DNA of 64,000 nt from Buxus sempervirens (Eukaryota > Streptophyta > Magnoliopsida > Buxales > Buxaceae): assembly GCA_947561395.2 (NCBI GenBank), contig OX387186.1:48999220-49063219 (forward strand), written 5' to 3'. A program made the position numbers and the translations under genes. The notes under the pieces were generated by a model. The model was not told the origin of the DNA and searched no databases. It saw nothing but the letters and a program-made list of their open reading frames with translations. Below, one piece after another: positions 1 through 64,000 of this stretch. The stretch's first letter is position 1. Every line of letters starts with the position of its first letter.

Positions 1-1514
1 TTTTCAAAATCTAATACATCTGTATTTGTTCGCGATACTCATCTAAAATTTCCTACTATGTAATCTTTTTACATTAATTTCAATGAACATGGTCTTTCAT
101 TTGTTTAGTTATGTTTTAGCTACAAAAGTCAGTCTCAATAGCAGAAAAAAAAGAAAACTCTTGTTCAGAAAGTCTATGAATTTATCAATTCCATACAGTG
201 TATCAGAATGAGAATTTACATTATTTATACAGGGCATTTTAAAAGACTACTTTTGATATAATGGGACGGAATATAGACACAATATTTATGAGAACATCAA
301 TTTATTCATCTGTGAAACCATATGGATTTGAACATGAATGTCTGTGAAAATGAGGCCACAAAGAACACTGAAAAAAGGGCCATAGTTGTATGTGGGCAGA
401 ACAAATTTAGTCACAATAACTAACATTTGATCCTTTAATTCCAAATGTGCGATGCAACAGATAAAATTAATGTCCAAGCGGCCTTTTAACTCATGAAATA
501 GACATTTAAAAATACAAAGCCCAGAGCAACAAAACTAGAGCCAGACTTTATTCTGCGTAAACACAAATTTGGACTTAACATGAAAATTAAAAAGTCAAAA
601 AGGAAAAGCGTGGCTATTAGCAATAAAATAACAAACACTTATTGCTTGAAGGTTTCATTTTCATCACTTACACTTTTAGTACAATAAGTGACTGACAGGA
701 GTAAAGGGAGCCATTGATGCGAAGCTCTCATTATTTGTGAGACTAGATCATGTGGTTCCCAAGATGGGGCATGGAGGGAGTCCATGTTCTGGCAGCTTAC
801 CCATAGAGGAGTTGTAAGGGAACGTGCAGATCTTTCTTCATCATTTTTCTCCTTTTCCCTCTTATTTTTCATTTTAGGCATCTTAATTCCATTATTATTT
901 TGTTCTTCCTCTTTTCCAATAAATTCTGCTGTTCATTTAAAAAAAAAGGTCAAAAGAAAACTGGGTTGAGAGAAGCAAGTTCTTTGACTGATTCTGGCAC
1001 TCTTGCTTCTTATCAAAGCTGAAAGTTTATCTTTTGGCATTCAAATTAAATGGCCCATCATTTTCTTTTTCTTTCAGTCATGCAAAGCATTATTTTAGAG
1101 AATTCAACTCCAAAAGTAAATAGAGATCACATTACGCACAAGGCATAACTGAATCAGACTATCACAACAGATTAAAAGCCCATGTAATTGAAATCATAGA
1201 ATTTAAAATAGGAGAAATCTGAAAAAAAACTGTTCCAATGGAATAAAGTAAATTAAATAGTTCTTTTTCCGTAGAATAATAATACAGCAGTATTTGTAAA
1301 CTAAAGCTCTGTTCGAAGCAATTAGTAAAGGTCAGGCAACTTTAGAAACAGATGACTTGCAGTTGCAGTATTAAATTCTCCAAGGGCAGACAGAGAAGAG
1401 GAATATAATTGAAAAAAAAAATAGAGAAACAAACCAATAAACAATTTCAACACCAAAATCTTCGATAAAGACACAAAATGTAGAGATTCATGAGCTGGGT
1501 TGTTGTGGTTTTAC
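1..1514 (-). other. Intron (partial) of the MOSC-domain gene; no further exon recognised
   Basis: This stretch lies downstream of the MOSC exon 1 donor site on the minus strand, so it should be intron 1 of that gene. I looked for the next expected MOSC_N exon and did not find it. The second exon probably lies beyond the left edge. A minus-strand open stretch at 639-881 has no recognisable domain and is probably chance. Confidence 0.45.
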
Positions 1515-1611
1515 CAGTAGCAGTAATGGGTGCTTGAGAAACAGAGATTCCTCTGCATGATTTAACTGGATATACGAAGATTGATGTAATTTTAGCTGTA
1601 ACCCTCTCCAT
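1515..1611 (-). CDS. MOSC N-terminal beta-barrel domain protein (mARC-like), exon 1, partial gene
   Basis: The exon starts at ATG 1611 and ends at a GTAAAA donor just below 1515, in phase 1. It encodes about 32 residues with the segment SIFVYPVKSCRGISVSQAPI, which is the conserved opening of the MOSC_N domain in mARC/molybdenum-cofactor sulfurase C-terminal-like proteins (compare Arabidopsis At5g44720). Family members bind molybdenum cofactor and reduce N-hydroxylated substrates or handle sulfur. Activity cannot be judged here because the catalytic MOSC domain lies outside the window. The start is chosen because it directly precedes the conserved beta strand and because a CT-rich leader lies upstream. 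Recognition is from the short motif only. Confidence 0.7.
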
Positions 1612-1724
1612 TTCTCTCTCACACACACTCTCTCTCTCTTTCTGTGAAACACCCCATCAGCTGATGAATTCCAAAATTTATATATTCAAACATTAAACAG
1701 TGGAATTTTTTTTTTTTTTTTTTT
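1612..1724 (-). promoter_or_regulatory. Pyrimidine-rich microsatellite leader and T-tract upstream of the MOSC gene
   Basis: On the plus strand a run of ctctct/cacaca dinucleotides (about 1612-1643) sits immediately 5' of the minus-strand ATG, so the transcript would have a GA-rich 5' leader. A run of about 18 T lies at 1707-1724. GA/CT leaders are common in plant core promoters. No TATA box is assigned. Confidence 0.4.
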
Positions 1725-2118
1725 GTCCTCTTCGGGACTTCGGGTGCTAGATTGATTCTTTATTGATGGGTACTTGACCTAAAGAGCTAAAATCGAAAAG
1801 AGTTAAAAGAATGACAAGAATACGAGCAAAACGTGGAGGTTCTGTTTGTTTTCGTTTCCAAAAAAACAAAAAAATCGTGGAGGTTCTGGTCGGTAGAGTG
1901 TTTTTTTTTGGATCGGTTCTGGTCAGGAGAGTTGGTTTCTAAATTTACGCGAGGCAGTTGATAACATGGTGGACCCATCAAGACGATAAGTTTGGTCGGA
2001 AAAATTGACGTGGTTAATAATCTTAACAGTTGACCAAGGATCTACTTGTTTTTTTAGTTTTTTTCCGACTGTTAAACGAGTATTTCTTCTCATTTGATAT
2101 TTCTATTAGATTATTATT
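1725..2118. other. Intergenic, AT-rich, nothing recognised
   Basis: This is upstream sequence of the MOSC gene. No exon, RNA gene or complete mobile element is visible. Confidence 0.5.
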
Positions 2119-2261
2119 GGGGCCATATCAGTTGGAGCCTATGCTAGAATATCTACTGGTCTAAGACAAGATATACATGTCATTATCATTCATAGACATG
2201 TATATTCCTCTCATCGTTGGACCAACTGATATTTCAGCAAGGGGCTCTAGTCAATTTCAAG
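2119..2261. mobile_element. Hairpin MITE, diverged copy
   Basis: The two halves form an inverted repeat around a short loop near 2185-2194. The left arm (about 2123-2182) holds atatcagttggagcc and the right arm ends ggctctagtcaatttcaag. A better preserved relative lies at 11631-11779 with the same arm sequences. Flanks share attatt-like sequence, a possible short target duplication. No coding capacity. The superfamily is uncertain. Confidence 0.6.
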
Positions 2262-2384
2262 TAATTATTATCAATGACAGAACATGCGTCCCACCATAAT
2301 TCGCGCATTTACTCTGGTCACGGAATGAGATACTTAACCTTTAGCACATAAGTTTGACCGCGTAAGCTATTGATCATGTCTAAG

Positions 2385-2545
2385 ATCTACACAGTGGTTC
2401 GGACTTTTGGGGTCCGAAGGGCTGATCAACAATAGCAAAAGTTAAATGATTACTGCTTTTAGGGGTGTGTGGTCTTTTATTCTCCCCTTTGAATCTTTGG
2501 ATTCTACATAGTGGTTCGTACTTTTGGGTGGTCCGAAGGGAGCCC
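2385..2545. repeat. Dispersed repeat with internal duplication, copy 1
   Basis: The phrase catagtggttcgNactttt followed by gggtggtccgaaggg occurs twice here (near 2390 and 2507), separated by ttaaatgattactgctttta and a T-rich ggtcttttattctc stretch. The same arrangement recurs at 9915-10165, so this is a dispersed or segmentally duplicated repeat. Its class is unknown. Confidence 0.55.
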
Positions 2546-2741
2546 GTATCTGCCGACCCCGCATCCTCTCATACGCCCTCCCTCCTACATTCTTACTACA
2601 CCAACAGCTCGCCTCCACGTGTCGTTGTAGGTCCCACAATTTGCTTTTAAGTCAGACAAGAACGTCGACCAACACTAACGTCATGTTTAAACATTTTTAA
2701 ATGGAAAAAAAAGAAACTTAAAATAGAAAAACCCAATTTGC

Positions 2742-3195
2742 CGAAGAAAATAGGGTTAGGGTTTTGAGATTTTGAAAAGATACGGTACTAAAACTCTATT
2801 CATATTCAGGAATTGCAACTTTGAATCCCATCTTAAAGGAACTCAAAAATATGAAGAAAATAGGGTTAGGGTTTTGAGATTTTGAAAAGACACAGAACTA
2901 GAACTCGTTCCTACAATCTCCCTTTGTTGGAGGAGAGGATGAAAACCCTTCCCGTTGCGTTTTTTATACTAAGAGATTTTTTGCAGGTCCACTTTTGCTT
3001 CTTCAAAGTGGAGAAAACAACTTCGTCTTATTTTATTTAGGTTTTTTTAGTTTAGAAATGTTAAGGCGAAGCTTTTCCCTTTCGTTTTTTTTATACTAAC
3101 GGGTTTTTTGAATGTCGATTTTTTCAAAGTGGAGAAGACGACTCGTTTTATTTTATTTAGGTTTTTTAAGTATAGAAATGTTAGGGTGAAACTTT
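2742..3195. repeat. Local tandem duplications
   Basis: Two direct duplications lie here. A unit starting gaagaaaatagggttagggt occurs near 2742 and again near 2855. A second unit, with caaagtggagaa followed by ttattttatttaggttttt and agaaatgttagggtgaa-like sequence, occurs near 3005 and 3127. No coding region is supported. Confidence 0.55.
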
Positions 3196-3462
3196 AACGT
3201 TGCTGTCAATTCTGTGAGACGGAGAGGATCCAGGCTCGTATCTGTTGGAGCCTAATGCTGGAATATCTGTTAGAGCATCCACCGATATTCTCCATGTGTT
3301 CCCATCACAGATCACGCAGGCATCACGCGATTTGAAATCGTTAACGATCCTTCCCTTTTTCCTATCTTTCGTTTCTAGCGCCAAAGAACATTCAATAACC
3401 CGGATGGAATTTCAAACTTGAATTTTTGTCTTTATCCACAATCTTTTAGCACGTTAGTGCAG

Positions 3463-3757
3463 CCTAACTCATCATTATAGAGTACAATCTAAGTAGATAT
3501 GGGTACAACCCAAGTCAATAGGGTTCAATTCATATCATCAATGTGTACACTTTAACTCATCATAAAATAGAATTGATACCATCAACCTAATTGATCATGG
3601 GTACAAACCAACTTGTCAAAGTATATATAACCGAACTCATCAAAGGATACGACAACCCAACTTATTAAGGGGTATAACCCAATTCATCATCGGTACATCC
3701 AAACTCATTATAAAATAAAACCAACACATCAAGGGGTACAATTAACTTATCATACAA
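3463..3757 (+). repeat. Minisatellite, left arm, segment 1
   Basis: About a dozen degenerate units of ~22-25 bp with consensus near acaacccaactcatcaaggg. It is interrupted at 3757 by the Helitron and resumes at 4504 with the same unit and orientation. Confidence 0.75.
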
Positions 3758-4503
3758 CTAGTGGAATGCACGCACTACACGCATGTTAAAATAGAAAAAA
3801 AATGTCACTATTTATTATTATTTTTTATATAGCATGACTTGCTACAACAAAGCACCATAATATATTTTTTTTAAATTTTAATTCCACAGAAAATAATATC
3901 ATTATATTTTAAAAAATAATTTTAATATATTTCAAAAAACGAAATAGGACATGGATCGCATAAATAGAATTATAAATAGAATTCCGAGCTATGTGATTGC
4001 ATTCAGAATTGGATATGGATGTCTATTGGATTAGGATGGTCTCTTAATATGATAGTGTTTTAATAGGACATGAATATTTTAAATATAGAGATTAATTAAA
4101 TATCTTTCAAAAAATATATGTATTTTAAATTTTCAACGAATATTCCCTTCTTCACTGTCACAAAGTCGTATGGCACGGTGACTTTAAAGTAGTTTTCGGT
4201 GATGCGAGTTGCAGTTTCTCTCATGATAATGTAATGTCATTTCTAAAATGTAATTGATTTTAAATAATGGCGCACCAATCTTAGGTTGGAGTAATTAACT
4301 ATTGCTTAGTATAAAATCACCTTTTTGGTTCGGATTAGTTTTCCTTGGGCTCAAGTTCAGCCAAATAACATTTTTTTGGGGTAAATCGATTGGGTATTTT
4401 TAATAAGGGTATTTATTATTTGTAAATACATATGTTTAAAGGGGTAGTTTGGGCACAAAATATCAAGCCAAAATCTGGCCAATTTGTTTTATAATAGTAA
4501 AGA
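3758..4503 (-). mobile_element. Non-autonomous Helitron, 746 bp
   Basis: Read on the minus strand the element begins TCTTTACTATTATAAAAC and ends CTAG, with host A before the TC and host T after the CTAG, as expected for Helitron insertion between A and T. A second copy at 11161-11602 has the same ends and a perfect 3' hairpin; here the stem has decayed. It interrupts the minisatellite array, whose units continue on both sides. No Rep/helicase coding is present. The shorter copy lacks about 300 internal bp that are present here. Confidence 0.75.
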
Positions 4504-5009
4504 TACGACCTAAATGATCATGGGGTACAACTCAACTGATCATCGGGTACAACCTAATTCATTAAAAGATACAACTCAGTTTATCGTAGGATACCTAATG
4601 CATCAAGGGGTAAAACTCAGTTCATCGAAGGGTACAACCCAACTTATTGTGGGTACAAACCCAACTCATTGTTGGATACAACCCACTCATCCTAAGGTAC
4701 AAGAGTTCATCAAAGGGAACAACTCAACTTATTATGGGATACAACCTAACTCATCAAGAGCTACAACCCAACTTATTTATGGTACAATCCAACTCATCAA
4801 GGAGTACAACTCAACTCATCATGAGTTATAACTCAACTCATCATAGGGTACAAAACTTATCATAGGATACAACCTAACTCATCAAGAGGTTGTACTTTAG
4901 GATGAGTGGGGTTATACCTTGTGATGAGTTGGGTTGTACTGGGTTATACCATTTGATGAATTGTGTTGTACCCCAGAATGAGTTGGATTGTACCCCGTGA
5001 TGTGTTGCG
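4504..5009. repeat. Minisatellite, segment 2 with orientation switch
   Basis: Units read tacaacccaactcatc up to about 4885 and gatgagttgggttgtac from about 4900 onward, so the array turns around here. The short open frames at 4514-5158 are by-products of the repeat. Confidence 0.75.
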
Positions 5010-5556
5010 TAGGACTGAAAATGGATCAGATATATATTCGAATCCGACCTGAATCCGATCCGAAAATCTTGAATTCGGATATGAGATATATATCCGTGAA
5101 TACGAATATCGGATTTTTGAATCCGACCGAATTCGGATCCGAATTCAAATCTGTCCATATCCGATCCAAATAGGATCTAAACCGAAATCAACATATACTT
5201 TTCATTAAACCATTGGTAAACTTTGTATAAACCATGGTCGAACCATCCTTACTCATGTCTTGCTTTAATATTTATATGGCTCATGAGTTTTGATAGTTAA
5301 AATTTGCATTAATAGTTAAACTTGATTTTTGAGTTTTAAGTTCAAATCGGATCTAACTCGAATCAAATTCAGATTTCGGCTATTTATTCGGTCGAATTTC
5401 GAATTCGGATATAGTATATAAATTCGGTTTCGAATTTGGATTCACGTATAAAAGATTCGTCGGATTTCAGATCGAATTCAGATATCAGATTTTTATTTTC
5501 GGTTCAGATTCGGATCATGGTAGATCCATACCGTATTCGACCCATTGCCAGCCCTA
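5010..5556. mobile_element. hAT-type MITE, 547 bp, with 8-bp target duplication
   Basis: The left end reads taggactgaaaatgg and the reverse complement of the right end reads tagggctggcaatgg. The element is bounded by an exact 8-bp direct repeat gtgttgcg (5002-5009 and 5557-5564), the size made by hAT transposases. The subterminal parts are dense in gaatccgatccgaa-like repeats, shared with the larger element at 6230-9799. It is non-coding and depends on a transposase in trans. Confidence 0.8.
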
Positions 5557-6229
5557 GTGTTGCGTTGTATCCTACGATAAATTGGGTTGCACCCTTTGAT
5601 GAATTGGGTTATACCCCTTAATAAGTTAAGTTGTACCTTATGATAAGTTCAGTTGTACCCTTTAATGAATTAGGTTGTACCCTATGGTTAGTTGGGTTGT
5701 ACCTCATCATGTAGGTTGTACCCAATGATAAGTTGGGTTGTATTCCTTGATAAGTTAAGTTGTACCTTATGATAAATTGGGTTGTACTTTTACCCCATGT
5801 TGAGTTGGGTTGTACCCCTTGATAAATTGGATTGTATCCCTTGATGAATTGGATTGTATACCATGATGGGTTGGATTATACCCATAATCTAGGGCTTCAA
5901 ATGTATCACTTGAATTGTATCACTAATTCTCAATTAACAAGAATTGGATGCTGTATCGGCTGGAGCCTCTTGTGTGAAAGATCAGCTAGAGCATCCACCA
6001 ATCTTCGCCAATGTCCCAATCAATCATTATGCCAATTTATCATGATGAAATGGGTTGTATCTAGTGATAAGTTGGATTGTACCTCATGATGAATGGATTT
6101 GTACCTAATGATGAGATGAGTTGTACCCTATGATGAACTATCATGTACCAATGATGAGTTGGGTTGTACACACAATGAGTTGGGCTATGATAGACTAAGT
6201 TGTACCCTTAATAAGTGGGTTGTACCCAG
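5557..6229. repeat. Minisatellite, right arm
   Basis: Units of ~24 bp reading gatgaattgggttgtaccc. An embedded copy of the ~75-bp motif ggctggagcct ... agagcatccacc lies at about 5949-6025 in the same orientation as the copy at 3236-3310. Cut at 6229 by the large hAT element. Confidence 0.7.
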
Positions 6230-6656
6230 TAGGACTGTAAACGGAGCGAATACGGAGCGGATCCTGTTGCATCCGAATTCGAATCCGTTTAAGTAATAGG
6301 ATATCCGTATTCGTTTAAATATTCGACGGATATTTGAAATACACTACCAAGTCCGAATCCGATAAAAAATGTTACATCCGTATTCGTATCCGATTGTATT
6401 CGAATTCGATTAAATATTCGAATCCGTTAAGAGATCCGAAAATCCGATTAAATTTTGTCTAATTTAAACAATAAAATTAGTTTTTCCAATCAAACCATTG
6501 GGCTTTAATAAATGATACAACAAACAAATGATACAATAAAAACAAAAAAATCATACAAACAAAAATTAAAAAAATTAAACCACATTAGTCTTTCTTTATT
6601 ACACAAACAAATGATACAATAAACCAAAATAAATAAATAAAAAATACATTCAAAGA

Positions 6657-7349
6657 TCACTCATATGCCCACTTCTGTTGCCTCCTGAGTTCAACTCCAA
6701 AGTTGAAATTACCTGTATTTCTGAAAGTATACACCCATGCAATGCCATGACCATGAATGCACAATGCCTTAGAGCACCACTTACTCTGACATAATCCTTC
6801 CAATGATAATTGAACGTTTTCTAAGGGCCATGAGGTGGCTCCCAGACAGCAAAACCCATCTGCAGATAAAAATCTTTCCAAACTTCTGTTTATGCCATTT
6901 GTTTGTTTTGTTTTTGCTCTTTGTTTTCACAACAAAAGGTTTGAAAATTACATGCGAATTATTTGATTCAAAGTTTTCTGATTATTACAATCATCTGCAT
7001 GGAGGTTCTCATAAGTGGGACTCATCTAATGTGGGTCATGATCTTTCTAGTCATAAAACACATACCACTGTCGGAATGTTGGGCTTGAGAATCCTTGTTT
7101 TGTTCTGGAATTCCCCTTTCGGTATTGAGAATATTTGACAAAAACTTCTTGAGTAGTAAAATCTCTGATGATTTTACTGATTTGCATCATGTATAAATAT
7201 TTTCTTGAATTTTTTCTTCCATCATTTGATGTGGTCTGTACAAGTTTATAACTAACAATGGAATCACTTAATAGTAATAAGTTGGTTTGAAAGTAAAGGA
7301 TTTGCCACATTGCAAAATTAAGAGTGAAACATAAGAAGTTAGAAATCAT
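6657..7349 (-). other. Unassigned coding-like segments inside the hAT element
   Basis: Two minus-strand open stretches (6657-6881, ending [11 protein letters not shown]; and about 7047-7250 with the segment TTSNDGRKNSRKYLYM) have charged, exon-like composition but no family I recognise. They lie downstream of the bL28 copy in the same orientation and could be further captured exons or chance frames. Confidence 0.25.
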
Positions 7350-7579
7350 TCTTTCCAGACTTCTGTTATGAGGAGATTCGACAGTGAAGGATTTGCGACA
7401 TTGTGAAAAGATTGGGATAAGTAAATGCTCCGATAAAAATTCCCATTCAAGTCAATATGAAAATTTAGTGTCCAAAAGTTCTTATCAAATATTGATATAT
7501 TAAAATTTTCCACAAGGTTCAGCATATTTAGGCTTAAATTTCAGAAATAATAAAAATTGACTTATACAAGTTGAGTTAC

Positions 7580-7692
7580 CTCAGAGAAATCATCATCTGA
7601 CAACATGCAAATGAGAATATCATTTTTCGTATTGGAAACTTGGAGTAGAACCTCTATACTGTTGTCATCCATCCTCAAGGCCTTCTTTATGC
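7580..7692 (-). pseudogene. Exon-like fragment of an unidentified gene inside the hAT element
   Basis: A 113-nt segment lies between a ttcttttag acceptor and a GAG/gtaact donor on the minus strand. One frame is open throughout and includes KALRMDDNSIEVLLQVSNTK. The splice borders and the acidic end (SDDDFSE) suggest a real internal exon. I do not recognise the family. It follows the bL28 stop by about 160 bp, so it may come from a second donor gene or a fused transcript unit. Confidence 0.4.
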
Positions 7693-7849
7693 CTAAAAGA
7701 ATATAAAAAACAATTTATTGTATTAACTTCTTCTTAAACTGAATTCAAATTTCACAGAAAAGAAAAATGTCACAACAGGAAAATAAATACAACAAATTAG
7801 AATTTAAATTCCTGTCAGTAAGAAACAAATGGGAACCGTGTCATTCTTT

Positions 7850-9415
7850 TCATAGATCTATTCCAGCCTTCTTCGCAACGGCGTCTAGCCCATTCTTCTC
7901 TATGGTTTTCAATGCCTTTGTCGACAAGCAAAATTTAATGTAGCGCTTCCTTGCTTCCCACCAGACCCTCTTGTATTGCAGGTTCACAAACTGCAACTTT
8001 TTGGAATGTTAGTAGATGGCCAATTCCGAGGATGAAAGTAAAATCAAATACTTGCATTATATTTTGAAGCCCAAGAACACAAGATTCACTTTTCAGGTTA
8101 ATCACAAAATTTTAGGATGTAAACAATAATTAAAAAAAGAATTATATACTGAAATTTTCTTGAATGAACCTGCAACGAACCAGAGAAAGTTAAGGACAAT
8201 GTGTCATCCTATTGGACTATAAACATGGTTTCTACTTAATGCAAAACATGAAAATAGAAATATTAAAGTAAGAAATCAAGGTGACATTGCATTATTTTAG
8301 ACTTCAATTTTCAGCATGAGTTATGCACCTAGTTGGAATTGAAAATGCAGATCCCCAAAATGGCTTTTTTATAATGATCTATAAAATCAAAACTCCATAT
8401 TCATACTCAAGAGTTTCCAAACATATCTCTGTTATGTTGGAATATCAGAAGAGGAAGAGCCAAATCTACAGATGAAAAAAAAAAAAGAATTGTATTGTAT
8501 TTTGAAGCCCAAGGCCACGAGATTCGCGGATTAGATTAATAACAAAATTTTCAAACTTAAATAACTGTGAACCAAAGACATATATCTTAACATTTTCCTG
8601 GATTGAATCTGAACTTCAAAAGAGAAAGTTAAGGAAAAAGTTTCACCCAATTGGGCTATGAACACGAAAATCAACACTAAAAATCAATTAGGTAAGGTAA
8701 AATTTGGTTTAAGTATCGGTTACCCCAATATTGCAGCTTTTGTACAAGAATCTAAAACTTCAAAATGGTGAAATATCAACATGGAATTTTCAAAATCTCT
8801 CTGAAATTTACCTCATAAAACGATGAAGATCACTATTCTGTCAAAAACAAATTTTCAGATTATTTTACAACTTTGTTTTGATGTGTCTACGTCACTTTAA
8901 GCTATGCAATTGAGCATCACAGAACATGGAAACTAAAAGAAAAATCATTTTTTTGTAAGCCAAAATAAGATCAAGAACTTCAGGACTCCATCAGCACCGA
9001 AAATGAACATAAAAAGTCAGGAATTAAAGAAACTGAAACGAGTACAAAGATATATGAAACAGTTTTCTTCAACACCCATATGCTCGTTTCGCCCTCTTCA
9101 ATTGATCTAAACGAACTCAACAAAGAAAAACGCACCCAAAAATAAAAATGCAACCTCCATCTGAAAAGAAGAGGAGAACTTACGCGCAACCGGCTGAATC
9201 GGAAGTCTGGAAGGAGTCGAGATGGGCTTGGCGTGGTTAGAGGCAGAAAGACTATAGTGGCGAGAGATTTGGATGCCAGCCAACTGTGAGGTTAGAAACC
9301 CTAGATCCGAAACCGAGTTCGAACCCAAAAACGGTTTGGTTGAGCTACTGGTTCTACGAAAGCAGAGATTGGAGGAGTGACTGAGTAAGATGCCATTTGT
9401 TCCTGCCATCGCCAT
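7850..9415 (-). pseudogene. RPL28: Plastid 50S ribosomal protein bL28 gene copy, central exon missing
   Basis: Exon 1 (9415 down to 9184) encodes a chloroplast transit peptide with LGFLTSQLAGIQIS and PIQPVAR, matching the N terminus of plant plastid L28, and ends at a GTAAGT donor in phase 1. The last exon (7990 down to 7850) encodes [20 protein letters not shown] and ends KKAGIDL-stop, the bL28 C-terminal half; its acceptor is TTGCAG after a CTAAC branch-like site. The expected middle exon with the CPFTGKK...VSFSNHKT core was not found anywhere in the intervening 1.2 kb, and direct joining of exon 1 (phase 1) to the last exon (phase 0) would shift frame. The whole copy sits within a hAT element. 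It is probably a captured, non-functional paralogue; a functional gene should exist elsewhere. Confidence 0.75.
8050..8690. repeat. Diverged intronic duplication in the bL28 copy
   Basis: The segment at about 8055-8230 (ttttgaagcccaag, then cagagaaagttaagga, then cctattggactataaacatg) is repeated at about 8497-8665 with the same order of phrases. The duplicated block lies where the central exon would be expected. Confidence 0.6.
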
Positions 9416-9540
9416 ACTTTTCTTTTCTCTCTGTCTCTCTCTCTCCCCTTCCTGATAGTGCTTCCGTGGTGAGGACTCGCCGTTCGGACTTCAGATAGAG
9501 GGTTAGGGTTTAGGGCAAAATCGCAAATGTTGCTTTTATA
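9416..9540 (-). promoter_or_regulatory. Captured 5' leader/promoter of the bL28 copy
   Basis: A ctctctgtctctctctctcc tract (minus-strand GA-rich leader) lies immediately 5' of the bL28 ATG, with ggtttagggc-type telo-box-like sequence around 9500-9515. Telo-boxes and GA-rich leaders are frequent in plant ribosomal protein promoters, so promoter sequence may have been captured with the gene. Activity is unknown. Confidence 0.35.
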
Positions 9541-9799
9541 CAAAGAGCATAAAATTACTTTCTTATCCTCAATACTATATATAATTTACAAATACATTAT
9601 ACCTATTTAATCGGATTCGGATCTTAATGGGACGGATATTGCCCTGATCCGAGTCCGAATCCGATTATAAACGGATCTGAAAATCGGATCCGAATCCGAT
9701 CCGACAGATCATTTAATCGGTTAAAAATCCGATTAAATTGGATAATTTAATCGAAAACGGACGGTAAACGGGTCATGATCCGATCCATTTACAGCCCTA

Positions 9800-9918
9800 G
9801 TACCCAGCGATGAATTTGGTTATACCTAGTAATGAATTAGGGACACATGGCAAAGATATATGGATGCTTCAGCTGATCTTCCAACGTCAGGCTTCAGCAG
9901 ATACAGGGCCAGCAGAAG
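9800..9918. repeat. End of minisatellite and right terminal motif of the foldback-like element
   Basis: Minisatellite units (gatgaatttggttatacc) resume after the hAT target duplication. A sequence follows at 9862-9914 that is approximately the inverted form of 3236-3290. Confidence 0.5.
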
Positions 9919-10165
9919 GTAAATGATTACTACTTTGAGGGTTTTTGTGTTTTTTTTTTGGTGTGGTCTTTTATTCTCTCCTTTGAATCTTTTGATTCTA
10001 CATAGTGGTTCGCACTTTTGGGTGGTCCCAAGGGGTAATCAACAACACCAAAAGGTAAATGATTACTACTTTTAGGGTTTTGTTTTTTTTTCTCTTCTTC
10101 ATTTTGTGTGTGTGTTTTTTTTTTTTGTGTGTGGTCTTTTATTCTCTCCTTTGAATCTTTTGATT
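9915..10165. repeat. Dispersed repeat with internal duplication, copy 2
   Basis: The phrase gtaaatgattactacttt and a T-rich gtggtcttttattctctcct block occur twice with ~130-bp spacing, joined by tctacatagtggttcgcact. The same units occur at 2385-2545. Confidence 0.55.
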
Positions 10166-10214
10166 CTTTGATGCATGTGTGTATGGGTAATAATTCATTA
10201 GTAATACTATAATG

Positions 10215-10340
10215 CTAGTGGGGTGCACGTGGAATACTGCTCGTAGAGGGAAGGAATAGTTTTAGAATTATCCAAAATTTAAATGAATAAGCAGATTTCA
10301 CGCTTCCCAAGGGACCTATTCTCATTATATATAGTATAGA
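10215..10340 (-). mobile_element. Short Helitron-like remnant, 126 bp
   Basis: On the minus strand the segment begins TCTATACTATATATAATGAG, preceded by A, like many plant Helitron 5' ends, and ends near CCCCACTAG. The base after CTAG is C instead of T and the hairpin is poor, so this is tentative. Confidence 0.4.
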
Positions 10341-11160
10341 TTAGGAGTGTTAATGGTCTGCCCACCCGACCCAATGACTAACCCGTTCTTGGACGAGCTT
10401 GGTCATGTATTGGCTGTCCTATAAGATCATGTTGGGCAAGATTTTTAAAAGCTCAACATTTTTTTGTGCAAGTTTGGTATGTATGGAAATTCTCAGGTCA
10501 TCCGACCGAATTCAATGCGCAAATTATACATTATAAATAAATTACAATATAAATTTTTTTAATATTTATATATAAAGTATTTGAATTAGGATTTTGAGCA
10601 TTGATAATCTTATCTTCTAGTATTCTTGTATTAATTTTCTTTGTATTTGTATATATTTTTTCTTATTCAAAACATATTTAATTATTATTTACATAATAAA
10701 ATGAATAAAACTTTTTCTTTCAAAGGGAAGGATTAGGTTGATTCACAACTTTTATTTATCCTATTTATAACGAGAATATGCCCCTTGGGAACCATGCCAA
10801 CTATAATGTACCCCTTTCCCAAAAATCCCTTATATATCATTGTTAAGATTCTTTAATATAAGGGGTATAATATTCATAACTGCCCTAATTCATTTAAGAC
10901 ATTCGCAGTTGCAAAACTGTTTCCTCCCTTTTCTTTTTACATACTCGGGGGCTGCTTGCGCTACGGATGTAGCAAATCATGTAGGACCCACTTAGAAAGC
11001 AAGAGTTCAATTCCATGGGATTCAATTTTGCTGATGTGTCATAACAAATTGGTAAAGAGGGTTCGTTATAGCAAGGGATTATTTTGTTTGGGATTGCAAT
11101 CCTTGAAAAAGAAAAAGGGGGCTAGAATCCAAGAATATTCTCCCTTCTCTTTACTAATAA
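10341..11160. other. Intergenic, AT-rich
   Basis: It contains a cccacccgacccaa-type segment near 10360-10400 reminiscent of other hAT subterminal repeats, but no second terminus was found. No gene is seen. The frame at 10956-11192 has no recognisable domain. Confidence 0.4.
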
Positions 11161-11602
11161 CTAGTGGAATGCACGCGCTATGCGCGTGTTAAAATAGAAA
11201 AAAAATGTCACTATTTATTATTATATTTTTAAGTAACATGACTTGTTACGACAAAGCACCATAATTTTTTTTAAATTTTAATTCCATAAAAAATAATATC
11301 ATTATATTTAAAAAAATAATTTTACTATATTTCAAAAAACGAAATAGGACATGGATTGCATAAATAGAATTTCGAGCTATGTGATCGCATTCAGAATTGG
11401 ATATGGATGTCTATTGGATTAGGATGGTCTCTTAATATGATAGTGTTTTAATCGGACATGAATATTTTAAATATAGAGATTAATTAAATATCTTTCAAAA
11501 CAATATGTATTTTAAATTTTTAATGAATATTCCCTTCTTCACTGTCACAAAATATCAGGCCAAGAATCTGACCAATTTGTTTTATAATAGTAATTATATT
11601 GA
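11161..11602 (-). mobile_element. Non-autonomous Helitron, 442 bp
   Basis: On the minus strand it starts TCAATATAATTACTATTATA after a host A and ends CATTCCACTAG before a host T. The hairpin CACGCGC-ATA-GCGCGTG lies 8 bp upstream of the CTAG end, a textbook Helitron 3' structure. It is a shortened relative of 3758-4503 with most of 4165-4455 deleted. Confidence 0.8.
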
Positions 11603-11630
11603 TGTGCAGGGCTGCACGTGTATCCTACTA

Positions 11631-11779
11631 GTGGGACCATATCAGCTGGAGCCTATGGTGGAAGATCTGCTGGTCTAACGGTGAGTGGGGTGTACATGTC
11701 AGCATCATTCACAGACGTGTACACCCCACTCACTGTTGGACCAGCAGATATTCCAGCAAAGGGCTCCAGCCGATTTCAA
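11631..11779. mobile_element. Hairpin MITE, well preserved
   Basis: Left arm 11641-11700 and right arm 11714-11774 are near-perfect inverted repeats (ctgctggtctaacggtgagt pairs with actcactgttggaccagcag), with a loop of about 13 bp. tactag occurs on both sides (about 11626-11631 and 11774-11780) as a possible target duplication. It lies about 300 bp upstream of the PPR start codon. A diverged copy lies at 2119-2261. Confidence 0.7.
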
Positions 11780-12083
11780 GTCCCTACTAGTAGCCTTTTA
11801 ATGGACGAACTTGGGCATACTTGTCCTAGTCTAACCATCAAGCTGGTGACAAAGACCGTATCTCTTATATATAACCTCCAACTCGGCCCAAGCCCGTACA
11901 ATGCACGGCCCAGCCCTAATCAGGATCACTTTCCTGATAGGAAAGCCATCGTAATGCTTCTACTTGAATCACATTCTGAACCGCCAACCCACCATAACAG
12001 GAACTTATAGCTGTTAAGTAAGTCGCCTCCCCGACTGTGAGAGGATTTCTGTAATCTGTAAACCTCAACTGTAATAACTTCCA
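11780..12083 (+). promoter_or_regulatory. Putative promoter and 5' UTR of the PPR-DYW gene
   Basis: This is the 300-bp interval between the MITE and the PPR ATG. A tatatataa-like stretch near 11863-11872 could serve as a TATA element. No other motif is assigned. Confidence 0.35.
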
Positions 12084-14774
12084 ATGTCCGCAACGGCATC
12101 ACCATGTCCATTATATCCTCCTCTTCCTTCACACACTCTCTCTTCCCGCCAAAACCAACCACCGGCAATACAAAGACAAAATCTCCGACCAACTCCTCTC
12201 ACCATCACCACCACCAATGGTAGAAAACCTGGACCCAAATCATGTCCAGCGGATTCATGGATTGAGGCCCTTCGGTCTCATACGCGGTCAAATCTCTTCC
12301 GAGAAGCCATATCTACTTACATTGAAATGACGGTTGCGGGTATTCCACCCAATAATTTTGCCTTTCCTGCAGTTTTAAAAGCTGTCACGGGTCTGGAAGA
12401 CTTGAATTCTGGGAAGCAATTGCATGCTGCTGCCATAAAGTTTGGTTATGACTCGTTGTCCATCACAGTGGCTAATGCCCTTCTTCATATGTACGGAAAA
12501 TGTGGCGATATAGGGGATGTGGTCCAATTGTTTGAAAGAATTCCTCATCCAGATCAAGTTTCTTGGAATTCAATGATTGCTTCATTGTGCCGATTTGAGG
12601 AGTGGGACCTTGCACTAGAGGCTTTTCGATCAATGCAATCAGGACATGTGGAGCCGAGCTCGTTTACTTTGGTTAGTGTTGCAGTTGCTTGCTCCCGTTT
12701 GAATAAGCATGTTGGTCTATGGCTTGGGAAGCAACTTCATGGATATGTTCTGCGAATAGGTGATGAGAAGACATATACAAACAATGCTTTGATGGCTATG
12801 TATGCCAAATTGGGGAGAATTTATGACTCAGAAGCTCAATTTCAGCTATCTGCAAACCATGGTGACATTGTTTCATGGAACACCATGATAAGTTCATTCA
12901 CACAAAATGATCTTTTTTTGGAGGCACTGAACCTCTTGTACAAAATGGTTTTTGAAGGAATTAAACCTGATGGTGTCACCATATCTAGCGTGCTCCCTGC
13001 GTGCACTCATTTGGAGATGTTGGATAAAGGAAAGGAAATCCATGCTTATGTCTTGAGAAACGATAATCTTTTTGAGAATTCTTTTGTGGGTAGTGCAATT
13101 GTTGACATGTATTGTAATTGTGGAGATGTTGAAAGTGGCTGTCAAGTCTTTTATGGGATCTCTGCTTGCAGAATTGGGCTTTGGAATGCAATGATTGCTG
13201 GTTTTGCACAAAATGGGCTTGACAAGGAGGCATTGAGGCTCTTCATTGAAATGGAAGAGACCACAGATCTCTGCCCAAACCCAACCACAATGGCAAGTGT
13301 ATTGCCAGCTTGTGTACGCTGTGAAGAATTTTCACATAAAGAAGGCATTCATGGATATGTGGTGAAGCGAGGTTTTGGGGGAGATAGGTTTGTGCAAAAT
13401 GCACTTATGGATATGTATTCTAGGATGGGGAAGCTGGAAGTTTCACAGCGGATATTTGAGTGCATAAAAGTTAGAGATATAGTTTCTTGGAACACCATGA
13501 TCACAGGCTATGTTATCAGTAATCGCAATGACGATGCATTTCTTCTAATATATGAGATGCAGAGAGTACATAAAGCAAAAGACAAGAACGATGATGACTG
13601 CAGTGATAACAACAATGATTCTTATAGACCAAATGCAATAACGCTGATGACTAGTCTTCCTGCTTGTGCTGCCCTAGCAGCATTAGCTAAGGGAAAGGAG
13701 ATCCATGCCTATGCTATTAAGAACATGTTAGCATCAGATGTTGCTGTTGGTAGTGCACTGGTAGACATGTATGCAAAATGTGGTTGCCTGACCTTAGCAA
13801 GGAGAGTTTTTAATGAGATGCCTAAACGAAATATTATCACATGGAATGTTCTCATCATGGCTTATGGAATGCATGGACAAGGAGAGGAAGCTATAGAGTT
13901 ATTTAAAAATATGGTGACTGAAGGATCCAGGGAAAGCAAAGTGAAACCAAATGAGGTTACATTTATTGCAATTTTTGCAGCTTGCAGTCACTCTCAGATG
14001 GTGAGCCAAGGCCTGGATTTGTTTCACAGGATGAAAGATGACCATGGTATTGAACCTACAGCTGATCACTATGCTTGCATTGTGGACTTGCTTGGTCGAG
14101 CAGGTCAGCTAGAGGAAGCATTCCAAATAATTGCTACCATGCCTTCTAGTTCTGACAGAGCAGGTGCATGGAGTAGCTTGCTTGGTGCTTGTCGAATACA
14201 CCAAAATTTAACTCTTGGAGAAATCGCAGCTGAGAATCTCATTCACTTGGAGCCTAATATTGCTAGCCACTATGTTTTACTCTCTAATATCTATTCATCT
14301 GCTGGGCTCTGGGACAAGGCAATGGAGGTCCGAAAGAACATGAAAGAGAGGGGAGTAAGAAAAGAACCAGGGTGCAGTTGGATTGAGTTTGGTGACAAGG
14401 TTCATAAGTTTCTGGTTGGTGATGCTTCTCACCCACAAAGTGCTCAGCTTCACGCATATCTTGAGACATTGACAGAGAGGATGAGGAAGGATGGATATGT
14501 GCCCGATACTTCATGTGTTCTTCACAACGTGGATGAAGATGAAAAAGAGTATCTTCTATGTGGGCACAGTGAGAAATTGGCCATTGCATTTGGTATCCTC
14601 AACATGCCTCCTGGCACCCCAATTCGAGTTACCAAGAACCTTAGAGTTTGTAATGACTGTCACACAGCAACTAAGTTCATCTCGAAGATTGTAGAGAGGG
14701 AGATAATTGTAAGGGATGTAAGGAGGTTCCATCATTTCAGAGATGGTTCTTGTTCTTGTGGAGATTATTGGTGA
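12084..14774 (+). CDS. PPR-DYW chloroplast RNA-editing factor, OTP84-like
   Basis: A single uninterrupted 896-aa frame. Residues 1 to about 50 are Ser/Thr/Pro-rich and basic, consistent with an organelle transit peptide. About residues 55-690 are PLS-type pentatricopeptide repeats (recurring VSWNTMI, NALLHMYGKCG, VDMYAKCG blocks), followed by E/E+ motifs (AGAWSSLLGACR, EPGCSWIE) and a DYW deaminase domain. The deaminase signature is visible: HSE at 828-830, CNDCH at 856-860 and the terminal CSCGDYW at 890-896. Overall sequence, length and repeat order closely follow Arabidopsis At3g57430/OTP84, which is needed for C-to-U editing of several plastid transcripts. Orthology is inferred from memory of that protein. 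An Asp/Asn-rich insertion (KAKDKNDDDCSDNNNDS) sits between two repeats near residue 500. The start is the first ATG and gives a plausible transit peptide. Confidence 0.93.
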   Translation: MSATASPCPLYPPLPSHTLSSRQNQPPAIQRQNLRPTPLTITTTNGRKPGPKSCPADSWIEALRSHTRSNLFREAISTYIEMTVAGIPPNNFAFPAVLKAVTGLEDLNSGKQLHAAAIKFGYDSLSITVANALLHMYGKCGDIGDVVQLFERIPHPDQVSWNSMIASLCRFEEWDLALEAFRSMQSGHVEPSSFTLVSVAVACSRLNKHVGLWLGKQLHGYVLRIGDEKTYTNNALMAMYAKLGRIYDSEAQFQLSANHGDIVSWNTMISSFTQNDLFLEALNLLYKMVFEGIKPDGVTISSVLPACTHLEMLDKGKEIHAYVLRNDNLFENSFVGSAIVDMYCNCGDVESGCQVFYGISACRIGLWNAMIAGFAQNGLDKEALRLFIEMEETTDLCPNPTTMASVLPACVRCEEFSHKEGIHGYVVKRGFGGDRFVQNALMDMYSRMGKLEVSQRIFECIKVRDIVSWNTMITGYVISNRNDDAFLLIYEMQRVHKAKDKNDDDCSDNNNDSYRPNAITLMTSLPACAALAALAKGKEIHAYAIKNMLASDVAVGSALVDMYAKCGCLTLARRVFNEMPKRNIITWNVLIMAYGMHGQGEEAIELFKNMVTEGSRESKVKPNEVTFIAIFAACSHSQMVSQGLDLFHRMKDDHGIEPTADHYACIVDLLGRAGQLEEAFQIIATMPSSSDRAGAWSSLLGACRIHQNLTLGEIAAENLIHLEPNIASHYVLLSNIYSSAGLWDKAMEVRKNMKERGVRKEPGCSWIEFGDKVHKFLVGDASHPQSAQLHAYLETLTERMRKDGYVPDTSCVLHNVDEDEKEYLLCGHSEKLAIAFGILNMPPGTPIRVTKNLRVCNDCHTATKFISKIVEREIIVRDVRRFHHFRDGSCSCGDYW

Positions 14775-15440
14775 TAATCACAAACTGTTTTTTCCCCCTC
14801 ATTAGAAGTAATTCTATTACTCATTGATCTCACCGGCAAGGATTAGGTGTCTTGTTAGGTATAGTTCAACTGTAGTTTTGAGGCATTAAAGTACAAAGAA
14901 TATGATGTAACTTAAAGATAAAGCTTTGAGTTTTGTATTTCCCTTTTAGCCAAATGTACACTAATACCTCTTATATTCATGAGAAAGGCCACTTTATTTG
15001 GCTTCATTAAGAATTTTTTCCTTTTCTTTTTCGTATTAAACATGATAGTTTATTTCTCTTCATTAAGAAGTCTTTGTTTGAGCATTGTTAATAGATCCTT
15101 CACACATAATCAGCGTAACAAGCTCTAACTGCCACTTGAAGCATACAAATGACTTTGCCTAATAAACAAATATTACAATACAGATTAAGAGTATGTGGAG
15201 TGATCATCTGTTCAATTAATTCAAACTCTATAATCTTGATAGGCTTTTGAATGTATGCCTTTTTCTTGTGTTGAAGCTTTTATGAATTGTAGAACTCACT
15301 AGGCTCAACTGCTATTGCCTTAAGTATTGAAGAAATAGCAAGCTAAGTGCAGCACTGATGATTGAAGAGCTCTATTGATATATTAAACAGCAGATCAAAG
15401 GCACTCCTACTGTGAAATAGCAACAGTAAAAAAAGGATGA
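14775..15440. other. 3' flank of the PPR gene
   Basis: AT-rich sequence with several aataaa/attaaa-like possible polyadenylation elements; no gene recognised. Confidence 0.4.
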
Positions 15441-15466
15441 AGCTAAATAGGTAAAATGTCTCTTAC

Positions 15467-15653
15467 CAGCCAACATGCTATCTGCAGAGACTCCTTGTTT
15501 TTCAAAGACATCTGCAACCTGTTTTAATGGCAATCTGTCGGTCTGAGGTATTTCATCAAGGGAGCGATAGATCTAGCCAGGAGAATGCGATGTGAATATC
15601 CACAATAATATATACTCACTTCCAACCAGATGAATAGCTGTTTCTGAACCCCT
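15467..15653 (-). pseudogene. Exon-like fragment(s) of an unidentified gene
   Basis: Minus-strand 15572-15467 is open between a ctggctag acceptor and a G/gtaagag donor and encodes YRSLDEIPQTDRLPLKQVAD and onward to SADSMLAG. A second open piece (15653-15620, GVQKQLFIWLE) lies 47 bp upstream with compatible phase, but 47 bp is very short for a plant intron. Composition looks like real protein. No family recognised; it may be a relic. Confidence 0.35.
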
Positions 15654-15781
15654 CTGCAATCAAATATTGAGTATACAGTCTTTCCACTTCCCTTGGACTA
15701 AATAAGTGATTTTCAACTTCAAAATTTGATTGCAAAACCATCTTTAGTGGACCAAGAAACTGATAACAAATTCCCTCTTTT

Positions 15782-15862
15782 CATGCATATAACATACCTG
15801 CAACTCCCAGTCTACCTGGATTACCAAGGTAACACCCATCAAAATTCATTTTTAGAAATCCA
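15782..15862 (-). pseudogene. LINE RNase H domain remnant
   Basis: The minus-strand frame reads FLKMNFDGCYLGNPGRLGVA then stops. NFDG followed by GNPG is the start of the RNase H domain that ends plant L1-like LINE polyproteins. It is isolated and truncated on both sides. Confidence 0.55.
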
Positions 15863-16635
15863 AGTGAAAAGTTCCCAAACATTGGTCTACTCTCATGTTA
15901 TTCAAAGAGCCACCTAGTTCCAGTCTCTCATCATCAAGTTCGGAGTCACACCTCTAACTTAACTCTGCAAGAAACACAGAAGGCTGCTTTAACATAATTT
16001 TTTCAGTTATTCTCTCAAGAATGTACAATTTATCATAAAAATTGGGATATAAACTGGTTTATTAATCATTAGAACACAACAATCATTAAGGTACTTAATT
16101 AGCTCATGAATCAGCAGGATCTCAATCCTCTATAAATGCGAAGAATTCTAGTGAGACTTGTAGATACTGTGATTCCACCCAAATCATTAAGGCTTGTGGT
16201 CAGTTTCAGACTCTCCATGACTATATCTGGTAAAAAGTCTCCATGGAGTACCTTCAATGGCCAAAAGTCTGGAGTAAAAATAAACATGAGTGAACAATCA
16301 AGTATGGTTCAGAAATTAAAATAGCAGACTGAAAAACCTTGAATCTTTTTTTGACAAGCTTGATTGAAAACTGCTAGTTTTTGGCTTGACAAGGCACTTA
16401 ATTACAAATTTACCAAATACCAAGTTTTAGATTAATCAATGTTTTACTACTGTTGATAAATGCTCTCAATGGGTCACCAATTATAAAATACTTACTAATA
16501 AGCCTAAGCAGAGCCAATATCAAACAACCTAGAAGGAAGCAGGTTAGAAAGGGGGGATTAGTATATCCGGGATGAAGTTATTTAAAAAACCAAACACTCC
16601 CGAATAATCGGCTCCGCCTGCAGTCCTCAGGATTA
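15863..16635. other. Intergenic sequence before the methyltransferase gene
   Basis: No supported gene. It may contain further LINE relics. The final ~100 bp, with a GC-rich cggctccgcctgcagtcc segment near 16610, is the likely promoter or 5' UTR of the next gene. Confidence 0.4.
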
Positions 16636-16716
16636 GTGCTTAGTGCTTACTACTTAGCTTTCCTTTCACGGCGGAGAATATTGTTTTGTTTTAAAGAAAG
16701 GAAAAAGCAGAAGAGG

Positions 16717-19700
16717 ATGCAGCTTCCCGCGCGTCTGATTAAGGCTCTATCTATTCCTTCTTCACCAGGAGCCAGCACGCTCCAAGAAATCGCCACCAAT
16801 CATAAGGGTTATTTCTCTTTCGCTCTCTATACTTACCTGTCTATCTACATTGGCGTGTCTAATGTCGGTTTTTGCTGCTATTTTACTAGAGCTCTGTTGA
16901 GCATTGGTCACATGAAACGTCGACTTCATGCATAAATTTGGTTTACTGTAGAGAATTTGAGAAAATTTTGTTGGTTCTGCCGGAATTTGGAGTCCCAATG
17001 GAAACCTTCGTACAGCTAAGAAATTTTCCTTTTTTTTTTGCGCTCTTTTGGGGGGATTTTTCTATGATATCTTAATTCGAAAAGGGTTTTATGGAAATTA
17101 AGAACAATGGAAGAAGTCCATCTACCCGGAAACCCTTTTGTTTCACTATATTTTTTTGGTGACTGATAACTGCAGTTAAATCCCAAGCTTCTTTACTGCT
17201 ATCCAACGACATTGCGATAATTGAGTGCAGTACATGGGTGTCACTCGATGTTTTCTCCTTCTTTATTTGCTGCTATATTGGATGGATTGCTTATAAATCA
17301 TGAATTGGTCGGTGTTCATTCTTAACCAATTTATAAACGTATACACTAACTTATTACTTGCAGATTCATCTCAAAATGATACCATTCAGTTATAAACTTG
17401 CCTACTTTATTTTCCTCAAATGGTTTAGGGTCTTTTCAAGTTCCTGCCACAAGGGCGATTACCCAATATAGGAATTGTGCATCGTAGCACATTAAGTGTA
17501 GTACGACTTTTGAAGTTCCTCCTATAAGGGTTATTGGAAGTGGAACTTATTTATAAAGAGAAAGAAACATCAAGGTATATGCCTCAAAAGGCTAAGGATA
17601 ATGATAATAGATAAATTACCTCAAAATTTTTTTTCCTGCATCCATTTCCTGTTGTTGTGGATAAGTATCCCCAGCAGCAACATTCTATGAACACAAGTTC
17701 TTACTATTTCTAAGTCCTTGAATAAAGGGCACGATCTTTACTCAGTCAGATCTTGTCCTAATTTGGCCCACAAGGAAGCTCTCTACTCTTCTACTTGGGA
17801 TCTTTAGAAATACCACCACATTGAAATGCACTCAGTATTTCCAGTGAATATGTACGACCTTTATCTTATGGAAAGTAGGAGGTCTGAGATTTTGATGTTA
17901 CACTGGATGGGAAGGAAAGAGGGAATTTGACTCTTCCTTCCAATCCTGGATATATTCCCCAAGGAAATGCCTTAGAACTTATTTAGAATGGAGTCCTGCA
18001 AGGGGGCTGATAATCTAATCCTTATAATATCCAAATCTGAATTATTTCTTTTTCTCTTTTCATGAATCAGAAAATAGGCCCAAGCAGGCATTTACATTTT
18101 TTTTTTTGCTTGATTACCTCCAAAACTTGGGCACCTATTATAAATCATTTACTTGGCGTCTGATGGTAACAGTCAACCCAAACATGCCAGATTGAAAGAA
18201 TTCATTTACCATATGCATACTACGCTTTGGGAATACATGGTTAGATGCAAGGTTTGCAATATTTCTACTGGGGGGCATGTCATCCCTTGTGCTTGGAGAT
18301 ATATTGCCGGCACAAAAGGAATTGGGCATGCCGTCAATATATTGTCATCATGTCATGCATGTTTCTGACACATACAACATCTCCCCCTTCATGCACTTCC
18401 CCATTTTATCATGGCACTGAAGGCTCCAGTGTGGAAATAATAGTCTAAATAATGGTTAGATGGAATAATCAAAGGAAGCGCCAGTAATAGAATCAGATGT
18501 TCCAGATTGAAACTAGCCATAGTAGCAATAGAGGCAAGAACTGAAAGTATATTCACCATCCTGTTATCCCGTATGACAATATATAAATAAGGAGATGGAG
18601 CTTTGTACTTCCTTCTATATCAATCTTCATTAAAGCGTTAATTTCTTGTTTGATAATGGTGCATCATTCTCATGCTTTGACCGTGGGCCATTTGGTTTCA
18701 AAATTTTCATTCACGTGGAATCTAGGTTAGGTAGTGGATTGTCAATAAAGTCATGAAGGACTTGCTTGAAATTGAGTAGTGGATTGGAGGTGTAGGCCTA
18801 AAAAGATTTTTGGTGCTCTCTTTACCCATCCAAAGGTAAACCCCAATTCCCATTGCACACCAATCCCAAGAGAATTTGACTATAAATACTGTTAGCTGCT
18901 GATTCCCTGTAACAGAATTGGTAGTCATTTATTTGGTTGGGCTTCAGTCCTATAGGTATTTGTGGGGTTGTCTTTTGATCATTGAAGTAGTGATCAGCAG
19001 GAGTTCTTGGAGATGTAGCATGTGTAGATCGAGATGGAGAGCCCATTGTTCATATGAAGGGCTTCCACTATTTTCTTCTGTTTCTCACCATGTATTCGTA
19101 TATAAATTCTCATTGCAATAATTACGGCCTTTATTGTATGATGGAAAATTAAAAGCTTGTCCTGGAATTTTGCAAGAATCCACAATTATCATGGCTCTTT
19201 AGATGCTCAGAAATGATTTTGGCTAATCATTCAGGGCCATTATTCTCTATAGAGATGTGTCTCCAGAAACGGTGGCCTCTTTCAGTGATATAGAAAACTA
19301 CTTCATTGGATCCACTTTCCTTTGTGGTGTTGAGGTTCCACTCTTTCTACAGATATAATCCTTTTTTGTAGTTCCATGGACTGAAAAACATGGGTGAAGG
19401 ATCAAGAACCGAGAAAGGTGAAGATATGAGATGGTGATACGTAGCAATAAGGAGATGTAGAATAGGCAGAGAAGATGGGGACTGGGGATGAAAAGACGAA
19501 GATGCCCAGTTAACAGAATTTGTGGAATATGGGACAACTTGCTGCAACAATCTGGAGGATACATTGCTGAGCTTGCTGGAGATACCATGGATGCTCAAAT
19601 TCTAGGAGTTCCCTACAGTGGATATTAAATTTCATTTTCACATTCTAGTAGTCTTTTGGTCTTGGGATTCTAGAGGTGCCTTCAACCAAAGGATGGGGAA

Positions 19701-22700
19701 TGATCCAAGTTGGGAATATTTGAACTTTTATGTAACATCCATACAGGTGTCTGATGAGAGGGGGCCAAACCTGGTTTAGCACTGGTATGCATTTAAAACA
19801 CCTTGGGAGTAGTAAATTTTGAACAGGGTTCATCTAACCTCATGACAAAGAATTCCTCTACTCATCATTCTTGATTCCAAGAATTACAAATGTTATGCTT
19901 GTGATTGCTTTTTTCATCTTTGCTGTAACATAAATTACCTACAAATGGTCATTGAGCAAAATATAGAATACAAAAAATACATTTACCATCTAATGTCGGT
20001 AGCTGGATCTCAGAGGAATGATAAAATTTGGTTTTGTAGGTATTGCGAAAGTTGTCCTGAAAAAGGGCAAGACACAGCTTTTCCAGGATGGAAGTCCAAT
20101 GGTCTACAGTGGTGCAGTTGATAGAATAATCGGTAGGCCGCCACCCAAAACTGGAGATATTGTTCTAGTAGCAAATGGGACTGAGAAGCCCATCGGATGG
20201 GGCTTATACAATTCTGTATCCATGTTCTGTGTTCGGCTCATGCAGCTAGAAGAAGACGCAGCGATGTATTCTCCATTTATAATTCCTTTTTGTCTTGTCC
20301 TTCTCTTGAAACACAGAGTTCTAATTATGTTTTTAATCCATGGAATACGTTACTCGTAACTTTGTTGCAGAGATCCATCTTGTGCATTGAATATGGAGAA
20401 GCTACTTGAAACAAGAATTGAGGCAGCTGTCGGGTTACGTAAGAATGTGGGGCTGCCTTCAACCAGTACAAATGCATATCGCCTTGTCAATAGTGAAGGG
20501 GACAGGTATATCTTTTCAGATGAACTGATTGTTTTTTGGCAAATATTCATATTCATAGATAAGCTTTATTCTCATATCATATAATATATATATCATCTTG
20601 ATTACCTATCAATATATATATATATTCATATTCATAGATAAGAAATCCTTTGTTTATAACTTGGTAAATCCTGCATGAGATGGATGGTTCTTTTTGTCAA
20701 ATTCCTATGGCTTGTGTATGACTTTACATTTAGGGAAAATTAACTTTTAGTGATAATTTTTCAAAATAATTAAGATTCAGTCAACAAAGTTTTGAGTTTT
20801 AATTTTTAAGTTTTAATAACTCTTTATCAAAATAATTAATTTTTAGTGATATTTCACTGTTACCAATAAATTCTTTCAAAAATACCCTTATACAACTCAC
20901 TTTTAGGACTTGTACAAGCAATAAATTAACTTGTACAAGCCATTTTAGACATGTACAACCAATAAAATGACTTGTACAAGTCAATAAATTGGCTTGTACA
21001 ATTCAATAAAATGACTTGTACCTTGAGTGAGTGACTTGTACAAGTCATTTGGATGAGTGATGTAAGGGCATTCTTAGAATAGTTGATTTGTAATAGTAAA
21101 ATGTCACTAAAAATTAATTATTTTGATAAAGGTTTATTAAAAGTTAAAATTCAAAACTTTGCTTACTAAATCTTAATTATTTTGAAAAAGTATCATTAAA
21201 AATTAATTTTCCCTTACATTTACTTATATATTCATTATTCTTAGTATGTTAATATGCTTTATTGAAGAATAATATGCCATGTTTGGTATGATATTAGTGT
21301 AGATTTGTTCTACTGCTTGTCAATCCATGTCTAGAGTCTATAGTGTACAAGAATATCCAGTATAATACATTCTTAAGATGAGCAATCAATTAAAATATTG
21401 TTGGGACCATGAGCAGTTTGAATGTTGTAAAGCCATCTGGGAGTTGAATCTTTTGTGTGGATCTTATGGTTGTATAAAAAAAACAAGTGCACATGAAACT
21501 TTGAAAATATTTACAATTTGTATCTAAAATTTAAAAAAAAATCTACATTTCTGTGTTAGGAGTTTTTTGTGGACCTTATGTTAAGCAAATTCATTATGAG
21601 CTAAAACCTTGTCGGTTTTAGGATGATTTGGCTGCCCTTTTTATTTGCAGTTTAATTTTATTCCGCTTGCAAAATAGAATTAAATTTGTGCAGAATTCAT
21701 GTAGAAGATAAATTTTATCCTGTTTAAGAAGTTTTTAGTGTCAGATGAAAAGGAAAACTGAATCTGCTGGACACAAGTAAGGCAGCAGCTTGGAATGGTC
21801 TGAAAGAGGAATTTGTTAAGGGGTGTTTAGTCGGGATTATGGGTTTTGTACTTCTATTATAATCCAAATTCTCAAAATGTAGATTCCAATTGCTGATTTT
21901 TAGAATCCATCCTGTTTGGATACACCAGATTTTGGAATTTGATTATGCAAATTAGATTCTAGAATCTCATTTGTTTGGCACAGATTACTGAGACGGACTT
22001 TATTGCTTCTGTGATAACTTTTGCATATATAAAATGATCTAGTTGGGATAGGGACGATGATGTCACGCCAACAAGGACTCTCTCTAATATGGAGTCACAT
22101 ATTTAGTTTGGTAGTAATGAGTTAGCTGATTCATTGGCCAAGGCGGGAGCTTATAAATCTACTTTTTTTTAGGGTATGCATGTTGATGAAGATGAGGGGT
22201 TTGGGTAGTTTCTACTTATTTGAAGAAGGAATATACTGTGGCTTTGTAGTTTTTCCTTTTAGGTCATACTTGTCACACCCCGAAATCCATACACAGTGTA
22301 TGATTATACACGCGTAGGACCGAAGGTGACCCTGCTCGTAAGCGAAACCAAACTTCACACATTCCAACACAGAGACTACATTTATATAAAAATCCAAATC
22401 CAGAGTACAACGGAAATTAAAATTTTTAATATCCACATAAACCACATTCTAAAAGATGAAATAACATAATCTAATACCAATTTCACAATTTACACAACCG
22501 TATAAAAGCAACTAATATTAAATTATAAATAGTTCTCAATGTTCATAAAACGCTCTCATGAATATTTCTATGTCTCATTTTCTTCCATTTTCCCCGATTC
22601 TGATTATTTCCTGCAAAATGGAAAGGGGTGAGTTTCACAAACTCAGTAAGTAGGGCTAATTTACCCTATATGATTAAATGCACATCTCTTTATCTTAATA

Positions 22701-25700
22701 TAATTACACAAAATATATATTTATAAAGATAACCATGCTATGTTTTTCCTATGGTTTTGTTCATAACCAATAGCATACTAACTTATTTATTTTTACTAAT
22801 GTGTGAACATGCTTTTCTAATAGAAATAAGACTAAAAGAATAATTTTAAGCAAAAATACAATTTAACAATAACATAACCAGATACAAGAGATGTAACAAT
22901 AATTTGACATTTAAGAAAAATAATAATCAAGCAAGATTATGAACATGCAAGCAAAGCAAATGCAATAACATGCAAGTAAACTAGAGTATAAAAGAGTTCT
23001 ATAATTTATTCCCATCGATCATCCATTTTTAAATTAATAACAATCATAAACAATTAACATGACCTGGTTCCCTAATCAAATCTAGACGGTCTTACAGTCA
23101 AGCACGCCGCTAGAGCAATCCAACTTATGGCTAGGTTCAAACGCCCTTGGATCCCACTTTAGCAATCAGCAGGGATCAGACTTTCTCGCATTCCCATGAG
23201 TACTCGTATGGGGTTTAGGGTATTGCAACCCACGGGGCTCCTTGGTCCCCGACTCTTTTAATTTAAGGGACTCAAACCCCAGGAATTCCAACCTTCGAAG
23301 CAGTTGTAAATACCATATAGGGAACCGATCACATTAATTGCCTAGGGTAGAGTACTTGACTCACCCTTTTTCAAATCACTATGGATTAGGTAGAATATTA
23401 ACTACCTCCAAGGGGTCTATCAATCATCCAGTGGATTAATATCACGCTAGGTATACCCATGCTAAAGCATGCCAGTCCATTAAGGTCAATTATTACTAGG
23501 ACCATCTTTGTGGTTTAATCGTTCATTATTATATCATAAAATGAACATCTCATTTACACTCTTATGTATCACATTCGTGTTTTAAGAGATAGTCCATTCT
23601 TTTTTAAACTGAATAAATATACCTTGGTAAAACAAAAACACCATTCTTTAACATGATAAAGCCTTTTAAATGTCATCATTCAATGTCTAATACATCAATA
23701 AGAACACATGGAGTTTCATTCAATATAACCCCATCAACAACATGTGTGACTTACATAGTCAAAAATCCAAAATTTTAAACATAGACCTGTCAGAACCCCA
23801 ATTTTGGGGGTTTAATTTGCAAAAACAGAGAAAGGAACCTTTTGAAATAAAAGTTGGAAAACAGGGGAGGAAGTGAAAATTTAAAATTTAATTTTTAATC
23901 CCTGAACTGTTTAAAATACCAAGAAAGGAAATATACTCTTTAAATTTGCAAAAGTCTGCCCCAATTATTCCACGAACGAAAACTTGCTGTTTTCGTTCGT
24001 GGGTTGCCATTTTGCAACCCAAAATCAGTGGGAATCATCTAGAAATGATTCCCACGTTTTAGAAAAGAAGATTGAAAGAAAAATAGAAGGGGTTTTCGAA
24101 TCAGAAAGGAAAATTTTCAATTTAGAAACTCGCGATCGACCGTTTGGACAGTCGATCAAACCAGAAAATGCTATGGGGGTTCTCAATCCTTCTTCTTTCC
24201 TTAGATTTTTCCACAAGTTGAACCACAAGTTGGACCATTTCCACAAGTTGGACCATTTTTCCACAAGTTGGACCATTTCCACAAGTTGGACCATTTTTCC
24301 ACAAGTTGGACCATTTTCCACAAGTTGGACCTTTTTTCCACAAGTTGGACCATTTTTCCACAAGTTGGACCATTTCCACAAGTTGGATCATTTGTCTGCC
24401 CGGTAGAGAGAATATCACCCTTACCACCGCCCAGACCCAACCTGCTTGGTAGAGGATATGGCATGATTCCCAATCCTTACCACCACTTAGGCCCTACATC
24501 ATTTCCAATAACACTTTGAGGGTCCATCACCCTTACAGATACATCATGCATTCTTTTCATCCATAGTACTGATATTTTGATTTTATTTCACAGAGTCTGA
24601 CTAAAATAAGGCAGAAGCCCTTATCTTCTAAGGTCAAGAAAAATGAATACTGAGCAGCCAACCAACTCATCATCTTTAGAGATCCAAGAATTAAAGGAGC
24701 AGGTCGCTAGTCTGACTAAAATAATCGAGCAAATGATGCAGAATCCGAATGGGAATAATCATGCTTCCACCTCCCAACCCCCACCTCAAGGCCATGCACC
24801 TTTACCCCCTGTGCACCTTCAAGAAGCAGTGGAAGTTGAAAATGAAAAAGAGGAAGAATTGAGAAAGCAGAAAGCACTGGAGGAGAAGATTGCTCAAAGG
24901 TTCGAAGTTATTTAGGAGAAATTAAGACAAGTGAAAGGGGTGGATTCCTATAGTGCTGTGGATTTCGAAGACCTTTGTTTTTGTCCTGATCTGAAGCTTC
25001 CATATAAATTTAAGTGCCCAGATTTTGAGAAGTATGATGGAACCGGCTGTCCCTTGTCACACTTGAAATTATACTGTGGAATGATGAGTCAATATGGAAA
25101 GAATGAGAAGCTATTGGTACAACTGTTCCAAAGGTCACTGATGGGATCTGCTTTGAAATGGTTCTCAAACTTAGATCATGGGAGAATCCGGACCTGGAAA
25201 GACCTGGCTAATGCTTTCCTGACACAATACAAATTTAATTCGGAGATAGTTCCTGATCGCTATGATTTGATGAGGATGACAAAGAAGAAGGAAGAAACAG
25301 TTCGAGAATATGCTCATCGATGGAAAGAGATGGCAGCACATGTCCAACCTCCGATGTCTGAACCAGAAATGATCACAGTATTCATTTCCACGCTGGGGCA
25401 ACCTTATTACAGTCATCTAGTGGGGCAAACAGCAACAAGTTTTGCAGGGTTGATTCAGGTTGCAGATAGGATCGAGGATGGAATTCGTTCTGGAAAAATT
25501 ATTGACTACAGTGCAGGGCAAGATTCAACCTCTCAACATGGGATTATGCACAAGAAAGGGGTAAATGGATCTCAAAGATATGAAGGAAAGAAGGAAGCTG
25601 AACTTGAAGTAAACCAAATCCTGAATCAACAACCCTTCAACATTAATGTTGGGATGACCAAAGGATCAACAGAAGAAGCAGCGGCAAAACATCAAGCAAG

Positions 25701-28700
25701 GAGAAATCGAGTGTTCATTCCTCTACCATACAAGCCTTCTGAACTATTGCCAAAATTACTTAAGGGAGGGTACCTTTCACAAAAGCAGCCACATCCAAAT
25801 GCATCTCAAAGTCCATATTACAACTCTAATGTCACTTCTGATTATCACATGGGATATCCAGGGCATACAACTGATGCATGTTGGCCTTTAAAGCACACCA
25901 TACAGGATCTGATTGACAATGGCACAATTGTACTGAACAATATCCAGCCACAACCAACTCCTGTTTCTGGTATTAACCAGAACCCACTCCCCGATCACAA
26001 TATGGCAAGTACATCAGGAGGAGTAAACATGGTGTCAACTGACGATGTTGCTGACAAGATGAAGTATCCTCATGGGTCAGTTGTTTGGTGAAAAGTGGAA
26101 TAAGCTACTTTATATCCTTTTGAACTCTTTTTGTCAATATTGCTATTTCTTGAAACATTTTATTTTGAATATGGAATTTTGCCAAAATGGAGCAACACAT
26201 TGAACTCTATGGATTTATTCTGATAGCGGAGCACATTTCTCAATATCTCTATTCTGTCAAAATAAATATCTTATGGAAGTGCCTTGTAATAATGAACAAA
26301 AGGAAAAATTGAATATGAGATAGAAGAGTGTGATCTCGGCATCGAACTCAACTTTGATCTTATGATACTCGAAGGGAAGTTCGACGTCGAAATCAACCCA
26401 CCACCTGAAGTCCAACATATGGTGGATAAGCATGAAAAGGGAATTCAACCTAATATCAAGGAAACTGAAATCATTAACCTTAATACCAAGAACAGCTCCA
26501 AAAGTGGAGATCTGGATTTTCACTTTCCTCCCGACAAAGAATGGAAGTGATTGATTTCCTAAAAAGCTTATAAAGATGTTTTTGCATGATATTACCAAAA
26601 TATTTCAAGGATGGATACAGAATTCGTTGTTCATAGACTACAGCCTTGATCCAAAAAGAAAAGAAGAAGCAATGAAGTAAAAGCTCAAGCAATTCACAAT
26701 TGGTGATTGACAACTGGGGCAAAAGAAAATGATGGAGATATATGCTAATAATGGATCACTCAATAGTCTTGAGAAATATTTGTGATTTCTCCAAAATTTT
26801 CGTTGATCTGTATGTCGACAGGGCAACTATATGGGATAAAAGCAATATTACATGTTGAAGTTGAAATTCCGTCGTTGAGAATCCTTATGGAAGCAGAGCT
26901 CGATGAAGCAGAATGGGTCCAAGCCAGATATGATCAGTTAAATCTGATCGAAGAAAAGAGACTAAAGGCACTATGTCATATCAGAAGAGAATTGCAAGGG
27001 CTTACAACAAGAAGGTTAGGCCGAGGACTTTTGAACAGGAAGATCTGGTGTTAAAGAAAATGTTGCCACATCAAATGGATTTCAGAGGAAAGTTCCGACC
27101 CAATTACAAGGTCTGTATGTTGTCAAAAAGGTATTGACTGGAGGAGCTTTGATACTAGCAGATATGGATGGTGAAATACTTCCTGAACCAATCAACTCAG
27201 ATGCTATGAAAAAAATATTATGCCTAAACCAGGACAAGTTTTGAAATGACGAGAGGCCATCTTTGCTTTTTGTATTCCATAAGATGAAATAAAACCCTAG
27301 TTAGACCAGTTGAGCCTTTATAATCCTTTTATTTACCTAAATCAAGGCTTGCAATTTCACTGGGGCAATTTCAGTTTTAAAAGGGAATGTTCACACTGGG
27401 GCAAATTCGGAAATGTTCACAATGGGGCAAGTTACCAACAAAAAAAAAATTTGAAATAGAAGAAGAAAAAGGGAAATTGGGATACGGAAATGAGAGGAAA
27501 ATGGGATAAGAAAGGAAAGGGGAAATGAAGGAAAATAAGGAATTGGAAAGGAAAGTTGGTACAAAAGGAAATTCTAGTGGCCTTGCAAGCCTTGATTGGA
27601 CCCATGAATATAAGAAATTTTGAGCCTAAAAATCCCTTCTTTTCTAAACCTAAACCTTAGCCTATGTTTCGTCCTATTTGTTAAGTCATCTCCGATCAAA
27701 TCATGTCTTGGAAATGGAAAAATATTACTGATAAGATTGGTAATGAAGGAATGATAGTCCAAATGTTCAGAATGAATGTGCTAATAATCAAGTGGTAGTG
27801 TTGTGAAGAATCTTCCAAAAAAAAAAAAAAAAAAGAGAAAGAGAGAGAGAAGGAAATGAGCAAGGCAACCATTGTATGATCTCATACCGGTGATTCTTGG
27901 AATGGACGGCAATATCTGGATTCTTCCTCTGACTAAACTTGGCAATTCCATGCTTAACAGTCTTGAAGCAATATGATCTATTCTAAGGGAGAAAATGGTA
28001 TCTAGATTGAGACATATGGAGAAATTCACAAGTATTAGGATGGTTAATGATAAAGTTCCCTTAATCACAAATTCCTAATTCATGTTACTTCTTCTCATTA
28101 TTCAGATTTCTCTGTTGTTCTACATTATTAGGCTTTCATAATTTGTTTGTTAAGAATTTGAATCAAATACTGTGAAATGCCCAAATTTGTCCTTAGAAAG
28201 CAAAGGAGATCAATTTGATCATCTATAAACAGAAACAGGTACAGTGACGTTCTCAAAGGAGAAGGTGCGGAAAATACAGGAGCGGATCAAAGAAGACTTC
28301 TTCAGCAAATGCAGATTTGCAAGATGCCATATGAAGATTCACGAGTCAATCAAAGAAGTCTCCCTCAGCAAATGCAAATTTGTATGGTGTCATTTGAAGA
28401 TTCATAAGCAAGAAAGTTTTCCTCAATAAATGCAAAACAAGAAGTCCATAATGTGGATGAAGAATTCTTAAAAGGGGCTTGAAGCGAATACCAATTCTCA
28501 GTGATGTGTAAGCTCAAATAAGAATGGTGCCAAGAATAGAAGACCTCCCAGGGAGTTGAGGGAGCTGCTCAAAAGGTTCAAAGGGTGGAAGTGATGGCCC
28601 TAATGTAATTTTTTTCCCACTTTTGTAAATTTTAGGGATTTCTCTCTCCAACCCAGGCATCACTCCATTCTCTATCATACTTCCACTCTCATCTGAAAAT

Positions 28701-31700
28701 TCCTTTGAATCCAGTCAATCCCTTCTTCACATCATTTCTCATCAGAGCCAATCAAAGAGAGTCAAATCTTATAAATAAATAAAAAATTCATGTCAAGGCC
28801 TTCAAGATAATATAAGAAATTGGAAAATCAGTGAATGTCAAAATGTATTGAATTCTATTTAGATAGGTAATCCATATAAGACTTCGGCGTTGGATACCCC
28901 ATCCCAAGTGATCCATGTAAGACTTCGGCATTGGACACTTTGCAAAATAGAAAGATAAACACACTATAGACTTTGGCATTATTGATTTTATCCTTTCCCC
29001 CAAAAAAAAAAAAAAAAAAAAAACCCTCATTGATTCAACATCTTCTTATAACCCAAAATTAGGGTTCCTTTAGTCTTTGTTGTTCGTTAGTAACTAACTC
29101 CAACAAAGAGGGGCAGCTGTCAGAACCCCAATTTTGGGGGTTTAATTTGCAAAAACAGAGAAATGAACCTTTTGAAATAAAAGTTGGAAAACAGGGGAGG
29201 AAGTGAAAATTTAAAATTTAATTTTTAATCCCTGAACTGTTTAAAATACCAAGAAAGGAAATATACTCTTTAAATTTGCAAAAGTCTGCCCCAATTATTC
29301 CACGAACGAAAACTTGCTGTTTTCGTTCATGGGTTGCCATTTTGCAACCCAAAATTAGTGGGAATCATCTAGAAATGATTCCCACGTTTTAGAAAAGAAG
29401 ATTGAAAGAAAAATAGAAGGGGTTCTCGAATCAGAAAGGAAAATTTTCAATTTAGAAACTCACGATCGACCGTTTGGACAGTCGATCAAACCAGAAAATG
29501 CTATGGGGGTTCTCAATCCTTCTTCTTTCCTTCTTAGATGGTTAGGAAGTTTCCATTTAGCCCAAGCCCTCTCCCTTTCTCTAGCTGGACCGTGAACAAT
29601 CAACCGAAATCAAAGGGGATTTCTTTCGTTTCCAAAAGAGGAACTGTGGGGGTAATTTCCGAAGCTTTCCCTTTTCTCTCGATCTCGTCTGGGATCAAGG
29701 ATCTTCTATAAGACAGGAGCTTCCACCATGGTGAGGGAGGACGGAAAACCTTGGTCGATTCTTGGAGAGATTAACGGAGATCCAGCAACGAAAACCCTTG
29801 TCGCACAACTCTCTCGCCTTCTCTCTCACTCTCGATCTCTCTCCCGCTCGCCATCTCTCTGTCGCAACCCACCTGCGTCAGCCTCACACCCACTCTCTGT
29901 CTCCGTGGAGTCTTCTCTCTGTTATCATACCTCCAAAACAGAGAAGCTACAAGGCACCATCACAGGCAATCAGCAGTTCTTTCATTCTCAGGAGCCGGTC
30001 TTTGTAATCTTCTCAGCAAGCTGATCGTTGTCTTCTCCATTCATCTTTTATTCCGATCTCGGGTAAGTCGATACTTATTCCACATATCCCATGCCTGTTT
30101 AAAATCTGAATGGGAGAGAAATAGTTTCTGCATCTTCTGTTTTCAGTAAATCTGGATAACTTTTGTATTGACGTTTTGAATGGATGTATGCAAATAACAT
30201 GACTATATTGACTTTCAAATTGATTGTCATATTCTGTGTAATGCATTTAGGGTGATTGATTTTTTTTAGTTCGTTTCAGTAAGGTTTCATGATCTTCATA
30301 GATTAAATATGCTGCTGGTTGCATCGACCTAACAATTACCCTGAACAGACAGTGCCACTATTTTAAAAATAAGACGAGTCCATACAAGATTTCATAGTTA
30401 GAGTGTATGTTAATTCCTTGTTCTGTATAGTTCTGCTATTATAAAATAAATTCAGTTGTATGTGCATAGTTCCATCAGTTTCAAATTACCCATTTCGGTA
30501 ATGCTACTTCAATACTTTAAAGTTTAGGTGTCTTCTTAGAAATAAAATAAAAAAAAACTAATTAGAATCTTATACTTTAGAAAATCTGAATTTAATATTT
30601 CATTTTGTAGGAATTTAAAGTTTTAGGAATTTTGTATATATAGGATTCTAGCAAACTTAGAAATGTTGCCATGATTTGTAAATATTAGCTAATTTAGAAA
30701 CATTTAGAAGATAAAAAAATCTTTCCTTTTAGAAATCTGTAAAATTTTGGAAACAAATTCTCTTGTATAAAATCTAATAACTTTAGAAATATTTCCATAT
30801 TAGGATTTGTATATTATTAAATTTAGAAACATGTAGAAAATTAAAAATTTCCCTTTTTTTAACATTAGAAACTTTCCTTGTTAAATATTTAGAAATAATT
30901 ACCTTGTAAAATGTTAACAAACTTAGAAATTTCCTTCTTTTAGATTTTGTATATTATCAAATTTAGAAACATGTAGAAAATTAGAAATTTCCCTTTTTTT
31001 TTAACATTAGAAACTTTCCTTGTTAAATATTTAGAAATAATTACCTTGTATAAATTTTAACAAACTTAGAAATTTTCTTCTTTTAGATTTGTATATTATT
31101 AAATTTAGAAACATGTAGAAAATTAGAAATTTCCTTTTCTAGAAGATTAGAAACTTTCCTTATTAAATATTTAGAAATAATTATCTTGTATAAAATTTAA
31201 CAAACTTAGGAACTTTCCTTAGTATTTGTAAATATTTAAGATTTTGAAATTGTGAATAAATAATTTCTTTTCAGGGTGAAATCTAGATAAGGTAACTGGT
31301 TCATTGAACCAGGGGTGGTTGGGTGCCTAACACCTTCCCAACCTCTTAATTGAACCCCCTAACCCAGAAATCTGGTTAAACCAAATTCTAAACTCTCATG
31401 TGATTAATTAATTTTCTTGGTGCCCATCCACACCTGAAATTGAACCATGGATGGTGGCGACTCTATTGACCCGAACCGACCCCCACGGGCCGTGTTCTCA
31501 CAAAAAAATCCAAAATTTTAAACATAGACCTACACGTCACCTAAGATCAATGTTTTATTTAATCAATTAAACTCTTAAACAACAATTGACTTCATTCTTA
31601 GGAAAAATGTGGATAACGTCACGTGTTTATACATTATTTAATCCTCAAGACTTTCACCAAGAGCAAAGTTCAATCCAAGAAAAACGTGTAACTCTAGTCA

Positions 31701-34700
31701 TGATGGTCTATTGTAAAAACAAAATATTTAATATAAACTCAAGAGCAAGCATAAGTGTAAACATTACCTTATCACCCTTCAAAACAAATATATTACACAA
31801 TATACACCACACATCTTCAACCCAAGGTAATAGTATAAATAGTAAGCTCAAATCCAACGGAACAAAATAGCAAATGCACTTATTCTTATTAGCAAAATAG
31901 TACCACATTTAATGCATGTACCACACATGACAATACATAGCATAAAGTTATCTATGCAAATCTACTGAGATATTTTACTTATTTTTAATTGTAATGGTAC
32001 TCTATTCACACAAAGAATTTCTATTATGATAATACCAGGTTCATGCGTGTTTGTCCATTACCATCACAAATACCTAAATCACAACAAAATCACACTTCAC
32101 CCCATACAGAATTTTTTTATTGTAAAAGAGTCAAAGTAAGAAAAGAATCATAATTCATTCAAGGGTGCACAAGCATATCTTTACAACCACCACAATCACA
32201 TAATCTCTACAGCAGTCAAACTCTATTCACTATTACAGTGCAAACCGTATCCAAAAGAAAGCTTTCAACCGTGTCCAAAAGCAAGCTTTCACTCTATTCA
32301 CTATTACCTTTTTGTTTTTCACTATTACAAAGCAAGCTTTCACTCTCTACAAAAGCAAGCTTTCAATCGTGTCCAAAAGCAAGCTTTCACTCTATTCACT
32401 ATTACCCTTTTTTTTTCACTATTAGAAGGTAAGTCGTGTTCAAAAGCAACAATTGTGTGTGTAGATTTGTGTTGAATTTTTTTTTTTTTGTCATATAAGA
32501 CATCAACAGTGTTAGGTAGCCGTCATCCCCATATCATACGATTGAGCAAACAGCCATGATTGCTTCATTCGATCATGGCCTTTAAAATTTAAATCAATAG
32601 AAACAAAAGAACCAATTTGTTTAAGAAAACAAAAGAAACATGAACATTGATTCTCTCAAACAAGAAGGGTTTCGTGTGAACAACTTGAGTTTCGTGGGAT
32701 TCCAAATCCGAATATTTAGGAATAAAAAAAAAAAGGAATCTAGAAGAATAAGTGCAAATAATCATAGAAAGTTGATTAAACCTACTTACCTTGTATTAAG
32801 AGCACCAAGTTTGAAATCTATCTTCAAGATCCTTTTTCCCCAAAATAATGCATACTAGGGTTTAAGGGAGGGAGAAGGAGATAATGGCAAAAGGGTGAAA
32901 TGGGAGAGAGGGAAAGAAAAGGGGCGTGAGGTGAGGGAGAGAGTTTGAAAAAGGTTTTAGCAAGAGTTTGGGTTTGACGGCTAGGGTTTGCTTTAGGGGT
33001 GATTGTGTGTGTGCAGGTAGGAAGTGCATGCATAAAGTCTCAAAATAAAAAGCAACTTGACCAGTCAAACTTTTGATTGGTCAAAGTTTCAAAGCATACA
33101 TTTTTAAGTCATTACAGTACTCTCATGAGTTGACCTTGTACATTCTTTATCTCCTTTTATATCACATTACTCTTCATAAAAATATATATATTGGTTGTAA
33201 TTTATTTGTGACTTTTATTATGAATTGTACTATAATCTAGTTCGAAGAAAATTTTGAAAAGTTATTTGGAATATTATTTACCAGAGGATTCCATCATTAC
33301 ATGCTTGCAATAATTTCTTTTTATAATTTGGAGTTTTGGTGTTTTGTACAGGTCTATTTCAAGTTTCATAGCTAATTCTCCTGTTTTCCCTATCTTTCCT
33401 TGATGTCTCCAACTTAAAATTTCATAGATTTATCCCTCAATATTTCCCTTTCTTTTTTGGACATAGGCAAGGAGCAAGTTTTTTTTGCCAATATTAATAT
33501 TTGAAACTTTACTGGAGTTGTTGAGAAGGAAGAAGGTGTCATTCTCTTTTATGTGGATTTATTGTTCTACCATGCATTATATATATATATATATAGGAAA
33601 GTGAGTTAAAAGCATATATTGGTATCAGCTTATGGGAGATGGTAGCTCCAAACTGTATCGGAGAGTGAGCTATATATACATAATTTTTGGTAATTCAGTG
33701 TGAAAAGCAGTGAGGGTTCATGTTCTGGGGCTCCTCTTACATTGGTCTCCCCTGCTTAAAGAGTTTGAATGGGTGAAGTTTTCCTTTATTTTTTGCCTTT
33801 GGTGATTGACAGTCAGATCTTTTTTTGTAGTAATGCATAGACATGCTAACTATGTTTATATTTTGGCTGCCTATGTATGCAAATTGTGCATAGGGGGCCT
33901 GCCACCTTTTTTTATATTAATAAAAAGATAATAATGTTGTTTTTAGAAAATGTTTATGCTGATGTTCCATATCTAGATATGTAGGTCCCCTGCCCTGTAC
34001 CAATAAGAATTGTAAAATTTTACACTGAATTATTGTCAGTTTTTTACCATCTCTTTAATCAAGGTTCTTTGGAAAAAAAATTTGTGATGACAGTTTGTAG
34101 GTCTCTAATTTTTCTGCATATTAGATTATAGAATTGCACTTTCCTAGTTTTGTACTTTTTTCCTGGTATATTGTGCTTTATCAAGATAACTTAGTATCCA
34201 CTTTTCTTCTCTTTTATATCTTTTTCTTTTTAAAATTTAGTTTCTCAGTTTTATCACAGGTTGTCTGGTCTTATTGTAGATGTTTTTGGAAATTTTGCTG
34301 TAGTAGCATCCTCTGCTGCTTGGGTTGAGAAATACAAACCAGAAATAGAGACATGCATCAGCAGAATCAATGGGATCAATCATATAAAATGGAGGCCTTC
34401 CGTTGAAATTTTGAAAGAAGAGGGATTGGACTTCTCTGACCTGAGACATACACATCAATCCAATTCTATTGAAAGGGTGAAGGTAGGAAACCACTTAAGA
34501 GTGTTGATTTAAACGCATGATGTTATACCAAAATACTTCTGTAAGGGCCTACCTTTTTTCATGTTTCTTCAAAAGAAATATGAATATGGAAACCATCACT
34601 TTTGTCTTGTCATATTATCTGCTTTCATGACATTGTGTTTATATGCAAGTGTTTGTGTGTTAGTCCACTATGAAGTGGGGTGCATTGATGTCATTGTATA

Positions 34701-37700
34701 GAAATCTCATCTCTCTATCCAATTACAGTGACATAACTTGCATTATGAAAAAAATAAATGAATCAAATTTTCATGTGTATGTATGTTAATTCATTAATTA
34801 CAGCGATTTAGAGTCTTGGATTTTCATTGAGTCTTAAAGCAACTTGTGAAGTCAGTTTGTCAGTTAGCCCCAGCCGTTGACTACTGTTGTGTACATCATT
34901 TATTAAACACTGAATTGTAGATTAAATGACCTTCTCTTGATATGCATTGATGAAACCATCATCAATTTGCTTCGTGGAGCATAATTTTATGAACACAAGA
35001 AACATGTACAGAAATGAAATTAGCTGATGTGGGAATTTTAACTAGGACTAGGCAGAGTAGGAAAGACAGTGTCATGGCTCATGGGGGAGTACCTGTGGCA
35101 GCTGAAACTGTAGACAGTCCTCAAAGACTCCTAAACCTATATACATAGTCATAAAAACACTAAGACACTCGCCATACATGGATCAGTTTTAGGTTTTGAT
35201 GTCTCTTTGCATATTTCAGATGTTTTTTGTTCTTTTCTCCTGTTCTCTTTTCTTGCTCATTTCTCATGGGCCTGTAACTTCCTATTTTGATCTTAATCAA
35301 GTTTCATTAACCATCAAAAAAAAAAAAAAACACTAACACACTCGCTATAGTTATACCTTATAACGCTAAGACATTCGTTATGCCTTCTAAAACTAGAATT
35401 AGAAACCCAAAATTCACCTGAATTTCCTAATTAAATACAAATCTAAAATAATATTATAATTCAAAAAACACAAAATATAACTTTACTAAGATAAAAGTAC
35501 TCCTGGAAAGAACTTCTAATCTCTTCTTCTGATCCTACACATTCCTGATTGACTGTTGTATAATGCTCCTTAACAATTTCAGTGTGGGATCCTTTTCTTT
35601 TTCATATTTTATATGATTTTTTTATGCCAGGTTGTTGAAAATGGAATTTCTTTTGCAATCTCATTGGAGGGTCAGAAGACTGGATTTTATGCTGATCAGC
35701 GTGAAAACCGTCAGTTTATATCTTCAATTTCGGATGGTCAAAAAGTTCTTGACATTTGCTGCTACAGTGGTGGCTTTGCTCTAAATGCAGCACGAGGTGG
35801 TGCTGTAAATGTCATTGGTAAGATTCTACTACTAGTTTTATATTGTTCATTGTCACTTTGTCAGTATATGTCAAAATGTCTGAAAGATTCAAGGTGCATG
35901 GTTACTTTTGTACTTGAACAATTTCAAGTTGATGACTATTGAATCTTAGATTGATAGCAAAGCCATTTTCTTAGGCACAGTTCTCTTTCTGCTCTATGGG
36001 TTATTAGATATACCTGCTTTCAAATTGTTATAGTTATGTATGGCCTTCAATATCACAAAGTGGCAACAATCTAATTCCTAATAAATTTTGGCTGATTAAT
36101 TGTTATCCATTGTCAGGTGTTGATACCTCATTGCCTGCCTTGGAACTTGCAAATGAAAATATTCTTCATAATAACCTTGATCCAGAACAAATATCATTTG
36201 TGAGAGATGATGCAACACAATTTATGAAGGCTGCCACGTCTAGGAATGAATTATGGGACTTGGTTATTTTAGATCCCCCTAAACTAGCACCTCGAAGAAA
36301 GGTATTGCAATATGTCTAATCATAAATCGTTTTTCTCTTTCTTTCCCTGGTGCTCAAGTGTACTTATCTTGATTTGTTTTATTTGTCTTTGCACTATTTA
36401 TTGAGATAACTTTATGGAAAATATCTGTTTTAAAAATCTGGTTAATTTAGTATGGGATTATTCCGTGCCTTCATTCATAAGAATACAAATTTCTTAAGAC
36501 ATTACCGGCAAGGTTTATGGATAGATATTGCTACATTGGAGAAAGTAGATATATTAATTGATATATCGAGAGAATTTTTCAAGATTGCATATATGAAGTT
36601 CCCATAAACGAATCCCAAGAGTGGTATAATGGATGGGAACGTATAAGCAGGACTCATCATAACAGAATGGAAGGAAATTCTGGAGATTCCAGACAAGTGA
36701 TATAGGCATGACTGAAGAAATCTGGTCAGACAGTTCCAGTTCTGTTTTTGTTTTGCATTTATCCCAAGTGTCCCTAGCTGTTCATATGCCGAAACATTTG
36801 CATATTTTCCTTTTTCCGGAAAAGCAGTACCAAAACCAAGTTGTTTCAGTGAATTGTCAGTTTCGGCTAAAAAATAATTAGCATGGGCGGAACGTGCTGC
36901 CCATTTCTTGATTGAAATAGGAGAAGTTTTGAAACTTCAATCATTTCACTTACGAAATGGGAGGCGCATTTAACCCGTGCCATCCATTTCTTACTCGAAA
37001 TAGGAGAAATTTTGGAACTTTTCCTATTTTGGTTAGGTTTTTTAACAACACAGACCAAAATTCCTTTCTTGCTGTTAAAAAGTAAATGTTTTAATGGCAC
37101 AGCCTTTAAATTGCTTCATTGTATTATGCTATCTTTGATTGTATTTTTTGATGAAAAATAATCTTCATAAATTTGGGGAAATATTAAAAATTTATAAAAA
37201 TTGATAAAAATATTTCATATTTTTTAAACGTTAGGAAATTTTATAAAAAATAATTAGACATTTATGTAGGCTATTTCATCCATAAAAGCGGTATGAATAA
37301 GTAATCAATGATTATTGAATTAATAATTTAACTATAAGATTTATTAAAATATAAAAATACGAAAAATTAGGAAAAGATAATGAAAATCTACCAAGAGCTA
37401 TTTACTTATCAAAGTAGATGTTGGATTTGTAATTATTTAAATATTAAAACTACGAAAAATAAAAATCTAGAAAAATTAGGAAAAGGCCAAGGAAGCTTCT
37501 AATGTGAGTCTAGTTGTTCAATTGTGATTTGGATAACTTAATATTTTAATTTTTTTGGGTTTGTTACATTTTTTTTAATGTTTTTAAATTTTTCAAGAAT
37601 TTCTCGACATAGCGGCATGGAAATTTCAGCCGGAACAAGTGGCATACCCGGTAAAATTCTGGTGAAACGGTATCGAAAAGGGCATGATGCGCCTTGCTTT

Positions 37701-38439
37701 ACTTGTTTTTCATTCATTGTCTATAACCATCCTCTAATAATGTATTTTTTATTGTCAAATAATGATGGTTTAGGTTATGTATTGCTTTGAACTTTTTTAT
37801 CCTTTTTTTTTCCATTTTTGGGCCTTTTTATTTTCTTCATTCCTCTCTCTCGTTGATTAACAAAATTCAGATCGTTAATGATACTTCTCTACTTAATTTT
37901 CAATATATAATATGGGATAAGTTATATTGTTTTTTTATGACACTGTTCGAGTGTTTTATCCAGGTTTTGCAAAGTGCCTCTGGTATGTATAGAAATTTAA
38001 ATTCATTGGCCATGAAATTAACAAAGAGTGGTGGTCTTCTTATGACGTGTTCATGTTCTGGAGCTATGACCCAAAGTGGCATGTTCTTGCGTATTCTTCA
38101 GGCAAGTAATTACCCTTGATCTTTAATGGGTGTTTCCTCTAGTAGCTTCCTAAATTTCAAGGAACTTTCGATATTTTTCTTTTTCTTTTAATGACATAAA
38201 TACCTTGCAGATATGAATCTGAGCTCTATATATTTGGAAACTAACATAAATGTCGAGTATGATTTGTTTGACTACTGCTATCATCATTGTTAGTTCCAAT
38301 AATAACAATAGTGGCAATTGCAACAAATTATCTTACCCCAACTAGTTGGGATCAGCAACATAAATCCTATGCCCGCGCGCCCCCCCACCCCCCCCCCCCA
38401 CCCACCCCCCCCACCCCCCCCCACCCCCCCCCCCCCACC

Positions 38440-38497
<58 letters not shown>

Positions 38498-39853
38498 ACC
38501 AGTCTGTCAAAATGGTACCTTTGGTCAGATTATGTACATTTAAATTATTTTAGTCTAACTTTATCTGGGTAATTTTTGGGCTTCTTTCACTCTTTTGATC
38601 CTTGGATATTTAACTCCTTGTGCCTGCTCACAATTGGCTCCTTAGGTCTTTCATTTTAATGCCTATGCCATCATAATTTACCTTCATTCATCTTAACTCC
38701 TATTTACATAGCTACTACAAGCTTTCTGATAAATAATTCCTTTCTTTGTCTTTTGTAGTTTTTCCATGTGGTAATCTGGAAATCCTCATTTTAGTAATGA
38801 TCATCCTATGGATATTTTGCTTCTTTGGTTCCCAAAAGTTTCTTAATCCATCATGGCCAGCTAATAGGTCTCTTATAAAATTTGCCTTTTTGGCTTAAGT
38901 GGTACATGGCAATATAATACTTTAAAAGTACTCCATGGAAAAGGAGGTCTTGAGATTATTGCACAGCTGATAGTTCTTCTATTATTTACACAATGATTCA
39001 AAAATTTATCAATAGGATCTTGTTCATCTTATGTTGCCTTGAGGGCTCAGTGGCTCACAAGTTGGGTAACAATCTAAGGGCAGGTCATTGCAGGATGATG
39101 ATATGCTACTGATAAAAGGATCCAATATCTTGTTTGATTATACATGAGTCTTGATATCATATTTTGATGTAATTGAATAAATTGTGCACTCGAACTGATT
39201 TGAAGGGCTTCTTTGCTTTTAGAATTATATATATTCAAGATTAGTACCAGATGACAAGAATCCTGACATAGCATGAATGATTCTATTGCCTGGTTATCAA
39301 GACCTGCTTAGCTAAAGATTCAACAAAAATCGTTTCAATAATATGCCTTAAGCTGTGGATAATACCAATATTTCAAGTTGTAATGCTTGATTTTGACTTT
39401 AGTTCTGTCCAATCAGATGATTGATAAAATTAGAATGGTGATAATTCGTTCGGATAAAATCTAATCTAGATGATAGAGAGCCACATTCATAATGCAGCAT
39501 ATTATTCCTCTTATATCCTTGATATCTTTTAATTAGTTTTCCTTACAATCATGAACAAATATTGGACAAATTGGGTCTGGAATTTCTATAATGCTTTATG
39601 TTTGTATTTGCTTTAATTTGTTCTTCAATCCCCTCTTTATATTCATTTAATGCTTTTCATAAAATTGTCAAATTAACAGATGAAAAAAATTATTGACCAA
39701 TTTCTCTTTCAACCATTTTCTCAGGGTGCTGCTTCAATGGCAGGTAGGAAAGTCACAGTTCTACGTCAAGCTGGAGCTGCCTGTGATCATCCTATTGACC
39801 CAGCATATCAAGAAGGCGCATACCTTTCCAACATTTTGCTTAGAGTACTGTAA
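16717..39853 (+). CDS. RlmI-like PUA domain plus SAM-dependent methyltransferase (rRNA m5C type), 8 exons
   Basis: Exons with matching phases: 16717-16807, 20040-20265, 20371-20505, 34260-34482, 35631-35817, 36117-36301, 37964-38101, 39725-39853 (437 aa). Residues ~31-100 form a PUA domain ([20 protein letters not shown]). The methyltransferase part shows motif [16 protein letters not shown] (264-278), motif IV DPPK (340-343) and the TCSCSG catalytic-cysteine region (377-382), as in bacterial RlmI, which methylates C1962 of 23S rRNA. By family, this protein probably methylates organellar or other rRNA. The short N-terminal exon could be a targeting peptide; an in-frame upstream ATG at 16636 would add 27 basic/hydrophobic residues. 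Intron 3 is ~13.75 kb because of nested retroelements. Intron 7 has a GC donor (CAG/gcaagt at 38102). The ALIS gene converges at its 3' end. Confidence 0.9.
16808..20039 (+). other. Intron 1 of the methyltransferase gene
   Basis: A 3.2-kb GT-AG intron (aagG/gttatt to tttgtag). It contains unclassified AT-rich sequence; the short frames within it show no domains. Confidence 0.75.
20733..21213. mobile_element. Mutator-like MITE, 481 bp, 9-bp target duplication
   Basis: Ends are long inverted repeats: gggaaaattaacttttagtg at the left, and the reverse complement of the right end is gggaaaattaatttttaatg. A perfect 9-bp direct repeat ttacattta flanks it (20724-20732 and 21214-21222). The interior is built of repeated and inverted cttgtacaagt motifs. 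Relatives lie at 43437-43801 and 43901-44396. Confidence 0.8.
21780..22112. other. Unclassified repeat-like intronic DNA
   Basis: A segment with ggggtgtttagtcgggatta near 21822 and tcatttgtttggcacaga near 21967 resembles ends of small Harbinger/hAT MITEs, but no matched termini were confirmed. Confidence 0.3.
22113..22155 (+). pseudogene. LINE RNase H C-terminal relic
   Basis: The frame [13 protein letters not shown] matches the N..ADxLAK motif that ends the RNase H domain of L1-like LINE ORF2. Only this short piece is recognisable. Confidence 0.5.
23788..24203 (+). repeat. 5' LTR, truncated
   Basis: About 415 bp nearly identical to 29118-29536, after which similarity stops at ccttcttctttcctt and an 18-bp tandem array begins. 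The remaining ~1.9 kb of LTR present at the 3' end is absent. Confidence 0.75.
24211..24393. repeat. Tandem array, unit ~17-19 bp
   Basis: About ten copies of ccacaagttggaccattt with slight length variation. It sits exactly at the point where the 5' LTR loses similarity to the 3' LTR. The array creates open frames on both strands (WTISTSW-type peptides) that are not genes. Confidence 0.9.
24643..26091 (+). pseudogene. Tat-lineage gag with one in-frame stop
   Basis: One frame runs from ATG 24643 to 26091 with a single TAG at 24913-24915. A short coiled-coil-like N terminus ([19 protein letters not shown]) is followed by the retrotrans_gag domain ([54 protein letters not shown]). A zinc-knuckle-like [15 protein letters not shown] lacks the first cysteine. 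This is the capsid precursor of the element. Confidence 0.85.
26330..26680 (+). pseudogene. Protease-RT linker and RT start relic
   Basis: The segment [19 protein letters not shown] and, after frame disruptions, YKDVFA then [12 protein letters not shown] correspond in order to the linker and first RT residues of Tat-type pol. Stops and deletions follow directly. Confidence 0.5.
26782..27250 (+). pseudogene. Integrase C-terminal relic
   Basis: The open stretch 26782-27054 contains [20 protein letters not shown] and [17 protein letters not shown], highly characteristic of the end of Tat-lineage integrases. The tail continues in another frame to about 27245 ([12 protein letters not shown]). The RT, RNase H and integrase core before it are missing. 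Confidence 0.75.
27251..29103 (+). other. 3' untranslated part of the Tat-like element
   Basis: Non-coding. It includes three ca(c/a)tggggcaa repeats (27355-27430), an A-run at 27815-27833, a ~75-bp duplication at 28270-28410 (cagcaaatgcaNattt), and gacttcggcNttgga repeats at 28880-28980. Confidence 0.5.
29104..29117 (+). other. Polypurine tract of the Tat-like element
   Basis: aaagaggggcagc lies directly before the tgtcag start of the 3' LTR, the expected site of plus-strand priming. Confidence 0.7.
29118..31502 (+). repeat. 3' LTR, ~2.4 kb
   Basis: Starts tgtcagaacccc and ends gtgttctcaca (end uncertain by 1 bp because of an A run). Near the 3' end it contains ggtggcgactctattgaccc. An AT-rich array at about 30828-31200 repeats aaatttagaaacatgtagaa about every 131-141 bp (three copies). 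The frame at 29728-30024 shows no domain. Confidence 0.7.
31531..33116 (+). repeat. Right part of the interrupted solo-LTR-like repeat
   Basis: It contains short repeats of aaaagcaagctttcactcta (32230-32410), and a gagggagagag-rich segment near 32865-32950. No coding. Confidence 0.5.
33117..34259 (+). other. Remaining intron 3 sequence
   Basis: Unique-looking AT-rich intron. A (ta)n microsatellite lies at about 33578-33594. The last 60 bp are T-rich before the acceptor at 34258-34259. Confidence 0.6.
36880..37110. repeat. Imperfect duplication in intron 6
   Basis: catttcttgattgaaatagg and catttcttactcgaaatagg, each followed by agaa(g/a)ttttg, lie about 87 bp apart within intron 6 (36302-37963). 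Source unknown. Confidence 0.45.
38379..38500 (+). repeat. C-rich microsatellite with a 57-nt pure C run
   Basis: Almost pure C from 38379, with an uninterrupted run at 38441-38497, in intron 7 of the methyltransferase gene. It produces spurious poly-Pro and poly-Gly frames. Such a run can form G-quadruplex or i-motif structures and is also prone to assembly or sequencing error. Confidence 0.9.
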
Positions 39854-40099
39854 AATGCATCATCTTAGGAGGAATTTTTGGTAATCACAAATTACAGAAG
39901 CATATGTAAAAACAATATTAATAAAAATAATTCTATTTCTGAAAATTATACATTAATTTTATCCACAAAATGTCTCACAAAATTTAAACTCCCAGTGACC
40001 AGGATGCTACAGAGGGCATAAGCACCCCAAAAGGTTACATGTTTGGTCATTACAGTATAACCCAGTAAACACACAAATGCAATAATTTCTTAGATGGTA

Positions 40100-42980
40100 T
40101 TAGTGCCCTGCCGCATTTCTGTTCCATGACAAATAAGAAGGATCCCCAAGCCTCCTGCAAAAGAAATGGCATCAGTTTCTCTGAAACTAAAATTATAAGA
40201 CCAAAACTGTGACCAGAATGTATTTCTAGAAATGTCACCTTGGCTTGACCAGGTATACAACAGTGAAGGCCATAGCCAGAAAGAAGCAAAATCCACCAAC
40301 TGTGAGATATGCAATGCCAAGAAAATCATTCTTGCCTCCAAGCCAGCTGGTAGTAGAAAGCACAAGCTTCTTTTTTCCACTAAAACTGTATGTGTTATAA
40401 TTGTTCTGCAGAGTCACTTCTATCTCTTCATTTGCCTGGAGGTCCACCTCTATCTTCCCATACAACTTCCTGAATGTTGGAAGAGCTGCAGTTCTCATCC
40501 AAACAATAAGGTCCTCTTGTTCGCTTAACTGTTGCAAGAAACACATTTAGCAAGATCAATTAAACTGTCTCAATATTGAAACTCCTGAAGAAAGCAGGCT
40601 ATCTCATGGATGAGAGGAGTCAAATGAATTCTATTTGCGGTTCCATTTAGAGTAAACAGAGTTGATAGCTTACTGGTATACTTGAATTGAGTTTTGCACC
40701 CCCTATGAGAGCTCCACTCTGGAAATTTTTAGGGAAAACCTTATCACCAAACTTACGATCCCTATCACTCTTCCAGGAAATCCCTTTCTTGTTCACTTGC
40801 AATCGCTGTTTGTTGCGAGAGAAACTGTATGTGTCATTGAACAAACTCCAAGCTATGAGACCGCAAGGAACTATTGCACTCCCATTTGCCCTTTCTTCAG
40901 GTTCACATTTAGTTGTGTCACTTCCTTTATCAGGATCATTCAGCTGCGCATCATTGCGGCTCTTGACATACCTGCATTACAAGGTCGTCATCAACATGTT
41001 GCCCAGGAATGTGCCATATGCTGCTTCTCTACTACTCATGTTGCCCAATAAAAAAAAATTCACAATAATTTGTAGTAGAAGCAATTGAAACTCCAAACTA
41101 TTGCATGAGTGAGTACCATAAATACAGCTTTGCATGCTGCTTGATTAAGAGAACATCCTCGGTTAATTCGAGATATTCTTGTTATTTGGATGGGGGTGTT
41201 AAAATTTCTTCTAAACTGGCAAAATTTATTGGTTGACAATCGAATTTATGTCATTTGAATATATGAGAATTCAGGTCTTGGATCATGAATCTGTTTTCTG
41301 TGGTATGAGATATAATCACACACAAGTTTGAGTAACTATGATAATCCTCAAGTGCAATTAAATAAGCTTAATTGGTCATAGCTTGCAAGGCCATTTTATT
41401 AATTTCAAAATAGATTTTCTTTAACATTAGGAAGGTCACAATTTTATAGGAGTACAATAAACCTACCCGCATAGAATTTTGAATATGGTGTTTGGATTGT
41501 ACTTGATGTTTTAAACAATGCAGAAGCATACCTGCGGTGGTTCTGGTAGAAGTTGTCAAGCTGATAATAGACATAGATCGGCTTTTTCATACGTTTCGGT
41601 ACCTGCAAAAAATTGGAAGGACTTTCTTAAACTTTAGGATTCCCAATTATGGATATAGAGTATTTGATTTGAAGTTTTAATGCTGGAATTGAACAAACAA
41701 ACAAACACTGATGCCACGGACTTACTCTTAATGTTGTGTTGCAGGTTTTGTCCATTGCGCTCTGAATGAATTTGACCTTATCATTTCTCCATTGCTCTGG
41801 TACACAGTCATGCTCATACCGGTGAACAATTTCAACAACCTGAAAGAAGAAAAGCTCAGTATCACCTAAAAGTCAAAGACTAAAAAAAATGGAACAGAAA
41901 GACTTCGGTTCAATGCCAAACATACATCTCGTGAAGCAAGCAGGGAAGCAACACCAATGGGGATGAAGATGAAACTAACAAGTACAAATGCTGAGATGAC
42001 CTGCAAGACAAAATGATGAGGATTGTTATATTTACTCATGCCTGGTTTATGTTTAAAGTATACCCAATAAAGGAGGAGGCTTACCCACTGTGCTGTGAGA
42101 ATTGGCTTGCAAGCTGGAAGCTCCTGTTGAGTAAACCTAGAATCTGGGAAAAAGAAAAATGGAAAAAGTTGAATCGGTTTACTGGAAACTGATCATAGTT
42201 TCTAAAGATACTATTTTATATGTTCTGAAGAGGATATCAAAAACACAAATCAAGAATTGGATTGACTTTTCAAGCTTTCTTGTTTCATAGCCACTTGAAA
42301 TATTCCAAGTATGGTGAAAAAAAGAAAGAAAGACCATACAAAAAAGATTAGATGGTAAGCTCCATTAACAAAAAATCCAATCAACCATAGTTATTGGATC
42401 ATACCAGAATCCTCAGTAAGTTAAACCCATTTGCTAATTGGAGACAAGTTTCATTGGAAACAACAAAGAACACAATATGTTTACTTTATCTCATAACTAC
42501 TGCATCTGTCTGTGTTTCAGCAACTTGTTAACTATGATTCAAACATCAAAGTAATTAACAACAGATTGACACTTCTCGCATATAACTCAACTCTAATTGA
42601 TAGTAAACCAAAACATGCCAGTCTAAAGGTGTCTACAGACATGATTACCAGATCAGAGAGGGTAAATACAAGCCTACGAGCCCAAAAAAGGAAAATCAAG
42701 GAAACAATTTGCATCTCAGCCATGTACAAGGGAGTAATAGCAGCACGACCATAAAACAAAGAAGACTAACCCAAAAAAATTTTAAAATTAAGCGATGATC
42801 ACATCTGGGTAAATCAAAATTTCATCTGGGTGTTTGTAAATTAGACCGATAAACCAAAATAAATCCAAGATATGAGATCCAAAAGAGAAAATTACATTTG
42901 GGTCGCTTGGATTTTCCCCTGGGTGCAGAAGAATCAGCTGATGCAGTTCCTGCGGAGCTCGATGCAACGTTGGAATTCAT
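40100..42980 (-). CDS. ALA-interacting subunit (ALIS), CDC50/LEM3 family, 8 exons
   Basis: Exons (minus order) 42980-42896, 42143-42085, 42000-41926, 41839-41726, 41602-41532, 40971-40674, 40528-40239, 40154-40100 join in frame to 348 aa, close to the ~350 aa of Arabidopsis ALIS1. The N terminus is Ser/Ala-rich and cytosolic (GKSKRPK). TM1 lies at about 50-70 ([20 protein letters not shown]) and TM2 at about 303-327 after NDFLGIAYL. The lumenal loop has the family segments [62 protein letters not shown] and NNYNTYSF. These proteins are beta subunits of P4-ATPase lipid flippases, needed for ER exit and activity. All splice sites are GT-AG. It converges with the methyltransferase gene. Which ALIS paralogue it is cannot be decided. 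Confidence 0.95.
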
Positions 42981-43380
42981 CGAAAATCTTCCAGCAAACG
43001 AGAAGGGAAAAAGAAAAACACAGATGACAAGCTGACAACTTCAATAGGGGAAAGATGCAGAGAAGATACGAGATCAGAGAGATGCAGATTTTGGTCTCTG
43101 AAATTGAGAGAAGGATCTTTATTTTGTTCCTTGTTTGACTTTCAAAAGAGAGCAGAGAAGAAGAGAGGAAGGGGAAGGTTAAGAAGAAAAACAAGAGAGA
43201 AATAAAAAAGAATAAAAGTCTGCTCTCTTTCTCTCTCTTCCACCTTCCTCCCTTTCTCTCTCCCTTTCTCGTCTTTCTTTCAAGGGGCCGGCCACCTCCT
43301 CTGAGAGAGGAGCCAAGACCAATGAAAGTCAAAGAAAGACAAATTAGAATACGCGGTTGGTTGAGCTGATCGGACATGGG
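42981..43380 (-). promoter_or_regulatory. 5' UTR and promoter of the ALIS gene
   Basis: A long ctctctttctctctctt-rich stretch (about 43219-43283, GA-rich in the transcript) lies 240-300 bp upstream of the ATG. The 147-aa minus frame at 42934-43377 crosses it and is low-complexity by-product. Confidence 0.45.
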
Positions 43381-43436
43381 AGTTGATGATATTATACTTT
43401 CATATGCACAATAATATTGTAGTTCAAATTCAGGCT

Positions 43437-43801
43437 GGAAAATTAGTTTTAAGTGATACTTTTTATAAAGAATTCCGATTCAGTGTTGTAATTATCGATA
43501 ATTAAAAAATAGTGATATTTAGGACATAATTAAGAATGAATACCATTTTATTGCTTGAATGGATTCTTCCTTGATACTCTTAAAAGACTTATAAAACTTT
43601 CTCGACCAACTTTTCTAATTTTCTTATAACTAATAAGTCCTTTAACTAGTTTACAAGTCTTGGAAAAAACCTTTTCGTAAATAGTAAAATAATACTTCTT
43701 CTTAATTATGTTAAAAACTATAACGATTTTTTCAATTATAATTAATTGAATGACTGAATCTGAATTATTTTAAAATGTATAACTTAAAGCCAATTTTTTC
43801 C
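43437..43801. mobile_element. Diverged MITE with long inverted termini
   Basis: The left end (ggaaaattagttttaagtga) and the reverse complement of the right end (ggaaaaaattggctttaagt) pair over ~45 bp, each followed by gattcag. It resembles the Mutator-like MITE at 20733-21213. Target duplication not preserved. Confidence 0.55.
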
Positions 43802-43900
43802 GAAGAAACCCGAAAATTGCACAATAGCTGTTGATTCAAAGCACTCAAATAGATTCCACAGTGACGTTTTGCCGGGCGGCACAGGTCACTGTTTGTTTTT

Positions 43901-44396
43901 GGGAAAATTTATTATTTTAGTGATACTTTTCCAAAATAATATTGATTCAATCACAAAATTTTTGGACAATTGAATATTAATATTACTTTTTCAAAATATT
44001 TGAAAACGAGTGTCGTTTTATTCTGATGACCGGGCATGTAAATCAATTTCAAAATATTGGTTTAATAACTTGTAAATCATATTATAAGACTTGTAAATCT
44101 ATTTTGTAGACTTATATATAAATTCAATTTAAAGACTCGCAAACCCATTTTAGACTTGCAAACCCTGCTAAGAAACTTGTAAATTTAGTTTACAAAATTG
44201 GAAGCTGTGTTATTAAACTTTGAAAATCTAATATGGGTACTTGTAAAAGATACATAACAAGGACATTGTTGTTCATGAACAGTATAATGACATTTATTTT
44301 TAAATATCTTAAAAAAGTATCACTAACATTCAATTATCTATTATTTTGTGATTAAATCTGAATTACTTTCAAAAGGGAAACTAAAAAATTTTACCT
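43901..44396. mobile_element. Diverged MITE of the same family
   Basis: Left gggaaaatttattattttag and a right arm whose reverse complement reads ggtaaaattttttagtttcc, with matching gatt(c/t)aatcacaaaat inside each arm. The interior has repeated agacttgtaaatc units like the cttgtacaag interior of 20733-21213. Confidence 0.55.
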
Positions 44397-46230
44397 TTCT
44401 TTTTCCACTTTCCAATTTCCCTTTTTCTTTTTCTTTGTCTTTGTTGATTGGACTGTTTGGTCACAATCAGGAAACAATAGAGGAGTTGGGGGGTTAATGG
44501 GATTGGTTGATTGATTTAATAAAGCTGAAGGATGTGTGTGTAGATCATCACCATTTGATGGATGACCATTTGGATGGTTGTAGCCGTTTGATTAGTTACT
44601 TTGACTTGTAATCAGTTCAAGAACTTCTAGATCTTCAAAAATGATTTTTCCTTTTTCTTCATTTTGTTTTGGGTACAATTATTTTATCTTGCGTTGCAAG
44701 TGTTCTCACGTGCAGAAACGTTGTACTGGCTTTTGGATTCTTCGAATTGGATCAGGTCATTAAGATGGTGGGTCACCCAAACCCGCAAGTGGGTATTATT
44801 AGATCGAGTCATGACTTGAGAGTTGTGGGCTCCATCATCCTAGCTTTCAATTCATGCTTGAAAATCATTATAGCTTGACCCCGGTGTAATGGGTCTAACC
44901 CGGAAATCCCAGGTGGCAACCATAGGCCCCACGAGCACCAACCCCTTTAACCTATCTTGGACTTTGAAGTTGGAGGCCCAAGGGCTAACTTTTCTCGGTT
45001 TTTAAAAGCCCAAATTTATTATACCCGGGCTTGGGATAGGCATATTTAAGCCCAGGCCCAGCCTGGTTTTGAATGTCATTGCATGTGGAAAACTAGTTTT
45101 ATGTTTGTATGCGTATCTTAAATTAGTTTTGTCATATTACTAATTCATTTTATAATTTTTTTATGGTAGTTTTCTTACTTAATTCATATAAGGATAATAA
45201 ACCTTTAAGTATACAAATTATGAATATTTCAAGTGTTTTTCTAATAAAATTGCCAAAAAAAAAAAAAAAGGAAGTAAAAACTAGGCTTAACTAAGCCGGC
45301 TCAGGCTTCTTCTTTTTTTATTTTAGAGCCAGCCTTGCATTTGAGTGTGAGGCCCAAAAATTAGATGTGGCAATGGGTCGGGTCGGGTTCAACCCCGTTT
45401 ACCAATGGGTTGGAAAATCATGGAACCGAACCCAACCCGCAAATAAAGCGGTTGAACCCAATGAAACCCGTTTAATTTTTTTTTTTTTAAAATCATTTTA
45501 ATTTAGCATTTTTTTAGAGAATTTAGAAGTCATGGAGACGTGGATCATTGTTTTTTTAAATATAAATGTTTAAACTTTGTTTTTTAACTTCGAATTAGAT
45601 ATTTATTTTTTGAAAATTGAGAAAATAAGAATCATGAAACATCTTTTCCCTAAATGTGCTGCTATCCATTCCTCATTACTAAATTTATATGATATCTATA
45701 GTGATATATAAAGGGAATTGCCAAGATTTTGGCATGATAATCTATACTTGAAATACCCCCCACTTACCTCCCTATTTACTCATTATCCCCAATTTTGATG
45801 TGTCCTAAACAACCAAGTTTCATTCCTTATCTAAACTTGGTTGCTTAATATAAGATTTATCTTTAAATTCAAAATCGAAAAGCATCGTAAATACACTCCT
45901 ACGCGCGTAGCGTGTGCAGTCCCTTAAGGAGTAGAAAATGAGCACTGAGGATTAAGCATATTTACAATATTTTCTCATTATCTTAACCAACAAGAAGCCA
46001 CCTGATTGAAAGTAAAAACGTGGAAGTTGAAGAAGGAACAAATCTATTCACGTGTTGAACAAGGGTTGAGGATAGACCACAAATTAAACTTCCATTCTCT
46101 TGTCTATGTCTTCACTTTCCAAAACTAACTTACTAAATATGTTTTTTGGTTATTATGTGTTAATTTAATTAATAGTTTTTAATGCGTATACAATAAAATA
46201 AAAATAAAAATGCTATATTGTTGAGTACCC
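44397..46230. other. Intergenic, no gene recognised
   Basis: It includes a ggcaatgggtcgggtcgggt segment near 45370 resembling hAT subterminal sequence, an isolated A-run and AT-rich DNA. No matched element ends were confirmed. Confidence 0.4.
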
Positions 46231-46234
46231 AATG

Positions 46235-47310
46235 TGTGACATACACCATTTCAGTCCTAGTACCTTATGGCCTAAACTATAAATTACTAGAATTGGTATG
46301 TCGAGTGATAAGTAAATTCAGGTCTTAATTAAAATTTAAGACAATAAATCCGAATTCACTCATCTATGAACACTACCAATCATCTGATACCAACAGATAA
46401 TCCTTGCTCGTCAAATATATCAGAGTGCAATAAATCAACTGATGATAAAGCAGAAGACTTAATGGAATATCTATCTCAAAATCATAATCTCATAATGTAA
46501 AAACACTGAAATGAAATACAATTAAGTACAATGAATAAAAATGATAACTACTATATATACCTCTAAATCTGGATCTACTCGAAACCAACTGCCAACACTC
46601 TGGAATTTGCATAGTCTATATATAATAAACTAAATGAGATCAGAGATCCCAGTAAGTCATCATTTATATAACTTAAATAAACATTGTAGCATATAATCCA
46701 AACCGCGAGACATCAGAAATCACTATGTGCAAATGAGAGAAACATATATCTCTCTAAATAACAAGAATTCATAATAAGGTTCAGAAACCTTACAATAATC
46801 ATCAACTGGAATATAGCAATCATTTCATAACTTAAAACCGAATCAATCCGATAAACCATATCATATTATATCACAAGGCTAATTAACATAATGTAACATA
46901 ATGTCCGGCCAGAACTATAGACATTGCCCGGACTACAACTATACTATTTAGACTGGGATGCACAGTCCTTGGATCATAAGATCACCACACACACACGTTT
47001 CGGGTAAATCCCCTTCCACCGGGAAATACCAATCACATCGCGCTCAATGCCAGGAGGAATCATACATCTCGACTAGCTCTCATCACAAAATAAATAAAAA
47101 CATGTCGGGAGGAATCCTTGACTCAACCAGCTTCATCGCTCCAATCAGTACGACTCCCATACTAATGAGCCCTCACACACTCAAGTTTTAATTATCTTTT
47201 TATGCATCCACACAAACTACTAGATATCCAAAACATAATAAGGATCTCTCTTGAGATCAAATAGTGAAATTAATTTTTCTACCTTACATATCGGTAAAAT
47301 GCTAACCCAC
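46235..47310. repeat. Older LTR-type repeat, left part
   Basis: Sequence with LTR-like non-coding character (for example agatcccagtaagtcatc near 46646, comparable to actcagtaagtaggg in the repeat at 22271). It continues after the solo LTR at 50561. Boundaries are uncertain. Confidence 0.35.
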
Positions 47311-48504
47311 TGTGCGCGCCTGACTTCGGTGGTCGCACTGGGTAAAAATGGGAATTTGGAGTCGCCACCGCCTGATGGGGTGCAGGCGGACACCTGGGTG
47401 CCTAGATTTTCTATTAGACTGGTCTGCGGCTTAGAGATTCTAAGTAAGTTCTCAGTTATGGTCCGGGGAAGTCCGTAGACACCCCGGTCCGCCCCGTCGA
47501 GTGACGGGTCCCATAGGTTTCCCTGGTTTGAGTCAACTTTGGTCTCTCACTTACCCGATTCCTATTCCAGCATGCAATTTGATTAAGTCTGGCGGGACCG
47601 CCAAAGTGGTGTGGGTCCCTTTACTTGGTTTTATCTTCTGTGGTTAGAATGATCTGGGTCTGGTGGGGTGGGCCCTGTTGGAAGGCCCACGGTATCCCTT
47701 GGTGGGCCAAGTATGGCTCACATGTTCCTTGATGGGCCAATTGTGGCCCTTTGGACTTTGGTTCAATTTGAATTGATTTTATTTTGAAGTTCAAGTTGGG
47801 TTATTAACTTATTTCCATGCAAGATGGGCCGGATTGCTTTGCGGGCCCGTGAGTTGGCCATACAATGGTAGCCAAGTGATTCATTGAGTTTATCTTGCTT
47901 AGGTTTCAAAAATGGGCCAGGCCTTGGGCTTGGGGGCCCTTTACCTGGGCTTGGGTTTGAAGGCCCAAGACTTCCTTGGTTAGGGTTTTAAAACCCTATC
48001 CTGGTCTGGTTCAATGGGCTTGGTGGGCCCGACAGGCCCGGGCCATGGTCTCGGCCAAACCACAATCTAATTTAAGCATGCATGCCCCGCATAGGGCTTG
48101 GGTGGGCCTCAAGTGGTCTGGCCCGCCCAGTTCCTTTGATTATCTTATTTTAGTGCAATTCAATGGTTCGGGCTGGGGTAGGCCCTGTTGGAAGGCCCAC
48201 CGGAAATCAAGTCAAACCGGGTGGTTTGGGTCCCATGTTGGGTTCCCGGGTGACCCAGAAACCCTATTGGCATGTTTGGTTTGGTTTGAGAATGTCACCC
48301 CACTGTCAACAAAGATTACAGAATATGCACAAGTCATGAAATACCCAAAATATATGAAAATCACATACACTGGGTCCAAGGGGTAGTTTCGGAATTTTAA
48401 AAATATAGGCAATTCGGCTTTAAAAGGGTATGCTCCAACCTCCGGGTGATAGGCGCGAGGTCAGCGCGAAGTGGGCGGACCGAAAACAGCGAAAAAGCAC
48501 CCGC

Positions 48505-48885
48505 GGGCAAGGTGGGCGCGAGGTGAGTGCACCCAAAAGGAAGTGGGCGCGAGGTGAGCGCACCCAAAAAAAAGAAGTAGGCGCGAGGTGAGCGCACCCA
48601 AAAATGAAGTGGGCGCGAGGTGAGTGCACCCAAAAATGAAGTGGGCGCGAGCTGAGCGCACCCAAAATGAAGTGGGCGCGAGCTGAGCGCACCCAAAAAT
48701 TAAGTGGGCGCGAGCTTAGCGCACCCAAAAATAAGTGAGCGCGAGCTGAGCGCACCCAAAAGTAAGTGAGCGCGAGCTGAGCGCACCCAAAAATAAGTGA
48801 GCGCGAGCTGAGCGCATCCAAAAAAGGAAGTGGGCGCGAGCTCAGCGCACCCAAAAAGGAAGTGGGCGCGAGCTCAGCGCATACC
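48505..48885. repeat. Tandem array, unit 31-34 bp, ~12 copies
   Basis: The unit is gtgggcgcgagctgagcgca followed by cccaaaaa and a variable end. Because the unit is not a constant multiple of three it opens several frames on the minus strand (RSARAHF-type peptides); these are not genes. Confidence 0.9.
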
Positions 48886-49924
48886 CTGATTTTATGTTTT
48901 TTCTTTCAAACTCCATTTTTAACTGGCTTTTAAGCTCTGCAACTACTTTCTGGGGATCCTTAGACCCCCCCCGAAGACCTCTAAACACAATTTGAAATTA
49001 ATCTAACCTAACATATCCTCACCACTCATCACTCAAATCTCTCTGCAAACCTACAAATCCAAAACAAAACATTAACAGAACATACAAAGAAAGGAACTAG
49101 GGGCTTCATCGAGGTACATAAGATCAGAGGAGGTGATCATGGGAACAGACTCCCACCTTCGAATCAAACAAGCAAGAACAAAAAATAACATGCTAAAATG
49201 GGAAACATGCTCGATTTATACATGTTAAAACAATAACAGAGAGAGAGAGTTCACCTTGGTTCCAAACCTTTGTAGAGCAGGCCGAAGGGTTCCCTGGAGT
49301 GCACGAGCAGTCGCTAGAGCACCACCTCTCCTCACCAACTTGTCGTCTTCTAAGTTGTGAGGTAATCAGGGAGGAAGAAGGGAGGGTTTTTTAACTCAGG
49401 CCAAGCGAGGAGGATTAGTTCTCCGTGGAAGACCCAACCCTGGAGAGAACCAACGAAGAGAGTGAGAACTCTCTGCCCCGGAAAGAAATTCGCCAGAGAA
49501 GAAAGCCGGCACTGAAAATCCCGAACCCCAGAAAAAATGCCAAACCCTTTGCAATGAAGGCTGCCGTGGCTTTTATAGAAGAGAAAAAAAGGGGTATCCG
49601 CTCAGCTTGCACTCAGCGCAAGCTGAGCGGATACTGCTTGCCACGTTCGCGCGAGCGACCAAATGATTGAAAAACATTTAATACGGCCGCTCGTTTGTTT
49701 AAAAAAATCCGAAAATTAAGATATAGTCCCTGGAATATTTGGGTTTAATATTATTTTATTCAGATATTTTCAGATTGGTCCTTGGGATATTTTGAATGTT
49801 TGGATATTTACAGATTTGATCCCGGAGATATTTTCCTGTGCAACTCGCCACGTGTGCAGCTTTTTGCCACGTGCGCAGTTTGCCGGTTTTGCTGCTCGGG
49901 AATTTTGTCAACTCATATTTTCTT

Positions 49925-50445
49925 CATCCGAGCTCCGATCTGGGCAAACTCAGTTGCGTTAGAATCGTATCGGAGCCCTCTATCCAATGGCATGGGGGTA
50001 AGCACCTGGATCGGGGTTTAGCAGAAAGTCAACTTTTGGCTCCGCTCAAGTTTGACCGCCCGCAGAACCCTCATCCGGACTCCGATTCCTGCAAACTCAG
50101 TTGCATTGGAACCGTGTCGCGATTCTCTATCCAATGATATAGAGGTAAGCACCTGGATCGGATTTTAGCAGAAAGTCAACTTTTGCCTCCGCTCAAGTTT
50201 GACCGCCCGCAGAACCCTCATCCGGACTCCGATTCCTGCAAACTCAGTTGCGTTGGAACCATGTCGAGATTCTCTATCCAATGATATAGAGGTAAGAACC
50301 TGGATCAGATTTTAGCAGAAAGTCAACTTTTGCCTCCGCTCAAGTTTGACCACCCGCAGAACCCTCATCCGGACTCTGATTCCTGCAAACTCAGTTGCGT
50401 TGGAACCGTGTCGGGATTCTCTATCCAATGAGATAAAGCAAGGTT
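49925..50445. repeat. Tandem array with exact 147-bp period, ~3.5 copies
   Basis: The phrase gtaa(g)NacctggatcNg occurs at 49998, 50145 and 50292, i.e. 147 bp apart, with tttgaccgcccgcagaaccc and ctctatccaatg repeated in each unit. Confidence 0.85.
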
Positions 50446-50560
50446 GCCAACTATCACCTGATCAAAAAGTCAACTTTTTGTCCCCTCGGGGTTTGACTTT
50501 CTGCCAGAGTTTTCATTTTTAGCACTTCCAGGGGTGCAAAAATAAGGTGCTTACACCCAC

Positions 50561-52347
50561 TATTGATAAGTTAAACTTATCGCAGGGCAAAAATTATATA
50601 ATTGGGGTGCAACATACACAATCCAAACTTAGAAATACTCAAGTGTGTGTTAACCTACTCAAATATGCGTATTTTTCCAAATATAAGATACTACAGATAT
50701 AAATGCAATTTAGGAATCATGCTAACGGAATTCACATGAAATATTTAATAACAAGGATAAACATCATTGTTTGAAACTTATTATACTCATGTAAGCGATA
50801 AAATTGAATTTATGATAAACAGATGCGATTAAATAAGTCACACAATCATATAACACATTCATGTCTAAATTCCCTATTTTTAGTCATTTTCCCAAAATTC
50901 TTTTTCATGCAATAACTCATGCAATAATATGATCAAATACCGAATTTTGTTCTAAATCTATGCTTAGAAATGAATTAACCTATTAATCCCTTAAACTTTA
51001 AGCTATTGTCACCTAAGCCTAGCCACTTTTTAGCCATAGCCTAAGCTATGAAACAAGTTATCTAATGCCCATGCTAAAGGCATGTACAAGTATAGGACAT
51101 GGCATACATACAAATTAAACCATGCGTGCATTTAACTTTGAATGCATAGAGACTTTGCATACATGTAGACACTTGACTGACATTTATAACTGTTTATTAC
51201 CTATATCATCTTTATGGGTTTTAGAAATAAGTTACCCCAATTCTATACAATTCTTAGAAAGATTTCTGCAAAGCTTGTCTAACATGATAACATGGTTATA
51301 ACACTTGGGTATCACTGAGTTTAAAATAAAACCCAAGGATACATAAAACATGGGGTTGTACCACTTCAAAGATGATAAATGAAACAAATACTTGCTGAAA
51401 TCAATAATAGCTACAAACCCATGTGATAAACTATTCAAGGGCACCCATCATAACCATCCACCTCACAAATTCAACTATTCAGGTGCAGTGTTTTAATAAA
51501 TTTATTACAATAGCACTTACATAACACTTCGTACTATTCAGGCACCCATGACAACCATCATCCCCACAACACCCATGATAACCATCAACCCCACATCATT
51601 TCAATTCCAAGTACTAAACTATTCAATGCACCCATGATAAACCATTGATTTTAAATTGAAATCTATAAATACGTAAAGCATGAGATTTTGCCAAATTAAA
51701 GATAACAAAATGAAACAAGGACTGCTGAAATCTACTAACTAGATTTTGTCAAATTGAAGATAATGAATGAAACAAGGACTGCTGAAATCCACTGTAACTA
51801 AAACCCAGGTGATAGAAACTATTCACTTTCAAGCTTAAATTAAGCATCATTTAATAGAAAATAATTCATACTTAAAACCCCAAATCTAATGACAACTCAC
51901 TGCAACTATTACAACTCAACAACCAAAATACTAGTTTATCTAACACATACAATAGACTAAAACCACAAATTAAATAATATGACAACTTACCTCTTCCATC
52001 CGTGCAGACAAGGAGCAATCAAAAAATCCTTCTCAGACCAATCCGATGAGATTTACAACACCAAGGAATCAAACCCAGCTAAAAAATGAAAGAATTACCC
52101 TTCTCACAGCATCACCCCACCTGACTAATTATTAAAAACCCAACTCCAACACAAGTACTAGAAGAGGATGAAATTGGAAGAAGAAATAAGGAAGAATTGT
52201 AGATCAACTTGACAATTCCAGCATGCTCAACACGTCTATAGAAAGCCCCAAATAAACTTATGAAATTTGATAACATGTGGTGCCATACCACCTAAACCAT
52301 TCGTATCTCAACCCATTTAATTGAAATGACTGCCTCAACCCAAGTGT
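50561..52347. repeat. Older LTR-type repeat, right part
   Basis: AT-rich non-coding continuation of 46235-47310. It contains short duplications (cacccatgataaccatca near 51428-51650; ggactgctgaaatc twice near 51720-51780). No gene. Confidence 0.35.
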
Positions 52348-52390
52348 AACTAGGGTCCAACATATTACCAAAAAAAAAACTAGGGTCCAA
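52348..52390 (+). repeat. Minimal LINE tail between two copies of a 13-bp repeat
   Basis: aactagggtccaa occurs at 52348-52360 and 52378-52390, flanking catattaccaaaaaaaaa. The tail resembles the 3' end of the LINE at 61515-61528 (gtttaccaaaaaaaaaa). The same 13-mer occurs a third time at 61531-61543. Confidence 0.6.
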
Positions 52391-52393
52391 ATT

Positions 52394-52699
52394 TTGAAGC
52401 ATAAACCGGTCTTGGTTTTGCTTTCTGAAACTTTTGCTTGTAAGAAGAAGGTTGATAGGATAGTGCAGAAGTCGAGTCTCAAATGTTCTTTTGTTCTTCC
52501 AGCGTTGTTTCGGAAAGAAGGGTTCATAATTTTGTGGAATTCGGATTTTGATGTTTCTGTTCTTACTACTTTCTATTTTGTTACATTGTTCGTATAAAGG
52601 CTTATCCAAGCTGATCTTCTTTGCCCATGCAAATTATAGAGCTGAAATCCAACAGGATCAATGGAGAACAATTGCTAATCAAGCAAGACATTTTGATAC
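52394..52699 (+). pseudogene. LINE endonuclease, N-terminal part
   Basis: The frame contains KHKPVLVLLSETF, the conserved exo/endo-phosphatase strand (SET motif), and FRKEGFIILWNSD, equivalent to the RKGGLALLW region. After stops, the last piece reads RTIANQARHFDT and runs directly into the copia insertion at 52700. Confidence 0.75.
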
Positions 52700-52948
52700 T
52701 GTTAAAATGAAGAGAAGTGGAAGAAGAAAACGAGAAAGAATATTTTCTGTGTATTTCTTTGTACAGTATACATGTGATTTTATACAAATAAAGAATGTGT
52801 AAACTAAGCAACTGTAACCGATCCTTGCTAATTACTCTATTTATTATTCCATTGATTCCTACAATCACTCCTTAACGTTATGGCAGTTTCAGTCTTATGG
52901 AAAGGTTTGATCCAATAAGGGAAACCGTTGAATTGGTTTCCTTTAATA
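52700..52948 (-). repeat. Copia 3' LTR
   Basis: Plus strand runs tgttaaaatgaagagaagtg to cctttaata; ends are therefore TG...TA instead of TG...CA. Its edge abuts the polypurine tract complement ctccccctcaag. Confidence 0.85.
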
Positions 52949-52955
52949 CTCCCCC

Positions 52956-54206
52956 TCAAGTTGGAGTGTGGATGTCTAGAACTCCCAACTTGCTAAGATG
53001 TGTTTGAAAAGCAATCTGTCCCAATGGTTTTGTGAGGATGTCAGCAATTTGTTTCCCTGTTTGCACATAGGTTGTTTCAATCTCCCCATTTTGAATCCGT
53101 TCACGAACCGTATGACAATCCAACTCAATGTGTTTGGTGCGTTCATGATACACCGGATTCGCTGCTATGTATATGGCGGCTTGGTTGTCACAAAACAATT
53201 TTGCAGGCTCACTATGGTTAACATGTAAGTCTTGTAACAAGTATCGTAGCCAAGTGAGTTCACAGGTGATCGCTGCCATAGACCTGTATTCGGCTTCTGT
53301 TGAAGATCTGGACACTGTGGTTTGTTTCTTGCTCTTCCAAGACACAAGTGCTTTCCCAAAGAATATACAATATCCCGTGATTGACCTCCGTGTAGTTGGG
53401 CACCTAGCCCAATTTGCGTCACAATATCCAATTAATTTCAATTGATTATGTGCCGGGAAGAATAATCCTTGGCCTAGGGTCTCCTTTAAGTAATGCAAGA
53501 GGCGATGTACAACATCAAGGTGTGGCCTCCTTGGTTGCTGCATAAATTGACTAAGAGTGGAGACGGAATATGTGATATCTGGTCTCGTGATAGTAAGATA
53601 GATCAATTTCCCAACTATTCTACGATAATGAGTTGGATCCTTGAGAAGGTCACCATCAGTTGGGGTTAACTTCAAATTTTGCTCCATTGGAAATGTGGCA
53701 GGCTTTGCACCAAGTAAACCTGCTTCTTCCAATATATCCAGTGTATATTTCAGTTGACAAATAGAAATACCAGCCTTGGAACGTGCAACCTCTATCCCAA
53801 GGAAATACTTCAAGGATCCAAGGTCCTTGATCCGGAAACATTTGTTTAGGAATTGCTTGAGATCACTGATTGCATCCTCATCGTTTCCTGTGATGATCAT
53901 GTCATCAACATAAAGTAAGATGGCAATGAAGGAGTTAACATACACCTTAGTGAATAGAGAATAATTTGCCCTTGATTGTTGGAATCCAATGTTTTGAATC
54001 TCAGAAGAGAATTTGTGAAACCAACTTCGAGATGCTTGCTTGAGTTCGTACAGGGACTTATTGAGTTGACACACAACTTGCTCCCCCTGTCGACGATAGC
54101 CGGGTGGAGGATGCACATAAACTTCCTCAGTGAGATCGCCATGGAGGAAGGCATTTTGGACGTCCAGTTGGTGGAGGGGCCAGTCACGAACTGTAGCAAC
54201 AGTCAA
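52956..54206 (-). pseudogene. Copia reverse transcriptase and RNase H
   Basis: A 416-codon open block with QLDVQNAFLHGDL, the RT catalytic YVDDM in LLYVDDMIITG, GSLKYFLGIEV, and RNase H signatures (YCDANWA, SSTEAEYRSMA, TKHIELDCH). The upstream RT start is cut off by a TAG at about 54315 where related elements have a sense codon. Confidence 0.9.
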
Positions 54207-54311
54207 GAGGCAATGTACAGTGATGAGTTTGGAAACAGGGGCAAAAGTCTCTGTGTAGTCGATGCCCTCGCGTTGTGTGAAACCTTTGGCAACAAGACGA
54301 GCTTTATAGCG

Positions 54312-56285
54312 CTAGACAGTACCATTAGAATGATATTTGATCTTGAACACCCATTTACAACCAATGGGCCGATGATCAAGAGGAAGAGGGACCATGGTCC
54401 ATGTGTTGTTGGCTTCAAGGGCACAAAGCTCGGCTGTCATGGCGTCAACCCACTTCAAGTCTTGACTGGCCTGTTCATAAGACACTGGTTCGACCAAATG
54501 AGAGACATTGTGTATAAATTTCCGATGAGGAAGTGACAAATTGGAGTAGGATACATACCGAGCAAGGGGGTACCGGGTGCCAGGCGTGGAAGAAGTGACG
54601 GCGGCCTGATCAAGCAATAAAGCATGGTTGACATGATAATCTTGGAGATGAACAGGGGCTCGGGTGGGGCGTTGAGAACGACGAATCGGTGCTTGGGCAA
54701 GAGGCAGATGCAACGAAGTGATGGGTGGGGTGGTAGCATCCGTGATGGGTTCAGTAACCGTGATGGGTATAGCATCCATGATGGGTGGGTGAGGAACGCT
54801 GATGATGGGTGATGTGGGAACATTGATGATGGGAGATGATGGAGTTGAGCATGAGGGATGTGCATTGTGATTAGGATAGGAAGCATTCTCATCAAGGGGA
54901 ATAGGTAAGATGGGATGATCAGATTCATGGTCTGGTGGTGAGGTACAGAAAGGAAAAGAATGTTCATGGAAGACAACATCCCGTGATGTGAAGAATTTCT
55001 TTGTGTCAAGATCATATACCCGATATCCCTTTTGGCCAAGAGGATAACCAACGAAGATGCATCGACGAGCACGGGTGTCAAATTTGTGAGTAGGTGTGAG
55101 GTTGGTGACATAGCATAGACATCCAAAGATTCGTATATGAGAGTAGTTTGGTGAGTCACCATGTAAGACTTCATATGGGGATTTGTGAGATAACAAAGGT
55201 GTAGGAAGCCGATTGATAAGATAGCAAGCTGTTTGGATACTTTCTCCTCAAAAACTTAAGGGTAAGTTGGCTTGAAAACGAAGAGCTCGCCCCACATTCA
55301 AGAGGTGACGATGTTTGCGCTCAACAACACCATTTTGTTAGGGTGTGTGAGGGCAAGAATGTTGAAAAATAGTTCCACGATCATTAAAAAAAGATTGCAT
55401 GGATGTGAACTCTTTCCCATTATCACTCTGAATAGCTTTAATATCACAATGAAATAGAGTTTTAACCCAAGAAAAGAAAATTTTCAATAATGGTTGTGTC
55501 TCAAATTTAAAACTCATAAGATGAATCCAAGTATAACGAGAAAAGTCATCAACAATGGTGAGAAAATATCGTGCTCCAGAATGAGAATTAATCCTATGAG
55601 GTCCCCAAATGTCACAATGGAGTAAATCAAAAATTGAAATTGATGAAATGGAACTATGAGAAAATGGTAATCGTGTTTGTTTGGCTAGAGGACAAATGTC
55701 ACAAACATGGTGGGAGTTAAAAAATATTCCTGGAATAGTCTTGGATAATGCCTGGAGGGGTGCAATGGAAGGATGTCCCAATCGTTGATGCCATAAGTTG
55801 GAGGTGCTTTTGATGCTGTTGGTTAAGTGTGGATTCTGGTTGTGCTTGAGGTAATACAACCCATTATATTTCTTGCCCAGGCCAATCATCCTATTCGTAT
55901 CCACGTCCTGCACCACACAGAAATCAGGGAAAAAAGTTACATTGCATTTCAAGGCTTGAGTAAGTTTGCTAACCGACAATAGATTAACCCGAAATTTTGG
56001 AACATATAACACCCCATCAAGAGTCAAGTCTGATGATAGCCATATGGTCCCAGTGGACTTGATCTCTGTTCTACTACCATCGGGTAGTTCCACAAAATCA
56101 CAATACGCACCATGTTTATTGTGTATTGGTGAAGACTTAGATATGTGATCAGTCGCACCACTATCCACAATCCAAAATGAATTTGAAGGAAAGTCATGAC
56201 AAGTAGTGTTGCAAGTGGATGTATGTATACCTGCAGTGTTTGCAAATGACTGATCATTACCATTCTTTTTTCGAATCATGGCCAT
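54312..56285 (-). pseudogene. Copia protease and integrase, broken by stops
   Basis: Two same-frame blocks (56285-55338 and 55196-54312). The protease shows FWIVDSGATDHIS; the GAG-pre-integrase zinc motif LWHQRLGHPS and CDICPLAKQTR follow; the integrase core has DLLHCDIWGP, FLTIVDDFSRYTWI and IQSDNGKEF. The region 55197-55337 holds a TAA and a TGA. The C-terminal block includes the SPYEVLHG and RCIFVGYPLGQKGY segments. Confidence 0.88.
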
Positions 56286-56355
56286 GAGTTGATTGTATTC
56301 TTCAGTGGTGAATGTGACTCTTTCATCACATTAGCCTTTGGTGGATTCATCCCTA

Positions 56356-57204
56356 CTATTTTGAGCATTGTGCACAGTCGGCTTCCTCCCCTTTGGCTTC
56401 ACGTTTTTTCCATGAAGTTTGTGGCCAACTGGAAAGCCATGTAAGTAGTCTCCTTGAGGTATTGTTTTCCTGTGCCGTGGAAAGACAAGATGGTGGAACT
56501 ACTTGTCCCATAAGCTGCATTGCATGATGATTATTACCAATATCACGTTGAGAAGCCACATCAACTTGTCTTTCTTGTTGAAGAATCAAGGCATGGGTCT
56601 TCCGTGTATCCGGAAGTTGACTCATCATTAGAATCGACCCTCGAACAGTAGCATAGGATTCATTCAATCCCATAAGAAACTGCATCACTCTTTCCTTCTC
56701 TTCTTGTTCGGCAAGATTCTTCAATCCTCCATAGCTGCAAGTCAATGGTTCACGATATGAGGACAACTCATCCCATAATGCCTTCATCTTGGTGTAATAG
56801 GTGGAGATAGATTGCTGTCCCTATCGATGTTCGACAATTTCTTGTCAAATCTGATAAATCCTGGAATCGTTTCCTTGCGAGAACCTCTCTTTGAGGTCAT
56901 TCCAAACCTCGGCTGCCGTTTCAGCATAGATCACACTCTTGGCTATGTCTGGGTGGATCCAGTTTAAGAGCCATGATAATACCATGTCATTGCATCGCTG
57001 CCAGACAGGAAACTTTGGGTCTGTGGATGCAGGTGTTTTAATGGTTCCATTAATGAAACCGATCTTGTTCTTCGCGCTGAGGCTGATGCGCATAGCACAA
57101 CTCCATTGACCGTAGTTGCATCCTTCGAGTGGTTTGGAAACCAAGACGATACCTGGATGATCGGAGTGATGTAGAACAAGTGGATCTGAAATGTCGATTG
57201 ACAC
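56356..57204 (-). pseudogene. Copia gag, interrupted
   Basis: Blocks 57204-56845 and 56787-56356 share a frame and encode a copia gag (LEGCNYGQWSCAMRISLSAK, EVWNDLKERFSQGN, QFLMGLNESYATVRGSILMM). A frameshift separates gag from the protease frame, and no intact CCHC zinc knuckle is visible where it would be expected (about 56400-56520). Confidence 0.8.
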
Positions 57205-57223
57205 TTCTGTAGTTTTGATACCA

Positions 57224-57311
57224 TGTAGAAAGCCGTTCCTACTAAAAGCTCAAGCTGATAGTAGAGGTGAACTTTATGTATTTAATATATTCCTTAACAC
57301 TCCCCCTCACG
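57224..57311 (-). repeat. Second small PPT-LTR-PBS cassette inside the copia leader
   Basis: On the minus strand a gtgagggggag purine tract (about 57300-57310) precedes a 76-bp TG...CA segment (57299-57224, starting TGTTAAGGAATATATTAAAT), which is followed at once by TGGTATCA (57223-57216), the canonical copia primer-binding site. This looks like a small LTR lying between the element's own leader and gag. Confidence 0.6.
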
Positions 57312-57431
57312 TGTGGGCCGGACTCAAACCCATTTTTAGGGGACCCATTTTAGGGAGGCCCTACACGTGGAATATTATTTTTTTTAATGGGTGGAGTGGA
57401 GGTTTGAACCCAGGACCTGGCGTTTGCGTAA

Positions 57432-57444
57432 GGCTTTGATACTA
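57432..57444 (-). other. Primer-binding-site-like sequence next to the copia 5' LTR
   Basis: The minus strand reads tagtatcaaagcc directly after the 5' LTR, a decayed form of the tRNA-iMet complementary tggtatcagagc. Confidence 0.6.
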
Positions 57445-57710
57445 TGTTAAAATGAAGAGAAGTGGAAGAAGAAAACGAGAAAGAATATTTTCTGTGTATT
57501 TCTTTGTACAGTATACATGTGATTTTATACAAATAAAGAATGTGTAAACTAAGCAACTGTAACCAATCCTTGCTAATTACTCCATTTATTATTCCATTGA
57601 TTCCTACAATCACTCCTTAACGTTATGGCAGTTTCAGTCTTATGGCAATTTCAGTCTTATGGAAAGGTTTGATCCAATAAGGGAAACCGTTGAATTGCTT
57701 TCCTTTAATA
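57445..57710 (-). repeat. Copia 5' LTR
   Basis: 266 bp, nearly identical to 52700-52948 apart from a 17-bp tandem duplication and a few substitutions, implying fairly recent insertion. Confidence 0.85.
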
Positions 57711-58290
57711 GATACCCCTTGGCTCCTTTTGGGCGATTTTAATGCCATGTTACATGATGAGGATAAAAGGGGCGGCCTTCCCATCAAGGGAAGGCAGAAG
57801 GAGAATTTCAGAGAGCTGATTGAAGAGTGCGAACTGTCTGAAATCCAGATGAAGGGGCCTAAATATACATGGTGCAATGGTCAACAAGGCCATTGAAGAA
57901 TTTCTGAAAAAATTGATAGAGTGTTTGGTTCCATTGATTTATTTAACCTGTTTCCTCACCCAATTGTTTATTCATAGGCAATCATTGCATCGGACCACTG
58001 CCCTTTGGTGGTGGACCTACTGTTTGAGAACAAAGGACGCTAAAGGCCATTCCGGTTTGAGGCATTCTGGAAGCAAGAGCCCACCTGTTACAGCACTATA
58101 TCGGAGTCCTGGAATAGAAATGCAAACTTGATCGGGGAGAGAAAGGAATCTGAGATCAAAGTTGGTGGAGCTAGCCCGAGACCTTGGGCAATGGAATAAA
58201 ACTGTGGTAGGGGATATCATCACTCGGAAAAAGGAATTGTACCAACAAATTCAGAATATACAAGTAGAAACGTGTGAGTATCCTGATGAA
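57711..58290 (+). pseudogene. LINE endonuclease, C-terminal part
   Basis: The first codons read PWLLLGDFNAML, the conserved GDFN endonuclease motif, followed by KGPKYTWCNGQ and, in another frame, ASDHCPLVVDL (SDH catalytic motif). Stops and shifts interrupt the frame. Confidence 0.8.
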
Positions 58291-58302
58291 GCATTATACT
58301 AA

Positions 58303-59885
58303 GTGGAAAGAGAGTTGCAAGTGAAATATGCGAGGATTCTCCATCAAGAAGAAACCATTTGGTTTCAAAAGTGGCGCATCTCTTGGTTGAAGTTTGGCGA
58401 TGGGAACACTAGGTTCTTCCACCACTCTACAAAGTTTAAGCGCCAAAGAAATTTCATTCGATCATTGAAGAATGCGGACAACATAGAGATTTCTCAGAGA
58501 GCGGAGTTGGAAAGATATGTGGAATCTCATTTCAAACAAGCATACGCCCAAGCTCAGAAATGGGGTGACATTGATCTCCCGGGTTTGATTCACCAACGTA
58601 TCTCTGAGGTCCAGAATGATTCCCTGACCCGTATTCCACTGCCTATGGAAATTTGGTCAACGGTGTAGGAAATGGGACCTTATAAATGCCTAGGTTCGGA
58701 TGGATTTCAAGGCTTTTTTTATCAGTCGTTCTGGGCAATTGTGGGTGATGGGGTCATTGAGACTGTGCAGAATTTTTTCCTGGAGCAGATCATGCTGGCA
58801 GAATTGAATCACACTTTTATATCTTCAATCCCAAAAATTAATCATCCTCGGAGGATTCAGGATTTTTGCCCAATCAGCTTATGCAATTTTTTGTACAAGG
58901 TCATATCAAAAATTTTGGTGAACCGACTGAGACCGTTACTTGCTGATTTAATAGCTCCAGTGCAAGCGGCCTTCGTTCCTGGTAGGGTGATTAGAGACAA
59001 CATATTGATCCATCACGAGATAATTCATGCCTTTGGAAGGAAGAAGAAAGCTCAATCTAAGTCCAAGTCCACCCGCGTGATGGATAAAGGTATGTTTGCT
59101 CTAAAAATTGACCTTTTCAAAGCCTATGATCGTATGAGTTGGAAGTTTCTAGAGAAAGTCTTGTGTTCCTATGGTTTTAATGGTAATGTGGTAAGTTTAA
59201 TTATGAATTGCGTAAAGTCTGTTTCCTTCAGTATTCTATTGAATGGGGGTGTTGTGGGGCATTTTGATGCCAAAAGAGGTTTGCGTCAGGGGGATCCTTT
59301 ATCCCCCTACTTATTCATCATGTGTCAACAAGTGCTTTCATGTGCAATTAATAGGACAGAAATTGATGGTAGATATTCTGGTGTTCATCTGAGACCTCGA
59401 GGTATGCAAATTTCCCATCTCATGTTTGCTGATGATGTTAACTTGTATGGTTATACATCAGAGAGGGAGGCTCACACTTTGCAAGAGTGCTATACAGGTA
59501 CTGCGTGGAGTCGGGACAAGAAATAAATGGAAGCAAATTTGCTATTCAATTCAACAAGAACACATCCGGGCTGAGACGTGCTCAAATAAGGAGAATTTTT
59601 TATGTTACTAGATCTCAAAGGATTAGAACATACCTGGGAACGCCAATGGTGGGGAGAAAGATAAAGGCTAAAGAATGTGAAGATCTCTTGGTGAAGATTA
59701 AATCCCGTTTAGCGGGTTGGAAGGCACTTACTCTCTTTCAAATGGGTAGACTTAAGATCATTCAAGTGGTTCTAAGTGCCCAGCTCATTCATTACATGAA
59801 CTGCTTCAGTTTGCTGAGGAAAATTAACAACGAGATTGATCAACTGGCGAGACAATTTTTTTGGAGAAGAAATGGCCACCAGTAA
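58303..59885 (+). pseudogene. LINE reverse transcriptase
   Basis: Blocks 58303-58668 and 58672-59526 are in one frame separated by a TAG; they carry FGDGNTRFFH, PISLCNFLYKVISKIL, QAAFVPGR, ALKIDLFKAYDR, RGLRQGDPLSPYLF and the catalytic FADD in HLMFADDVNLYG. A frameshift near 59500 moves into the block at 59487-59885 (YLGTPMVGRK, RLAGWKALTLFQMGR), the thumb region. Confidence 0.9.
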
Positions 59886-60201
59886 AGTCTCCATACGTTG
59901 TGTTGGGAAAAGATAACAAGCCCTTGGAGGATCGGTGGACTGAACGTAAAGAGATCCCACGATATGAACAAGGCTTTGATGTTGAAAGGGGCTTGACAAC
60001 TCTCAAATGACCACAATAGTTATTGGGGGTAAGATCATGAAGAATACTTATTTCCCTTCATCTGACTTCATGTCTACTCCCTGCAGGACAAACCAGTCAT
60101 GTGCCTGGAAACAAATGCACGCTTTGAAGCCGTGGGTAAGGAGGGGAAGTGCGTGGACAATTGCAAATGGGTGAGAGGTACACATATCATAAGACATCTG
60201 G

Positions 60202-61422
60202 GTGCATACACTCTCAACCACTGCCGCGGTACAAAAAAATCAAGACATCTTTAATCTATCAACCGTGAGTCAGCTGATTGACAGGAAAATAGGTGAATGG
60301 GACCAGAGCGTGTTGAGTACTTTTTGGGAGCCTCCAATGGTAAGGAAAATTCAACAGACATGTATAGATGCATCCGGTGATAGGGACTGTAAATTTTGGG
60401 CTTCCACAGCATTAGGTAAGTATTCGGTTGCTTCGGCTTACCGCCTATTACTTGGTTTTCCAAACATTGATAATGAAAGGATCTGGTTAAAAATTTGGCA
60501 TCTGTTCTGCCCAAATAAGATTGAATTGTTCATGTGGAAGTGCCTATCCAAAGGCATTCCTACTGCCGATTTACTTAATTCTAGAATTGGTGGATTCGAT
60601 GCACGGTGCCTCTTGTGTCAAGTATCAGGCAAAAGTTTGGAACATTTACTGCTTTATTGCCCGTTCTCTAGGGCACTTTGGATGAAAGAAATGGGCAGGT
60701 CAACTCTGTCTTGTGGCCCCCAGGATTCCTTCTTACTTTGGTTTGCCAATCTCATGAACCTTCTACCCCCTGCTAATTCTTCTCATTTCTTTAACAAAAG
60801 ATTGTTCCTCTCACAGGTAGCAAACTTCGTTTGGGTGGTATGGAAGGCAAGGAATGAAGCTATGTTCAAACAATCCTATCTGATAGTTGAGGGGGCCGGA
60901 GGCCATCTGAGGAAACTTCAAAGCGACTATGAGTTGCTCTATAAAGAGGCATCCCCCGAGTGTGAAGGAAGGAGAATCGTACAAGTTGTATGGAAGAAAC
61001 CAGAAGGAGATTTTGTGAAGATCAATTTTGACGGAGCGTTCCACCAAACTTATCAAACATCAGCAGTGGGCAGTATAGCTCGAGATATGGAGGGCAGGTT
61101 CTTGGTAGCTGTTGCATCATCGGTGGAGGCTTCCTCCAGCTTACAGGCAGAAGCTTTGGCCTTGTTTGAGGCGTCAAAATTGGCAGTAGCTCTTGGGCTT
61201 AAGTGGGTAATATTCGAAGGTGATTCACAGGTCCTGATTAACATGGTTGCATCTTCTTCTCATTCCATTCCTTGGAAGATTAGACCCATAGTTTCAAACA
61301 TTAGGTCAGTGTTGAATCTATTCCAAGAGGTCAAATTTGTTCATGTCTTTAGAGAGGGGAATCATCCGGCAGATCGGCTTGCAAATTTCGCTATAGAAAA
61401 ATACTCTTGTCTGTGGTACTAG
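60202..61422 (+). pseudogene. LINE zf-RVT and RNase H domains
   Basis: An open 406-codon block. zf-RVT: KIELFMWKCLSKGIPTADLL and CLLCQVSGKSLEHLLLYCPF. RNase H: VKINFDGAFH, LQAEALALFEASKLA, VIFEGDSQVLINM and HPADRLANFA near the C terminus. This type of C-terminal RNase H is typical of one clade of plant L1 elements. Confidence 0.88.
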
Positions 61423-61543
61423 TCGCCTCCCTCTTTCCTCTCAATTCTGCTATTTGATGAGGTTAGGGGAGTCTCTCATGTATGTTCTGTTTGTTAATGA
61501 AATGGCTCTATGTTTACCAAAAAAAAAAGTAACTAGGGTCCAA

Positions 61544-62452
61544 GGCAAAACACTTTAAAACTATCCTCCAAAGCATTTACTGATGCCAGACAAAATAGAG
61601 ATTATTCTGCCAGTTACTTTGAACAAATAATTAACAGGGAAGAACACAAGCAGTTTGCCCAAAAAACACAGAGAAATCGTCTATGAGATTCAACTAATTC
61701 TTATTTAATCAAGTCTTCCTAAAATCAGTCCACAAGCTGGACTTTATAGCCAAAAATCGTCTATATTGGAAAGTTACTAAAAACGGCAAAACCCCCTAAA
61801 GCATGCCTAAAAAAAATATAGAATAAAATAAGCAACTTATGAAAAATCTGGCCCAAATCGGGTTTAAGATCACTTTCTAATTGACAAACGAAATATTACT
61901 AGAAATAGCAACAAATAACTAAGAATAGTGATTCGGAGGGGAAAACAGCGAAATTTGAGGTTGAAAAAGATGCATATCGACTTCAGTCATGTCCCACGAC
62001 ATGCGCACTGGAAATATCTTTCTGAATTGGGGTCATATGTGCGATTCCGATAACCGTAGCCAAAGTTATGACCAAAATACTAAAACACACTCAAAACTGT
62101 CCCAATTAGAAAGATATCACTATCACTTCCTGCCTTTACGATGATCTGCCAACTCATGGTATTTCAGCGCCATCAATGTGCAATCTGACAGATCGGCATC
62201 ATCTGTCTCGGATCCCCCTGCATCATACCTAATAAGAATAAACTAAGCCCTTTAATGATTTTAATCCTTCTAAAAAAAATCACATAAAATCCAATAAATA
62301 CAAAAAATTTACCACAATCAATAGAAAGTTAATAAAATTGGATTATGAGTAGTATTGCATCCAAAACATGCGCATAAGATAATTCACAAAAATTGGAAGA
62401 AAACTTCACACTTAATTCAATGCACCAAATTTGAAGAATTTGGGATGTTACA
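61544..62452. repeat. LTR-type repeat remnant next to the LINE
   Basis: Non-coding sequence ending gggatgttaca at 62452; its reverse complement TGTAACATCCC is a frequent plant LTR start, suggesting a minus-strand LTR with unknown other end. No genes seen. Confidence 0.35.
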
Positions 62453-62600
62453 CAACGAGTTGATGGGTTCAGTTTGGGTTGACCCATTTTCCTGACGGGT
62501 TGGGTAAACCTCAACCCAAGTAATACATGGGTCAACCCGAACCCATTTATTCAGGGTTGGGTTCAGGCGGGTTGATGGGTTTCTTAAAAATTTCTTAGCT
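62453..62600. repeat. gggttgacccat-rich repeat segment
   Basis: Dense in gggttgNNNNaacccaa motifs on both strands, resembling hAT subterminal regions. No TIR or target duplication found. Confidence 0.3.
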
Positions 62601-63558
62601 CTATTGAAAATCAACCAGGCTTGGGCTTCGATAAGCCCTAAGTGCTTAAGTGCCTTGTTAAGCCCAACCCAGCTTATAACCTAATCCCATGTATGGTATG
62701 TGTTTCATTCAAGATGAAATCCTTTGGGCTTATCAAAGCATGCCACATGACCTATTAGCGGTGGATCAAAAAAGAAAAACACAACATTTACAATAAGTGA
62801 AAAATGCTGATAGTAGGATGCTCCAAATATGGTAAAGTCGAGTTGACAAGCCTTGAAATTTTCTCTTGCATTGTTTCTTGTTAAAAGAGATGTTGACACA
62901 TGGAGTAGCTAATGATTGGTGTTTTTTCAAGTAGACCTCATGTAAAACACTAATAAGAAAAAGTTAACTCTTGGATGCTTTACGTGACAGTATCTCATTT
63001 AAAGTACAACCACCACTCAAGAAAAAAAAGTACTGAGGATGACATCCATGTTTTAAGTCTTGTATGTTGCTCCCATTCCTACCTTCATCCTCGCATTAGA
63101 TTTTCATGTGGTTGCATTTTGGAATTTTAGATATTGTGGAACTGTTTAAAAAGATAAGATTCTTTCACGCACAGTGTTTATACATTGGTAAATGGAAAAA
63201 GCAAAAAAGATTTCTGTGGGACTCAAAATTTAAGAAAATACCAGATACCGAAGGTCGGAAGAAACTGCGTCGTGAGATTACCCTGTTTTGGCCCTTTCGA
63301 TGAAGATGGGTGCATAGACCAAGTACACAAGATACCGCAAACGGAAACGTCGGAACTGATTTGGAGAACGGAGACGCCGCCAAACTTTTCACGAGTTAAA
63401 GTGGCGTCAGTGTGAGTTGTCGCTATTCGGGAGTAGTGGGAAGTGAGAATAGGCAAACAAAACCCCTTGAGCGTTTCAAATTCGGAGGCGACACGTTCAG
63501 GCTCCAAGTCTGCGAACTCTGCTACTGGTTAGGTTGGAGACGAGAATCTGCCATTACG
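62601..63558. promoter_or_regulatory. Intergenic region and promoter of the right-end gene
   Basis: No coding region supported. The last ~300 bp becomes GC-richer (gagacgccgccaaac near 63370), consistent with promoter and 5' UTR of the gene starting at 63559. Confidence 0.35.
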
Positions 63559-63654
63559 ATGTCCCTTACCCGCATGGCCTTCCGCATCTGCAGGCTCCTC
63601 CCTCGCCCCTCCCACGCTGCTTCCATGCATCGCATGCATCTCTTCTCTCGCCAG
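63559..63654 (+). CDS. Exon 1 of a gene with a probable mitochondrial presequence, partial
   Basis: ATG 63559 to a CAG/gtgccc donor gives 32 residues: Arg-rich, no acidic residues, with Ser/His/Met (MAFRICRLLPRPSHAAS), typical of mitochondrial targeting peptides in plants. The mature protein lies beyond the right edge, so the gene cannot be identified. An upstream in-frame ATG at 63412 exists but that stretch looks like 5' UTR. Confidence 0.55.
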
Positions 63655-64000
63655 GTGCCCTTACCCCTTCTTCTCTCTCTCCCCTTCTATATATGTCTCT
63701 TCGTCCCAGTCTCTCTCTCTCTCTCTCAGGCACTCACACAAACGCATAGTAGCAGTCACGATAATGTAATCCATCTCTAGTTAGGGTCTCTTCTTGTAGA
63801 TTTCCATCCTTTGAATGCCCATTTGCATGTTTATTGATTGTTGTTGAATTGGCGTGTTGAGGATGGTAGTGTGAAATTTCCAAATAATTAGTTTTTGTTT
63901 TGATCAGACGTTTCGATTCATTGAGTATGTGTATTGATTGTTGTTGAATTGGCATGTTGACGATTAGAGTTTGAAATTTTCAAATGATTTGTTTTTCTCG
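63655..64000 (+). other. Intron 1 (partial) with a 100-bp duplication
   Basis: A ctctctctctct microsatellite lies at about 63710-63727. tattgattgttgttgaattg occurs at 63832 and 63932, exactly 100 bp apart, with similar following sequence. Confidence 0.55.

Follow-up and report, generated by a model that had tools for sequence, protein, structure and literature searches.

A transposase-less hAT element of Buxus sempervirens that carries a captured piece of the plastid ribosomal protein gene bL28c

By comparing a 64,000-bp stretch of Buxus sempervirens DNA (the window) with the rest of the genome we found that window positions 6230-9799 (3570 bp; genome place C8:49005449-49009018) are one hAT insertion, that this element belongs to a family with stop-free transposase frames, and that the gene captured in it, which encodes the plastid ribosomal protein bL28c, was taken up at the DNA level and has decayed. 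The fuller reading, to which we give a probability of roughly 0.87, is that of a transposase-less Pack-hAT of a large family, which would have acquired its interior by stepwise gap repair, would use the transposase of its relatives and probably holds bL28c as a decaying pseudogene. An earlier note on this DNA had proposed a hAT element enclosing bL28 sequence (a Pack-hAT), and the ends, the target site duplication (TSD), the relatives and a donor gene elsewhere all agree with that proposal.

Ends and insertion site

The element has TAGGACTGTAAACGGA at 6230-6245 and the inverse of TAGGGCTGTAAATGGA at 9784-9799, the two ends differing at 2 of 16 positions. Apart from these two differences, the matching terminal inverted repeats (TIRs) and the exact 8-bp TSD that the earlier note had described around 3.57 kb were borne out. 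The features at the ends and in the flanks are the following.

5955..6229, plus strand: host repeat, left part (flank search of the genome)
6222..6229, no strand: left copy of the 8-bp TSD GTACCCAG, matching the right copy exactly
6230..6455, plus strand: left terminus with subterminal repeats (226 bp), common to the transposase-bearing copies L061-L064 at 97.3-97.8%
6456..6866, plus strand: rest of the left arm, including an ALMT exon, common to the q1-637 copies of the family at 95.6-98.7%
9502..9799, plus strand: right arm and terminus, the last 200 bp found at 95-100% in the best 40 of 455 candidates, own copy included
9800..9807, no strand: right copy of the 8-bp TSD GTACCCAG, matching the left copy exactly
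9808..9910, plus strand: host repeat, right part (flank search of the genome)

The 8-bp TSD and the short TIRs with subterminal repeats are those of the hAT superfamily. Subterminal motifs of the ATCCGA type were clustered in 6271-6447 and 9611-9783, with two sites between the clusters. Over the whole window three end-like sequences were detected at up to three mismatches to the common form (0.28 expected by chance), namely both termini of the element and one terminus of a second element at 5010; at the same threshold 6246-9783 contained no further end-like sequence. The element itself has no transposase sequence, as in a non-autonomous Pack-hAT, and the donor of the host gene sequence inside it, bL28c, can be identified on contig C22.

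The flank of the element is a 22-bp tandem array rich in GTACCC, which makes the TSD alone doubtful, and the ends were therefore tested on relatives. The element inserted into a dispersed repeat that has inverted ends and contains 22-bp repeats. An empty-site query, made of both flanks joined with one TSD copy, gave 53 matches, from which the window's own left flank (1) and short pieces (11) were set aside. None of the 41 remaining long matches (74-81% identity; best 40 of 288 candidates scored) had a large insert at the point where the element stands in the window, and all of them read through it; these empty sites belong to repeats related to the target and not to the orthologous site.

A second small hAT-like element of 547 bp (5010-5556), with exact 8-bp duplications GTGTTGCG at 5002-5009 and 5557-5564, sits in the same tandem-repeat neighbourhood. 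Further along the window a long open frame of 898 codons from stop to stop (12078-14774) is by its look presumably a PPR-DYW protein gene, and we take the frames at 52956-57249 and 58303-61422, likewise by look, to be a copia-type retrotransposon and a LINE-type reverse transcriptase, respectively. Scans of the window with Rfam (gathering threshold) and for tRNAs found nothing.

Family members and transposase

Copies with the same TIRs, which the earlier note had suggested looking for, were found in the genome (an assembly of 676.5 Mb). Searching with the whole element gave 49 matches (best 40 of 728 first-look candidates scored), and 37 places with a match to the left arm were fetched. The left terminus stood against a different flank in 36 of the 37 copies, the other one (L025) having lost its terminus, and L019 and L044 showed a short deletion just inside it. 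Identical 8-bp TSDs, each with its own sequence, were present in 17 of the 19 elements compared at both ends, the window's included; L025 and L063 were the two without a matching TSD.

One relative, L023 (C15:21183639-21190484, 6.85 kb), has the same ends, a perfect TSD (AAGGCTCC) and a frame of 659 codons with both domains of a hAT transposase, the RNase-H fold and the C-terminal dimerisation domain (PF14372, E 1.8e-33; PF05699, E 9.1e-33). With q coordinates counted along the window element (q1-226 being 6230-6455), the two elements have in common the left arm q1-547 and q611-637, q1193-1489 and the last 234 bp, the transposase frame not being shared. The transposase-bearing L023 holds the left arm to q547, hence part of the ALMT exon. 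At least 12 full-length genome copies of the 659-codon frame were found at 97% or more, 9 of them stop-free (best 69 of 1989 candidates). Four other transposase-bearing copies, L061-L064, have on their left side only the first 226 bp in common with the window element. Two of them, L061 and L062, differ in their TSDs but agree at 99.96% over 2629 bp, which points to recent movement. This pair is an indirect sign of cut-and-paste movement by the family's transposase.

At L034 and L060 (C4:28212734-28239091) a left and a right family end were observed 26 kb apart with a matching duplication, CTAGAGGC; this pair is perhaps a nested or composite element.

The captured bL28c gene

The bL28c sequence in the element consists of the following parts.

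7713..9475, minus strand: captured bL28c segment, 51 differences in 1724 aligned sites against the donor C22:22576940-22579482
9184..9409, minus strand: coding part of exon 1 (transit peptide), splice donor kept (donor comparison)
7841..8004, minus strand: exon 2 remnant, with a premature stop (CGA to TGA) at 7852-7850 and the native stop at 7843-7841
8001..8004, no strand: 4-bp microhomology, TTGG on the plus strand, at the join of a 788-bp deletion (donor comparison)

When joined, the pieces matched chloroplast bL28c in the PDB (5mlc, E 7.9e-37), and the exon 2 piece matched PF00830 (E 5.9e-10). The search for the functional bL28 locus and the comparison of introns, both proposed in the earlier note, led to an intact gene on C22, a stop-free two-exon bL28c gene at C22:22577007-22579351. 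A bL28 gene found only in the window with an intact middle exon, which that note had named as a possible refutation, is contradicted by this gene. The protein search of the genome gave 17 matches (all 23 candidates scored): the 2 donor exons, the 2 window pieces, 10 weaker exon 1 pieces (59-71%) and 3 short C-terminal pieces (88%).

In the captured copy 788 bp of the donor (L009:3904-4691) are missing, from within the intron through the splice acceptor into exon 2, so that the intron lacks its 3' portion and exon 2 its 5' part. The gap that the earlier note had read as a lost middle exon is this 5' part of exon 2. The idea of a separate middle exon, for which all six reading frames across 6230-9799 were inspected visually, was rejected, the donor gene having two exons. 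The complete coding sequence with splice sites that marks a functional plastid bL28 gene is absent from the captured copy. As the captured piece comprises exon and intron, the capture went through DNA and not through RNA.

The differences to the donor (3.0%, gaps excluded) were distributed as 7/62 in the 5' flank, 7/229 in exon 1, 30/1154 in the intron, 5/165 in exon 2 and 2/114 in the 3' part. Exons and intron differ alike from the donor, which gives no indication of constraint. When six older bL28 pieces served as outgroups, 11 changes in 705 sites were assigned to the element and 7 to the donor, and 5 were unplaced. Judged by its sequence, the bL28c copy looks like a decaying pseudogene. 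CpG-driven decay as a strong bias was considered but is not supported, the 51 differences including CpG losses at 5 sites on the element side versus 3 on the donor side; the premature stop in exon 2 is a CpG-type change.

Upstream of the bL28c ATG, element and donor have only 66 bp in common, followed by the 26-bp filler described below, and the putative promoter that the earlier note had seen carried along is therefore not supported. At L009:1195-1681, some 0.8 kb upstream of the captured part of the donor gene, there are related but distinct hAT-like end sequences.

Within the family, bL28c cargo was present in one element only (protein search, all 23 candidates; element search, best 40 of 728 candidates), and mobilisation of the cargo to further places, which belongs to some but not all definitions of Pack-TYPE elements, was not seen for bL28c. 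The captured copy is also a warning to annotators: a bL28 gene model placed on the element would be false.

Other contents and joins of the element

The interior had been described as bL28 exon 1 and the last exon; both pieces are present, but 6456-7712 is not bL28, and an exon of a malate transporter and a second segment from C22 had been overlooked.

6714..6859, minus strand: ALMT9-like malate transporter exon with one in-frame stop (PDB 8hiw, E 2e-25; PF11744, E 3.8e-20)
6867..6886, no strand: 20-bp junction filler of unproven origin (join analysis)
6887..7425, plus strand: 539-bp segment copied from C22:23665586-23666125, 97% (genome search)
7422..7718, plus strand: segment common to the family members L023, L031, L034, L036 and L037 at 98.7-99.7% (among fetched copies)
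9476..9501, no strand: 26-bp filler separating the right arm from the bL28c segment (join analysis)

A candidate donor of the ALMT exon lies at C6:45631564-45632287 (97%). The place of the 539-bp segment on C22 is 1.1 Mb from the bL28c gene, and the segment is otherwise single-copy, the only other genome match being 48 bp long. By eye no gene was recognised in 6887-7425, and an exon-like frame at 7584-7698 had no Pfam match. Three of the five joins show microhomology (TAAA, TAT and TTGG) and two have fillers, of 20 and 26 bp; in a simple random model the chance per join is 0.024 for at least 4 bp and 0.07 for at least 3 bp. Neither filler had a significant source (p 0.055 to 0.36).

Cargo in the relatives

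Cargo was looked for in 19 of the 37 fetched copies, and the frames searched were those picked by eye. Matches were obtained to an acyltransferase (L015), ALMT (L018 and L029), eIF1A (L029), an R2R3-MYB (L043), a pseudouridine synthase (L011), a CIPK-type kinase whose best PDB match was CIPK23 (L022), a prohibitin by PDB with a Pfam match under the cut-off (L032) and a leucine-rich repeat just at the Pfam cut-off (L040). Both ends and the TSD are known for L029, L032, L040 and L043, and for L019 of the acyltransferase group; L011, L018 and L022 are known by the left end only, and their cargo lies inside only if the element reaches that far. No Pfam match at the cut-off was obtained with frames of L041 (kinase-like by eye), L027/L047 and L030 or with parts of L022, L023 and L029.

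The acyltransferase-bearing segment was present in six elements, and a candidate donor of its inner 2.0 kb was found at C8:2747506-2749497 (98%). Pfam assigns this cargo to the acyltransferase family only, with no PDB match; we assume that it is GPAT9. The MYB-bearing segment was present in three elements, each with its own TSD, and a candidate donor of the inner 1.3 kb lies at C8:49333791-49335088 (99%). Both segments have been mobilised as cargo in the Pack-TYPE sense. Segments common to family members stand in different orders.

Other bL28c pieces in the genome

A different multi-copy repeat, represented by L071, L072 and L073 (C19:8341083, C9:20296959 and C9:32032383), also holds 393 bp from the 3' end of bL28c, at 94-95% identity to the donor. 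These three copies are 98.7-99.6% alike, and L077 and L078 were grouped with them. The stretches fetched around L071-L073 contained no ends of the window element's hAT family; one boundary of the repeat was found, and no ends of a known kind. Older pieces of bL28c exon 1 and intron were represented by L065-L070 (6 of 10 such places fetched), at 65-86% to the donor in aligned stretches; three of them, L066, L067 and L069, belong to one repeat and agree with each other at 95-98%. That pieces of bL28c turn up repeatedly in other repeats was what we had least expected.

We tentatively consider that the hAT family may act as a standing exon-shuffling system, with at least one transposase-bearing member that has a captured host arm, with segments traded between members in new orders, and with bL28c having been copied on at least three separate occasions into DNA that is mobile or repeated (the window hAT element, the L071-L073 repeat and the older L065-L070 pieces); as a description of the whole family this is possible, though doubtful.

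Proposed origin

In the history that we favour, capture would have begun at a break within an element, most likely an excision gap. The gap would then have been repaired stepwise by copying of unrelated chromosomal templates, with template switches at the short microhomologies found at the joins or with short fillers. The element may subsequently have moved to its present site or may have been repaired in place, the TSD being the same either way and giving no choice between the two. Relatives like L023, the 6.85-kb element on C15, would supply the transposase. The captured pieces diverge by about 3% from both C22 donor places, whereas the left arm differs by 1.3% from its nearest relative and, against the majority sequence of the family, at 3 of 434 bases. 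This would not be expected from a simple one-step history; exchange between copies or later loss of cargo from sisters could be behind this uneven divergence.

Two separate small hAT elements on either side of a resident or translocated bL28 gene, an arrangement named in the earlier note as a possible refutation, might be suspected from the second small element that adjoins at 5010-5556 and from the repetitive flank. However, the matching TSD lies directly outside both ends of 6230-9799, the same two ends recur with matching TSDs in the family, no end-like sequence was found between them at up to three mismatches, and relatives of the flanking repeat run on uninterrupted without the whole insert, so that we regard this arrangement as extremely improbable. 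The interior could also have grown by fusion of neighbouring elements and re-mobilisation of the DNA between them, rather than by template switching in gap repair. Such a model is in print for several superfamilies of Pack-TYPE elements, in the part of that work considered here (PMC8903248), and would be in line with the different orders of family segments and with the end pair that spans 26 kb with a matching duplication. However, the window element has no internal end-like sequence at the same threshold, its bL28c and 539-bp segments were copied from places 1.1 Mb apart, and three of five joins have 3-4 bp of microhomology, which makes fusion the less convincing history and, in our estimate, an unlikely one.

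An expressed and functional captured piece, for instance a short plastid-targeted peptide from exon 1, would fit with the open exon 1, the kept splice donor and a read-through frame of 102 codons from the first ATG. However, the copy has lost its splice acceptor, a premature stop interrupts what is left of exon 2, hardly any upstream DNA was captured, and exon and intron have diverged about equally from the donor; we consider expression and function very unlikely.

Comparison with known systems

Gene capture by hAT elements is already in print, and the window element is a well-documented further case. The earlier note had called such capture less familiar; to judge from the relevant parts of the reports, it has been described for grapevine, for maize Ds, for maize and rice, and for animals (PMC2528002, PMC3260210, PMC8903248, PMC8277862). 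The word hAT is absent from the main text of a 2026 review of plant gene capture (PMC13317346), and our limited literature search found no paper on a plastid ribosomal protein gene captured by a transposon. In the present case one genome provides the donor gene, the joins and empty sites, together with mobilised cargo in sister elements and likely sources of transposase; with such a clean case of hAT capture it becomes directly testable how cut-and-paste elements acquire host DNA.

Previously, Hatvine-6 of grapevine was described, in the portion of the paper drawn on here, as a hAT family with common ends and transposase, in which the remaining sequence of an element is often found only there or in a few copies and corresponds to host DNA, both genic (introns and exons) and non-genic (Benjak et al. 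2008, PMC2528002). By description this fits the Buxus family closely, although it concerns another genome and bL28 is absent from that portion of the account. In maize, gene fragments were reported in 2 Ds2 and 9 Ds-l4 of 903 Ds-related elements, and their presence in hAT elements was called rare in the relevant section of that study (Du et al. 2011, PMC3260210). Like Ds2 and Ds-l4, the window element is a non-autonomous hAT with an 8-bp TSD and filler DNA, and like some of them it has exon and intron from another chromosome; unlike in maize Ds, as far as that section describes it, several groups of one Buxus family carry gene pieces, some of them multi-copy. The Pack-hAT elements of maize and rice are likewise non-autonomous, with host gene DNA between hAT ends, whereas in Buxus a transposase-bearing relative also has the left arm to q547 with part of the ALMT exon, a difference that refers to the part of that work considered (PMC8903248). 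For animals, the passages on Pack-TIRs place 208 of 370 in hAT elements and, as in the window element, describe capture with short microhomology at the joins (PMC8277862). According to the same passages, nearly all animal Pack-TIRs are single-copy and over half lie near the parent gene, whereas in Buxus the bL28c donor and the element lie on different contigs, and other cargo of the family is present in several copies.
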